A stretch of 64,000 nt of DNA, from NCBI GenBank assembly GCA_949361645.1, contig OX442425.1:2286171-2350170 (forward strand), in the 5' to 3' direction. Below are positions 1 through 64,000 of the stretch, piece by piece. Under the pieces are notes generated by a model. That model worked only from the letters and a program-made list of their open reading frames with translations. It made no database searches and was not told the DNA's origin. Origin of the DNA: Spongilla lacustris. Taxonomy: Eukaryota; Porifera; Demospongiae; Spongillida; Spongillidae. The translations under genes were made by a program, and so were the position numbers. Positions within the stretch are counted from its first letter, which is position 1. Every line of letters begins with the position of its first letter.

Positions 1-105
1 GCAAGTACGAAATTAATGGTAAGTGAATGCCTGACTATATTCCAAAATGAAGTACCTTCGCCAGTTACGGTGCAAGTGTTACAGCGCTCACAAGTTACCG
101 GAAGT

Positions 106-106
<1 letters not shown>

Positions 107-136
<30 letters not shown>
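107..136. repeat. Poly-C tract
   Basis: A near-uninterrupted C run followed by an A run. It produces spurious proline-rich open frames in both directions. Bases 1-600 otherwise hold no supportable gene. Confidence 0.9.
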
Positions 137-138
<2 letters not shown>

Positions 139-559
139 AAAAAAATCGAAAAGCGCGACTGCGCGTGTCTCATTAGCAACTTCCGCAATGTTTCGCTGCT
201 TAAAAATCCCTTACAGAGCTCCATCGTGAAATACAACAAAAATGAAACGTGTGATAAATTACTTCTTAATGAAAATTTAAAAGGAAAAGCATGTAGGAGC
301 TATGATGGTGAAGTTATACCATTTTATAAGTTGCCCCCCCAAAATTCATGCGTGACCAGTACATGTACATGCAAGGTAAACATATTCACATGACCTCATA
401 GATCTAATTATACATGCACATACATGTATTTCAGGAAGCCATACATGTGTACACTCATGGATCCACTTTTAAAACAGGCAAGAACACCAGGGCGACCACC
501 AGGCATCAGGATAAGTGCTTTGCTTCTTCATATAAAGATCATTCCACCTCCAAAGATCA

Positions 560-1030
560 TGTGTGGCCTGCAGAGCACCTGCAGAGCACACGCTAATTAT
601 AAGTAGGCAAGGCCTGCAGAACATATACACCCAGTCATGGGCGTCCCCAGGGTTGGGGCAGGGGGGGCCATTCCCCCCCCCCCCCCCCCCCCCCTTCGGG
701 ACTGAATGGCACCCTTGTAATAAAAGTTAACATACATTGCCCCCCCCCCCCCCCCCCCCCCACTGATTGAATGGGCCAAAAGGGGACAGCACAACCCTTT
801 TCCCTGGTTGAACTGTGCCAAAGCAGACAGCAACCCCCCTCCCCCCCTGTGGTTGAACTGCGCCAAAGCAGACAGCAACCCCCTCCCCCCCCCCCCCCCC
901 CCCCCCCCCACTGGTTGAATCAGCCGAAAGCGGACAACATATTCGCGGCTATCAAGCTATCAAATGGCACCCCCTTGCCCTATCCTGGCCCCGCTCCCCC
1001 TTCCAGAAAAGCTGGGGGCGCCCATGCCAG
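560..1030. repeat. G/C-tract repeat region (dispersed repeat family)
   Basis: Several long poly-C runs (about 667-694, 740-761 and 884-909) are separated by copies of a unit containing 'gttgaactgcgccaaagcag'. The stretch 900-1025 (AATCAGCCGAAAGCGGACAA, later CCTATCCTGGCCCCGCTCC) is found again, reverse-complemented, at about 63410-63520, so this is a dispersed repeat. Frames across it are repeat-derived and not called as genes. Confidence 0.75.
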
Positions 1031-1255
1031 TAGACTAGGTCTTCAGAGCATAGACCCAGTAGGCAAGGCCTTCAGAGCACACACCTAGTAGCCAAGGCCT
1101 GCAGAGCACACACCTAGTAGGCAAGGCCTGCAGAGCACACATCCAGTTGGCAAGGCCTGTAGAGACACTTGGCTTGCAGAGCAAAAACCCAGCATAGCAC
1201 ACACCTAGTAGGCAAGGCCTGTATAGCATACATGGTCCAGTAGGCAATTTAAGGC
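1030..1255. repeat. Minisatellite, ~30-bp unit
   Basis: Degenerate tandem copies of a unit containing TAGGCAAGGCCTGCAGAGCA at a spacing of about 30 bp (for example starting near 1057, 1087 and 1117). One related copy lies upstream near 600. No gene is supported here. Confidence 0.8.
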
Positions 1256-1650
1256 CTGCTGGCTATGGCATTCCTCATCTTTTACAGCCACTGACTTTAG
1301 TGCGAGTGACAAAGGCCCAAACCTTTATTGTTATTTTTATCGTCTTTCATTGCAGGCATTGCAATACAACAATTTTTTTTAGCTACTCCGACTTTGCTTT
1401 CCCTGGAACAAAGAGGACAATTAAAATGCATATACTGGAAATGCACATAATCGAGTGGATGAGTACATACAATGCTGGTCCTATTGCTGGACTTGGGCTA
1501 ATGGGAGAACAAGGCATTGAAGCCATACATGCCCATTTCAAACAAGTTGTATAGGATGTATGGCTGTATGGCAAAGTGCAGTGGCTAAAATGCATCATGC
1601 AAGAGCATCACTGTGATCTGAGTGTGTGTCCTACAATACTCTTAATGCCC

Positions 1651-2430
1651 TTGAGATTTGCACAGCGCACTAGTTGAGGTTTGCACCCAGCACTAATTGA
1701 GGTTTCACCCAGCACTAATTGAGGTTTGCACCCAGCACTAATTGAGGTTTGCACCCCACACTAGTTGAGGTTTGCACAGCGCACTGATATACGCAAACTA
1801 TGGGATGGCGAATTGCTTGGTTACGTCACTAAAACGGCTATTAACAAACAGTTCGAAGCTCTAATGTTCTCATGCTGCACCGAAACGATCCAGAGGTCTT
1901 TCGTTGCCTCTAATATACTAGTTGGGCGTAGCCTGACCTTCGCGTTTTGGCGGAAGGTCGGGTATCTAACCAAGCCTATACCAGGTACACATACCCGACC
2001 TTCCGCCAAAACGCGAAGGTCAGGCTACGAAAGACCTCTGGATCGTTTCGGTGCAGCATGAGAACATTAGAACTTCGAACTGTTTGTTAATAGCCGCTTT
2101 AATAGATAGTGACGTAACCAAGCAATTCGCCATCCCATAGTTTGCAATATCAGTGCGCAGTGCAAATCTCGACTAGCTAGTGCGCTGTGCAAACCTCAAC
2201 TAGTGCGAGGTGCAAACCTCAATTAGTGCTGGGTGCAAACCTCAATTAGGGCTGGGTGCAAACCTCAATTAGGGCTGGGTGCAAACCTCAATTAGTGCTG
2301 GGTGCAAACCTCAACTAGTGCGCTGTGCAAATCTCAACTAGTGCGCGGTGCAAATCTCAACTAGAGCGATGTACACCTCAACTAGTGCGCTGTGCAAACT
2401 TCAAGTAGTGCGTGGCGCAACTGTCTTAGT
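1651..2430. mobile_element. Foldback-type element with tandem-repeat arms
   Basis: The segment is one large inverted repeat. The left arm begins with tandem ~24-bp units built on GTTTGCACCCAGCACTAATT (1651-1786). The right arm ends with the complementary array (2150-2430). The inner arms match over more than 150 bp: ATATACGCAAACTATGGGAT near 1786 pairs with ATCCCATAGTTTGCAATAT near 2135, with the turn near 1975. Inverted arms made of short direct repeats are the layout of Foldback elements. No transposase is encoded, so it is non-autonomous if mobile. I could not define a clean target duplication. Confidence 0.8.
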
Positions 2431-2974
2431 GCGCGACCTACCGGGCCACCGTAGTTGCGCGGCTAGGCATTGAACGTCAGCTGCCCCCCATATTCCAACC
2501 AATGTATACGAATCTCTTCTAAACCCCAGCCATGCAGCCATGTTTAGTACTCCGGCTTGATCCAGCCCGTTATATCACATGCAGTAGTCTATTGGGAAGT
2601 CTCGTTCACAGACCCACATTCACAGCTGCGGATGAATTTATACATCGCCGCTATGATGGCTCTGGTAAATTGCTGTAACCAATTCTGTCCCGTTGTCCCA
2701 GAATGTGGGCGCACCAGTCAGATTTGAGGTATACGCACTTATCAGTATGCTGATCCAGTGTCGATTTGGTATCTGTAGTAGTAGTGTACAGGCGCCCACT
2801 TTCGGCTGTACATTGCATGTAAAGCAATTCAATTGCTTAAATCATTAACTGCTGCATCTTCCATGTACAAGGAATTTTTAACACTTGTGGTGCGTGAGAT
2901 AATTCTGTGTTGAATTTAATCGGCTTCAGATTGTTTAGTACTATAGACTGATTTCTTACAGTGTCAAGAATCTC

Positions 2975-3036
2975 AGGGTTGCCGCGGTTAACCGCGGTTA
3001 CATAGACTTCTATGGGCGGTTAACTGCGGCAACCCT
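2975..3036. repeat. Hairpin, 21-bp arms
   Basis: AGGGTTGCCGCGGTTAACCGC at 2975-2995 pairs with its near-perfect complement at 3016-3036 (one mismatch) around a 20-bp loop. It lies 140 bp upstream of the signal-peptide exon of micro-exon copy 1. It may be a small MITE. The rest of 2431-3106 shows no gene. Confidence 0.8.
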
Positions 3037-3106
3037 GGCCAAGATTCCATAGACTTCCGACATTGAGTGAATCGGGTCTTTCCGCCAGGATCTGGTTACG
3101 ACCGAG

Positions 3107-3116
3107 TTTTTTAAAT
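3107..3116 (+). promoter_or_regulatory. TATA-like element upstream of micro-exon copy 1
   Basis: TTTTTAAATA lies about 60 bp upstream of the ATG at 3173 and would suit a start site near 3140. This is placement plus similarity only; there is no independent support. Confidence 0.3.
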
Positions 3117-3172
3117 ACGCACGTAGTATACCGAACTCATTTCATCTCAATCTCTCACTACCGAAGGCAAAA

Positions 3173-3256
3173 ATGTTTAGTATGCTGGTACTCTTTGCTA
3201 CTCTCTTCGCGCTGTCGGCCTTCGCCGTTGATGCTCGGTCTGTAAAGATGAAGGAT
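3173..3256 (+). CDS. Micro-exon gene copy 1, exon 1 (signal peptide)
   Basis: ATG at 3173 opens 28 codons starting MFSMLVLFATLFALSAFAVD, a strongly hydrophobic run ending in small residues (AFA/AVDA), as in a secretory signal peptide with cleavage after about residue 18-21. The exon ends GAT at a consensus donor GTGAGT (3257). The length is 84 nt, so the exon exits in phase 0, matching the phase-0 24-nt exon at 4050. The intervening intron is ~790 bp and holds a poly-G run near 3579-3604. What is seen is the open frame and donor; secretion is inferred. I found no equivalent exon 1 near copy 2. Joining this exon to the array downstream is an inference from strand, distance and phase. Confidence 0.7.
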
Positions 3257-4049
3257 GTGAGTCCGTTTTATCACTTTGGTTTGTACAATAATTGTTAATC
3301 AGTGTCTAAAGTCCTGCTCCGCTGTACACCGCGGGGTATAAAGTTAAACATAGTTTCCTGTACGTATTATTCAGTAAATCACCGCGTAACTCCGCTGTGG
3401 TCGACGAGTTGCTGTAAGAACAGTGAAAGGATTAAAGCTTCGGTACTTATACAACATGGCAAAAAGTCAAACAGAAACTGCGCTACAATGCTTAAACGGT
3501 GTAAAAATGCATGTGCGGAGCACGCCCATGCAGGATATTACACATTAAGTCCAGTAATCGGTAACCTATACTTTTGAAAGGGGGGGGGGGGGGGGGGGGG
3601 GGGGAGGCGGATAGATATAACCGTTTGGGCACAATTTATATTCCTGCAAACAAACTGGTGCTAAATGTATTATATTAGTTGCTTGCGTTAATTTGTATGC
3701 ACGATAATTTTATCAGTTATTAAATGTTTTCAATGATGAGCCAGTACTGTACAGTTGTAGGCTGCGAAACAGCCAACACGCCCAGGTTGACGTTGGCCGT
3801 TCAGTCCTGTGATAAATTTCTGACGGCTAGCTAAGTACGCGTCTTTGTGAAGATTGCATCTTCGTGCCGTGTCATTATGCATTCTGACTTGCCTTGGCTT
3901 GTCTTTGCATGCGGTAAACAGACGCGCCGCTAACTCTAACTGAAACGGAAATTATTTAGACGATTTCCGTATTAATTATTAACTGTTGCAGGGCGCATGG
4001 CATTTGCGGCGTATACCGTTGTAGTTTATTATTACTATTATTCTTCCAG

Positions 4050-4996
4050 CAAGTTAACTATCAGGGATTGTGCGTAAGTTCTTGGTCAGGTACAGCATGC
4101 TGTTGTATCCTTCATCTTGTACGCTTCTCGCAATCGTCACCATGACAGAATGTAAGTCATGTGATTGTATGATGGATATATTTTCACTTCAGTTCTATTA
4201 ATTTTTACTTTCAGTGCGTAAGTTTTCTTTATAGTAGTGGATTTCTTATTTACCGATGGTGCATGCATGCGTGCGTTTTTGTCTCTTGTGACAATATTTT
4301 ATGGCTCTGTTCCTGATCCTCGAATTGCAGTACGTTGTAAGTATTCATCGTTATGAAGCAGAATGTCGTAATACATTTTTTTCATCACTATTCCACACAT
4401 TTTAAGAACGTAAGTAATTGGTTTGCATAGTGGTGCACTTATTTCAGTGTTCAATCAATGTAAACTTGCAAATTTCTTAGTGCGTAAGTGATTTTGGTAC
4501 AAATAATAGATTTTTTGTCACCTCATCTCTTCCTTCTAGAACGTAAGTCCACACGGCGAATATATCTCAATGTACTGATTATTATTAAGCTCATTACGCC
4601 ATTAACAAACGTTTAGTGGGTATGTATTTCAGTATTTTTTATACTGTACATGAGATGAATAAATATATTTTCTCCATATTGACCACAATGTTGAACTCAG
4701 ACTGTAAGTCAGTTAGACAATCAAATGCATTGCGTATCAAATTTTTATTGATCCATCTAGTGGGTAAGAAACATTCAAATTACTATATGCTACATGTTTC
4801 ACTTCTAAAAATGTTTATTTATCACACAACATATTCCAGCAAGTAAGGCAGTTGACACACTATCATTTTCTGGTGATCTATTTGATTTTGATTTCTTAAA
4901 TTCTATTATTACAGTTTGTAAGTACACAAATGCAATAATATTCACATCACTAATGATGGCCACACAACAATGCTGCTATGCGTTCTATTCAAGCAA
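4050..4996 (+). CDS. Micro-exon array, copy 1 (ten 3-nt exons plus 24-, 6- and 36-nt exons)
   Basis: Acceptor/donor pairs bracket tiny phase-0 exons. 4050-4073 (24 nt, QVNYQGLC; TTCTTCCAG acceptor, GTAAGT donor); 4149-4151 AAT; 4215-4217 TGC; 4331-4336 TACGTT; 4407-4409 AAC; 4448-4483 (36 nt); 4540-4542 AAC; 4617-4619 TGG; 4701-4703 ACT; 4761-4763 TGG; 4840-4842 CAA; 4915-4917 TTT; 4994-4996 CAA. Introns are mostly 38-113 bp and their sequences are dissimilar, so this is not a simple tandem repeat. Nearly every donor is GTAAGT-like (exceptions GTATGT at 4620, GTAAGA, GTAAGG). The 36-nt exon carries an in-frame TAG at 4478-4480; alternatively it splits into 12 nt plus 3 nt around a 21-nt GT-AG segment. 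The array is cut off by the assembly gap at 5103. Order and sizes match copy 2 exactly. No family is recognised; transcript evidence would be decisive. Confidence 0.72.
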
Positions 4997-5102
4997 GTAA
5001 GTCACTTCTCTGTCTTACTGATTACTTGTTTGAATATACATGTATAACATTCATACTACATCACCAATATTTGGCGGGATTAATACTTATGTATTCCATT
5101 GG

Positions 5103-5302
5103 NNNNNNNNNNNNNNNNNNNNNNNNNNNNNNNNNNNNNNNNNNNNNNNNNNNNNNNNNNNNNNNNNNNNNNNNNNNNNNNNNNNNNNNNNNNNNNNNNN
5201 NNNNNNNNNNNNNNNNNNNNNNNNNNNNNNNNNNNNNNNNNNNNNNNNNNNNNNNNNNNNNNNNNNNNNNNNNNNNNNNNNNNNNNNNNNNNNNNNNNNN
5301 NN
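5103..5302. other. Assembly gap (200 N)
   Basis: A run of exactly 200 undetermined bases, probably a placeholder. Alignment between the two micro-exon copies stops exactly at its left edge (after GTATTCCATTGG), so the 3' part of copy 1 is missing or misassembled here. Confidence 1.
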
Positions 5303-6480
5303 TTACTGCATGATTATGCATGGGCCACCGCATGGTTATTGGTGCTATGCCTACGAGCATGCGTATATGAATGGCTATTTTAATTAGTGATATTCACAAT
5401 AACAGAAAAAATATTGAATCACAATTAATGGCCACAATGTTGAAGCAGCTTTGTTCATTTGACTGTGAATTACCAGATACAATGGCTGAGACACCTGATG
5501 TACTGAAAGTAGTGGTGTCAGCAGATGTGGAAATTGATACTTGATCAGCATATTCCTACAGCTCTTTATACATAGATTATTTTGAATTGCAATGCAAAAT
5601 TGACAGAGGTGAAGCTGAAAATTGGCCAATAGAATTCCATCATCCAAGTAAATGCCATGTGAAGGTGGATGACCAGGTTCACCGGCAGCTTGTGGAGCAT
5701 TGCAACAAATTAAAGTGTATTATGAGGACGCCAATGTTTATATAAACCCTATAGAATTGACAAATTTGGGCGTTGTACATGCAGTAAATGGACAAACGTA
5801 CTCATCTGACTTCAATTCTACAGACAGGGGCTTTGTAGTCAAAATCATATTTTGTGTTAAAAGATACCAATGAGCTTCAGTCATATTTTGGAATTATCAA
5901 ATTCTTTTTCAGACTGTTACTTTTACACTTCACACAACTGATGGTACAAAAAATGAAGTGCACCAAAATTTACTTGCATATGTTACAAGGATGTGTTTCA
6001 AGACACCTGCAATAGAGAAAAAAAACTGGATGGTGAACAATACATTTTATGAGCAAGACAGGGTTATAAGCCCAAGAAGATTTTTATAATTTGCACCAGC
6101 TGGAAGGAACAGTTCATCGTATATGTTATTGAGCTTCCACGATAGCTATTGACAATGAATTAGTTTGAACGTGTGATCTTATATGTTGCGTATTGAATAT
6201 GTAACAGTGAGTTTTACTTGTGCACTTTTTTGGTATGATCATGATAGTACTTAAAATCAAACGTGTGATTTACCAGTAGTGTGTTTGATTTGTAATCGAA
6301 CGGAAAATCATGTCGCAAATCGAGAGTGTGATTTACCAGTTGTGCTGAATCACGAGCTTGATTTACAATCAAATGGTAAATCATTGTTTGATTTTACAAC
6401 GAACAAATCATTTATTGATTCCAAGAATCACTAGTGAAATCATATCTAGAATCATAAATTGATTTGATTCATTTTTTCCC
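5303..6480. other. Degenerate coding-like stretch, no intact gene
   Basis: Short plus-strand frames with coding-like composition are broken by stops and shifts: about 5580-5700 reads IDYFELQCKIDRGEAENWPI and 5770-5990 includes HAVNGQTYSSDFNSTDRG. This suggests an old transposon or gene remnant, but I do not recognise the family. The final 350 bases (6140-6480) contain short repeats around TGATTTACCAGT and AATCAAAT. No splice model could be built. Confidence 0.3.
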
Positions 6481-7240
6481 TGTGAATTCTCCTTTGGTAT
6501 GTAACTGACTATCCTTGACTACGAAATCTCCCGCTTTCCTCCGTATCGTCCTATTCCAGTCTTTTTAAGCCTCCACTCTGTACGTCCTTTCCACAATATG
6601 ATAAAGGAACTTCTCTTGGGCCTTCTTTTCGCTCATTTCAAAAACCTAATTAGCACGTGCATGTAACACTTGCGTCATTCTTTTATTAAGAGCCCCTCGG
6701 CTTATATACTAGTACCCTATCGATGTAGTACTGATTTGCAAAGCTCCAGTCCGCTAGTACCTATGGCCAAAGGTTTATCGACCTCTAAAGGATACTCTTT
6801 TTAAGCAAATAATATCTTTATTTGGCTTAACTACCTCAATTAATTATAAGTCAACGAGGGGCAATGGGGGAACTACCTATCCTAACGGAGGACATCGTAT
6901 CCTAGGACCATGAGTCCGGCCGGACGCGTAATCCGGGGGGACGCGTACTCCTGTGACACCGGTGCCAAAACTGTGAAAAGTTGAGTGGTATATATTGTGG
7001 TGACTGCTGCATTGTGTTGATGACTTAAATTTGCTTGCTTTTTGACATTGATGACAAAAATTACTGTCACTCATTTAATCGTTGACTTCTGTCATCGTTT
7101 AAGTATGTACATTTACATATTTTCATTCATGTATCAGTCGATCGGCGTGATTAACCATCTTAACGTTCAATTGAAGCGATATTAATAAATCACGCGAAAC
7201 TGAAGGGCGCAATCTCTCGGGGGAATGTTTGGGTTAACAT
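6481..7240. other. Intergenic, no gene seen
   Basis: No credible coding frame. Around 6880-6965 are GC-rich palindromic words (ATCCTAGGACCATGAGTCC, GGCCGGACGCGTAATCC) resembling the CCTAGG-rich repeat just downstream, so this is probably another copy of that repeat. Confidence 0.4.
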
Positions 7241-7460
7241 TTGTGCCGAGGAGAAATGGGGGGACATTTCTACCAGGGGGGGGGGGGGGGGGGGGGGGGG
7301 GGAGCATTTTCTCCTAGGCACAAATGTCCTCCCGGACATTTTTTCCTAGGAACCATGCATTGTCAGGGGGGACAGTGGAACCTAGGAAAAATTGTCCGGG
7401 GGACAGCCATGCCTAGGAAAAAAATGTCCGGGGGGACAGTGAAAGGGGGGGGGACAGAAG
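7240..7460. repeat. Degenerate tandem repeat rich in CCTAGG and GGGGGACA
   Basis: Repeated words such as CCTAGGAAAAATGTCCGGGG and GGGGGGACAGT alternate with a poly-G run (7276-7302). Open frames across it are glycine-rich artefacts. Confidence 0.65.
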
Positions 7461-7500
7461 TTCCTACGACAACGGGATTACAGCAATAATATGAGACGGG

Positions 7501-7680
7501 CATGCATATTGCGAGATTGCTCGCTCGCGAGCAAAACTGCTGAGCTCGCGAGGCACAACTCTCGAGTTGTATTGTCTCGCGAGTAACGATGTTAGACTCT
7601 CGAGTGCTCGAGACCCCTCTCGAGCGATCGCATTAAGGCTAGACGCTCGCGTGTGTCGCGCGAGCGTCTCGCGAGTTTGT
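7501..7680. promoter_or_regulatory. CpG-rich cluster of CTCGCGAG/CTCGAG palindromes
   Basis: Within 170 bp there are several CTCGCGAG palindromes (near 7512, 7533, 7572 and 7662) plus several CTCGAG and GCTCGC words, in a CpG density unlike the flanks. TCTCGCGAGA is an established animal promoter element (bound by BANP in vertebrates). The cluster lies immediately upstream of the Cys-rich frame at 7695. Promoter function is inference; it could also be a repeat end. Confidence 0.4.
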
Positions 7681-7694
7681 TACCTTTCTCGTGC

Positions 7695-7916
7695 ATGAGC
7701 GGTTACGGGTACTGTAATGAATCATGCAACTGTCGAACAAGATGTGAAACATGCAGCTGTCCATGTCAGAAGAAGAATCCATGTACAAATGGGTGCCATG
7801 TAGGAATAACCAGCTGTGATACTATGCATGCAGAATGTTCAGCGTTATCAAATTGGTGCATGGCAAGCAGCTGGAACACTAAAATTATAACTGTAAAATG
7901 GCTGGTTCAACGATGA
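7695..7916 (+). pseudogene. Cys-rich CXC-like fragment, probably transposon-derived
   Basis: From the ATG at 7695 the frame encodes about 73 residues. Its first half is dense in cysteines (CNCRTRCETCSCPCQKKN, then CTNGCHVGITSCDT). The spacing resembles the zinc-binding CXC-type tail (CxC...CxTxxCxCxKxxxxCxxxCHxGxxC) seen at the C-end of many invertebrate transposon-encoded proteins. The second half is not Cys-rich and looks unrelated. It is probably a displaced tail of a mobile-element protein; a genuine small Cys-rich protein cannot be excluded. Confidence 0.4.
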
Positions 7917-8032
7917 ACACATCGCAACAGCCCAGAATCTTTTAAAAGAACAGTCTCAGGTCTCAAATCACAAATGCTGCAATGAACAAAAACATTAAGA
8001 CATACATGCAACCCTTTTGTTCAATATATCTC

Positions 8033-8228
8033 TGTCGTGTTTCTCAGTACGTAGGATTTTAATAAGTATTATCTCTGGCAAAACAGGCACAAAACTACAC
8101 ATAGAAACTCCTTCTAGCTATCTCGCAGAGAGAAAAATGTAACACATGAACACATGGTTGAGGGTGTTAAATAACAGACAGGAAAGTTCTGGATATCTGG
8201 AATCCTGATAAGTGCCATGACCATGACA
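8033..8228 (-). repeat. 3' LTR of Gypsy element
   Basis: On the plus strand it starts TGTCGTGTTTCTCAGTACG and ends GCCATGACCATGACA. It is the copy distal to integrase, preceded (coding strand) by the polypurine tract and flanked by ATCTC. Confidence 0.95.
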
Positions 8229-8259
8229 CCTCCCTACCAGCCTTGAAATCCTCAACCGA

Positions 8260-9579
8260 TCATTGAGAGGCGAAATTCCCAGTCCGGTGGTGCTGTCTGG
8301 CTGATCTTCTCGGGTTGTCTCGACTGTAGTCACTTCCAGTAGGAAGACGAGGGTTGCGGTACATCCGCATCGGTTTAGCATTATCCCTTGTCGCTTCTAC
8401 TGCAGGTACAGAAAATGCTGAAACATCAGCAATATCTTCTGCCAGTGGTGGGACTGGGACTGGTTCCGTCGACGATACCTGGACCTCCCCTGGATCTGCA
8501 TCCTCTTGAGCACCATAACGAGGGCACAGCTGCTCTATGTGACGCCTCCAAGTGGCACCACGTGGGAACACCCGCACACTGACACTGCAGGAGCCAAACA
8601 CCTTGGTGACCACAGCCGGTACCCACCTGGGGTCCTTCTCCTGCCTGGGACTGCAGTAGAGCGCATAGCATGGTGTCCCCACAGAGTATATGGGAGCCAC
8701 CCTGTTTGGAGCCACTTGAGCTTGAGATTTCGTGGCTTCCCTGGCCTGCTTTCCTTGAGCCGCATGTGCCGGGGAAGGAAGGAGAACATCAATTTTGGTC
8801 CGTATTTGACGACCGTTCAGTAGCTCACTTGAAGAGTAGCCCTCACTCCTCGGTGTCCGGCAATACTGTATTAGAAATTCCTGGAGGGCTGCTCGAGGAG
8901 GAAGCAAGGACTTTGTGAGTGCCTGCTTAAAAGTCTGAACCAGACGTTCGGCAGCACCATTGGTGGCGGGATGGTATGGTGCCCCTGTGAGGTGGGTAAT
9001 GCCTCTCTCACGGCACCAACTTTGGAATTCTTCAGAGGAGAATGACGTAGCATTGTCAGACACAATGGTGTGCGGGTAGCCAAAGTGGGCGAAGTCTTGT
9101 TCCAATAGCTCCGTGGTGGCCTTGGTGGATGTGGAGGTCGTTGGATGGATACAAGGGTACTTTGAATAAGCGTCAATGAGAACCAGCCAGTTACTTCCTA
9201 GAAAATTGATGGCATGATCCACATGGACCCGACTCCATGGCTTTTCTGGAAGCATCCATGGGTGATTGGCCGGGTTGGGCGGCTTATGCTGATGCTCTGC
9301 ACATGCAGTGCACCAATGGCAGAGATCCATGATGTCAGCATCTATCCCCAGCCAGTAGACTGCTGTTCGCGCCAACTGTTTCATACGTTGCATTCCAAAG
9401 TGTCCGAGGTGTAGAAGCTGCAACACCTGAGGCCGTAGACTGGGGGGAATGACTACTCTGGAGCCATAGAGGAGGCAACCATAAGCTGTGGAAAGTGATA
9501 TGGTCAGCTTCCGAAAAGCCTCTATTGACTCATCTGCTTTTATGCCTTTATTAGTTGCACCTTTTTGTGGCCATCCTTC
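8260..9579 (-). CDS. Gypsy pol, integrase part (broken)
   Basis: It continues the pol frame after an in-frame TGA at 9580-9582. It shows the HHCC zinc region (HLGHFG, then CHWCTACAEHQ), then the retroviral-type integrase core with first Asp in HVDHAINFLG, second Asp in SDNATSFSSEEF and catalytic Glu in NGAAERLVQTFK. A C-terminal SH3-like segment follows (GTPCYALYC, WVPAVVTKV, WRRHIEQL). The function in an intact element is insertion of the cDNA copy into host DNA. The segment upstream of residue HLGHFG is open (51 codons back to the TGA). The product cannot be made as one protein with RT without suppression of the stop. Confidence 0.85.
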   Translation of the reverse strand, partial: EGWPQKGATNKGIKADESIEAFRKLTISLSTAYGCLLYGSRVVIPPSLRPQVLQLLHLGHFGMQRMKQLARTAVYWLGIDADIMDLCHWCTACAEHQHKPPNPANHPWMLPEKPWSRVHVDHAINFLGSNWLVLIDAYSKYPCIHPTTSTSTKATTELLEQDFAHFGYPHTIVSDNATSFSSEEFQSWCRERGITHLTGAPYHPATNGAAERLVQTFKQALTKSLLPPRAALQEFLIQYCRTPRSEGYSSSELLNGRQIRTKIDVLLPSPAHAAQGKQAREATKSQAQVAPNRVAPIYSVGTPCYALYCSPRQEKDPRWVPAVVTKVFGSCSVSVRVFPRGATWRRHIEQLCPRYGAQEDADPGEVQVSSTEPVPVPPLAEDIADVSAFSVPAVEATRDNAKPMRMYRNPRLPTGSDYSRDNPRRSARQHHRTGNFASQ

Positions 9580-10944
9580 TCATGTGTAGCGCATTACATT
9601 AGAGATGATCGGGTCCTTAGCTGACTCCTTAGCCACTGTTCCAGGATCAGTCGGGTTCAGCTGAAGGCTGACAGTCTTGATGGTGCAGACTGTGTCCACA
9701 TCTGCATCACCTTCCTCCCCATCAAAATTGGCATCCGGTCCTACAGGGAGACGGCTGAGAGCATCTGCATTGCCGTGGTCTGATGTCTTACGATACTCGA
9801 TAGAATACTGGTATTGACTCAGCATCAATGCCCATCGAGCAAGCCTATTAGCTGCCAGTGCAGGAGTTGCTTTGGTTGGTCCAAACAAAGCTATCAGTGG
9901 CTTGTGGTCAGTGACCAGAATGAATGTCCGACCATATAGAAACTGGTGGAACTTGTTCAGGGCAAAGATTATGGCTAGTGCCTCCTTTTGTATTTGACTA
10001 TATCCCCTCTGCGTGTTCGTGAGGGTCTTCGACGCATTCGCGATTGGGCGCTCACTGCCATCACTGTACCAGTGGAAGAGGACAGCTCCTAATCCTACTT
10101 CTGACGCATCACACGAAATCCCAATTTGGAGTGTGGGATTGAAGTGAACCAGAATAGTGTCTGTGCAGAGCAAGTCTTTCAATTTCTGGAAGGCTTCTTG
10201 TTCTACTGCACCCCAGCTCCATGGAATTCCTTTCTTGGTCAGGCGATGCAGTGGTTCAGTGATTGTAGCAAGGTTGGGCAGGAACTTGCCATAAAACTGA
10301 ACTGAACCCAAAAAGGAACGGAGACTGGAAACATTTCTTGGAGGTGGCATCATTTTGAAAGCATCAACTTTAGGACCCTTGGCAATTCCCTGTCGAGATA
10401 GGATATGTCCGAGGTACTCGACAGAAGGTTGTGCAAATAAACACTTCTCCAAGCGACAGCGAAGCCCCTTGTCCTCCAAGCGTTTGAGGAGAGCACGAAG
10501 GTTCTGGATGTGCTCAGAAGCGGTAGTCCCACTGACCAGAATGTCATCCATGTAAACCGCTACACCTTGGAGGTCGCTGGTCAGTTGGTCCATAATTTCC
10601 TGAAAGTATCCTGGAGCCGAACTGATGCCAAAAGGAAGTCTTGTTTGCAGTAGTACCCCTCGGTGAGTGCTGAGGGCCAGTCGCCTTTGGCTCTCAGGAG
10701 CAAGCATAATTTGATTGTAGGCATCTGCCAGGTCAATCTTCGTGAAGCCATGACCCCCACCGAATTTCCTCATCAGATCCTCTGGAAGAGGCATGGGATG
10801 GCGATGGGGTTCCAGCTGCTGATTCACTGTAACTGAATAGTCGCCACATATACGCAGTTTAGCCGACTGACCAGGTAGAGCTGCCTTCCGAATGGGAACC
10901 ACAGGGGTCCCATAGTCATTAAACCGAGTGGGTAGCCACACACC
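9580..10944 (-). CDS. Gypsy pol, reverse transcriptase and RNase H part (broken)
   Basis: The open frame lies between two in-frame TGA codons (10945-10947 and 9580-9582). RT motifs are present in order: FTKIDLADAYNQI, LPFGISSAPGYFQ, and the catalytic box VYMDDILVSG. RNase H follows, with SCDASEVGLGAVLF and TDHKPLIALF, ending in NADALSRLPVG. It would copy genomic RNA into DNA and degrade the RNA strand in the virus-like particle. The frame is the same on both sides of each TGA, so the only visible lesions in pol are these two stops. Confidence 0.9.
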   Translation of the reverse strand, partial: GVWLPTRFNDYGTPVVPIRKAALPGQSAKLRICGDYSVTVNQQLEPHRHPMPLPEDLMRKFGGGHGFTKIDLADAYNQIMLAPESQRRLALSTHRGVLLQTRLPFGISSAPGYFQEIMDQLTSDLQGVAVYMDDILVSGTTASEHIQNLRALLKRLEDKGLRCRLEKCLFAQPSVEYLGHILSRQGIAKGPKVDAFKMMPPPRNVSSLRSFLGSVQFYGKFLPNLATITEPLHRLTKKGIPWSWGAVEQEAFQKLKDLLCTDTILVHFNPTLQIGISCDASEVGLGAVLFHWYSDGSERPIANASKTLTNTQRGYSQIQKEALAIIFALNKFHQFLYGRTFILVTDHKPLIALFGPTKATPALAANRLARWALMLSQYQYSIEYRKTSDHGNADALSRLPVGPDANFDGEEGDADVDTVCTIKTVSLQLNPTDPGTVAKESAKDPIISNVMRYT

Positions 10945-11637
10945 TCAGGCAATTCCAGCATCATAGGCTTGGCAGAGGTCCTCCTGGATGGCAAATGGAA
11001 CCACTCGCGGTTTGCAAAAGATAGGCTTAGCATCTGGTTTGAACTTGACTTCCAGTTGAAAATCCTTGAGGCAACCGAGTTCTTGTTTAAACAGATCTGG
11101 GAACTCCTGGCAGAGCTGCTCACATGCCTTCTGAAGGGCTAGATCTGGCTTCAGATCATTGAAAATTGGTCGAATAGCAGAGGCATCTACTGGCCTGTTC
11201 ACTGATGGTAGACCCATAAGTGCAGAAATGTTGACTTGTAGCCTCACTATGGCATCGCGTCCCAGAAGGTTGAGTCGTGGTACCTTGGTGACAGTGAATT
11301 CCACTGCTTTACCATCTGAACTGTCCTCACCCTGCAGTGTGACTACCGTTGAGAAAATGCCTAAGGTGGGCAGTGGCTGTCTGTTTGCTACCTCATATCG
11401 TCCTGTGGCAGGTGACAGGGGGGGTTTCGCCAAATCACACCATACATCTTCAGAGCAGATTCTGAAGTTATCACCAGCCCCTGTGTCAACCTCAAACATA
11501 AACTGCTTCCCCTGGATGAGGACTGATTGTTGAAGTTGAGGAACCGATTCCGTGGCCTTGACTGTCCGGATCTGGTACTTAGAGATGGCCCTTACTGGCT
11601 GGGTACTTCCCCTCTTCTTCAAACAGACTACCTCCAA
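10945..11637 (-). CDS. Gypsy pol N-part, aspartic protease and RT start (broken)
   Basis: It contains the aspartic protease signature FEVDTGAGDNF and the flap/LLGRDAI region (NLLGRDAIVRL), then the linker into RT (DLFKQELGCLKDF), and ends at TGA 10945-10947. The frame differs from gag. Just upstream in the pol frame the second gag zinc knuckle continues (CRKRGHLEVVC), whereas the gag frame leaves it, so the gag-pol shift falls inside that knuckle near 11650-11662. Either a programmed frameshift or a small indel would explain this; position inside a zinc knuckle favours an indel. Confidence 0.85.
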   Translation of the reverse strand: MEVVCLKKRGSTQPVRAISKYQIRTVKATESVPQLQQSVLIQGKQFMFEVDTGAGDNFRICSEDVWCDLAKPPLSPATGRYEVANRQPLPTLGIFSTVVTLQGEDSSDGKAVEFTVTKVPRLNLLGRDAIVRLQVNISALMGLPSVNRPVDASAIRPIFNDLKPDLALQKACEQLCQEFPDLFKQELGCLKDFQLEVKFKPDAKPIFCKPRVVPFAIQEDLCQAYDAGIA

Positions 11638-12557
11638 GTGTCCACGCTTTCTGCAGTATACCTACAAGTGGCCTCCCTGAAAGGACAATCCGGTGACTTG
11701 TGGTCTGACTTTCCACATCTTGGACAGGTCCCTATTGGGAAATCTCTCTCTTTGCCACAGGCATAGTGTGTAGGGTTTTCCCCTGAGTCAGGAGATAGAG
11801 ATCGTCTCCTATAGTCAACCTTGTAGACAGGGCTTGCCTTCGTCCCATACACGGTCTCCTTTGCTACCTTGGCTGCCTCCTCTGTCTCCATCGCAACTGC
11901 TATTGCCTTGGCAAAGGTCAGCTCCTCCTCTTTGTACTTAAAGAGAGCCTTCAGGACGGCTTCATTGCTGACAGAGCACATGAAGCGTGTACGCATTGCC
12001 TCGTCCAACGGGTCACGAATGGCAGGAAAATTACAAGTGACAGCGTCGTGACGAATTCGAGCGGCCAACTCCTGAATCGACTCTCCCGGTTTGCGGTTCA
12101 TGGAGGACCAATACTTGAACCGCTCGCGGACAACATAGCGTGTTGGGTCAAATTGGCCTTTCATGTACTCCACAATCTCGTCCAACGTAAGGGCGTTGAC
12201 ATCCTTGGCTGGAGACTGCTGCATGGCAAGATTACTCAGAAGCTTGTAGTTCACGCGCGACTGATTGGTAAGAAAAACCAGCGCTTGTTTGTCCGTAGGA
12301 ACAGAGTTGGCTCCGACAAATGTTTGGAACCATGCCCAGTAGTCGTCCCACAATTCTGTCGTAGGGTCGAACGGATCAAAACTGGGAATGACCACTAGCG
12401 GCGCCTTTTGAGAAGGTTGCTCGAGTTCCCGCTGGCCGTTCTGTCCCATGAACGCGGCGATGAGGGCCTCAGTTTGCTTTCGTCCTTCCTCCATCTGTTT
12501 CCGTTGTTCTTCCATCTGTATCTGGAGTAGCTCAATAAGCTTTGCTGTTTCTGCCAT
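11628..12557 (-). CDS. Gypsy gag
   Basis: ATG at 12555-12557 opens 309 codons. The N-end is a charged helical segment (IQMEEQRKQMEEGRKQ). Then comes a retrotransposon gag-type capsid region (WDDYWAWFQTF, FKYWSSMNRKPGESIQELAARIR), then a CCHC knuckle CPRCGKSDHKSPDC. A second knuckle begins (EATCRY) but the frame is lost before completion and ends at TAG 11628-11630. Gag packages the RNA into particles. The start lies about 25 bp inside the 5' LTR boundary, which is a very short leader. Confidence 0.9.
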   Translation of the reverse strand: MAETAKLIELLQIQMEEQRKQMEEGRKQTEALIAAFMGQNGQRELEQPSQKAPLVVIPSFDPFDPTTELWDDYWAWFQTFVGANSVPTDKQALVFLTNQSRVNYKLLSNLAMQQSPAKDVNALTLDEIVEYMKGQFDPTRYVVRERFKYWSSMNRKPGESIQELAARIRHDAVTCNFPAIRDPLDEAMRTRFMCSVSNEAVLKALFKYKEEELTFAKAIAVAMETEEAAKVAKETVYGTKASPVYKVDYRRRSLSPDSGENPTHYACGKERDFPIGTCPRCGKSDHKSPDCPFREATCRYTAESVDTWR

Positions 12558-12581
12558 CCTGCCGACTACGCCACAAAATCC

Positions 12582-12777
12582 TGTCGTGTTTCTCAGTACG
12601 TAGGATTTTAATAAGTATTATCTCTGGCAAAACAGGCACAAAACTACACACAGAAACTCCTTCTAGCTATCTCGCAGAGAGAATAATGTAACACATGAAC
12701 ACGTAGTTGAGGGTGTTAAATAACAGACAGGAAAGTTCTGGATATCTGGAATCCTGATAAGTGCCATGACCATGACA
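12582..12777 (-). repeat. 5' LTR of Gypsy element
   Basis: 196 bp, near-identical to 8033-8228. It lies upstream of gag on the coding strand and is flanked outside by ATCTC. About four substitutions separate the two LTRs. Confidence 0.95.
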
Positions 12778-13887
12778 ATCTCCCTGATATACATGTATAT
12801 GCTGCAGTGACTGAGTCAAGTATAAGGATTCCATTGTACTGCAATACATACACATCCAAGAGCAATCTGGAGCAAGTGATTGTGGCCTTTTTGATTTTGC
12901 AGCTGCCACAGCAATCTATTGGATTTTGACCAGCTTCTGATGAGGAAACATTGCTTCCAAAATGGTCACGTGACATGTTGCCTTTCACTATAACGCCCAG
13001 GAAGCCTAAGTCTTGAAGGAAGCCGGAAGAAATTGAACTTAGTCTATATAATTGTCAGTGCAAGCAATCGAATCTAGGCAGAAAGATTGTGCGCAACGCC
13101 GGCAATGGGTGCTAAAAGTGGTTTCATTGCAGCGCAATTGCTTGTGTGGTAAATTCTGATATCGGTTATATATTCCGAGACCGAATAGTACAAAAAGCAT
13201 GCAAATTAAAGTCGTCCGAATATACCGGTATAGCCTGTCGCACACCCTATCAGCTCTTTTTGGGCATTCCTCTCTTTCATACTGAGGGATGTACTTAATG
13301 TGTCTGAAGAGGACAGTGTGACGATGCTGCTCATATGGCGATCGGAGGTACTAAATGCGTTTTTGGACACAAAAGCAAACAATGCAAGGCGCCACGGAAC
13401 TGACGGAAGGAGATACAATTGGGCCCACGCGCTCGATCCAGATGCTTCACCGTCGCCGAATGAACTCGTTCTCTGTTGAAATTTTTTTTTGTTCCCTGTA
13501 CTTATACTTCAAGTTCTATGTACTCGCTTATATCATAGATTATATCTTTGTAGAAGAGGCTTGGAAACGAGGGTATGCAGGAAATGAAGCATAATTAAAA
13601 ATTATGTTATACGCTGTTTCCTATTGAGTTATACACAGTGTTAATTGTTATACGCAACTGTGTATAGAGTATCCATACGCAAAAAAGTTATACACATGCG
13701 GATAACACGTGTATAACGTGTGAATAACACATGAATACACGCGTTATACAGTACATGTACTTTACAACAACCCTTTTTACACAGTGATGTAAATTCAAGC
13801 AACCAAGACTTTGATTAAATGATGTATGCAACACAACACACAACTGTACTCATCACGTGATAAGTTTTATTTATTTATATATTTATT
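12778..13887. other. Intergenic, no gene seen
   Basis: It lies between the LTR and the GPCR gene. At 13615-13760 there is a cluster of related words around GTTATACAC and CGTGTATAAC, mildly palindromic and of unknown role. TTTATT words at about 13867-13890 read AATAAA on the minus strand, next to the GPCR stop, and are candidate poly(A) signals for it. Confidence 0.5.
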
Positions 13888-16191
13888 TTATTTTACAGAA
13901 AAGGGAACAATGCCATTGCTTGCTTGTTTTGAACTGCATAGACTACTGTACTTTTCCCTGTAAATCGAGACCACTGGAGGTAAGAAGATGAGGATGTTGC
14001 ACAAGTAGACAGAGCTAACTAACACCACACACATGAAGCTGTGCGTCACGTTGACATTGAAGGTATTGTGCAGAAATAGGGCATAGATTGGAACACCTGT
14101 GCACAGGAGGATCCCTAGTAGGTAGGCAAGAGCAGTGGTGCTCTTGGTATATTTGAAGTTGTGATTGGTGATATGTCTGGTGAGGACTGCAAGTGTGACC
14201 ATCATTCCAAGGAGGATGCCCAGGAAGAGGACGAGGCCCAGAATCCAGAAGACAAAGTGCCTGCAGTTGCAGTCCCAGTACACAATTACATTGAAGTCAA
14301 TAATTGAAGTATTGATAATGTCATATTTAAGCCGATCGATCACCATCCACAATACCAGACATCCACTGCTAATGGAAATCAGAAGCCCCACAAAACCAAG
14401 AAGATGGTAGTTTGAAAGTAGGCTGCCAGGATCATCAAAGTGCGTGAAGATGCGATAAATTCTCCACAAGCGGCCAATCATAATTCCAAAAATGATTGTG
14501 AAACCCAGAACTAGTAGCCACCAGAACGCATTACACAAGAAGCCTTGGACTGCAAAGTTTGGTGTAGTAGGTTTGAAAGATCCCAAGACAATGAATATCA
14601 TTGTAGCTGCTATAATTATGTAGCACCCCAAGAAGATAATGTGGTTCAGTTTTGGGCTTGTTGCCTTGAGGGCAGCATTGTGACGATAGATGACGTTGAT
14701 TATGTGAAGGCTCACTGTCGAAACAAAGGCCACTATTTGGAGTACAATGAACAGGACTGCTGCACGAATGTCTAATGTGACCAGCTCAGTGTGGAACGTA
14801 TCAGTGATGAAGTTCCCCTTAACAGTTAGGGATAGATTGGTTCCATCAAAGACTCCTAGTAGTGTCACTGATGCTATAGGTTCGTCAGAATTGTTACCCA
14901 GCTGATATATATTAACCACTGTGCCTGTGTCGCCCGTTACATTGCTAAAAGAGATTCTCCCAGATGCTCCTTCAAACGAAAAGTCTGTGTCAAAGAAACG
15001 CTTTAGGATGGTTTTGGTGGTCTGCAATTGGCTAACACCCCTAGCAGGCCAGTAGTCCTTAAGGGACACGTTGTCCATTCTGTCTGCTCTGTCCAGCGCT
15101 CTGGCCAGTGACCAGACTGTGTCGTAGTAGGTGGGTCCGTAGAGCAGGTCTATAGGGTAGGGTATGTCCTTTTCTGCGATGTATTCATGAACAGCTGGTT
15201 TGTAAGTATCATTGAAGAATGTGGTGAAGTTCTCGCCAGAGATCAGAGAGGTGTTATCAGAGTAATCCCTCTGTAACTTGTAGTGACAGAATATGGCATT
15301 ATTGAGGACTGCCTGCAATTCCCAGCCTGAGCAAACACACATTCCTTCTGGACAGGACGGATCTACTAGTGGAAATGACGCTCCATTCTCAAATTCATTG
15401 GGGCTCCTATCATGAAACACCCACTGGTACGTCGGATACATTATCTTCTTGTGGTACGCGAGACAGAGCAGCTGAGGCGCCACTTGACCTCCGAGGAATC
15501 CTAATATAACCCTCGCGCGGGATTGCACGAGAGCATCCAGCGGGAAGTAAGTCTCGGTGACCCCGCCCACAAACGTAATATTTCCGTTCTGAGTCACATT
15601 CATAAACTCGTCTTTAAACTTGTCGAAGGTGTAACTGAAGTACGTTCGGTAGTAGTCGAACAGGACCGCAACGCTTTTCCAATTGTTTTGTCTCATCAGA
15701 TCGAAATACGTCTTCACATAAACGTACGATGAACTAACGGTCCGCAGTGTGTACGGGTAGGCCGTTCTGTTGTCCAGCTCCACAGTTGTAGCGACAGACA
15801 CCATCAGTGTTGCGATGGAGTCATGCTTGCTCAGTTCGCCTATCGCGAGGGCACCTTCGGAACATCCAGGTCCAACCATTCCTATCACCTGCTTACCACT
15901 GTAGAACGAAGTTTCGATAAAGCTGGTGACAGCTTTGAAAGTACTAGTGATATCGCAGGCATCGTCTCTCTCGAGGAGTTCCAGCCGGTAATCTGGCAAT
16001 ATGCTGGAATCATTGTTGATTTCGTCCACCGCAACGCGAGCAGCTGGCGTGAGCGAAGCTCCTCCGTTCCATGAAGGTATGATAACGGTGTCCGGATACG
16101 CAGCGAGAGCGACGATATACAGCGTGTGGTTCTTGGATAACGATAACTCTACCGCCGGTAATAGCACGCTTAACACAATCAAGCCGAGCAT
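13888..16191 (-). CDS. Class C GPCR, GABA-B receptor-like
   Basis: An intronless frame of about 767 codons from ATG 16189-16191 (six more upstream codons are open but begin with a non-ATG). Residues 1-20 (MLGLIVLSVLLPAVELSLS) form a signal peptide. About residues 25-460 form a periplasmic-binding-like Venus flytrap (AARVAVDEINND, VIGMVGPGCSEGALAIG, WKSVAVLFDYY) with many N-glycosylation sites. Then come seven hydrophobic segments between about residues 475 and 735. SPKLNHIIFLGC, the RLWRIYRIF segment, and Cys in FLCNAFWW with CNC in the second loop (the usual disulfide) are typical of GABA-B-type receptors. The cytoplasmic tail is short. Family role: ligand binding at the cell surface with G-protein signalling; the ligand is unknown. 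Large families of such receptors occur in sponges. Whether it acts as a heterodimer cannot be told. Confidence 0.93.
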   Translation of the reverse strand: MLGLIVLSVLLPAVELSLSKNHTLYIVALAAYPDTVIIPSWNGGASLTPAARVAVDEINNDSSILPDYRLELLERDDACDITSTFKAVTSFIETSFYSGKQVIGMVGPGCSEGALAIGELSKHDSIATLMVSVATTVELDNRTAYPYTLRTVSSSYVYVKTYFDLMRQNNWKSVAVLFDYYRTYFSYTFDKFKDEFMNVTQNGNITFVGGVTETYFPLDALVQSRARVILGFLGGQVAPQLLCLAYHKKIMYPTYQWVFHDRSPNEFENGASFPLVDPSCPEGMCVCSGWELQAVLNNAIFCHYKLQRDYSDNTSLISGENFTTFFNDTYKPAVHEYIAEKDIPYPIDLLYGPTYYDTVWSLARALDRADRMDNVSLKDYWPARGVSQLQTTKTILKRFFDTDFSFEGASGRISFSNVTGDTGTVVNIYQLGNNSDEPIASVTLLGVFDGTNLSLTVKGNFITDTFHTELVTLDIRAAVLFIVLQIVAFVSTVSLHIINVIYRHNAALKATSPKLNHIIFLGCYIIIAATMIFIVLGSFKPTTPNFAVQGFLCNAFWWLLVLGFTIIFGIMIGRLWRIYRIFTHFDDPGSLLSNYHLLGFVGLLISISSGCLVLWMVIDRLKYDIINTSIIDFNVIVYWDCNCRHFVFWILGLVLFLGILLGMMVTLAVLTRHITNHNFKYTKSTTALAYLLGILLCTGVPIYALFLHNTFNVNVTHSFMCVVLVSSVYLCNILIFLPPVVSIYREKYSSLCSSKQASNGIVPFSVK

Positions 16192-16240
16192 CCCGTACGA
16201 ATGATACAAATCGGAATCGGCTAGCTGGAATACAAATCCT

Positions 16241-16248
16241 ATTTATAC
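16241..16248 (-). promoter_or_regulatory. TATA box of the GPCR gene
   Basis: On the minus strand TATAAATAGG begins about 55 bp upstream of the ATG at 16191, which would place the transcription start about 20-30 bp before the ATG. Sequence match and spacing only. Confidence 0.5.
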
Positions 16249-16784
16249 AAAACCCGTTATTGGTGTTAATTTTGTTGGTGATAAATCCCCGCCCCGGAAG
16301 GGAGAAAGGGAGCCAATCAACAACAAGCAACGGCTGCACTCCATAAATCACTAGCACTTTAATATGCGAAACTTAATTTTACAGCTCACAATAATTACAC
16401 TATACTGTTAAACAAGCGCAATCGATGGTAATTAGCCTGCATGTATACCACATGTTATCGAAAGCGATTTCAGCACGCATGTCTATCTCTGTTATTTGTT
16501 GACACAGACAATACCACAATCCGAGGCCAACAGGATCCGCGTTTGATATGTTATCATTGTTATGGTATCGGTGCAGTATAGAATTTAATTGTGATAGTCC
16601 TAGAATGTAACCCTCTCCCAAGTAACAATATTAATACTGAACTGGTGATGTTAAACTCACACCGCGGCAGGGAAAAATAATCACACCGCCGCCAAGTCGA
16701 TCATTTTTTGATTCCACAAGTGATTGAGCACTGCAAGCCCCCATTTACGTGAATGATAATTAATGCTAGTATATATAATTATGA
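16249..16784. other. Intergenic, no gene seen
   Basis: AT-rich upstream region of the GPCR. No recognisable coding frame or RNA gene. Confidence 0.5.
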
Positions 16785-17166
<382 letters not shown>

Positions 17167-18480
17167 CCATTAAATAGTATAGCTATCGTTCAAGTTTCAG
17201 AGGCCAGCTGCTCATGACATCGCCCGTCAGTCCGTGCAGTCTGCTTGATGCAAAAACAAAAAAGGTCACTTTAAACCGCTTGAAACAAGCAAATTCGATA
17301 GAATCCAAACAACTGAATTAAGGCCGAGGGATAACGAGAAGATCTATCTACGGGTGTACAATGGTAAATGAAGTGCAAAAGAGAGAAGCCATAGTGCCGA
17401 CACGCGTTATAAAATTCTAAAGATAATATTGTACACTGTAATTCACTAATTAGGGCTAATGCTCGTGCCATTCTGAGTCGTTCCTACTCCCACCTTGTGC
17501 AGCAGGTGGGTGAACTGTGTGTGTAATTGTTCAGTTGTATTGTGTGCAGTTGTATGTGCATATACATATACATTACTTACTCCGACATTGTAACTTCCGC
17601 GGTTTAATGATATTACATGTATGGTAAAAGTATATTTACAATGGAAACTATGAATAAATTTATTACATTTACATTTACATGTAGCTCCGGCCCGGAGTGA
17701 CCCTACCGTGTTTAACCCTTCACACCCTCCATGATTTTAACACCACCATTTAGTCACCAGAAACACGAGTGTGTGAATGCAGGGATTTATAAAAATATGA
17801 ATTTGTACATGTACTGATCCGCATGCACTGACCAATCAGTATCGATGTGTAAGTACGCGACTGACAAGTGGATTGAGTTTCATTTTTTAGTATTGTAGCA
17901 TAAATTAATTTTAATCAGCAAGCTTAGACATGGCCAGTAACTAAATTTGAGATATTATTCAATACACTCTTGTCCTTAAAGTTAGCCATACAAAAAATGA
18001 ATTAGTTGTATCAAAATCTGGATGATCCATCTCTAAATGATTGAGCAGAGGTCAGATGTGTGATTGCTGATATCAGTCACTAAAAACAGTTTTGGTGGGC
18101 ACATGCATTGTAGCTGGTTGTGAAAGTGGAATGGAGTGAGGTGAAGTTGAGTTGACATAGATCTCTTTAATTTGCAGAGTACTATAATGAAGGAACAGAT
18201 GATGGATACACCTGTTACTGTCATATGAAGAAGAAAACAGACTTGTATGAGAAGATAAAGTTTCGCTGGTATCACTACTTTTACATTAACACTGAGTAAC
18301 ATTGTTGATAGACTGAATTAACAATATTTATTATCCATGGCTTAGTTAGTACTATATTACCAAGTTTAGATAGTAGCATATGTGATCAGTGTGAATATGT
18401 CTGTTGCAGCATGATTCAGTTATTTAAATTGTATCAGTCATGACTTTTTGCATCCAGTTATGAATAAAAAGCAATGAAAC
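17167..18480. other. Intergenic, no gene seen
   Basis: AT-rich unique-looking sequence. Only short frames without family resemblance are present. Confidence 0.4.
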
Positions 18481-18648
18481 AATATAGGATTTGAAGGCAA
18501 TAGTGGTGTAAAAAGGAAGGGAACAAGGGTCTAATAATAATAGAAAATGTAATAGAGCACACACATGTAGTATCCTAAAAATGTGTTAAATATAGGACTA
18601 TTACATTTTCCCTTATTATTAGACCCTTGTTCCTTTCAAATCCTATAT
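18481..18648. mobile_element. Hairpin MITE
   Basis: Outer arms TATAGGATTTGAA (18483-18495) and TTCAAATCCTATA (18636-18648) and inner arms GGGAACAAGGGTCTAATAAT and its complement (18601-18638) form a ~168-bp imperfect palindrome. A short unpaired piece (GGCAATAGTGGTGTAAAAA) sits in the left arm only. There is no coding capacity. Confidence 0.75.
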
Positions 18649-19004
18649 AACAACCAACTTTCAAGACCTCACAGAGAATGTTTTTATATACTTGTTAAAA
18701 AGGATATTTTACAATTCCAATCATCACGTACTAAAGTTGACACATCAGTTACTATATACCTGTTGTCACTCCAGTTGCCAAAGTCGGCACTTCAGTTGCC
18801 ACTCTGCCACTCCAGTTGCCAAATAATAGAAGCTAGAAATTTGATGAATTTAAAATAACGGCTAGAGCATCTACAATAAGAGCATAAACAAGCCAAACCA
18901 AAACCACGCAAATCAAGTTTTAATAGATGCATATTGTTTAGCAAATATATTAAACTGAGATGTATTTATTAGCAAAATGAATAACTACCAGAATCTATTT
19001 TTAT

Positions 19005-19400
19005 AGTCTGCCTGCCTGTGTTCGTTTTTTGAGAGTTTGGCTGGGCCGTTTAGGACAAAAGTGGACTCTTTAGTAGACTCCTTTCAACGATGCGCAGATA
19101 GTGACGGACTTACTTTTTTTATTTCACAACTTTTACTCTCAGTGCTTCTTTCCTGCTGTTGTATCGTTAAAAATAGCGCTCATTTAAGTACCGAATATTG
19201 AATTACCGCTTGTCCCGTTGCTAAATATTTGTCTGTCTGTGTTTGTTTTGTTTTTTGAGCGTTTGGCTGGGCCGTTTTCGACAAATGTGAACTCCTTTCT
19301 AAGATGCGCAGAGTATTCTTGCTGTTGATATCGTTAAAAGGGGCTCATTTTGAATATTTAATTACCGGTTCTCCCGTTGCTACGTGACATGTTGTTTTCA
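19005..19400. repeat. Imperfect direct duplication of ~200 bp
   Basis: TGTTCGTTTTTTGAGAGTTTGGCTGGGCCGTTT near 19019 is repeated, diverged, near 19239 with the same downstream order (GGACAAA...ACTCCTTTC...GATGCGCAGA). No gene is present. Confidence 0.7.
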
Positions 19401-19609
19401 AAGAAGTATTGTGACTGCATTTTATACCCTCCTCCCCCTCCCCCCTACCCTCTCTTACCAGGGGTAGGAGTCATTTACAGATGAGGACAGAGGGTTACGA
19501 AAGATGAATGGAGTGGTATCAGAAATTGAACAGTTACACACTGGTTAGTGGTTTTTGGCACTAAGGAATGGTGGTGCATGTACTTCTGAGCATAGTCACT
19601 CCCATACAG

Positions 19610-19913
19610 CTAGCCTTACTCTTCAGACCTGGACCCCTGAAAGGGGCCTTAAACCACAAATCAAAACCTTAAGTCACAACAATCACCAAAACCGGTTGGG
19701 TGATCTTGTCCCAGGCATCATATAATAATAAATATACATGCACATGTATAATCCCCTTATACATGTATGTATTTATTATTATACGATACCTGGGACAAGA
19801 TCACCCAACCGGTTTTGGTGATTGTTGTGACTTAAGACTCTGTAGTGGTGCAGTGGTTTTGATTTGTGGCTTAAGGCCCCTTTCAGGGGTCCAGGTCTGA
19901 AGAGTAAGGCTAC
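19610..19913. mobile_element. Palindromic MITE with TA flanks
   Basis: GCCTTACTCTTCAGACCTGG (19612 on) pairs with its complement ending near 19911, and the arms match over about 125 bp around a short AT-rich loop (19738-19764). TA abuts both tips, which suggests Tc1/mariner-type mobilisation. Copy 2 at 49.57 kb has the left arm only. Confidence 0.8.
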
Positions 19914-19955
19914 ATTCCAGAGTAAGCATCAAACAGACAGTTTATATTTCTACAG

Positions 19956-20040
19956 ACAAGGGAAATGGAGCATGATGCATGGGCTACTATTACATATGGT
20001 ACCAAGATCAGTATTGATCTGACCAATGATGTTTCTCCAG
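19956..20040 (+). CDS. Putative exon of unrecognised gene (a)
   Basis: An acceptor (TTATATTTCTACAG) precedes 85 nt of open frame reading TREMEHDAWATITYGTKISI and then DLTNDVSP, ending CCAG at donor GTAATT (20041) in phase 1. That phase joins correctly to the exon at 20239 (G+AT = Asp). No family is recognised. The homologous exon in the 49.8-kb copy has lost 4 bp (GATGGG for GATGCATGGG) and is frame-shifted, so that copy looks dead. Confidence 0.4.
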
Positions 20041-20238
20041 GTAATTTAGCACTGCAAATAATCTGTATTCTATACTGAAAAGTCCAAATGTTCATCTGCT
20101 AAGCAACGCAGTATACCATGCAGACATACCAGTACATGAATATTGTGTTGCCAAATCATTTTAGCCACTCCCAAATGCAGATTATAATTAGATATCAATG
20201 GAGGCAATCATTTTCAGTACTGTTTTCTATTTTATTAG

Positions 20239-20313
20239 ATACATTGCTAGTATCTGTAGATGAATTAGAAATTGAAACTAAGAATGTCTGGCAGAACAGA
20301 TATTGCCATACAA
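20239..20313 (+). CDS. Putative exon of unrecognised gene (b)
   Basis: After acceptor CTATTTTATTAG, 75 nt continue the frame of exon (a): DTLLVSVDELEIETKNVWQN then RYCHT, with donor GTAAAT at 20314. The duplicate near 50045-50120 keeps the frame open with a few replacements. A possible next exon follows the CATCTTCAG acceptor at 20530 and reaches a stop after about 15 codons. The function is unknown and no gene end is clear. Confidence 0.4.
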
Positions 20314-20576
20314 GTAAATACCTTAGCTGGTAGTGAAATTAGAAGTATGCACCAAAAGAAGTGGCAATACTAAAAGTAAGTCATATTCATTTAATTCTTA
20401 TAGCATGAAATGACTCACTAATGATCTGGCAAAAGCTTTTTGAATTGTGTACAGGTGAACAAATTATTTGTTGTGAAGGATTAAATTAATGGCAGCAATC
20501 TGCACAACATCAATATTGACACATCTTCAGTGGTAGGCAAACTGCAAAGAATTCACATTCAATTTATCTTTGCATA

Positions 20577-21400
20577 ACTCCCGTCATTTGACAAAAAAGC
20601 ATATGCATTTAGATATGTAAAGCACTTACAAACATGCACAGCAGAGATCCTAAAGTGGGCCACTGGTCCATCAAGACATCAAATCAGCTAATATGATATT
20701 AGGTAATACAATGGGAAAATACTGATGGTTTCCTCATTATAATAGCATAATTTCTTGTTCACAGCTAACTTTTTACACAATTGATATTTAGGAAACCTTT
20801 ATCTCCCAATTTCAATTCAGTTATATCAATTTTTTATATCTTGCATAATTATATATAATAATAATGATTGTGCTTTTATGTAACAGGAAAGTAAGCTGTA
20901 AGCAGACAGATAAGTCTGCCAATGTACATGTGAATAGGAATTCGATAACAAATAGGGAGGTTGAGCCAAGACACATAGGTCAAGCAATCCTCATGTGGAA
21001 ATTATACTAGTGTCCATCAAATACGGTTTATAGATCCTTAAAAACAATACCTTTAATTCCCCAAGGTGAGTATGACATTCACTAGTTGATTGATTTGGCA
21101 CATGCCTGGGTGCAGAGGGCACCAGCACATGCCTGTGGCACCAAACTGGATGACCTTGTACAAAGCCAGGATGGATTGGCTAGCCAGGAACCACCACCAC
21201 CAGAATGTTTGGTAAGCCCTTCAGTTAGACAGGTACTGAATGATGCATAATGCTGCATGGCCACTAACTGGGTGAACAGGGTCAACTGGAAGCCGACAGA
21301 GAAGACAGGCAATAATACACTAAATTAGCTATAAGCATTTCATATTGTCATTGGAGCTCCTAGTGAATACGTATTTTTAAATCGGTTTTTGAAAAGCTAT
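20577..21400. other. Intergenic, no gene seen
   Basis: AT-rich, partly within the segmental duplication. No coding frame or RNA gene is supported. Confidence 0.4.
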
Positions 21401-21429
21401 TCTGACTGGGTTGTAGTCCCAAACATCTC

Positions 21430-22228
21430 TTGAAGTACTGTACTAGACGCGCTAACGGCACATCTGGCTCCCAAACCGGACCGCTGGTGATAGCAGAGCG
21501 CTTCCGCTTCCATAAACGGGTCCAGAAGGAGGGGGAATCAATCAAGGTGTATGCGGCCAGCCTCCAGAAGTTGGCCGAACATTGCGCTTTTGGACAGAGT
21601 GTGGCAGATACATTGCGGGACCGACTGGTATGTGGTATGAGGAATGAAAAGGTACAGCAAAGACTACTGACCATGGGCGACCTGACGTTCAGAAATGCAG
21701 TTGAAGAGGCTGAAATGGTAGAGAGAGCATCTTAGGATGTGGTGGAGTTCCATGAGTCTGTACCCGAGGTCCACAGGCTACCAGCACATACAGGAGGCCG
21801 TTTTTATCGCTGTGATGGCCAGCACGACCCTCAGACCTGCAGGTTCTTGAATGAACAGTGCAATTTTTGCAAAAAAAGAGGACACATTGAAAGGGCATGC
21901 ATGTCAAAAAAAAGACTTAGCAGAGGTAGCAGCACACCACGGAGAGAACAGAAGGCTCCACCCAGAATGGTAAAGACAGTAGAGGGACCTGTTGGCAGCA
22001 TGGAAGAATGGGAGTCAGGGGAGGAAACATCATTGAATTGGGGAGGTGTGTACACAATGGCACAGTGGAAGGACGAGCTGCGGTCTCACTCTTACCATAT
22101 CGAGTATACCAGGAAAACTTTGCACACTTGCCCCTGGATAAAACACAGGTACGGCTTAAAACCTACACCGGGGACAGGGGCGGCGGAACAGGTACCGCAG
22201 GTCCCGTGGCCGCGGGACCAATGTTAAA
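21430..22228 (+). pseudogene. Gypsy gag and protease start (left part of interrupted element)
   Basis: Gag-like helical segment (FHKRVQKEGESIKVYAAS, GMRNEKVQQRLLTMGDL) with an in-frame TAG at 21733-21735. The same frame then continues to two zinc-finger-like CCHC knuckles (YRCDGQHDPQTC, CNFCKKRGHIERAC). Near 22150 another frame gives the protease-entry VRLKTYTGDRG. The element is interrupted at 22229 and resumes at 34978, where a 17-bp near-identical sequence repeats. It belongs to a different Gypsy lineage from the 8-12.8 kb element. Confidence 0.75.
22212..22228 (+). repeat. 17-bp flanking direct repeat, left copy
   Basis: GCGGGACCAATGTTAAA here and GCGGGACCAATGCTAAA at 34978-34994 (one mismatch) bracket the 12.7-kb insertion in the Gypsy element. 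The Gypsy sequence is continuous if one copy is removed. Confidence 0.65.
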
Positions 22229-22504
22229 TGCCCAAAAAATAAAAAATAAAAAATAAAATAACCGCACGATTAATAAATAAATTCACTCCTTTAAACTCCT
22301 TTAAAAATGGCGACAACATTTCCGGACAAGTTCCAACCAAGTATGGAACGCCGTTGCCGTCAATGTTCAATTTTTTATGGAAAAATTTTCCCCACCGCGG
22401 GCCCCGTATTTATTTTTGTTTTTATATATTTCCCCCAATCTTGGTGTGCATCTATTAGAATAGCGTACAAATCGTTGAGATTTGTCCCCTTCCTAGTATA
22501 CCAA

Positions 22505-22612
22505 GCTGCCATGCCCTACAGCCTACAAAGCTGCCGTGTCCTAGGTCTACAACCCGTGCTCTACAGCCTACAAAGCTGCCGTGCCCTAGGTCTACAACCC
22601 GTGCCCCGTCAC
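22505..22612. repeat. Tandem repeat, ~50-bp unit (left arm)
   Basis: Two copies of CTACAGCCTACAAAGCTGCC plus GTGCCCTAGGTCTACAACCC. The counterpart at 33785-33920 on the other arm has more copies with variants (ACTTCGTACGTTGTAGGGCA). Confidence 0.75.
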
Positions 22613-22949
22613 AATTACGAACTATCGATCGAGTCAACTACTTATATCTTGAGGTGCGTTTAACGCTGCTACTTTAGTACTTGCTACTCGTTCATACATG
22701 AGAGTTTCTAATTTCAATAGGTTACAGCACTAGGCCCTATAAAGTATGACATGATCAGGGTCCGGCGCGTGCAGTTCTCGACTCGTGGAAACACTTCTGC
22801 AAGTCAGACCCGACAGAGGAAGCTAAGCATATGGCAGGCACTAGGAGAACTTCGCGAAAGGTTGGAGGCGGGGGATCGATAAATATCAGCAAACTGGCAT
22901 GCATTATTTCACCAATAGATCCCTCCCTACAAATACCCCCCCCCCACTC

Positions 22950-23455
<506 letters not shown>

Positions 23456-24165
23456 TATATTCCCTATACCATTTATTGTCATCTGTAGGGGTGTATGGTT
23501 GAATAATGGAATAGCCCAATGATTCTCGCTGATACTACTGGTATAATGCCATAATTTGTCATGGATTATCTATTACCTTTGTGTGGTGTCCAGACTCAAG
23601 TATGTCACAGCTGTGACATAATTACAAAAGTGTATACAATACAAAAGTGTCTGCTCATCAGTGCTACTCACTTATATTTGACTATATGGAATGCTGTTGC
23701 GGTGAAGTTAAAAAAAAAAACAACATTGGGAGCATGGAAGGGAACAAGGGGTGGAGTAATAACTAGGTGACCTGCACCTGGTACGTCTGCCATAATCTCG
23801 GGAATATCTTGGACCTGGTCTGCGTGTACATGTAGGCCTACATACATGTGTGTGCAGTGTGCATGTGTGTGTGTGTGTATGTATGTGTGTGAGTGTTTGT
23901 GTATGTACATGTATGTATGTGTGTGTGCTTATGGTCCTCCATGTTCTTTCCAGACCTGCTGAGTGATGAGCACCGGACTATTGAGCTTCTGCTTCAACTC
24001 TCGTGTATGTTTTGATTCGTTAACTCTCTAAAATTACATCCATGATTGAAAAGGTTATACAGGGTATCTTACAGTCCTCTATGTTATAATTAAATGGTAT
24101 GTTAATAGTGGTCCAATTCAAATTCTGCTAAGTATAATGTTGAACCTGAAAGCCTTCTAATCAGT

Positions 24166-24300
<135 letters not shown>

Positions 24301-26085
24301 GGGAGGGGCTGCACAGCCTAAGTTATCTGTGGCCTTAATAACTTGATAGTGATCCATTGCTTGTATCTTCGTATTAAACATAGTGGGACAACCAGGATAG
24401 ATAGGACACTGAATTAATTTATGAACTTGGTTTTCTTTGCCTTACACTGGTTTTTGCATTTTGCACCTTGCATAGCATACACATGTGCATGTACAGTGGA
24501 GATTTCTGAAAGCTGGTTATAGGAGCTGTACTTTCATTCTGACACGTTAGAAATTCACTGCTGCTTTTTAATTTTAGCATGCCTTAATGTTTATAAAATT
24601 AGTTTGTATGAAATTGATGTCTACATATTAAATATGGTGGTAGTTGTAAGTCATGGAGCTCTCTGCCTTATTTTTAAAAAAATCCTTATTTTTAACCTGT
24701 TAGTCTCCCATCTCCATGTCCTAGATCAAGGATGATATGGCAGGCTTGACCACTAGAGCTGCAATATCAGGCTCATCATGCATTGAGCAGTGTTGTTGTT
24801 GGTGAATAATGTTTTGCCTATGGTAGAGCACGCATAGATACATGTACCTTGGTGAATAATGTTATAATTAGCATGTGCCTTTGTAAAAAAAAGTTTGGAT
24901 TTTGAGGACTTTCCAATTATATATTTAGCCTGCATGTTTCGCCACATCATTCAATTGTAGAGCTTGCCAACATGACCTGAATATCTTCCCTATACTGCTG
25001 GATTGTTCTGTTTAGTTACTAATTTGGTTCTTTAATTAATATTTTATCTTGCATCCATGCATTTATAAAAAAAATTTAGATACAAATAACCCAGTCACAT
25101 CTCAACAATTTGGCTGACAATAAAGTAACCCACAGACTGCACCATGACGGTGCTAAAACTTTTCTGAAGATTAAAGATACTCCTCTCCCAGTCAGAGCAG
25201 TGTAAGATGTCTCTTTGGTGTCCCAGAGGTGTGCAGAGAATGCTCTTTTTGTGGACTGGCTGTGTGGTTTGCATGAGTGTATGTGGTGTGTGGAGCAATC
25301 CCAAGGTACACCAGCACTCAATTTGTTCTCTCTTTCCCTCGCAACAGTATTGACTGGTCACACCCAGTATATTTGCCAACACAACTGTTACACCAACCTC
25401 AATGGGACACTTCTTGCTGAGCCTTCGATATTCTGTGCAAGAGCGTGATCGTTGGAACTAACTTTACTGAGGTTGAACACTTCCCTCAGTAGATTCATTG
25501 CAAACTGACTATTTTTATTCCAATATCTGTCATTCTTAATAGTCGAATGTTCTTGTCGTAAAACATTGCCAAGTGCATGAACCCGCAGAATTACAATTTA
25601 GTGGAGAGATGCAGTGTCATTGATATTTTTGTTGTGTGCTCGGTATACAAGACCAAACAGAGCATGTCGGGTGGACGGATATTTAATATACGATAGTGAA
25701 GTAAAACTATTTAACAGCTTACTATAATATGCCCAAAACATCAATCCTAATCTTCATGTGTTGCTAATTGGATATTATATATAATTATGCCATTTTAATT
25801 CATTAATTTTGATGCTAAAATGATTTTTCAAGGTGGATTTTAGCGCTAATATGCAATGTTCAGACTGACTTAATTTGTGTCTTTGTATGTATCAGTCAAT
25901 TCTGGTTCTGTATCAGGCTAATTATATAATGTGACTGTGTTGTGTACATGTAATCCAGGTATTAATAGCATTGTACCAGTTCAATTTATTTGGGGTTGCC
26001 GAGTTACTAGCCTAACTGCAGGTGAGTTAATGAGATAAGCTATTAAACAACACAACAAATAAACCACTGTTAGTAAATGCCAGTA

Positions 26086-27120
26086 AATGTAGTGTCCTAT
26101 CTCAGACATCATTTGAAGGTATTATTATACCAAATTATGCCATTCATACTTTTAAAAATTAAATGTTAGTGAATTGATACAAAAGAATACTGCAACTTTC
26201 CAGAATTTGTAGATCATATTGCTATGCATATTTAATACACAAGATTTATTTCATGAGCACAAATGGAAAAAATTGGTACTAAATTTTCAACAATCCACGT
26301 AACCAATAAGCGATAAATAAATACTAGGATGTTTTGGGCATATTATGGTTACATCTTTGACCACAAATGACATTTTAAGGAGTAATCCTACTTCGTCATG
26401 TGCTCACAGTACATGTATTGTAGTAGTATATATCATAAAATTACCTAGAGTGAGTTCATTTGGCAGGATCAAAATACACACTCACTCATGTGAGTAAAAC
26501 AGACTTATCCTAGATTTTTTTCACAATGTTTTATTAAATAGTATTATAATCATCATTAAGTAGCCATGCTCTTTATACCTGCATGAGGGTCATAGCTTGA
26601 AACTTATGAGCTATACTCTTGCTTCTAGAATCATTTAGGATTTAAACAGAGGTTATACTGATACATCAAGAGGTGCTGGTTTTACAACCTGTATTTCTGC
26701 AGGGAACAAAGCAAGGTCTAAAAAACTAGGGATGATACGTGAGAAGAGGAAACTGACATCAGACAAGCTGTCTGCTCTTGAGAACACATGTGTAACAAAA
26801 CTGTTCATAATTGAGTGATGGTTCAGGTGCATGCAGTAGCAAGCATAACCATTTAATTAAATTATGCATAAATATATTATACAGTGAAATAATAAATAAG
26901 TAATAATATACATATTTTATTCTATATGTATTTTAATGATGGAGACAATTTTTTGCAACTGTGTCATTACTATTGCAATTATTATGAACATACATAACAT
27001 TAATATATGAATACACAAGAATTCTAACTATACACATGCACTAATTATTGTCACTATTGTGGAAGCTAACTGACGTGATCGCTTTGGCAATTCCTCTAGC
27101 TAGAGCAAGGTTCAGTCGAC
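26086..27120. other. Centre of foldback structure, no gene seen
   Basis: AT-rich unique sequence between the arms. No open frame of note. Confidence 0.4.
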
Positions 27121-27129
27121 TGTAAAGAT

Positions 27130-27792
27130 CTAAAGTGGCCTTGTTAGACGTGAGGCAAGACAGGAAAAACACTCCTGGGCTTCTTTGCCACAGGATTCAA
27201 CAGCAAGTGATACACAAGCCCACCCCAGATCTGAACACTTCTGGTCGTTGGCTGCATGATTCCATGCCTCAGCGGCCTGAGCTGCTGCACCACCAATCAC
27301 ACGGTCACCCGCCTCCAGTAAAATGTTTGCGTTAAGCGGTGAAGCAACAGCCACAGCAGGCTTCTCATAAACTAAAATGTCAGCTGGTCGATGATCATGG
27401 CTGAGTCCAAAACCAGCCACAACTTGGATGGGTGAGCCCATCCACCAAGTAGTCTGGGGACTCGACTGATGGTTAGTACAACCATCATTTGGGTCCCCAG
27501 ACTATCCACCAATATGTTCCTCTATTTATTATACCTCAGAACAACATCACCTCCACATTTGCATGTAGCGGCATGAATGGCCAAGTGGGTCTAGGCCACT
27601 GTTTGGGCAGAGGGAACATGTGGAACCACAAGAGGTCTCCATACCCAGCCACCACTTCACTGCAGTCTGAAATTCATCAGAGTCCATGTGCAGACCCAAG
27701 CCAATTGAAAGGATAGCAGAAAGCCATTTAGCAGCGTAGAGTACTGACACAGAAAGAAGTTGGGCTTTATCCGATGGCAAGGGCAGGTCCAA
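27130..27792 (-). pseudogene. Retroelement fragment (RT-associated C-terminal domain)
   Basis: The minus-strand frame 27792-27547 reads DLPLPSDKAQLLSVSVLYAA, AVKWWLGMETS and CPNSGLDPLGH. A second frame, 27441-27130, reads VVAGFGLSHDHRPADILVYE, AAEAWNHAANDQKC and KEAQECFSCLA. This resembles a domain that follows reverse transcriptase in many marine-invertebrate retroelements (PLGHHA...HxxRPADIL...KHAAND). It is split by frame changes and by the 55-bp hairpin insertion at 27450-27504, so it is dead. The family assignment is from memory of recurring motifs. Confidence 0.5.
27450..27504. mobile_element. 55-bp hairpin MITE
   Basis: TAGTCTGGGGAC and GTCCCCAGACTA form the tips, and TCCACCAA(G/T) repeats on both sides (27441-27449 and 27505-27513), an 8-9-bp target duplication. 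It interrupts the retroelement fragment. It is the same kind of element as 43792-43847. Confidence 0.7.
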
Positions 27793-28024
27793 GAGATTAT
27801 TTTAAAATATCATTCGGCATGGCCTGCTCACAAAATGTGTTGCTATGGCAACACATTTTGTTGACATGTTTTTAATGAGCACCATTTGATACTTAATAGT
27901 TTGCCACCCATCTGATGCAGTAGAATACTCTTTCACTGAAATAGGACATTTGAACTTACAAAGAAAGTTTCTTGTTGTGTCTTCTATCATTGACCAAAGA
28001 ATTTGCTGAACTTAGTGATGTTAT

Positions 28025-30305
28025 TTTTAATTAACAGTGGACTATTTGTTGTTTTGTTTAAAAGTTTATCTCATTTCACTGTAACTCACTTGCAGATAGG
28101 CTAGTAACTCGACAACCCCAAGTAAATTGAACTGGTACTATGCTATTAAATTTTATACCTGGATTACATGATGTACACAACACATGTTACAGTCACATTA
28201 TATAATTAGCCTGATACAGAACCAGAATTGACTGATACATACAAAGACACAAATTAAGTCAGTCTGAACATTGCATATTAATCATGCTAGGGCTAAAATC
28301 CACCTAGAAAAATCATTTTAGCATCAAAATTGTTTAATTATATATAATATTTTTTGTACTGACACCTGCATATACAACACAAACACACTTTCAGCAATCC
28401 ATGCATATAGCCAATTAGCTATTAGGATTGATGTTTTGGGCATATTATAGCAAGCTGTCAAATAGTTTTACTTCACCATCTTATACCTGTCCACCCGGTT
28501 TGGTCTTGTATACCAAGTACACAACGAAAATATCAATGACACTGCATCTCTCCACTAAATTGTAATTTGCTGAATTCATGCACTTGGTAATGTTTTACGA
28601 CAAGAACATTCGACAATTAAGAATGACAGATATTGGAATAAAAATAGTCGGTTTGCAATGAATCTACTGAGGGAATCAGTAAAGTTAGTTCCAATGAGCT
28701 CTTGCACAGAATATCGAAGGATCAGCAAGAAGTGTTCCATTGAGGTTGGTGTAACAGTTGTGTTGGCTTTCCAGTCATCAAATATACTGGGTGTGACCAG
28801 TCAATACTGTTGCGAGGGAAAGAGAGAACAAATTGAGTGCTGGTGTACCAAGGATTGTTCCACACACCACATACACTCATGCAAACCACAAAGCCAGTTC
28901 ACAAAAAGAGCATTCTCTGCACACCTCTGGGACACCAAAGAGACATCTTACAGTGCTCTGACTGGGAGAGGAGTATCTTTAATCTTCAGAAAAGTTTTAG
29001 CACCGTCATAATACAGTCATACTTTATTGTCAGCCAAATTGCTAAGATGTGACTGGGTTATTTGTATCCAAAAAAATTATAAATGCATGGATGCAAGATA
29101 ACATATTAATTTTAAAAAGAACCAAATTGGCAACAAACAGAACAATCCTGCAGTATAGGGAAGATATTCAGGTCATGTTGGCAAGCTCTACAATTGAATG
29201 ATGTGGTGAAACATGCAGGCTGAACATATAATTGGAAAGAGCTCAAAATCCAAACTTTTTTTTTTACAAAGGCATATGCTAATGCTAATTATAACATTAT
29301 TCACCAAGGTACATGTATCTATGCGTGCTCTACCATAGGCAAAACATTATTCACCAACAACAACACTGCTCAATGCATGATGAGCCTGATATTGCAGCTG
29401 AAGTGGTCAAACCTGCCATATCATCCTTGAACTAGGACATGGAGATGGGAGACTAACAGGTTAAAAATAAGGAACAATTTTTTTAAATAAGGCAGAGAGC
29501 TCCATGACTTACAACTGCCACCATATCTAATATGTGGACATCAATTTCATACAAACTAATTTATAAGCATCAAGGAATTTTAGCATGTTAAAATTAAAAA
29601 GCAGCAGTGAATTTCTAACGTGTCAGAATGAAAGCTTTCAGAAATCTCCACTGTACATGCACATGTGTATGCTATGCAAGGTGCAATAAATAAGTAAGAA
29701 GAATGCAAAACCAGTGCAAGGCAAAGAAAACCAAGTTCATAAATTAATTCAGTGTCCTATCTATCCTGGTTGTCCCACTATGTTTAATACGAAGATACAA
29801 GCAATGGATCACTATCAAGTTATTAAGGCCACAGATAACTGTGGCTGTGCAGCCCCTCCCCCTCACACACACACATACACACACAATACTGATTAGAAGG
29901 CTTTCAGATTCAACATTATACTTAGCAGAATTTTTGATTATTGAATTGGACCACTATTAACATACCATACCATTTAATTATAACTGTAATATGATTTATG
30001 CTGATGTGCAGGCTAGAAACGTTGCTCTGTTTAATGGCAGCTGATGTTGATACCCTGTATAACCTTTTGAATCATGGATGCAATTTTAGAGTGTATGTAG
30101 CCTTTGGATACCTTCATCTAACTAAAGCAGGCTAGTAGAGTTAATGAATCAAAACATACACAAGAGTTGAAGCAGAAGCTCAACAGTCCGGTGCTCATCA
30201 CTCAGCAGGTCTGGAAAGAACATGGAGGACCATAAGCACACACACATACATACATGTACATACACAAACATGTACATAGGCCTACATGTACACGCAGACC
30301 AGGTA
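28025..30305. repeat. Third partial copy of the foldback arm
   Basis: Collinear with ~30345-33000 and inverted relative to ~23815-26085. It contains the same TATTAGGATTGATGTTTTGGGC, AGAACATTCGACAATTAAGA and ACTGGGTGTGACCAGTCAAT landmarks. Copies differ by small indels. The frames over 28658-29052 are the reverse counterpart of 25215-25448 and show no recognisable domain. Confidence 0.8.
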
Positions 30306-32207
30306 CTGAGATAGGACACTACAACTTGCAAAGGATGTGACATTTACTGTTTTTTATTAACTGTGGACTATTTGTGTTGTTTAAAAGTTTATCTCATTTC
30401 ACTGTAACTCACCTGCAGATAGGCTAGTAACTTGGCAACCTCAAGTAAATTGAACTGGTACAATTTTATACCTGGATTACATGTTCACAACACAGTCACA
30501 TTATATAATTAGCCTGATACAGAACCAGGATTGACTGATACATACAAAGACACAAATTAAGAACATTGTGTATTAATCATGCTAGGGCTAAAATCCACCT
30601 AGAAAAATCATTTTAGCATCAAAATTAATGAATTAAAATGGCATAATTATATATAATATTTTACATACTGACACCTGCATATACAACACAAACACACCTT
30701 CAACAATCCATGCATATAGCCAATTCTATATAATTAGCAATACATGAAGATTAGGATCAATGTTTTGGGCATAGTATAGTAAGCTGTTAAACAGTTTTAC
30801 TTCATTATCTTAAATATTCGTCCACCCGGCATGCTCTGTTTGGTCTTGTATACTTGAGTACACAACAAAAATATCAATGACACTGCATCTCTCCACTTAA
30901 GATTCATGCATTTGGCAGTATTTTATGACAAGAACATTACACAATTTGCAATAATAAAAAAGAATAACAGATATTGGAATAAAAATAGTCAAGTTTGCAA
31001 TGAATCTACTGAGGGAAGTGTTCAACCTCAGTAAAGTTAGTTCCAACGAGCTCTTGCACAGAATATCGAAGGCTCAGCAGGAAGTGTTCCATTGAGGTTG
31101 GTGTGTTTTCTTTCTAGTCATCAAATATACTGGGTGTGACCAGTCAATACTGTTGTGAGGGAAAGAGAGAGCAAATTGAGTGCAGGTGTACCAAGGATTG
31201 TTCCACATACCACATACACTCATGCAAACCACACAGCCAGTCCACAAAATGAATTAATAAAGAGTGGGAGTATCTCAGAAAAGTTTTAACACCATTATGT
31301 TACTTTATTGTCAGCCAAATTGCTGAGATGTGACTGGGAACATTATTTGTATCTAAAATAAATAAATAAATAAATGCATGGATGCACGATAGCATATTAA
31401 AATTAAAGAACCAAATTAGCAACTAAACAGAACAATCTAGCAGTATAGGGAAGATATTTACAAAATCCAGGTCATGTTGGCAAGTTAATTAAATGATGTG
31501 GCAAAACATGCAGGCTGAATACATATATGTAATTGCAAAGAGCTCAAAATCCAAACGTTTTTTATTCACAAAGGCACATGCTAATTATAACATTTTAACC
31601 AAGGTACATGTATCTATGCGTGCTCTACCATAGGCAAAACATTATTCACCAACAACAACACTGCTCAATGCATGATGAGCCTGATATTGCAGCTCTAGTG
31701 GTCAAGCCTGCCATATCATCCTTGATCTAGGACAGTTACATGTACATGTATCTGTAATCTAGGACATGGAGATGGGAGACTAACAGGTTAAAAGTGAGGA
31801 ACAATTTCAAGTTTTTTTTTTTAATAAGGCGAGCTCCTTGACTTATAACTACCACCATATCTAATATGTGGATATCAATTTCATACAAATGAATTTAAAA
31901 AACTTCAAGCAACTTATGCATGTTAAAATTAAAAAGCAGCAGCGAATTTCTAACGTGTCAGAATGAAAGTACAGCTCCAATAACCAGCTTTCAGAAATCT
32001 ACATGCACATGTGTATGCTATTCAAGGTGCAATAAATAAGTAAGAAGAATGCAAAAACCAGTGCAAGGCAAAGAAAATCAAGTTCATAAATTAATTCAGT
32101 GTCCTATCTATCCTGGTTGTCCCACTATGTTTAATACAAAGATACAAGCAATCGATCACTATCAAGTTATTAAGGCCATAGATAACTGTGGCTGTGCAGC
32201 CCCTCCC

Positions 32208-32208
32208 C

Positions 32209-32300
<92 letters not shown>
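32208..32300. repeat. (CA)n microsatellite
   Basis: An uninterrupted CA tract in the right foldback arm, the inverted counterpart of 24168-24260. Confidence 0.97.
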
Positions 32301-32303
<3 letters not shown>

Positions 32304-33134
32304 ACTGATTAGACGGCTTTCAGGATCAAAATTATACTTAGGAGAATTTTTGATTCTTAAATTGGACCACTATTAACATACATGTACCATTTAATTATAA
32401 CACAGAGGACTGTAACATTATATATGCTAATGTGCAGGCTAGAACCGTTGCTCTGTTTAATGGCAGATGTTGATACCCTGTATAACCTTTTGAATCATGG
32501 ATGCAATTTTAGAGTGTATGTAGTCTTTGGATACCTTCATCTAACTAAAGCAGGCTAGTAGAGTTAACAAATTGAAACATACGCAAGAGTTGAAGCCGAA
32601 GCTCAACAGTCCGGTGCTCATCACTCAGGTCTAGAAAGACATAAGCACACACACATACATACATACATACACAAATACTCACACACACACACACATACTC
32701 ACACACTTGCACACACATGTACGTAGGCCTACATGTACATCTCACCAGACCAGGTACAAGATATTCCCGAGAATGTCAGCTGACTATGGCAGATGTATCA
32801 GGCGCAGATCACCTAATCATTACTCCACCCCTTGTTCCCTTCCATGCTCCCAATGTTGTTTCTTCACCGCAACGTCTATATATTAAAAAAAAATTGGTGG
32901 CGGCAACAGTATTCCATATAGTCAAATATGAGTGAATGGCACTGATGAGCAGATACTTTGTATTGTATACACTTTTGTAATTATGTCACAGCTGTGACAT
33001 ACTTGAGTCTGGACACCACACAAAGGTAATAGATAATCCATGACAAATTATGGCATTACCAGTAGTCATTGGGCTATTCTATTATTCAACCATACACCCC
33101 TACAGACAATAAATGGTGTCCAGGGGGTTATAGG

Positions 33135-33221
33135 GTGTGTGTGTTTGTGTGCGTGTGTGTATGTGTGTGCGTGTGTGTATGTGTGTGCGTGTGTGTGCAT
33201 GCATGTGTGCTTGTGTGTGTT

Positions 33222-33304
<83 letters not shown>

Positions 33305-33430
33305 AAATAACAAAAGCTTGACCTGCAGGGAGGTGTAACCAAATAGCTCGTCCAGGAGTATTTAAAAGTATGCTCACCCAGGTGTGTGTGTGTGTGTGTG
33401 GGGGGGGGGGGGGGGTTACGTTTGCCATTT
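33135..33430. repeat. (GT)n microsatellites with poly-G
   Basis: GT-rich imperfect units from 33135, a pure tract 33224-33302, a second short GT tract 33380-33400, then poly-G to 33415. A poly-C run follows at 33482-33514. Confidence 0.95.
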
Positions 33431-33480
33431 GTAGGGATCTATTGGTAAAATAGCCCATACCAGTTTGCTGATATTCATCG

Positions 33481-33514
<34 letters not shown>

Positions 33515-34155
33515 ACTTCCTACCTTTCGCGAAGTTCTCCTAGTGCCTGCCATATGCTTCCTCTGTCGGGTCTGACTTGCAGAAGTGTTTCAACGAGTCG
33601 AGAACTGCACGCGCCGGACCCTGATTATGTAGTGATATAGGCCTATCATATACTTTATAGGGCCTAGTACTGTAACCTATTGAAATTAGAAACACTCATG
33701 GATGAACGAGTAGCAAGTGTAGCAGCGTTAAACGCACCTCAAGATATAAGTAGATGACTCGATCGATAGTTCGACATTGTGATGGGGCACGGGTTGTAGA
33801 TCTAGGGCACGTCAGCTCTGTAGGCTGTAGGGCACGGGCAACTTCGTACGTTGTAGGGCACGGCAGCTTTGTAGGCTGTAGGGCACGGGCAACTTCGTAC
33901 GTTGTAGGGCACGGCAGCTTGGTAGGGAGGGGACGAATCGTACACTATTCTAATAGATGCACACCAAGATTGGGGTAAATATATAAAAATAATAATAAAT
34001 ACGGGACCCGCGGTGGGGAAAATTTTTCATAAAAAATTGAATATTGACGGCAACGGCGTTCCATAACCAAGCGCTAGTTACTGTTTTCCAAAACGAAAGT
34101 TTGGAAAACATAGCGAAGAACGCTCATTTCGAGCTGAGTGGTGTCAACAGTTTGA

Positions 34156-34498
34156 TTGGCTGAAGCAATTGGCACAGTAGCACGTACCTCAGTTTCACTT
34201 CGTGACTGTATTCAGTTCCTACGTGATCTTTCACCAGCAAAAAAGTTATTTTTCAGTGAAATTTGCCTTCTGGCTAAATTGGTGCTAGTTATGCCAGCTA
34301 CTAATGTGGTCAGCGAAAGGTGCTTTTCAGCAATGCGTCGCTTGAAAACATATTTACGGAGCAGTATGGGTCAACCACATAATGATCCTGAGCATTTACA
34401 AAGAGGAGGTTGACGATATCAACATAGACCTACTTGGTGATGAGTTTATTCGAGGCAATGAACATCGTTCCCAATATTTTGGAAAGTTCACTAGTTAG
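34156..34498 (+). pseudogene. hAT transposase C-terminal dimerisation fragment
   Basis: The open frame has ECxx-like helices (FLRDLSPAKKLFFSEICLLA) and the hAT signature LVMPATNVVSERCFSAMRRL followed by KTYLRSSM. After a frame change the tail reads IDLLGDEFIRGNEHRSQYF and ends TAG 34496-34498. In intact hAT transposases this region drives dimerisation. The catalytic core is absent, so this is a remnant. Confidence 0.75.
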
Positions 34499-34499
34499 A

Positions 34500-34977
34500 A
34501 CTGCATTGTGCATGTAACTACTTGTTCGTATTGTTCATCTTTAATCTCTTACATAGTTAAATTCACAAGCGATCATGACACTTACACAGTTAGTGACGAC
34601 TTACACTGCAGTCCTGTGTGTTAATTATAAGCAAACTAATATATATATGCTGTGGAAAAATACCTTTTCCGAGAAGATTTAAAAATTCAAAATAGCCTTT
34701 CGTTCACTCGCTAGTATATTAAATAATTCCTAGCCTCCACCTCCACCAACTACTGCCGGTTTAACTTGTAACTTTTTTTCGATATATAGATACTATTTTA
34801 AAGGCCTCCTGGCCGTCGCTTTTTTACATAGTTTTCTGAGTGTTTTCAACGCAAAAAGCGTTGGCTTCTGGGGCTCCGCCCCATACCCCGATGGGGGAGC
34901 TTACAGCGCTCCCCCATACCCCCTAGCTGGGCGGGAGGGGTACCCCCCTCCCGCACACTAATCCACCCCCGTATCAT
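34500..34977. other. hAT-like element 3' end, non-coding
   Basis: AT-rich then GC-rich. 34870-34960 has near-palindromic CTCCGCCCC, GGGGGAGC, GCTCCCCC and GGGCGGGAGGGGTACCCCCC words. A related GC-rich terminal segment in the opposite orientation lies at 44263-44400. Confidence 0.5.
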
Positions 34978-35784
34978 GCGGGACCAATGCTAAACAGCTT
35001 CCGCTGCCCCTGGGGGAACATGTTCTACCTAGGGGACTGATCAAGGTGGAAGTGCGGAAGGGAACAGATAGTGCAAGATTACCTCTATTGGTTGTGGACG
35101 GAACGGGACCACCACTGTTTGGGCGAAATTGGCTGGCAAAGATCCCTATTGACTGGAGTTACATCAAATTCCTGACATGCAGCACAACAGTTACATTGTG
35201 GCAGCAACGACTTGAAGAACTGATGACCAAGTACCCAGGCCTGGTACAAGAGTCCATTGGAAAGATGGCGGATGTAAAGGCTCATCAAGTTTTGGAGAGG
35301 GAGAAAAGGTGATGGTTTGTGACACTGGACTGGACACACACGTTTGCAGCCGGCTACAATCACTCAGAAGTTAGGTGTCAAGTCCTACCTGGTTGACTTA
35401 GGAAATGGTGGTGTGTGGAAACGACATGCAGACCAGATCAGGCCAGCTGACGAGAGGTTAACAATGGAAGAACCAGATGAAGGGGACCGCCCAGTCCCAC
35501 TGTCAAGATGCATAGAACCAGTTCTGCAACCTCCTAATGAGATGGTCATACCACTGCCTAGGGAATCTGAGGGCCAGGGAACGAGAGGATTGGAGGGGGT
35601 AGCACCCCAAGAAGCACCTCTATCTCAGGAGACACAGGAAGAAACATCCCTATCTCAGGAGAGACTTCAACCACGTGAGGCTACTCCGCAGCAGATACCC
35701 AGACGAAGTGGAAGGGGGATTAAGAAACCTGCTCGGTATACGGATGGGGGGGAATTGAATGGAGGGGAGGAATGTGGAGTATAA
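34978..35784 (+). pseudogene. Gypsy protease/RT start and integrase C-end (right part of interrupted element)
   Basis: It continues the element broken at 22228. 35041-35312 encodes VEVRKGTDSARLPLLVVDG and GPPLFGRNWLAKI, the protease end and linker to RT. Most of RT, RNase H and the integrase core are then missing. 35313-35784 encodes the integrase C-tail (QKLGVKSYLVDLGNGGVWKR, HADQIRP, RRSGRGIKKPARYTDGG). An internal deletion near 35312-35345 and the nested insertion make it non-functional. No LTR pair was recognised. Confidence 0.75.
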
Positions 35785-35868
35785 GCCAGATTAATTTTAT
35801 GATGTGCATTTATCCGTGTGCCGTATATCTGTAATTATTCTTAATAATCACTGCTCGCTGAGTGCATG

Positions 35869-37097
35869 CTAGCTAGCCCCAGTGTATCCATCGCCATCCT
35901 GTTCGTGGACTTCACAATCAGTCCACAGCTGGAACGGACGGCCCAGCAAGTAATGTCTGAATTGCTTCATTCCGTACACCAATGCCAGACACTCTCGTTG
36001 GATGACACTATAGTTGGCTTCAGATTTGGATAGCACCCGACTAACATATCCAATCACATAGCCATCTTGCTGCAGTATAGCACCTAACCCAACTGCATTT
36101 GTTTGTAGCATAAATTGACTAGCTCCTTTGTCAAACCTTGGGTACATCAAAACAGGAGCACTTGTCAATTTTGTCTTCATGGTTTGAAAAGCTGTCTCAC
36201 ACTCAGTAGTCCAGCAAAATGGGTTGTCCTACTGTGTCAGTTTGTGCAGAGGAGCTGCAATGTCCGAAAAGTGACAGATGAACTTCCAATAATAGGAAGC
36301 CAAACCTAAGAATTGCCGTACCTCTGTAGCACTGCTTGGTGTTGGCCATTCTACCACTGCTTTCACTTTTGGAGTTACACCGGCTGCACAGAAGACATGT
36401 CCCAGATATGTCACCTGTGGCATTCCTATTTGACATTTTCTCCATCTCAGTGTCAGTCCTGCTGTCTTCAACCGTGAGAAGATTGAGGGTAGGTGCTTCT
36501 TGTGCTCTTCTTCACTGGCTGAGTGAATCAGTACGTCCTCAAGACAGGTGGTCACAAAAGGCAGCCCTCTGGTAATTTTGTCCATTAGCCTCTGAAAAGA
36601 GCTAGGTGCCCCACACAGTCCAAAAGGCATCCTCGTAAACTTAAATGATCCCATTCCTGGCCCAGGAGAGAAAGCTGTCCTCTCTGTCATTGACATCTAC
36701 TGGAAGCTGCCAATATCCACTCTGTAGATCCAGCTTGCTGAATATTGCAGCTCCTGCCAGCCTGTCTTAGACTTCTTCCATCAGTGGAAGTGCATGGGTA
36801 TGCATCCTTGATGGTGAGCTTGTTTATCTCACAATAGTCCACACATATCCTTATCTCTCCAGAGTTCTTCCTCACATATACAGCAGGGGCTAACCAGGGG
36901 CTGCTACTCTCCACAATAATCCCTTTTTGCAATATTTTTTGGATCTGTTCTTCCACTTCATCACGGAAATGGGCTGGGATTCTTCGAGCTGGAATTCGTA
37001 CAGGTGATCCAGTGGTGTTGATCTGGTGTGAAGCAACCAATGTTGTACCAGGTAGTGTGATGAACAGGTTCTGGTACTCATTTACTACTGTTGCCAA
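35869..37097 (-). pseudogene. Gypsy pol fragment (RT to RNase H), minus strand
   Basis: Reading 37097 to 35869 it shows the RT entry (RIPARRIPAHFRDEVEEQIQ, KGIIVESSSPWLAPAVYVRK), a frame break near 36690-36770, RT core (FTRMPFGLCGAPSSFQRLMD) and RNase H start (FMLQTNAVGLGAILQQDGY, VIQRECLALVYGMKQFRHYL). The catalytic YxDD box reads CLEDV, so the RT site is mutated. It is truncated at both ends and lies head-to-head with the next fragment. Confidence 0.8.
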
Positions 37098-39535
37098 GCC
37101 TACATATGGTACCGAAGGCAGCTGGAGGTTGGCGTCCTTGTGGTGACTACAGGCGTCTTAATGATGTCACAGTACCTGACCGGTACCCAGTGCCCCATAT
37201 TCAGGACTTTTCAAACCACCTCGCTGGCAAAACCATCTTCTCCAAGATCGACCTGGTGTGCAGCTATCACCAGATTCCTGTTGCTGATGAAGATATTCCA
37301 AAGACTGCCATTATAACACCCTTCGGGCTGTATGAGTTCCTGAGGATGCCTTTTGGCCTCAAGAATTCTGCCCAAGCTTTCCAGCGTCTTATGGATACAG
37401 TTTGCCGGGGTTTAGATTTCACCTTCGTTTATATCGATGATATCTTGGTGGCTAGCAACAACATTGAGACACACAAAGAACACCTCCGCCTGCTTTTTCA
37501 GCGCTTACAAGAATTTGGCATGGTGATTAATGTCTCGAAATGTCAGTTTGGCCGTGATACCATCGATTTCTTGGGCCATTGCATCAATAGCACTGGATCT
37601 TTTCCATTACCTGACAAGGTACAGGCTATCTCAGAGTTCAACCAACCAGTGACCATAAAAGGGCTACAAGAATTTGTGGGCATGGTAAATTTCTATCGTC
37701 GATTCATTCCAGCCGCTGCACAATTGATGTCTCCATTATTTGATGCACTGGAAGGCAAGCCAAAAACACTGGTTTGGAATGATGTTATGGTGAAAGCTTT
37801 CCAAGACACCAAGAAAGCATTAGTTGAGGCCACTTTACTCACGCACCCCCGTCCTGACGCGTCTATTTCACTCACAGTGGATGCCTCTGACCACGCAGTA
37901 GGTGCAGTCCTTCAACAGCTTCTGAATGACACGTAGCATCCTCTTGCATTCTTCAGCAAAAAATTGAGACCCCCTGAAAAAAAGTACAGTGCCTTTGATA
38001 GGGAATTACTCGCCTTATACCTTGGCATACGGCATTTCCGATATTTTCTAGAGGGCCGTTCATTTGTTGCCTATACCGACCACAAACCACTCACATTCTG
38101 TATGTCCAAAATGTCTGAACCATGGTCGAGTAGACAGCAACGTCACCTTTCCTACATTTCTGAGTTCACTACAGACATTTGGCACATCCAGGGGAAAGGC
38201 AATATAGTAGCTGACACACTGTCAAGAGCGAACATCGACTCCATTCAGTTGGGAATAGACTACTGTGGAATGGCTGCAGATCAAAGAGATGACCCTGAGG
38301 TACAAGCTCTCCGCACTGCTACCTCCAGCCTACAAGTAGAAGACATCCCTTTTGGAGTACAAGGTGTTACACTCCTCTGCGACACATCCACTGGCCACGC
38401 AAGACCAATTGTACCTGCTGGGTGGAGACGTCAGGTTTTTGACCTGGTCCATGGTTTATCACACCCCTCCGTGCGGGCCACGAGGAAGCTGATTGCCTCA
38501 AAGTTTATCTGGAATGGCCTACAGAAACAAGTGGGAAATTGGGCTAAAGCATGCATCCCTTGTCAAACTTCCAAGATTCAAAGGCATATCAAAGCCCCGC
38601 TAGACAAGTTCACGGTTCCTCATCGCCGTTTTGACCATATTCATGTTGACCTTGTGGGACCTTTACCACCCTCCAACGGCTTTACCCACCTCCTCACAGT
38701 TGTGGATCGTTTCTCCCGCTGGCCAGAAGCCATTCCCCTTAATGACACAGCTGCCGCTGTTTGTGCCCAGGCTCTTGTCTCGAACTGGATTGCCCGTTTC
38801 GGCATTCCTGTCGACATGTCATCCGACAGAGGACCCCAATTTACCTCGCAGTTGTGGTCATCTGTTGCACAATTGTTAGGCACTCAACTCCATCACACGA
38901 CAGCCTACCACCCACAATCCAATGGTCTGGTAGAACGGTTCCATCGCCACCCCAAAGCTGCCTTGAAAGCTCGCCTCACAGGACCTAACTGGTTGAACGA
39001 GTTACCATGGGTACTGTTAGGGATTCGAACAGCACCTAAAGAAGACTTGGGTTGTTCAATCATAACACACACTCCGACTACAATTCTCAACTCCAACAAC
39101 TCCGAAATCAAGTCCGTACACTGGTGCCTATCCCTACCTCCCAACATGGAATGGCACCTGCCTCCATTCCACACACCCTACAGCAAGCCAAGTTTGTGTT
39201 CATTCGTCGTGACGCTCATCGCACTCCTCTGCAACGCCCTTACGAAGGCCCCTTCAAGGTCCTTCAACCAGGTCACAAAACGTTTAAGATTGACATTGGG
39301 GGGCAGACTGAAACAATTTCAATTGACAGACTCAAGCCTGCACACATTGATTTGGAAAATCCAGTTCAAGTTGCACAACCCAGACCCCGAGGACGACCGA
39401 AGAAGTCCCAAGCAGAACATACATCCCTTCCGATCACAGGCACGCCCAACATTTCTGCACCACGGTGTACCAGATCGGGCCGTCAAGTCCAACCGCCACA
39501 TCGTTACATCTCTGTGTCTGAGGGGGGAGTGGTGT
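37091..39535 (+). pseudogene. Gypsy pol (RT, RNase H, integrase), 5'-truncated
   Basis: It starts abruptly inside RT ([20 protein letters not shown]) and keeps an intact catalytic box ([11 protein letters not shown]). An in-frame TAG at 37934-37936 falls in RNase H, then FVAYTDHKPLTFC. The integrase has its zinc region (HGLSHPSVRATRKLI, CIPCQ), DDE residues in HVDLVGPL, SDRGPQFTS and NGLVERFHRH. A frame shift near 39050 moves the C-tail (FVFIRRDAHRTPLQRPYEGP, FKVLQPGHKTFKIDIGG) to another frame, ending at 39535. A purine tract GAGGGGGGAGTGG (39520-39532) followed by TGTAGCGGAAGG marks the probable 3' LTR start. No upstream gag is present. Confidence 0.85.
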
Positions 39536-39686
39536 AGCGGAAGGGATTTACGGGATATATAAGTTTATGTGTTGTTATCACGTGATCAGTTAAATTGATT
39601 TAAAAAAGTGTGCAACACGCTACAGTACATTTGAATGTCATGCATGCGTACAGTATGGCTAAACGTGTGTATACATGTACTGTACT

Positions 39687-40562
39687 GCTTTAGATTAGTT
39701 GATGTACACGTAGAGCTATGCACAAGTGTGTATGGTTCCTACACATACAAAGAAGCAGCATTACATGTAGCTTAGATCCCCATGGCAGCCAGCCTAACCT
39801 GATCATACTCCATAGACATTTGTTCGCAACGTCCATCTGCCTCAATGAGCCAGAGACCTGAACGCAATTGATCTGTGTTCTGTATGAATGGTTGGCAAAG
39901 CTGTCCTAAATAGAAAGCATTTTCAGGTGTCCCATTTTTGACATGTAATGCTGCAGCTACAATTTGTATGGTACCGTACACATTTGTCGTACTAAATCAC
40001 CATATCCGTCGACATGTTGCAGATGCATGAGCATCCACACACTGTACCTTTTTCTTGTGTCGTGCTTTTCATCCTCGCACAGCTGAAAATGGTGTGCTGA
40101 ATGTATATGTGTACTGTGTGTGCTGTTTTAGATTAGTTGATGTACATGTAGAACTATGCACAAGTGTTTATGGTTCCTACACATACAAAGAAGCAGCATT
40201 ACATGTAGCTTAGATCCCCGTGGCAGCCAGCCTAACCTGATCGTACTCCATAGACATTTGTCCGCAACGTCCATCTGCCTCAATGAGCCAGAGACCTGAA
40301 CGCAATTGATCTGTGTTCTGTATGAATGGTTGGCAAAGCTGTCCTAAATAGAAAGCATTTTCAGGTGTCCCATTTTTGACATGTAATGCTGCGGCTACAA
40401 TTTTGTATGGTACCATACACATTTGTCATACCAAATCTCGACGTATTGCAAATGCATGATGGTGTGAGCATAAAAAAGACCATCACTCCACACACTGTAC
40501 CTTTTTTCTTGTGTCGTGCTTTTCATCCTCGCACAGCTGAAAATGGTGTGCTCATTGTGAAA
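39687..40562. repeat. 438-bp tandem duplication with a conserved minus-strand frame
   Basis: Two units (about 39687-40124 and 40125-40562) share most bases. Each contains a minus-strand frame, 39981-39772 and 40422-40210, reading VAAALHVKNGTPENAFYLGQ and LCQPFIQNTDQLRSGLWLIE, ending at the same stop. Replacements between the units are few. The frame might be an exon with upstream acceptor sequence, but no family is recognised. Confidence 0.7.
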
Positions 40563-43100
40563 ACAAAGATGAGTTATTGTGCTACTCAACCTGAGGGGTC
40601 AGCTGGTTGTTTTGTTTGTCCAGGTGCACTTGCATCATCAGGTGGGGGATAGGCATCTGAGAAGCTTGTAGAACATGATGCTTGGTGAGGTGCTGTTGGC
40701 AAAGTTTGTATTGCGCTGTAATTCCTTCATTCATATTGTACGCAGGCCACATCGCATTCACAAGATGTGCATGCATATGTAGGTGGGTTTATGTGCTGGT
40801 TGATGTATCTGAATCATGCCACTTGTGTTGTCTCACACTAACAGCCAAGGTGTTGCAACCTGCCAATCTGTCGTCAGCTGCTCATCTAGAGCCAGTCTTT
40901 ATGTATAAGGGCGCGCAGGTAATTTTGTTTTCTTTCGAGCCAAAGGGTACGTACGTGTACGTGAAGGTAAGGCGCATTTTCATGCAGTATCGGGTTAATA
41001 ACTGCTGGGAGGGGTACAGTTGACATAAACCACCTTCTAATGAGTTCCATCACCACGTGAACTCATTAGCGGTGGGTCGTAGGGATCGCTAGGAACACAA
41101 ACACCTAGCCTAACATCACTATGAATGGGGCATATTTTCCCAATGTGGGATATGCAAATTGTCGCAATGTGCGAGCCGCTATTGTACCTGGACTTATATG
41201 TCCCTACCTAAGACTACCATATCTACAAGACCTACATGTACATGTGTACATCTATTTAACTACTGGCATGTACTTATGTACATGTAGGACTACCTGGACC
41301 TACATGAATTTGGTTTTACCAGAGGGCGCACGAAAACTGGGGGGGAGGAGGGGATGCAGTCGAAGGGGTACATTTGTACATGCCCTGTTGTGCTCCACCG
41401 CTTTGTTGACATTTGTCAGCAAGTATTCGGACTTTTTTTTTTACGTATGACACAACATGTAATCTACTCGCGGGTATATGTAATCATCAACAGAAGCGTG
41501 TGTGGCTGGGGGGGGGGGGGGGGGGGGGGGGGGGCAATTGCTGCCAGATGGGTGGCATTTCATATGTGTGTGGGGGGGGGGGGGGGGGGTAATGAATGAC
41601 AGGGGCCTGTTGGGCAAGCACTAGTCCTGATGTCTTGGTTGAGCTTTGCATTCGACCTAATGGGAGGGGATGGAGTGTGCTTTGTGCATGATGCTGAGGG
41701 GCTTTGGTTTTATGGTAGGGGCATTTGTTCTGATGCATAACCATCACTTTTTCCCTCTAGGTTTCAATATCAGGAGCTGCGAATTTGTTTAAATGTCTGT
41801 TTGCAACTGTTTTCACGGAGATGTGCTACCATCAAGTATCTATGATGCTACTTAGGCACTTATCTTTTTTTGTTTTGTTTGGTGCTCATCATATGACACT
41901 AGACTTGCTTGTAACTGTGATAGCCATCCGATGAGGAAGAAGAGCATCAGGGTCTTTGTGGTTATTGTCAATTAATTTGTAAACGTAACTCAGTGATGGG
42001 GAAGGGCAGCATGACCCGTCGACCTGATCACTACGGTAAATGTATTAACCTATAAGAAGTCCGATATCTTGACATGAAATAAACGTTTAAGATACGGGTT
42101 CTAGCTTGCCAATGTGTTCGGCTCTAGAGAAACGCCCACGCTGCCGGTCCGCCCATCGTTTACATCTCCCATATCACATTGAGTCGATGATTGACTACGG
42201 AAGGGGCTAAGAGAAACTATAAATGTAATAGCATATATCATAGGAAGTATCGCTTTATATTATCTCTGCTTTTACGATATATATGTTGCCCGCGCGATGA
42301 TCGCGATCGAGGCTTCATGGCAATAATGTATTGCTGCATAGAAAGGTGGCATAAAAAGTGCTGGTGGCGTGACGTGCACAACGGACGCTTCACCAATATT
42401 GAAAGAATGGGTAAATATGCATGGCGGATCAGCATATATGATGACATGTTGGGAGTTGGGACTCGGTCTCCCGTCATGAACTACTAGTAATTACGGACCG
42501 GCCACTTTGGACGAAGCCGACATCATCACTAAGGCTTTCGGTCATCTGCAGTGCGTGTTCAATCTGTGTTTACGGGAGCTACAATTACTTTTACTTACTT
42601 AGTATTAGTAATACGTCATCGGCTTTGTATGCGTCTCGTGAGCTAGGCCATTAATTAAAAAACATTATTGATAAATGACATAATTGTTAATAAATGTTAC
42701 GTAACATGTCTACTTAACGAATAAATTAGTGCGGTAGAAATTAATTTTTTGTCTTGATTTTTGTACAAGAATGGCTCATGATATAAATCTATAAATTACA
42801 GATTCACAATCAGACCGATTTATCGTACTTAGTACATGTGTTTAAAAATCAATTTGAAAAGAAGTGCTAAATGTCCGCCTATGTATGGGCCATATGATGT
42901 GCCTCACGGCTGTTTGCGGCTGGGCTAAAGCTGTGATGTTCGTACGTCATTATACAAGTTGCATGTTTTTAGCGAGCCATATACCACACATGCTACTCCC
43001 GCACACACCCTACGGTCCATGGTTACAGGATAAATGAACATACACAACATTAATAATAATCTATCAATTGTATTTAGTTAATGGTCTTGTTATTAATTCC
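40563..43100. other. Upstream of micro-exon copy 2, no gene seen
   Basis: Contains poly-G tracts (41509-41534, 41571-41589) and short frames without similarity. I looked for a signal-peptide exon equivalent to 3173-3256 in the 600 bp before 43107 and did not find one. Confidence 0.4.
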
Positions 43101-43106
43101 TTCCAG

Positions 43107-43130
43107 CAATATAGCAATATAGGACCGTGC
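43107..43130 (+). CDS. Micro-exon gene copy 2, 24-nt exon
   Basis: Acceptor AATTCCTTCCAG, 24 nt in phase 0 reading QYSNIGPC, donor GTAAGT at 43131. The same length, phase and Gln/Gly/Cys positions occur as in the copy 1 exon (QVNYQGLC, 4050-4073), but five of eight residues differ. The following intron is split by a 2.1-kb foldback insertion. Confidence 0.75.
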
Positions 43131-43204
43131 GTAAGTTTTTGGTATCACCTTACATGCGGCTTGCTGTTGTATCATTCATCTTGTACACTTCTCGCGATCG
43201 TCAC

Positions 43205-45321
43205 TAGCCTCGTCCCCAGGCCCTGTTTTATTAAAGTTACGGGGGGGAAAAACAGGGCCTGGTAGACACTGCCAGGGTCGAAGCGCGCATGCGCTAGTTT
43301 GTCCCAGAATACCTGGGGAAACCGTAATTTCCTTTTGGAAACCATTCCGTATAGTCGTCTGATTTCGCGATGGCGTATTCTCTTGAGTTCCGAGAAGCGG
43401 TGCCTTATTCTTTATCGTGTCTTAACGAACGAAATCAGGCGAGCAGCATACGCCATCGCAAAATCAGACCAGTATACGGAATGGTTTCCAAAAGGAAATT
43501 ACGGTTACCCCAGGTATTTTGGGACAAACTAGGGCATTTTCCTAGTTGAGGTTCCGTCATTAGTATTCATTGCTACTACTCGAGGTTTTCCTATCGCTCT
43601 GTGACTCATGAATATAATTAGCACTCCGATGGATATAATTCAAGAGGTCAAAAATAATAGAGGCCAAATCTGGTTGGAGCGTTGAAAACTCATCGCTAAC
43701 AGGGTAAAGCTTCTTGCCTCAGCTCAACCTCACCCGCCTCCGAAATCCCCCCCCCCCCCCCCCCCTTTACCGGTACCGCCGCCGCCTCACCTAGTCTGAC
43801 GTAGCCATACCCTCCGCAAAGCGCGAGGGTATGGCTACGTCAGACTGCGCCTCACCCGCGCCTCTCCCCGCCTATTTTAACTACGTGCACCAATAAGGGC
43901 AACTAACGCAGTCCTTGGTAATGCTATGTTGTACACCCTCACCTTAATCAGCAGCCGTGCCGCATACGAAAATATCGCGTAGGTCAGGGGCTCAGGGCGC
44001 CGAGCTCAGCCGCTATATCCACTAATGGCTAACAAAAACTATAGTAGGCACTAGCCTAACCATGCGCTCAACAGCATCTGTATAGTAGCTACTGTAATAT
44101 GTACATGGATCGCAGCGGATCGTTCACTGTAGACTATTTAGTTGAAACGAACACGAGTTAACTCACGTGACGTATTACATACACCATTACGATCGTAGCT
44201 ATTTAAAAAATAAATAAATAATTCCCTACATGTATAGATAATTCTCTTTCAATTCCCAGGGTCGGACGCAGGGAGGGGGGGCAAAGGGTAGAGGGTAAGG
44301 GAAAGGGGGTGGGGGCGTCGCCCCCTCCCGCTCCAGCTAAGGGATATATATGGGGGAGCGCTGTAGCTCCCCCACTGGGGTCGTTCCAGCCGTTCACTTT
44401 CTCTCCAGCACGCTTCAGCTCAGGTTAACGGTTACAGGTTAACATAATAGTCTTATTATTTTTCATTGATCGCGATGCACAAGTGATATGGATTAACAAG
44501 TACATGTAATCCATATCACTAGTACTGACTACTGTGCATCGCGATCAATGAAAGGAATTAAAAGACTCGACGTAGAATTATTGAAAACGGCCCAGCCAAA
44601 ATACATGTAGCCGGCCTAGCCGTAGGGGAATTATTTTATTAATAGCTAAAGTATGTAATACGTCACGTGAGTTAACTCGTGTTCGTTTCAACTAAATAGT
44701 CTATACTGAACGATCCGCTTGCGATCCATGTGAATATAAGGCTTACAGTAGCTAGAGATGCTGTTGAGCACACGGTTAGGCTAGTACCTACTATAGTTTT
44801 TGTTAGCCATTAGTGGAGCAAAATATAGCGGCTGAGCTCGGCGCCCTGACCTACGCGATATGTTCGTATGCGGCACGGCTGCTGATTAAGGTGAGGGTGT
44901 ACAACATAGCATTACCAAGGACTGCGTTAGTTGCCCTTATTGGTGCACGTAGTTAAAATAGGCGGGGAGAGGCGTGGGTGAGGCGGCGGCGGTACCGGTG
45001 AAGGGGGGGGGGGGGGGGAATTTCGGTGGCGGGTGAGGTTGAGCTGAGGCAAGAAGCTTTGGCCTGTTAGCGATGAGTTTTCAACGCTCAAACCAGATTT
45101 GGCCTCTATTATTTTTGACCTCTGGAATTATATCCATCGGAGTGCTAATTATATTCATGAGTCACAGAGCGATAGGAAAACCTTGAATCCGTAGTAGTAG
45201 CAATGAATACTAATGACGGAACCTCAACTAGGAAAATGCCCAAACTAGCGCATGCGCGCTTCGACCCTGGCAGTGTCTACTAGGCCCTGCTTTAATAAAA
45301 CAGGGCCTGGGGACGAGGCTA
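43205..45321. mobile_element. 2.1-kb foldback element in an intron of micro-exon copy 2
   Basis: Tips TAGCCTCGTCCCCAGGCCCTG (43205 on) and its complement (to 45321) with ~1-kb inverted arms and a turn near 44495. GATCGTCAC occurs immediately before (43196-43204) and after (45322-45330), a 9-bp target duplication; copy 1 has the single uninterrupted site (AATCGTCAC, 4132-4140). The left arm holds extra insertions absent from the right: a 234-bp palindrome (43298-43531) and a 56-bp hairpin (43792-43847). A GC-rich hAT-end-like piece lies near the turn (44263-44400). No protein is encoded. Confidence 0.9.
43792..43847. mobile_element. 56-bp hairpin MITE nested in the foldback element
   Basis: TAGTCTGACGTAGCCATACC pairs with GGTATGGCTACGTCAGACT(G). 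CGCCTCACC lies on both sides (43783-43791 and 43848-43856). The opposite arm of the host palindrome lacks it, which shows the empty site. Confidence 0.8.
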
Positions 45322-45338
45322 GATCGTCACCATAACAG

Positions 45339-46213
45339 AATGTAAGTTATGCGCCTGTTTGATGGATATATTCACTTAAGTTCTATTGCCTTTTACTTTC
45401 AGTGCGTAAGTTTTGTATAAGTACATGTAGTGGATTTTGTGCGTCATTTCTCTTGTGACAATATTTTGTGGCTCCTAATTTAACGCTAATTGCACCTGAT
45501 CCTCGAATTGCAGTACACTGTAAGTATTTATCATTATGAAACAAAGCAATGTAGTAATAATTTTTAATTCCTCGCTATATTCCATTCATTAAGAACGTAA
45601 GTAATCCGTTTGTAAATGTATAGTGGTGCACTTATTTCAGTGTTCAATCAACGTAAACTTGCAAATTGCTCAGTGTGTAAGTTATTTTGATACAATAAAT
45701 TAATAAATTTTTGACACCTCATCTCTTCCTTCTAGGACGTAAGTCCAATATATCTCAATGTACTGATTATTATATTAAGCTCATAACGTCATTATCGTCT
45801 CAACAAACATTTAGCGGGTATGGATTACAGTATTTTTAATACTGTACATGTAATGGATAAATATGTATTTTTTTTTCCCATTGACCACAATGTTGAACTC
45901 AGAATGTAAGTTAGACAATCAAATTCATTGCATATTAAATTTTACTGATTTATTCCATGTCGCATATATTGATGCGTTTAGTGGGTAAGTAACAGACAAA
46001 TGTATGATATATGTTAAATGCTTCACTTCTAAAAATGTTTATTTCCACACAACGTATTCCAGCAAGTAAGCCAGTTGACATGCTGTCATTTGATCTATTT
46101 GATTTTGATTTCTTAAATTCTATTAATGCAGTATGTAAGTACACAAATACAATAATATTTACATTATTAATGACGGACATACAACACTGCTGCTATACAT
46201 TCTATTCAAGCAA
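45339..46213 (+). CDS. Micro-exon array, copy 2, part homologous to copy 1
   Basis: All exons are in phase 0: 45339-45341 AAT; 45403-45405 TGC; 45514-45519 TACACT; 45594-45596 AAC; 45641-45676 (36 nt, CSINVNLQIAQC, open, unlike copy 1); 45736-45738 GAC; 45815-45817 CGG; 45903-45905 AAT; 45982-45984 TGG; 46063-46065 CAA; 46132-46134 TAT; 46211-46213 CAA. Each has AG immediately before and GTAAGT or near-consensus immediately after (GTATGG after 45817). Order, sizes and most codons equal copy 1. Differences from copy 1 at V/T, N/D, W/R, T/N and F/Y alter the amino acid, while AG and GT are kept. The encoded product would be a short Cys- and Asn-rich secreted peptide. Confidence 0.75.
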
Positions 46214-46346
46214 GTAAGTCACTTCTTTCTTACTGATTACTTGTTTGAATATATATCATTCATATTTCACCATTATTTGGCGGGATTTACTACTTATGTA
46301 TTCCACTACACAACAATGCAATATTGTCTTATCGCACATGAAATAG

Positions 46347-47408
46347 AATGTAAGTAAAGATGATTGTTTGCATACATCTACATGTATTTAATTCAATCTG
46401 CATGTATATATGGCATTATTGATATGATTATGTAAAATGCCTACCAATTCGATTGGTTAAACATTGAGATCATTAATAGTACAACCTTGTCTTTTCTCAT
46501 AAATAATCATATTCATTTGAGTAATTATTTTTGAGCAATTCATTTGATCTTTTTTCACTAGCATGTAAGTTCAGCTCCTCAATAGCAATGTAATAAATCT
46601 CGGTGCTTCCATTTCGGTATTACATACAGGTGGTAAGTATTACAGTGTAACAACCACAAGTTTAATGGTATATTCTATATTTCAATATGTTTTACTTTGG
46701 TGTTCATTGAACTGAATGCAAATGCAACAGTCGGTAAGTACAGGACAATCAGATACCTTGCATAATTCGTGCCAATACATCATTTGACCTTTTTCTCTAC
46801 AGAAGGTAATTACAATGACTAAGCCGGAATTACTTGAAGTATAGCTCAACAATGTTTGATCTTTCCAAAACCATTTCAATAATCAATGGACCTCATAGTT
46901 TGTGAGTTATGTTAATAATTATCTCCACATTTAACATTGTGATTATATTTCATTCAGGATGTGAGTGATTTAAATGCATGTACAGAGAAATGACTACTAA
47001 TTATTGCCATACATTCTCGACTGATTGAAATGTCATACAACCAGATTGTAAGTGATGATACCAAATTAACCCCTTTGTTATTTCATACACAACTGTCATC
47101 AAACAATGTACTATTGCAGAAGGCAAGTTACGTGTCAATTATGGGTGCCTTTGACGACCATCATTTCATCCAACAATCAATATCATTCATATGTGTAGTG
47201 TGTAAGTTACAGGATTAATTTTATGAATTTTCAGAAATTAACTGATTCTTCTTTTCATATGTAGTGCATAAGTTTTTAATTTCAACATTGTACACAAGGT
47301 ATCTTATTACATGTCTCTGATACATAGTCAGTAAGTTACCAAGTGTATATACTGGTTGGCGCTACTGAGCTTACTTCATCTCCTGTCACAACTTTTTAGT
47401 GCCCAAGA
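46347..47408 (+). CDS. Micro-exon array, copy 2, 3' extension
   Basis: Further single-codon exons: 46347-46349 AAT; 46562-46564 CAT; 46630-46632 GTG; 46731-46733 TCG; 46803-46805 AAG; 46899-46901 TTT; 46958-46960 GAT; 47045-47047 ATT; 47120-47122 AAG (donor GCAAGT); 47199-47201 TGT; 47265-47267 TGC (donor ATAAGT, non-canonical); 47328-47330 TCA; then 47400-47408 TGCCCAAGA with a weak GTTAGT donor. Introns are 60-212 bp. If the last donor is not used, the exon from 47400 reaches TAA at 47424-47426 after CPRVSKSL. This region has no counterpart in copy 1 because of the gap. Confidence 0.6.
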
Positions 47409-47474
47409 GTTAGTAAATCTTTGTAAAAGTAATTATTGCTTGAACTATCCTGTATGCATACATGGTGAATACAG

Positions 47475-47823
47475 AGGGCCAAAATGAATGCAGTTCATTA
47501 TGAAGATGAAGAACAAGCAGGTAGGCCTTTATTCACGTGCTTTAAAGTCTGCCACATACTTCAGTAAAAATTCACTGTACCCCAGTACTGTATAATTTTC
47601 ATGAACCATAATGTGTATCCGTTCTGATATGGAAGAAACATACTTCCCTGCATAACATTTATTACGCTAGCTAGTATTGCAGACCCTTAAAAAATTCACT
47701 AACCTTATAATATTGAAGTTTACCTTTATGCAGCAGCTTTTCAATTCCTGGTTGTCTTTTCGTTCAGGTGTTGATTTAGAACAGCTCGCAAATGTTGAAG
47801 AACAGCTTAACCAATCTGACTGA
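47475..47823 (+). CDS. Possible 3' exons of the micro-exon gene (or a separate small gene)
   Basis: Exon 47475-47520 (46 nt, RAKMNAVHYEDEEQA, donor GTAGGC) and exon 47768-47823 (acceptor TTTTCGTTCAG, reading VDLEQLANVEEQLNQSD then TGA) join in frame across a 247-bp intron. The first enters in phase 0, as required after the 9-nt exon at 47400, and the intron between them would be 66 bp. The C-terminal part is acidic. The internal ATG at 47484 could instead start an independent small protein. The acceptor before 47475 is weak. Confidence 0.4.
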
Positions 47824-49440
47824 GGTAACTTGCAGAATAAAAAATACATTGCATCACACACTAAACCGATACTCAGAATCACTGTTTATAAATAGTCTTC
47901 CATAGCTGTGTTGATCCTACCAATGGTATAAGGAAATGGGCCAATCATATACTTTTACAATAACTTTGACAGCAAAGAACTTACATAAATCAATTGATGA
48001 CAATCTAGAAATGAGTGTGACATTGCACTGTCATTTTTTCAGCAGACACTTACACATTATAATGAATAGTACATGTACCTAATGCAGCTACCTATTGACT
48101 GCGAATTGAAGTGTTGCTATACATATAACTTCACATGTCATACTGTTTATATATTATCTCTCACTTCAGCTTGAATTGAAAACAAATGGAGTAATGGTAA
48201 AATCACAAGCTACAAGGGCAATAAGACAGATTAGGTTTTATACAGAACTGAATAGATTTTTTATTATGCTTTCATTTCTCTGCTGTTCATATAAATCATG
48301 CAACGAAGTGTGCAGTTTGGGATACAATCTGCATGATAGTTGATACAAATGTGGGCAATTTTTATACCAAATTCATAGTTTGTTGGATACATATTTACAT
48401 CCAATTTCCCATGAGAAGTAACTGGGCAATTAATGTTACTACCGACAAGACTGAATTTGAAAAGGTCTCATTGTGAGTGTCACTGAGAAAGAAAGTGAAA
48501 GAGGACTCCCTATCGGGTGCATCCACTTGATAGCCATTACAAGACATGCTTAGATCTGTGGCCTTTTAATGTAGTGATGTTCCATATATACATGTACTTC
48601 TTGTACGATATGATCAAAGGCTGAATTTAAGATGATTTGGCAACAGACTAACCTCTCTCCTCCTACCTCCCATACCTCCCTCACTACCTCCCCACCCTCC
48701 ACCTACCTCCCTTCCTCTCCCTCCCTTCCCCTCCCTCCCTCCCTCCCTCCCTCCCTCCCTCCCTCCCTCCCTCCCTCCCTCCCTCCCTCCGCCATGAATA
48801 TATGTCTATATGTGTGTGTATGTGTGTGCATGTGCATGGGCTGGCATGGGGATGCAGTGCCATGCTGTGAAGATCAGCAGCCAAGTTTTGTGGAGTTCTT
48901 ATTCTGTTTATGAATGTGCCACAGATAAGAGAAGTCAAATGCAGACCTACATTTACCATCACGTTGATGGGACGCGTAAAATTGTATATATATAGCTCTA
49001 TGCCATTTTACTTTTAAACACAGCTTTGTTTCCTTCATAATTACATCACAATTCCTTAGTCACTCTGGCCAAATTATAATATTATTATTACATAATTGAT
49101 TATCTCTGGATGCATACATTGAGATCAACTACTGATCCACATTTCTCCAAATATCTAATCAGGTTACTGGGCTCCAGACCTTTCTGTTTCTGGGTACAAC
49201 CTTTCTTTTTGTTAAACAGCATAATAATTGGCATTATTATTAATAAAAAAATGACTAAGTAGAATGGAAAAGATTACTGACAAGTGCAATGGGGACATCT
49301 GTCATGTATCTGGCTTCAATCACTTGAATCGCTTTTTGAAATGGTCGAGTGGACAGCCTGTCACTTCTAGGAGCAAACAAGAATACAATGGGTGGCAGAT
49401 TATTATTTTCTTCTTAAATATACTTCATACCCATAATAGA
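47824..49440. other. Intergenic, no gene seen
   Basis: AT-rich. The (CCCT)n tract at 48640-48790 is the only marked feature; no coding exon is supported. Confidence 0.4.
48640..48790. repeat. (CCCT)n microsatellite
   Basis: Imperfect CTCC/ACCT units lead into a pure CCCT tract (about 48727-48789). Confidence 0.95.
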
Positions 49441-50900
49441 GGAGTAGGAGTCATTTCAGTACAGATGAGGAAAGAGGGTTACCAAAGATGAATGGAGTGG
49501 TATCACTGGTTAGTGGTTTTTGGCACTAAGGAATGGTGGTGCCTGGTACTTCTGAGCATTGTCACTCCCATACAGCTAGCCTTACTCTTCAGACCTGGAC
49601 ACCTGAAAGGGGCTTTAAACCACATATAGCAAAACCCCCACTATGGGGTCTTAAGTCACAAAAATCACCAAAACCGGCAAGGTGATCTTGTCCCAGGCAT
49701 CATACATGTATATACATGTATACAGGAGACTGGTATGGAACTGCATTACAGAGAAAGCATCAAACAGACAGTTTATATTTCTACAGACAAGGCAAGTAGA
49801 GCATGATGGGCTACTATTACACATGGTACCAAGATCAGTATTGATCTGACCAATGATGCTTCTCCAGGTAATTTAGCACTGCAAATAATAGTCCAAATGT
49901 TCATCCGCTAAGCAACGCAGTACCATGCAGACATACCAGTAAATGAATATTGTGTTGCCAAATCATTTTAGCGACTCCCAAATGCAGATTATAATTAGAT
50001 GTCAATGGAGGCAATCATTTTCAGTACTGTTTTCTATTTTATTAGATAGATTGCTAGTATCTATAGATGAATTAGAAATTGGAACTAAGAATGTCTGGCA
50101 CAACAGATATTGCCATACAAGTAATTACCTTAGCTGGTGAAGTTAGAAGTATTCACCAAAAGAAGTGGCAATACTTAATTCTTATTGCATGAAATGCATT
50201 TCTCACTAATGATCTGGCAAAAATCTCAGGCATGCATCATGGCTTTTTGTGTACATGTAGGTGAACAATTATTTGTTGTGAGGAATTAAATTAATGGCAG
50301 CAATCTGCACAACATCAACTTTGACACATCTTCAGTGGTAGGCAAACTGCAAAGAATTCTACAAGCACATTCAAATTATTTTTGCATAACTCCCGTCATT
50401 TGACAAAAAAGCATATGTATTTACTGAGATATGTAAAGCATTTACAAACATGCACAGCAGAGATCCTAAAGTGGTCCATCAAGACACCAAATCAGCTAAT
50501 ATGATTTTGGGTAATACAATAGGAAAATACATATGGTTTCATCATAATAAAATTTTAATGACATAATTTCTTGTTCGCAGCTAACTTTTTACACAATTGA
50601 TACTTAGAAAACCTTTATCTCCCAATTTCAATTCAGTTATATTAAATTTTTATATCTTGCATAATTATATAATATAATTACAATTATTATTATAATTATG
50701 GTTATGCTTCTATGTAATAGGAGAGTAATCTCTGCCAATGTACATGTGAATAGGAATTCGATAACAAAAATGGAGGTTGAACCAAGACACTTATAATTAG
50801 GTCAAGCAATCCTCATCTGGAAATTATACAAGTGTCCATCAAATCCAGTTTATACATGTAGATCTTAAAAACAATACCTTTAAAGATGCTGAAATAACCC
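49440..50900 (+). repeat. Segmental duplication, copy 2 (partner 19440-21070)
   Basis: Same order and orientation as copy 1, with a truncated MITE (left arm at 49575-49700), a frame-shifted first exon (near 49786-49867) and an open second exon (near 50045-50120). Best described as a decayed duplicate. Confidence 0.85.
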
Positions 50901-51299
50901 ATCTGTGCATAGAGAACAGTTGCTGACATATTCATATTACGATGCGAACAAGTTTGGATGAATCAATGATGATGTGAGAAAAACCTAATTGTCCTGGATG
51001 GATGCTTCTATGTAATAGGAGAGTAATCTCTGCCAATGTACATGTGAATAGGAATTCGATAACAAAAATGGAGGTTGAACCAAGACACTTATAATTAGGT
51101 CAAGCAATCCTCATCTGGAAATTATACAAGTGTCCATCAAATCCAGTTTATACATGTAGATCTTAAAAACAATACCTTTAAAGATGCTGAAATAACCCAT
51201 CTGTGCATAGAGAATAGTTGCTGACATATTCATATTACGATGCGAACAAGTTTGGATGAATCAATGATAATGTGAGAAAAACCTAATTGTCCTGGATGG
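50704..51299. repeat. 298-bp tandem duplication
   Basis: ATGCTTCTATGTAATAGGAG begins both units (50704 and 51002). Only two differences were noticed across the unit (GAACAGTTG/GAATAGTTG and GATGATGTG/GATAATGTG), so it is recent or an assembly artefact. It overlaps the end of the segmental duplication. Confidence 0.9.
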
Positions 51300-51741
51300 G
51301 TAATTGTGGGTCGCAAGTTTACTGATAAATGCAATTACTCAACATTTACCTTCTAACTTCTTGAGTACTCAATTTGCATTTGTACTTGAAGTGCTGATGC
51401 AAACCCAAATTCATTAATTACCTTGAGTATACGTTAGTAAACTACAGACCCCTACAAAGTTATACAATCTTATTAACCAAATGCATTTGATAAGGGTTTT
51501 ATACAATTTTTCAAGCATTGTTTTTAGTTTACCTGGTCAAAAAGGAAAGGACTGTATATTCAGAAATGCGCGAGATAAAAAACAGCAATAAGAAATTTAC
51601 ACATAAACTTATTGTACATACACTGTGTGCTATATAATTATTAGGCTTTAAAGTTATATTGTAATACTTTTAGGCAATCCGTGCTGCCCATCCTTACCCT
51701 AAATTCATCACACATCATCATCATATGTCATGTTCCACCAC

Positions 51742-51747
51742 TTTATT
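51742..51747 (-). terminator. Poly(A) signal of the PARP14-like gene
   Basis: AATAAA on the minus strand, about 60 bp beyond the stop codon at 51807-51809. Confidence 0.55.
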
Positions 51748-51806
51748 AAAATAAACAAGAATGCACTCTTATAGCTAGGTTGTAACAGTTAGTGAATGAT
51801 ACATAG

Positions 51807-52108
51807 TCATATTAAAGATGACCACTTGAATTTAATGAGGTACTGAGGGTATGCTTGCGAGCTGTTGAAGACGACAAAAATGGACGGATCGACAGTGTAG
51901 TTTACCACAGAGTCATAATGTACACATGGATTTGATGACTTGGATGGTGGAGCAACCATACCATCTCTTCCAACTGTATAGTCTCCTACTAGAACACAAG
52001 CAAGGTAAACATATTTGTAGCCATTAGGATCAGGTGGTGAGAAGGTTGGAGAAAGCACATGAGCTGCATCTCTATAAAAGTGGACTCCATTTCCATATGT
52101 AACAGTAG
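51807..52108 (-). CDS. PARP14-like gene, last exon (ADP-ribosyltransferase C-half)
   Basis: The exon is entered in phase 1 after acceptor TGTTCATACAG. It reads ATVTYGNGVHFYRDAAHVLS and continues with VYLACVLVGDYTVGRDGMVA and SSQAYPQYLIKFKW to the stop. Order and length match the second half of PARP catalytic domains. The Tyr usually found in the YGKG(T/V)YFA motif reads His here (YGNGVHFY). The exon alone carries no targeting signal. In family members this domain transfers ADP-ribose from NAD to proteins; activity of this one is doubtful. Confidence 0.85.
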
Positions 52109-52167
52109 CTGTATGAACATTATAATGGTCAGTAACATGTGCTTGCACTACAGTGAATATTACTTAC

Positions 52168-52434
52168 CAGGTGATCCTGTATTAAAACCAATCTCTGTAA
52201 TTTTTGAGTAGTTATGCACATTTGTGCCAAAAAAAAGGTTCATTTCCTTTGCATTACCACTTCTATTCAATTCTGCTTTCTTGGTGGCGTACTTTCCCAA
52301 CAGTGCTTGGTTTACAATACGACAAACTTCCACAATTTGAAAGATGGGACTTTGAGGTTGTGTTTCATAAAATCGAGTGAACACAGATTTGTACTCTGCT
52401 GAGTCTGGCTGCAAGGTCATTGTTTGGCACTTAT
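52168..52434 (-). CDS. PARP14-like gene, exon 4 (ADP-ribosyltransferase N-half)
   Basis: Entered in phase 1 (acceptor CACCATGGCAG), it reads DKCQTMTLQPDSAEYKSVF, FQIVEVCRIVNQALLGKYAT and EMNLFFGTNVHNYSKITEIG, ending CCTG at donor GTAAGT (52167). The NAD-binding His of the family's L(F)HGT motif is replaced (LFFGT). With the 59-bp intron 52109-52167 removed, GFNTGSP joins ATVTYG, as expected for PARP14-type domains. A WWE domain was not recognised. Confidence 0.85.
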
Positions 52435-52996
52435 CTGCCATGGTGCAAAGTGACAAGAAAGAACACATTTATAAAGTTTTCAAGAAGGTATACAGTATGA
52501 TTCTTCTAATCTTTACATTACACAGTAGTAGTTGTGAATCCCTATCGGAAAGTTAGTGTGAAGTATTTTTTGTTGTTGCTAAATTAGAATCTAATAAGCA
52601 GAATTTTAGAATGCACCATTTTACCACTGCATGCATGATGTTATTTGACTATGTTTGAAATCCATATTGATGAAAGTCCACATCCCATAGAGAGACACAG
52701 CAAACACTTAATGAATGCCTACCTCTAAATCCAAAAGGGAAGAGTTACAGCAATGATTTACACTGGCTGCTCACAAGTTGACAACCCCTTCCCCCACACC
52801 AAAAAGTTAGGAAATAAAGTGTATACATGTAAGATCTTTATAGCACTATTTAATATTGAGTTGCAGGCAGCGTGTTGCTTAGTGTATGGTGCCCCTGGTG
52901 GTCCATTACAGTAAAGGGGCATGCATGAAAACTAAATAATAGGATGCAAGTGGTATTATGCAATGAAGTGATTAAATTAATGTATATCTGAACTAC

Positions 52997-54065
52997 CTTG
53001 CTGGTTTTCAGAGTCCTGCAAATGCATTGGAAAAATTTCATCAACTCCACTTGATGCAGTTGTACTCCCCACTTTCTTCAGCTTCTGAGCTGCAGATTCA
53101 ACTATTTGGAGTGATTCTCCAAATATATTAAAACAAGCTGTTTCTAGATTGCCTGTTATTTCCTCTGGGCCATTACCTGCTGGCTGCAATGTTTTGGTGT
53201 CAAGAATAGTAGTAGTAGTAGAAATAGCACTGAAGTCAGAATGCTGAAATATGTCCAAAAACGATTTATACATTTCAGCTTGAAAAATGACAACACGTAT
53301 CACTTTTAGGAGAACTGATGTGTTGCAAAACGTCCTTATAGCCTCAATCATTGCAAGTGCTGTCTTTACAGGTGATGAAGCATGTTGACCTGTGCCAAGG
53401 GCTGGGAATGAAATTGAAACATACCCCCTATCTACTGCTTGTCTAAGGCAGTTTAAAATAGTTACTTCCAATTGTTCCAGTTGAAAGATTGTTTGAAATA
53501 CAGCTTTACATTTCAGATCACCACAAGTTGTCATCACTACAATACCCCCAGTGACAGGAAATACTCCATGTCTAATATATTCATCACACTGATGCTGAAA
53601 TATTGGCCCTGCCTTTTTTAACAGGGCTGCAGAAACAGCACCAGCATTTAATTTCATTTCTCTATTAGTACTGTTTACAATAACATCTGTCTGTTCATCT
53701 GTAATGTCACCATGGACAATCTCAACAACTTGTCCTTTAATACAAAATGTGCTATCCTTCTGTCTTCTTTCATCAGATAAGGTGCGATCCAATACACTGA
53801 AGGCCTCTGCAGCTGTACTTTGGTAATGTTCAAGTTCATTTCGAAAGGTACCAAACTCGATATCGGTATAATTCACAAAGTAGATATTAGTGAGAGAACA
53901 TTGTTTGTGTGTTGCAAAAAATTGAACAGCCTCGTTAATCATTAGCTTTGCTGCGACAGAAATTGGAAAACCAAATGCTCCTGTACCCAGTGCTGGAAAG
54001 GCAATTGAAGAATAGTTGCGTTCCACACACAATTCAAGACAGTTGTGTATTGCTTTCTTGAAAAT
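52997..54065 (-). CDS. PARP14-like gene, exon 3 (macro 2 C-half, macro 3)
   Basis: Acceptor TTTCTTGTCTCTCAG, phase 0. The first part completes macro domain 2 (IFKKAIHNCLELCVERNYSS, IAFPALGTGAFGFP). Macro domain 3 spans about 53282-53729 (VHGDITDEQTDVIVNSTNRE, GAVSAALLKKAGP, ISFPALGTGQHASSP). A linker of about 90 residues follows, and the exon ends CAAG at donor GTAGTT in phase 1. Macro domains bind ADP-ribose or ADP-ribosylated proteins. The VNST variant of the VNAAN motif is common in PARP14 macro domains 2 and 3. Confidence 0.9.
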
Positions 54066-56934
54066 CTGAGAGACAAGAAAGAAATATAGAGGAAGTGCAA
54101 CTTAATAAAATACTTGTTCGGACAGACATGCATTATGAATTACGGCGCTAGTTATGAATGCTGCACATGAGCAAATGAACTAGTCATGTACCTGTACCAC
54201 ACAATCTTCCTGTAAAAAAAAAATCAATTTAGGGGTGACACATATCTTTGCTACAATTTGCTTTTGTGCCAAATGATTTTTTTTTTGTAATCAAATTACA
54301 ATGTGTGCTGTGTGCAAAAATATCATGCAGTTTCAGTGTTACTTGAATGCTGTTTTACACAGTGGTGTGAGCCAATGGTATGCTGTAACAACCTGATGTC
54401 CAAATAGAACCAGTGGGTGGCACTTTTGAAATGAATGTACATGTACATGTATGCAGTAATGTAAGTATAGTTCAGTGGTGTTATAGGGATATAGGGGCTG
54501 TGAGCAATCCACAGTGGTTTAAAAATAGGTGTCATGTAGACATTAGTAAAAAATGATGCATTGTAATTATTCCTATTATGTGTTACGTTATTATTAATGA
54601 AGTTTATAAGAGTTAAATATTTCAAACCAAGTTCTATTTCATTTGAATATCATTAAGTATATATATTTTTAAATATCCAAAATATTTGTGCAGACATCCT
54701 TATTAGTTTAGACAAGTGAAAGTGAAGTTAAAAAAGTAACACTATACACATGAACCTTACTACATAAAAATCAAATTGTTAAATCACAAATATGGTGTGA
54801 ATGCTTCATGCTGACAAACAAAGTCAAAGTTCAGATTAGGTTCCTCTCTCCTGATCATCTGTAAACATGTAGGCAAGTAGATGTTCTTCCAAAGAGAAAC
54901 ATGCACTCTATTGTGTACAAGACCGGACATTGTGCTCCTCACCACAAAATGAGCATCTGACAGCATGTTGAAATGTTCTAACTGTATGATCTGTGTAATT
55001 ACATCAGACAAGTTGGTATGCTGGGTAGTTTTCCTAGCTAAATGCTCTCCGTATATGCAAAGTTTTTTTAAATTGTTGTGCACTAGGGGTTCGTCTGATA
55101 ATATTCCCAATCAACACTGCAGAGTGACAACTAACTGGCAACTAATTTTTCATCAGTGATTAATTGTTCTGCTGCCTCGGTACTGCTTCCAAACCATTTT
55201 ATATATCTCTCCTATTGTCTATTTTATGTTTACCGGTATTTTCAACCTCTTCAGCCATAAATGAGCAGCTGCCAATGAACAAAACAAAATGAACTAACGA
55301 ATAAAACTCTAACTTAGCCGAAGGATCAATGTCTGAGCGGGAAGGAATGACGCCGAGCATCGTCATTTTATTACGCAAAGGCCCGCGAACGTGACATGAT
55401 GTCTCTAGGCAACCGCTGTGGTTTTTACTCCAGATGTGATGTTTATCGTACTTCCGATCTTTCATGCAAAGGGTCCATTACACTTCTCCTTATTTATGCT
55501 TTGGCAAACTGTCACTTATTAATATTAGCCATAAACAATATGGAAATTTCTCCGGCAGATTATAGTAAGGACTGTTATAAAATAAAACATATACATAATA
55601 CCCTACTCAAATGTCAGGGTCCTAACCCACTGTGCAATCAATATGTATATAGTTGAAGATTGTTAGCTATAGTGTTATGTGGAAATTTAAAAGGGGCATT
55701 CTTTTACAGCTGCAGCAATGTGATAGTTAAGAGACTCAGACACTATAACGTGTAAACTAGTGTTCCTATATCTCCAAAGATGCACCGCCAAACGTATTTT
55801 TGTGTGCGTGTTTTTGCATTGTACACATATAAAACAATATAGCTAATATTAATAAAAAGCCCCCCGGCCACTGCCTCAATAGGATGAGAAATGGGAAAAT
55901 ATCTGTGAAAAAGGACCTAAACATGTTTTTCAAGTTTTCAAATTACCTTATCATTGAATAGATAGTGTAATAGGTGAGATTGCCTTAAGTATTGGGTCTA
56001 ATTTAGCGAGAATATCTCTATAAGAGATATCAAGGACAGACCAGTTTGTTTTACATACATGTACATTCTGAATTTGAAGAGCTTTTAACGCTTGTAGGTG
56101 TAGGAAATTTGGAAAGAGGTTGTATGGTTGTGACACATAGTAGGCCCTATTGCAATTTCAATTTATAACCCACAAGGTTGCTTATGCCCCATTGAACTAG
56201 CAGAGTTGTGGTTCAATACTTATTCATTTATAGAGGCAATTTTATTGATTTTAAATATTCACTACCCTGTCAATGCAGGCCATAACATTAAATAATAAAG
56301 AGTTTGGTGAGCAAATAAAGATAACTTTATTCAAGTACAAGTGCAAGTGACTCGGACAAAGTAATGGTGGAAAGGCTCTTAGCGTAAACTAGGGATATCT
56401 TATTTAATCTTATTATTACACATAACTAAATAGTAATTCATTGACACTGATTTAATTAAAACGTGAAAAAACTTGCATGACTTTGGAATGTAAAGTCTAG
56501 CGAAAAGCATCATTGACAATTAAATCCCATTCAGCAGTCTGGTTTCCTCCTTCAAAGGTCCCTCCCTTTTTAACCTTGAAAGTAGTTCAGTATCATTATT
56601 GTGCCCAAGTATTTCCAAACAGCTCAGCCAGTACAAATTAAAATCCAAACAGTCGTTAAATAATCACAGACAAGAGAGAAAGAGGCTGGACTTGCTGAAC
56701 AGCCTGACTTGTGTTTTAAGTGGTCCCTTAATTCACTGATGCTGTTGAGGTGGAGAATTAATTAGCAGAACCCAATCTCAGTGAAAAAATGAAGTACATG
56801 TAACAAAGAATGAAGTTGGAGGTTCAGTTTACCCGAGAAAACACTACAAGGTTGGCTTTTTCAATGGTTTCTAATTTAGTTCTTATGTTTACCACAACAT
56901 GATCCATCCTCCAACATTACCTGAGATGGAACTG

Positions 56935-56939
<5 letters not shown>

Positions 56940-56968
<29 letters not shown>
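56940..56968. repeat. (TA)n microsatellite
   Basis: About 14 TA units inside the large intron. Confidence 0.95.
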
Positions 56969-56970
<2 letters not shown>

Positions 56971-57269
56971 GTGATGACCAATCGTAGAGGTGGCCGGAGG
57001 CTGGGGTAAGAGCAGGGTTCCCACTTCCCCCCCCCTCCTCCACTCCATAAAACTATCTTCCATTACAACGATGCAAAGAAATTACAACACATGGCTGTAG
57101 TTGGTAGCATCTAGAGCTCAATTGCATGTATGAACAAGGACTATTAGCAAAAATCCAGGTTTGGCATGCCCTTTTGTGGGCCTCTCATCTGCTTGGCCCC
57201 TCCCCTAGATAAATGCTAAGGCTGCCTCTGAAATAAGGACAATGGTCATTAAATAAGGATCATGGTGTT

Positions 57270-58105
57270 TACAGTAGCGGTCAAAAATAATAATCACACA
57301 TCGTCTTAGTGCTATGATCGTCCGACAAAATAATGGCTTCGTTTTTAGGATCATTGGGCTCCGTATGGTTTTAAAGGCTGACTATTTAGCACATTGCAAG
57401 ATCATCATTTTGTGTTACATGTAGTTGTTAGTTTTTGGCCACTAGAAAGATGTTACTATTTGAAACTTTTATGCAAAGACTACGACGACTAGGCGTACAT
57501 GTAGCTACTAAAACTATCGTACGCATGTACGCGCGTGCAAAAACGTCTATCCGCGCAACCCACAGCATCGCTACATACGCTTATCTTAACGTTCGGCAAG
57601 CTACTAAAAGAATATATCTATCCTACGCGAGCGTGATAACATAACATATCCACGCACAATGCACAGCATCCAGAAACTCTTCATAAAGCTCATGTGCACG
57701 CGATAACGTATATCCACGCGCAAACCCACAGCATCACTAGAATTAAGAAATATGTATAAGCGCACGTAACTACATGTACATGTCAGTATCTATGCTGATA
57801 AACTCATTATTCCTTGTGGCCACACCTTGTTTAGCAGTAATCTTCTTGACCATGCACATGAGAGGTGAAAATGGGAGGGGCAGATTGTTGAAGCTTAGTG
57901 CAAGGAGGAAGCACGTGAGGACTGCCAACTGTGGCCAGAGGGCCATCCAAAAGTCACATGTTGCAAAGTCTAAATTCCTCATTGTTAACACTTTTTAGGT
58001 GTCAATATTAGTTCCGTTTGTTGAATAGTCTTTTTAGATCGTTCTGCATAGTCGCCAGATTGTAGCACTAAGACGAAGTGTGATGTTTTTTTTGACCGCT
58101 ACTGT
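57270..58105. mobile_element. Tc1/mariner-like non-autonomous element
   Basis: TACAGTAGCGGTCAAAAA at the left and TTTTTTGACCGCTACTGTA at the right form inverted termini flanked by TA. Both continue with a diverged CACAC..CGTCTTAGTGCTA. Internal short repeats of ACCCACAGCATC occur (57555-57740). No transposase frame was recognised. A second right end lies at 61924-62053. Confidence 0.75.
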
Positions 58106-58833
58106 AAGTATAAAAACTATGAGATCAGCTTGGTGATCATTGAATTGGAATTTGATTATCACATCCATCCTGTGAAATTCTAATAAGGAAACCGTAAGCA
58201 TCAAGTTGGAATTAGTAATATTTGAATGATGTTTAATCTCTTTGCATTGTTGTAATTGACATAGATTTAGGGAGTGAGGTGGGGAGGGGCTAAGGCCTTT
58301 TGCCCCCCCGCCCCCCTCTGGAGAAGACTACAGGATCAATAAAATAATTCCAGCCTGAGTTCATGAAAGTGTTTTGAACTTAAATTGCTCAATATTTGTA
58401 AACCATCAGTATGTCCAGTTTCCAAAGCTAGATGTGAAAGTAATGAATGCTTAATCATCCAGCTTTCAGAATTGAGCATTCATTAATTGTTGTTCATAAT
58501 TCATAATTAAAAGTCGGGGAGCAAATTATCATAAAGTACATTTAGCTGTTCTTGGCATAATAGACAAGGTGAACTTGGGTACAACAGGAAAATGAAACGG
58601 CTCTTAATTACACTTCTTCATGAGAAAAAGTGCAACCTTAGTTTAGGGCGGTAAGCTTGTTTGAACACGGACTGCAGGCTGGAGATTATCTGAAGTCATA
58701 ATTCATCAAAACTAGTTGTTTAGATTAGGTGGTGTAAATGCAAATCATGCAAATGACATGTCTATCATGTACAAAATACCCTGCAAAATAAAATATAGAA
58801 CAATGAAAACCCAGCCAGATAAGTGTTACAAAC

Positions 58834-59070
58834 CTCATCAGCTGTTTTCCCAAAGCCTTCATACGACTTCAGAACGACATGAAACACGTGTTTGCACTTC
58901 AACCTTCCTGCTTCAGTGATGATGACCTCTCCAGGCAACTTCCGACCAGTGGTAGCCTTTCTTGAACACTCTTGTGCTAAGCTTTGACCTGCTGCCCTTG
59001 ATAAAGCAACTGATATCTGTCCTGATGTGAGGTCTAGCTCAGGTGTTGTTGAATTGACATAGACATCTGC
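58834..59070 (-). CDS. PARP14-like gene, exon 2 (macro 2 N-half)
   Basis: 79 codons in phase 0, from ADVYVNSTTPELDLTSGQIS through ALSRAAGQSLAQECS and GEVIITEAGRLKCKHVFHVV to ADE at donor GTTTGT. It joins in frame to exon 3 to complete macro domain 2. The 60-bp intron before it (59071-59130) has no stop and is a multiple of three, so retention would insert 20 residues without breaking the frame. Confidence 0.9.
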
Positions 59071-59130
59071 CTGCAAATAAGAATAAAATTTGTTGGGGTG
59101 GAAACATTTCTTCAAACTACATGTACGTAC

Positions 59131-60950
59131 CTGTACATCCACTAGATCGCCTTTAATCAACTGCAAACAATCTAAAATAGACTTAGGGCAGTGTTTTGCA
59201 GATGCTACACATTCAATAATTGAACTGCCAGTAGCATTAGGAAATGAACTGTCAGCAGCATCTGCAGGAACCAATTTATGATTACTCAGATATCTCTGCA
59301 CAACATCAACAAATTTCTTTGCATCTAGTTGACTACTAAGGATAAAGTTAATTTCATGCAGGCTTGATGAAGGATATCTGTTGCTAAATTCAATGGCTGC
59401 TTTCAAAAGTGTTTCAACACATTCTGAAAATGGGTAACCAAAGATACCACCACTAATAGCAGGTAGGACTATAGATGTGTACTGTCCTGCTTTAATGAGG
59501 CTATTAATGCAGGCACTAAATAAGTTCTTCTCCTCATTGTTCCACCCACCACACCACCTTGGTCCCACAGCATGGACCACTGCCTTGCAGGGAAGACTTC
59601 CAACATCAGTACTGAAAAACACTTCTCCCTCTTTTAATGGCCCTCTGTGTTCCCTGATATAAGCATCACATGTGTCTTGAATAATTCGACCACCTTTATT
59701 TGCAATAGCCCAAGCTACACCTCCTATGTGCCTTAAGTCTTCATTAGCTGCATTCACCATCACATCAGATTTGAACTTTGTTATGTCACCAGTCCATACA
59801 GCTATTTTCTTTTGTTCCCGTGTGTGTACAATGGACACATTTTTGCAAGAATCATTACTGGACCCAGCTACATGTATTTTATTTGATGACATACTTGCAG
59901 CTTGTGCGCTATTATTTGAAACCAATTGAATCTCAATGGAGACATTATATTGAGACTGAATTTGTGAAACCAGGTGATTTGCAGAACTGCTTTCAAAATA
60001 CTTTAGATGTGCTGGTTTGGAAATATTGACTGACACATTTTTTATACTTGACTTAAACGCTGCGATCTTAGAATTTACCTTTTGCACTATGTCATTTTGT
60101 CCACAAATAGTGATAGTTACAGTCTTAGAATCTGATGTAACAACTGAGATCTGAGCATTGTCAACAATTTCAGAGTTCCACCAGTTCCTACTCTGAAGTA
60201 GTTTCCAAACTCCTGTTTGAATTGTCACAGTCATCATAGTTAATTCACCATGTTTCTTCATTAGGGAATGCAACATTTCTTCACGGCTGCTCACATCATC
60301 TTTGAATCCAATAAGTGTGAGTTCATCAGAACCAAACTGGATATGTATCTTTTGATCAACCATTAGTGACGTTTGACACAATTCTCGGAGTTCTTTGTAT
60401 TGCGATTTCGAAATAGGTACCCTTTTGCAAAGTAGCTCCTTTTGGACAGCTGCAGCTGTACCCACAGCAGATTCAATACTAGCAGCATCATCTTCACACA
60501 AGAGATGAATGCTATCATCAGCAATATACACCACAGCAGAGCAGTTGTGCACACGAATAAAATCTTGCAACAGTTTAGTACCAACTTCAGTTTTCAAAAA
60601 TAGGAAAAACAGTTGTAATTCTGTAGCCACTAAAGACTTATGTGATGATAAAGTTGGTAATTCATTTTGAAGCTTCTGCACCATGGAGGGGGGCCCATTG
60701 ACAATGATGTTAGGAGAGGCAAAGCGAACAGACAGCAACGGGAATGCCTTAGATATATTACTGTATTTTGTCTGTGACACAAACACAAAATTTTCTGGTG
60801 TCAATGAAATACGGGTTTCCATTTCTGGTGTAGAACATAGGGTCTTGTGAGGTTCAACAGCAGTACACCACAATTTAAATGCCTCAAGAGGATCTACTTC
60901 TGTTAATTTCATGCTGTACTTATGTGATGTGTTAAGAACATGGCTCACCA
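59131..60950 (-). CDS. PARP14-like gene, first visible exon (KH-like region, macro 1)
   Basis: The acceptor TGTTTCTTTTCAG before 60950 shows this is not the first exon; it enters in phase 1 and runs 606 codons to GTGGATGTACAG with donor GTACGT. About the first 380 residues resemble the RRM/KH-like N-part of PARP14-type proteins in pattern only (alternating hydrophobic strands, for example ISVVTSDSKTVTITICG). Macro domain 1 spans about 59322-59805 (VWTGDITKFKSDVMVNAANE, PAISGGIFGYP). The start of macro 2 (LQLIKGDLVDVQ) ends the exon. The true start codon and upstream exons were not found. Relatives act in ADP-ribose signalling and antiviral responses in vertebrates; a role here is inference. 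Confidence 0.85.
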
Positions 60951-61357
60951 CTGAAAAGAAACAGGAATACAATTAAAATGTTATTATGTCTGACAATCTC
61001 ATTATACATGTAGCAAATCATACTGAAAGTCAATTTGCAAATTATGCTGGAATCAATATGATGTAACAATTCACAGCACATATATATAAGTTTGTAAATA
61101 TTCTACACTTTTCCAGACCTTAATTTCTATGACCATTATACTAAAATAGGTTCTTTTGGGCCTGTGTTCAAATACATGAAGCAGCTCGCAGAACAATGAT
61201 AATCACACCTTGATACTATTATTGATAGATATTAAAATGAGCATGGAACCAAATTTTCACGAGCATTGATTGCAGTAATTCCATAATATATGATGGCAGG
61301 GGTTAATGCTACTCCGAAAGGCAATCCATTGTAGCGGTAGAGGCCATTGTGAGTGGT
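60951..61357. other. Upstream intron of the PARP14-like gene
   Basis: AT-rich. No further exon could be identified between here and the Gypsy fragment. Confidence 0.4.
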
Positions 61358-61684
61358 TCATGTTACATATTTGAAATTCTTTAAATCCTCTTCCAGAGCC
61401 AATTGTAGGTAAGCATTCGCAAGGTCTAACTTCAAAAATATTCTCCCCTTTCCCAGAGATCCTAACAGATCATCTATCCTAGGAAGGGGATAATATTCTA
61501 AGTGAGCTACTCGAATTACTGTCAACTTATAGTCACCACACAGCCTTATGCTGCCATCACATTTCATGGCTGGAACAATCGGGGCAGCCCACTCAGACAA
61601 CTGTAGAGCCTCGATGGTGCCTTCCTTTTCCAGCCTCTCCAGTTCTTTTCTACCTTCTCCCTGAGAGCATACGGAACTGTGCAA
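61358..61684 (-). pseudogene. Gypsy RT fragment
   Basis: The minus-strand frame reads RKELERLEKEGTIEALQLSE, WAAPIVPAMKCDGSIRLCGD and IFLKLDLANAYLQLALEED, the entry and first catalytic-Asp motif (LKLDLANAY) of a Gypsy reverse transcriptase. It is truncated on both sides; the YxDD box is absent. Confidence 0.8.
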
Positions 61685-61923
61685 CTGCGCACCAACTGCA
61701 CTAGCTGGCTGTTAAAGTCACGTGGCTATAAGATAAGTCTTTGCAATGTTCTTCACTGCAGGAGATCTCATGGATGGACATTTCGAGGTAGCACATACTG
61801 CCAGTTCATACGCGATGTTAACAAACAGAAGCGGCTGGATCTTTCACACGTGTGTACTTACAGGTACTACTTTACTAAAAGCGCGCACCGTCCACACAAA
61901 GACTAAGTCCCACCCACTAGTTA

Positions 61924-62053
61924 GCACTTTTTAGGTGCCAATATTACCTTCGTTTATTGAATAGTTTTGGATAGTCTTTTTAGATCGTTCTGCATTGTCG
62001 CAAGATTGTAGCACTAAGACAATACGTGATGTTTATTTTTGACCGTTACTGTA
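61924..62053. mobile_element. Right end of a Tc1/mariner-like element (second copy)
   Basis: TTAGCACTTTTTAGGTGCCA to TTTTTGACCGTTACTGTA matches 57991-58105 with scattered differences. No matching left terminus was found nearby. Confidence 0.7.
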
Positions 62054-63310
62054 ATCGAGAGTTACGTTAGTAACTCTCATTTAGGATTTGACCCCGATTA
62101 TGAATGTCATTAAAAAAGGGACCCGCTTCTGACGGGACTCCTATCAACTCCTATCAATCGGATCGCTTAGCTCTTTGTCATCGTCGTACAAGCAGTCAAA
62201 AACGAGCAGTTTCGTGTTTGTTTGATGTCATAAAACCGCGTGGTTGTGGAGAACAAAACACTTGTTTAAACTCGTACCCAGTCCTACCGTATTTCTCGTT
62301 GTTGTTCTTCTTGACAACGCATAACTCGAGATAAACCCAATAGGTACGTTCGAATTGGACTGAGTGCATGATACAATAAGTATTTGGGTTAGATGTACAT
62401 CAGTTGACCCTTGTGTATCCACGCGACTGAGAGGTCACATGCATAATTTGTACACGTATACAATGGTCATGTAGATCTATACATACACGTTCGTGTGACA
62501 AAAAACCTTTCTATTCTTTACATTGATGTATGGCTATACAAGACTCTACAACTTATTTTTAAAAAGTAGCAAATGTGTGTGTTACAAGTAGACGCTAGGG
62601 CTATCCTATGTAAACTATACACACCCAGGTTTTTCTACATTTGTATCATAAATGGTGATTGTATCATAGCAAAAAACATATTTGAAACAGCAAGCAGATA
62701 TGTATCAAAAATGTATGATACAAATACACTTATCTAGTACAATTATGTATACGCTTGCGGAGATGAATGTTTCAAAAATGTATTACATATTTGATATAAA
62801 ATGAACTTTCCTGATGGTGTAGCAATAGAGGTCAGGATTCATTGTGTACTTGGGAAAACTGTGCCCTGTCATCAATAAAAAAAGGTCTGCCCAGGTCAAT
62901 TAACAGTTTTAACATGGCTTCTGTTTATCAAGTACCCCATACATGATTTGTGAATTTCAGTCTGTACCTTTTAGCTTCTCCCTGTATGAACCAAAAAAAA
63001 CCATACTGAGGGAATATAAAGGTAGCTTCAAAAAGGCTATTGTAAGGAATAGCATACTGTTATATGGGCTAAATGATGCCTTTTGCAATCCCACCCATGG
63101 TTAGCACAAAAGGTCAGCTGTTTGTGAAGTTAGTGCAGGTGCATTGCTTAACAAGGCACTGAGCATGCATAGAAAAAAAAAGGTGAATTTCTACATGATA
63201 TTCATGCAATCAAAATTACAGAACCTTTCTTTTGTGATGCCTCTTACAACCAAATAGGGAAGCTTGGTACTCTAATGGTACATGTAGGTATGTGTAATGG
63301 CGGATGAGAT
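62054..63310. other. Intergenic, no gene seen
   Basis: AT-rich; 62650-62790 has repeated words around GTATCATA and AAATGTATGATACA. No coding frame is supported. Confidence 0.4.
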
Positions 63311-63409
63311 ACCTGCATACATGTACCCTTATGTACCCTACTCCTCCCCTTACCTACTACTACCTCTACCCCTCCCAATACCTACCCCTTCCCTTTCCTA
63401 TTACCATGG

Positions 63410-63600
63410 GTGCCCCCAGCATTTCTGGAAGGGTGGGGCCAGGATAGGGTAAGGGGGCATCATCTGACAGCCAAATATTACCATGGGGGTGTTGTCCGCT
63501 TTTGGCTGATTCAGTCGGGGGGGGGGGGGGGGGGTTCACATGTTGCTAGTAATATTGAATACTTTAATGTTTTATTAGAAGTGGGGGGCCCCCTGGGGAT
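63410..63600. repeat. Dispersed repeat with poly-G, inverted copy of 890-1025
   Basis: TGGGTGCCCCCAGC through GGGGCCAGGATAGGGTAAGG and TTGTCCGCTTTTGGCTGATT is the reverse complement of the repeat near the left end of the window; it ends in a poly-G run (63517-63534). Confidence 0.75.
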
Positions 63601-63610
63601 GCCCACGATG

Positions 63611-63897
63611 TACTACCCCTATTCCTCCCCTTACCTACTACTACCCCTATTCCTCCCCTTACCTACTACTACCCCTATTCCTCCCCTTACCTACTACTAC
63701 CCCTATTCCTCCCCTTACCTACTACTACCCCTATTCCTCCCCTTACCTACTACTACCCCTATTCCTCCCCTTACCTGCTACGTATATACCCCTACTCCTC
63801 CCCTTACCTACTACTCCTCTTCCCCTTACCTACCACTACCCCTACTCCTCCCCTTACCTACTACTACCCCTACTCCTCCCCTTACCTACTATTCCCC
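63611..63897. repeat. 28-bp minisatellite
   Basis: About ten tandem copies of a unit containing CCCCTATTCCTCCCCTTACC plus TACTACTA (for example from 63617 and 63645). Related degenerate units start near 63330. Confidence 0.95.
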
Positions 63898-64000
63898 TGG
63901 TGCATGGAATGAGGTGACCTCAATGGTCACGTATGTGATGATGACAAATTCACTAATACACTACTGCCAGAGTATGAAACATATCTACATGGATATACTG

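Follow-up and report, generated by a model that had tools for sequence, protein, structure and literature searches.

The window, a stretch of 64,000 nucleotides from Spongilla lacustris, contains two diverged members of what is, with a probability of roughly 87%, a large family of secreted-peptide genes that grows through units of one intron and one codon. Near-every amino acid of the family's peptides appears to sit on its own three-base exon. We read the architecture, the coding signal, the family and the unit structure directly from the DNA.

Two paralogous arrays in the window

The preliminary description proposed a series of one-codon exons at 43107–47823. The series exists and, once weaker donors are counted, comprises 23 single-codon exons, one of them doubtful because of an AT donor. 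They and one two-codon exon are flanked by a 24-nt exon on the 5' side and by ordinary exons on the 3' side (copy 2 in Table 1). The pattern AG-N3-GT[AG]AG[TC] occurs 19 times in 45311–47500, compared with a mean of 0.07 and a maximum of 2 in 1000 dinucleotide shuffles. It is absent from the opposite strand and from the reversed sequence of the same stretch. Scanning 45301–47500 for exact GTAAGT with spacers of 1–60 nt gave 16 sites for N3 and at most 2 for every other spacer.

Some details had to be corrected. An exon taken to be 36 nt long is better read as the single codon 45674–45676, because the aligned stretch of copy 1 contains an in-frame TAG. The internal exons were also thought to be multiples of three throughout, yet 47475–47520 is 46 nt long and does not end in phase 0, so this is not true of every internal exon of copy 2. 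Among the donors, CGG/GTATGG, AAG/GTAATT, AAG/GCAAGT and the GTTAGT behind the 9-nt exon are weak. Behind the TGC at 47265 stands ATAAGT instead of a GT donor.

A paralogue, copy 1, lies at 3173–4996 of the same window and is 78% identical to copy 2. The suggested plan of a signal peptide followed by an array is seen in copy 1 (signal exon at 3173–3256). For copy 2, a crude scan of 20001–43106 (about 23 kb upstream) found no convincing signal-peptide exon. Two candidates, at 23846 (low-complexity) and 36408 (one hydrophobic start, two readings), were rejected as unlike the exon of copy 1. The first intron of the copy 2 series (43131–45338) holds an inverted-repeat element of about 2 kb. Copy 1 is broken off by an assembly gap of Ns at 5103–5302, and a search for its 3' exons found none. 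In the 12 array exons common to both copies, all 48 splice-dinucleotide letters are identical; the introns are 84.5% identical.

Table 1. Predicted exons and other features of the two window copies
Copy	Feature	Positions	Strand	Remark
1	signal-peptide exon	3173..3256	+	MFSMLVLFATLFALSAFAVDARSVKMKD; donor GTGAGT, phase 0
1	24-nt exon	4050..4073	+	QVNYQGLC
1	single-codon exon AAT (N)	4149..4151	+	
1	single-codon exon TGC (C)	4215..4217	+	
1	two-codon exon TACGTT (YV)	4331..4336	+	
1	single-codon exon AAC (N)	4407..4409	+	
1	single-codon exon TGC (C)	4481..4483	+	
1	single-codon exon AAC (N)	4540..4542	+	
1	single-codon exon TGG (W)	4617..4619	+	donor GTATGT
1	single-codon exon ACT (T)	4701..4703	+	
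1	single-codon exon TGG (W)	4761..4763	+	
1	single-codon exon CAA (Q)	4840..4842	+	
1	single-codon exon TTT (F)	4915..4917	+	
1	single-codon exon CAA (Q)	4994..4996	+	last before N gap
2	24-nt exon	43107..43130	+	QYSNIGPC
2	inverted-repeat (foldback) element	43249..45293	.	in intron after 24-nt exon
2	single-codon exon AAT (N)	45339..45341	+	
2	single-codon exon TGC (C)	45403..45405	+	
2	two-codon exon TACACT (YT)	45514..45519	+	
2	single-codon exon AAC (N)	45594..45596	+	
2	single-codon exon TGT (C)	45674..45676	+	36-nt reading disfavoured, stop in copy 1
2	single-codon exon GAC (D)	45736..45738	+	
2	single-codon exon CGG (R)	45815..45817	+	weak donor GTATGG
2	single-codon exon AAT (N)	45903..45905	+	
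2	single-codon exon TGG (W)	45982..45984	+	
2	single-codon exon CAA (Q)	46063..46065	+	
2	single-codon exon TAT (Y)	46132..46134	+	
2	single-codon exon CAA (Q)	46211..46213	+	
2	single-codon exon AAT (N)	46347..46349	+	
2	single-codon exon CAT (H)	46562..46564	+	
2	single-codon exon GTG (V)	46630..46632	+	
2	single-codon exon TCG (S)	46731..46733	+	
2	single-codon exon AAG (K)	46803..46805	+	donor GTAATT
2	single-codon exon TTT (F)	46899..46901	+	donor GTGAGT; uncertain, 56-nt intron after
2	single-codon exon GAT (D)	46958..46960	+	donor GTGAGT
2	single-codon exon ATT (I)	47045..47047	+	
2	single-codon exon AAG (K)	47120..47122	+	donor GCAAGT
2	single-codon exon TGT (C)	47199..47201	+	
2	doubtful exon TGC	47265..47267	+	no GT donor (ATAAGT)
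2	single-codon exon TCA (S)	47328..47330	+	
2	9-nt exon (CPR)	47400..47408	+	TGCCCAAGA; weak donor GTTAGT
2	46-nt exon	47475..47520	+	RAKMNAVHYEDEEQA; end in phase 1
2	last exon	47768..47823	+	VDLEQLANVEEQLNQSD + stop TGA

Arrays across the genome

Further arrays were located on many contigs. In 28 of 29 array regions we counted 419 AG-N3-GTAAGT sites on the sense strand and a single one on the opposite strand. Spacers of 6, 9 and 12 nt give 37, 17 and 13 sites, while spacers of 4, 5, 7, 8, 10 and 11 nt give 2 or 3 each. The regions were selected by their N3 sites, hence only the contrast for 6, 9 and 12 is free of selection. Among the sites of these lengths that are not nested in an N3 site (32, 14 and 11, respectively), none of the 57 carries an in-frame stop. 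Stop triplets are also rare at the 419 N3 sites: we found 1, and 27.9 are expected (Poisson p ~2e-11).

In the whole genome AACAATGCAG-Nk-GTAAGT occurs 575 times for k=3, 2 times for k=4 and 16 times for k=6, and the reversed-pattern controls give 0 for all three. Simple satellites that contain GTAAGT are also caught by the search patterns. Of the modelled array exons, 504/574 are 3 nt long, and the median array intron measures 85 nt. Models have 8 to 42 array exons in 27 of 28 cases; the remaining one, L028, has 5. The window paralogue, the 3n lengths, the stop depletion in 28 regions and the other arrays all support the gene plan first suggested for this DNA, phase 0 one-codon exons behind a signal peptide.

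A repeat unit of one intron and one codon

Three young arrays behind signal exons (L035, L036 and L037) consist of a 91-nt unit, an 88-nt intron plus a 3-nt codon. Intron identity in these arrays is 0.955, 0.98 and 0.92, and codon-letter identity is 0.417, 0.643 and 0.438. Over the arrays, intron similarity forms a gradient. The introns of the window copies no longer resemble the 88-nt unit, and we therefore infer their descent from it on the basis of architecture and of a loose similarity in the signal peptide. One and the same intron sequence occurs at 797 or more places on many contigs. Introns that share the same preceding codon resemble one another more closely in L037 (p 0.002), not in L035 and L036. 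For introns that precede the same codon the p values are 0.085 (L035), 0.042 (L036) and 0.397 (L037).

Signal exons and terminal exons

Clear signal exons are present at 9 of the 28 scanned array loci, copy 1 and eight more. A genome search returned 52 signal-exon matches, which add close exons for L012, L025 and L032 and, for L015, one 5.5 kb upstream. Twelve matches, one of them the query's own locus, fall within the stretch whose codon-exon sites are completely listed. A single-codon exon follows downstream on the same strand within 3 kb for 9/12 and within 6.5 kb for 10/12 of them; upstream or on the opposite strand there is none, and the random rate is 0.001. The matches C1:29702279 and C1:29740090 have no consensus single-codon exon nearby, and no clear array was found within 2 kb of the L040 match.

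At the other end, the last exon of several younger members begins with a stop, directly after a Lys exon that is mostly preceded by Gly. Gly-Lys in front of the stop would be expected of an amidated precursor of the peptide-hormone or venom type. The predicted peptide ends in G-K in L003, L004, L018, L020, L023, L036 and L037, in D-K in L005 and in L-K in L034. One shared stop-first motif opens the next exon in L005, L018, L023, L036 and L037. L003 and L004 have AG-stop sites with a sequence unlike this motif, and a search for a stop-first next exon at L020 and L034 found none. The motif has 12 matches in the genome and 0 in controls. Ten of the 12, including the three loci from which the motif was derived, are preceded on the same strand by an array or a signal match. 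The order of signal exon, array and stop-first last exon is kept.

Ten predicted spliced products compared with Pfam gave no match above the cut-off; the L030 product has a chance-level match to the I2 conotoxin model (E 0.77). Searches for homologues found nothing.

Divergence between paralogues

The first suggestion, that skipping of codons would yield combinatorial peptides, is a prediction about splicing; the variation visible in the DNA is evolutionary, with codon exons that recur inside an array and are exchanged for others from one paralogue to the next. Divergence is greater in exons than in introns, with a pooled p of 7.5e-6 for four paralogue pairs and 1.7e-5 when a fifth is added. 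The difference is non-significant for L019/L029 and for the two window copies, and L003/L004 show no exon change at all. The 41 nonsynonymous versus 7 synonymous changes are by themselves non-significant (p 0.08). In the five pairs no aligned Cys triplet was replaced, and many other triplets were.

Because many mature parts are rich in Cys, and because in some paralogue pairs they evolve faster than the introns of the same genes and retain their cysteines, the products probably act in defence, in a venom-like manner or in recognition.

Proposed gene model

Splicing, its order, secretion and function are predicted from these features. A complete member would start with a signal-peptide exon whose end is in phase 0, continue with an array of nearly all one-codon exons and finish with a last exon. 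The array would be a present or former tandem repeat of one codon and a short intron, which measures 88 nt in young arrays. Each duplication or deletion of a unit would add or remove one residue and leave the frame untouched, and the copies would then diverge. In old arrays such as those of the window, the introns would have decayed to unrelated sequence around AG, codon and GT, which stay. Three nucleotides probably leave too little room for simultaneous binding at both splice sites of an exon. The likely route is short-intron definition, in which introns would be removed serially and one codon added per step; donors would lean on the intron side (GTAAGTAT) and not on exon bases.

We think it likely that such a gene is an expressed minisatellite, with each repeat spliced to one amino acid and with intron plus codon as the unit of growth. 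Unequal exchange would then add, remove and shuffle single residues, and no such step could break the reading frame.

Should splicing of the codons follow the prediction, gene building is not bound by a minimum size of exons, and entire peptides can be made from one-codon exons. Transcripts would be spliced serially through up to ~40 such exons. This would be a previously undescribed route of protein sequence evolution, in which residues act as cassettes. A class of secreted peptides of sponges would escape ordinary gene prediction. One animal would offer dozens of natural substrates for a direct test of a standing question, how the spliceosome deals with exons that are too short to be defined; a sponge RNA data set, ERR12708738, is named in PMC12141999.

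Alternative explanations

The arrays could be non-coding minisatellites and decayed remnants thereof, with splice-like borders by chance. The youngest arrays are indeed 91-nt tandem repeats, and the GTAAGT satellites matched our patterns too. However, old arrays that have lost the repeat still show AG, 3n and GT on one strand, the triplets are nearly stop-free and vary where the remainder of the repeat does not, and the arrays stand in the correct order between signal exons and stop exons. We consider this explanation extremely improbable. Only slightly better are the chances that the genes are real and most codon exons are skipped. AG and GT would then be recursive-splicing or decoy sites within a long intron, and the product would be the signal peptide plus the last exon. 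For the spliceosome a 3-nt exon is difficult to define, and the known cases given in PMC7392893 are isolated exons. Decoys, however, would work without open triplets, yet a stop stands at just 1 of the 419. Several terminal exons start with a stop, so skipping would yield little beyond the signal peptide, and the constancy of Cys triplets among many replaced ones also argues for inclusion of the codons.

Alternatively, a mobile intron (an introner) may have inserted itself again and again between the codons of an older short gene and so created the codon exons. The spread of one intron sequence over so many contigs would fit, as would diverged-array introns that are closer to the consensus than to one another. 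This origin would require phase 0 insertion at almost each codon, and PPG and PPI codon motifs, GAT or GGA runs and the usual 91-nt step point instead to duplication of whole units, as do the same-codon introns of L037, though not those of L035 and L036. We regard insertion as unlikely and prefer tandem duplication. Much closer to an even chance, if somewhat below it, is the possibility that the family is real but its two window copies are decaying or broken. Copy 2 is without a convincing signal exon within 23 kb, carries a 2-kb element inside the first intron of the series and has weak donors besides the ATAAGT after the TGC ending at 47267, and copy 1 is cut by the gap with its 3' exons not found. 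Against decay, AG and GT persist around the 12 shared exons of both copies, 0/13 of their codons are stops and copy 2 reads open through its 3' exons to a stop.

Comparison with known systems

Conotoxin-type families have a conserved signal, a Cys framework and hypervariable mature residues, with a few ordinary exons per gene. The Spongilla family is similar in the first three respects and differs in its arrays of one-codon exons. Introner elements are many near-identical introns spread through one genome. The Spongilla introns are likewise near-identical at many sites (at least 797 matches), but at the array loci looked at they lie in head-to-tail intron-codon arrays.

As micro-exon genes in general, the family has many symmetric 3n internal exons, to which copy 2 adds one of 46 nt. 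Schistosome micro-exon genes, as described in the portions of PMC10526429 considered here, share the signal peptide, many tiny and mostly 3n exons, secreted variable products and poor automatic annotation. Their exons had been said to be usually 6 nt or longer, in agreement with the text of that paper (exons of 6–81 bp, most of them 15 bp, and introns of 100–5000 bp), although its abstract gives 3–81 bp. The Spongilla arrays, with 504/574 exons of 3 nt and a median intron of 85 nt, lie outside the pattern of 6–81 bp exons and introns of up to 5 kb, and, in a comparison by architecture alone, young arrays differ in carrying the intron inside the tandem unit. Since sponges belong to a different phylum, we do not file the family with the schistosome genes.

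Aphid bicycle genes also encode secreted, fast-evolving products on many small exons. In the sections of PMC9168663 consulted, however, phase 2 applies to nearly all of their internal exons, and their proteins carry CYC motifs, whereas Spongilla array exons are whole codons in phase 0, 3n in length, and follow signal exons that end in phase 0.

Single exons as short as those proposed here can be spliced. PMC7392893 gives 3-nt exons in Drosophila homothorax and troponin T and in mouse and rat NCAM; Arabidopsis APC11 has a 1-nt exon, and exons of 1–3 nt are spliceable (PMC7392893; PMC4674806). The homothorax exons are likewise bordered by CAG and by GTAAGT or GTGAGT (PMC7392893). In the parts of these papers cited here, exons of 1–3 nt are reported singly, whereas those of Spongilla stand in arrays.

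A strand-specific series of codon exons in the window

Between window positions 45311 and 47500 the pattern AG-N3-GTRAGY occurs 19 times on the plus strand, compared to 0.07 times in shuffled sequence and not once on the other strand. These shuffles and strand controls rule out a chance origin of the codon-exon series. The one-strand series of AG-codon-GT sites reported in the preliminary description is thus confirmed. The predicted exons of copy 2, the series concerned, read in order QYSNIGPC-N-C-YT-N-C-D-R-N-W-Q-Y-Q-N-H-V-S-K-F-D-I-K-C-C-S-CPR. After CPR two ordinary exons follow, ending in ...QLNQSD and a stop. Several donors of copy 2 depart from the consensus; in the pair "CC" the second codon is followed by ATAAGT instead of a GT donor.

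The same description held that every internal exon is a multiple of three. This is true of the array exons, but the exon that follows them at 47475-47520 is 46 nt long, and hence the 3' end of copy 2 is not symmetric. A 36-nt exon, also placed in the series, is rejected because copy 1 carries an in-frame TAG at the same place.

Copy 1 is 78% identical to copy 2 over about 1 kb, and a DNA search found no further DNA-level relatives of the pair in the genome. The part of its series that matches copy 2 reads N C YV N C N W T W Q F Q. Where the two arrays align, they share every splice-dinucleotide letter (48/48); their introns are 84.5% identical and their codon letters 82%. Among 13 codons, seven are equal, one is synonymous, five are replaced and none is a stop. 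We looked for the 3' half of copy 1 and did not find it; there may be a mis-join at the run of N behind its last codon exon. Copy 2 has no convincing signal exon and one donor that looks broken, and copy 1 is cut by the gap. The window pair may therefore be partly decayed, the family being sound all the same.

Coordinates of arrays, gene parts and repeats (positions in the window, or on contigs C1, C2 and so on of the same genome)
Feature	Location	Observation
Copy 1	window 3173-4996	signal-peptide exon, 24-nt exon, then codon-exon series
Run of N	window 5103-5302	200 nt, about 100 bases past last codon exon of copy 1
Copy 2	window 43107-47823	
Foldback (inverted-repeat) element	window 43249-45293	first intron of copy 2; about 2 kb; nested arms 92-100% complementary; absent from copy 1
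Tandem pair	window 50704-51299	298-bp unit, 99% identity
Signal, array and CAAAGTGANTNTAGGTT	C1:15.10 Mb	
Signal, array and CAAAGTGANTNTAGGTT	C1:15.15 Mb	
Signal, array and CAAAGTGANTNTAGGTT	C3:15.63 Mb	
Signal, array and CAAAGTGANTNTAGGTT	C12:2.13 Mb	
Signal, array and CAAAGTGANTNTAGGTT	C17:7.66 Mb	
Signal, array and CAAAGTGANTNTAGGTT	C19:5.36 Mb	
Locus L037	C12:2129500-2134500	
Locus L038	C17:563000-565000	signal exon, then Asp/Glu single-codon exons (D x7, E x2, then G-rich)
Array places outside the fetched set	C11:3093007; C16:1397223, 1421905; C17:867392, 950321, 7914721	
GTAAGT satellite array	C1:123653-137908	163-bp tandem repeat; AGCTTGTAAGT and the same CTT triplet in every unit listed
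GTAAGT satellite array	C19:4554249-4555043	
Glycine array	C2:18332627-18334546 (-)	at least 9 consensus single-codon exons, all GGA (Gly)
COX1-like short pieces with TGA codons	C15:5407804; C2:11167848; C3:17013411; C1:5121034	in nuclear contigs

Predicted one-codon exons across the genome

A pattern for three successive units, each a short intron plus one codon, matches 62 + 80 places in the genome of the freshwater sponge Spongilla lacustris, compared to 18 + 11 for the reversed pattern; simple satellites make up part of the matches to both. GTAAGT satellite arrays, such as the two in the table, were set aside by eye. The one on C1 may be a satellite or a monotonous codon array. The array on C2 suggests a glycine-run product, and the COX1-like pieces are probably mitochondrial DNA insertions. 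A 28,044-base contig of the genome bears a COX1 in which TGA is read as Trp.

About 100 of the 142 places were listed, among them the six array places outside the fetched set (table). We fetched 27 loci (L003-L005, L011-L034). Together with the two window copies they give 29 regions. One of these, L024, has only 2 sites and was dropped, and the 28 regions kept comprise 58,320 nt. On their sense strand AG-Nk-GTAAGT occurs 419 times for k=3, 37 times for k=6, 17 for k=9 and 13 for k=12, and only 2 or 3 times each for k=4, 5, 7, 8, 10 and 11. The opposite strand has a single k=3 site. Because the loci were chosen by k=3, the fair test is k=6, 9 and 12 against their neighbours. Nested k=3 sites lie inside 5, 3 and 2 of these; without them 32, 14 and 11 sites are left, so the excess remains, and none of these 57 sites contains an in-frame stop. 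An apparent excess at N0 (12) and N1 (26) was discarded, as the two counts agree, to within one, with the numbers of codons ending or beginning in AG in the same data.

The 419 triplets include one stop (TGA, in L011), where 27.9 are expected from base composition by position. Cys is the commonest residue (79), followed by Pro and Gly (41 each). Across the whole genome AACAATGCAG-Nk-GTAAGT has 575 matches for k=3, 2 for k=4 and 16 for k=6, and its reversed controls have 0 at each k. No stop codon occurs among the 100 k=3 matches listed.

Signal exons and stop-first last exons

Signal-peptide exons in phase 0 lie upstream of arrays. A crude scan of the 28 loci gave 23 sense-strand candidates and 1 on the opposite strand. 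Of the 23, a single low-complexity stretch in L025 accounts for 7, and some are nested. Nine loci have clear signal exons, six of the M-L-K-x-L type (L003, L004, L014, L018, L019, L029). The L018 exon as query has 52 matches including itself (E 1.8e-9 to 1.0), all but 18 of which entered the check for arrays. Proximity was tested where the list of k=3 sites is complete (C1, C2 and C3 to 11.36 Mb). Of the 12 signal matches here, one of which is the L018 query itself, nine have a consensus single-codon exon downstream on the same strand within 3 kb and ten within 6.5 kb. Upstream of or opposite to the 12 there are none, and the random-point rate is 0.001. The matches C1:29702279 and C1:29740090 have no consensus single-codon exon downstream within 6.5 kb. 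Three more signal matches were fetched: L038 and L039 lead into arrays, and L040 has no clear array within 2 kb.

In several members the last codon exon is AAG (Lys), mostly preceded by Gly. A shared terminal exon that begins with TGA follows the Lys exon in L005, L018, L023, L036 and L037, and AG-stop sites of different sequence follow it in L003 and L004. Behind the Lys exon of L020 and L034 we saw no stop-first site. The terminal motif CAAAGTGANTNTAGGTT, taken from L023, L036 and L037, has 12 genome matches (control 0). In ten of these 12 cases an array or a signal match precedes the motif on the same strand (positions matched by eye), in six of them both; when the three source loci are removed the figure is 7 of 9. 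For CAAAGTGANTNTAGGTT at C17:247321 and C21:6491273 neither array nor signal is among the matches listed.

Codons diverge faster than introns in some paralogue pairs

Across five paralogue pairs, codon changes comprise 41 replacements and 7 silent changes (p 0.08, not significant alone). Two pairs, L012/L013 (p 0.002) and L015/L016 (p 0.0002), show greater divergence in exon than in intron letters; the difference is not significant in L019/L029 (p 0.10) and in the two window copies (p 0.41). Pooling these four pairs gives p 7.5e-6, and adding L003/L004, a pair with 0 exon changes and introns 98.4% identical, gives 1.7e-5. All these tests treat letters as independent. No aligned Cys triplet has turned into another residue in any of the five pairs, eight codons being without partner: four at the edge of the L012 model (one Cys) and four in L015 (no Cys). 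Judged from genomic sequence, fast exons with kept Cys are what is seen in secreted peptides that diversify around a conserved Cys frame.

The intron-plus-codon unit

The 88-nt consensus intron, typed from rows of three-unit pattern matches, occurs at no fewer than 797 places, many at exact 91-nt spacing. A step of 91 nt, made up of the 88-nt intron plus one codon, is also the rule in L035, L036 and L037. The predicted product of L037 has a signal peptide, collagen-like PPG repeats encoded by the single-codon exons CCT, CCT and GGA, and the end GPPGK; that of L036 has PPI repeats. Within these three arrays introns are 92-98% identical, compared to 42-64% for codon letters. Variation hence falls on the triplets, the remainder of the repeat being kept alike.

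In L037, introns that follow identical codons resemble each other more (p 0.002), as expected if units were copied whole. There is no such excess in L035 (p 0.42) or L036 (p 1.0), and for introns that precede identical codons only L036 of the three arrays shows one (p 0.04). Compared by lag, the introns of L037 are only slightly more similar at 3 and 6.

Likeness to the consensus intron is high in L034, L023 and L025, partial in L003, L015 and L012, and absent from both window copies, L017, L019, L029 and L033. L022 has an intron family of its own. One-codon exons persist across the whole gradient, which we read, from intron similarity, as an apparent ageing of arrays. The oldest arrays, the window copies among them, may have separate origins.

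Proposed splicing

Introns have a median length of 85 nt. The donor GTAAGTATCA reaches further into the intron, the last exon base being G in only 11%, and acceptors pooled over arrays end in AACAATGCAG. The full 5' end of U1 pairs with GTAAGTAT, and such pairing would compensate for the missing exon bases. The likely route is short-intron recognition with serial splicing, in which one codon would be joined per step. The frame is kept if any unit is skipped; skipping itself is hypothetical.

Comparison with known systems

Homologue searches with the copy 2 product (read without R and F) and with an L014 precursor gave no match, ten spliced products have no Pfam hit above cut-off, and a longer border pattern has 0 matches in GTDB genomes. 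Among the open-access papers listed, titles and abstract beginnings contain no one-codon exon arrays, no sponge micro-exon genes and no description of an intron-codon tandem unit.

The preliminary description likened the plan to that of schistosome micro-exon genes, with exons usually of 6 nt or longer. The gene plan is indeed common to both, and the excerpt of PMC10526429 gives schistosome exons of 6-81 bp. However, according to that excerpt those exons are mostly 15 bp and their introns long, whereas the sponge arrays combine one-codon exons with short introns. Aphid bicycle genes have phase-2 exons (PMC9168663, in excerpt), unlike the sponge array exons, which are whole codons in phase 0. 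Exons of 3 nt are already known, but as isolated exons in the excerpted part of PMC7392893, whereas those of the sponge stand in arrays. We regard the architecture in the sponge as an extreme form of micro-exon gene. As a means of growth, the intron-plus-codon repeat may merit a separate class.
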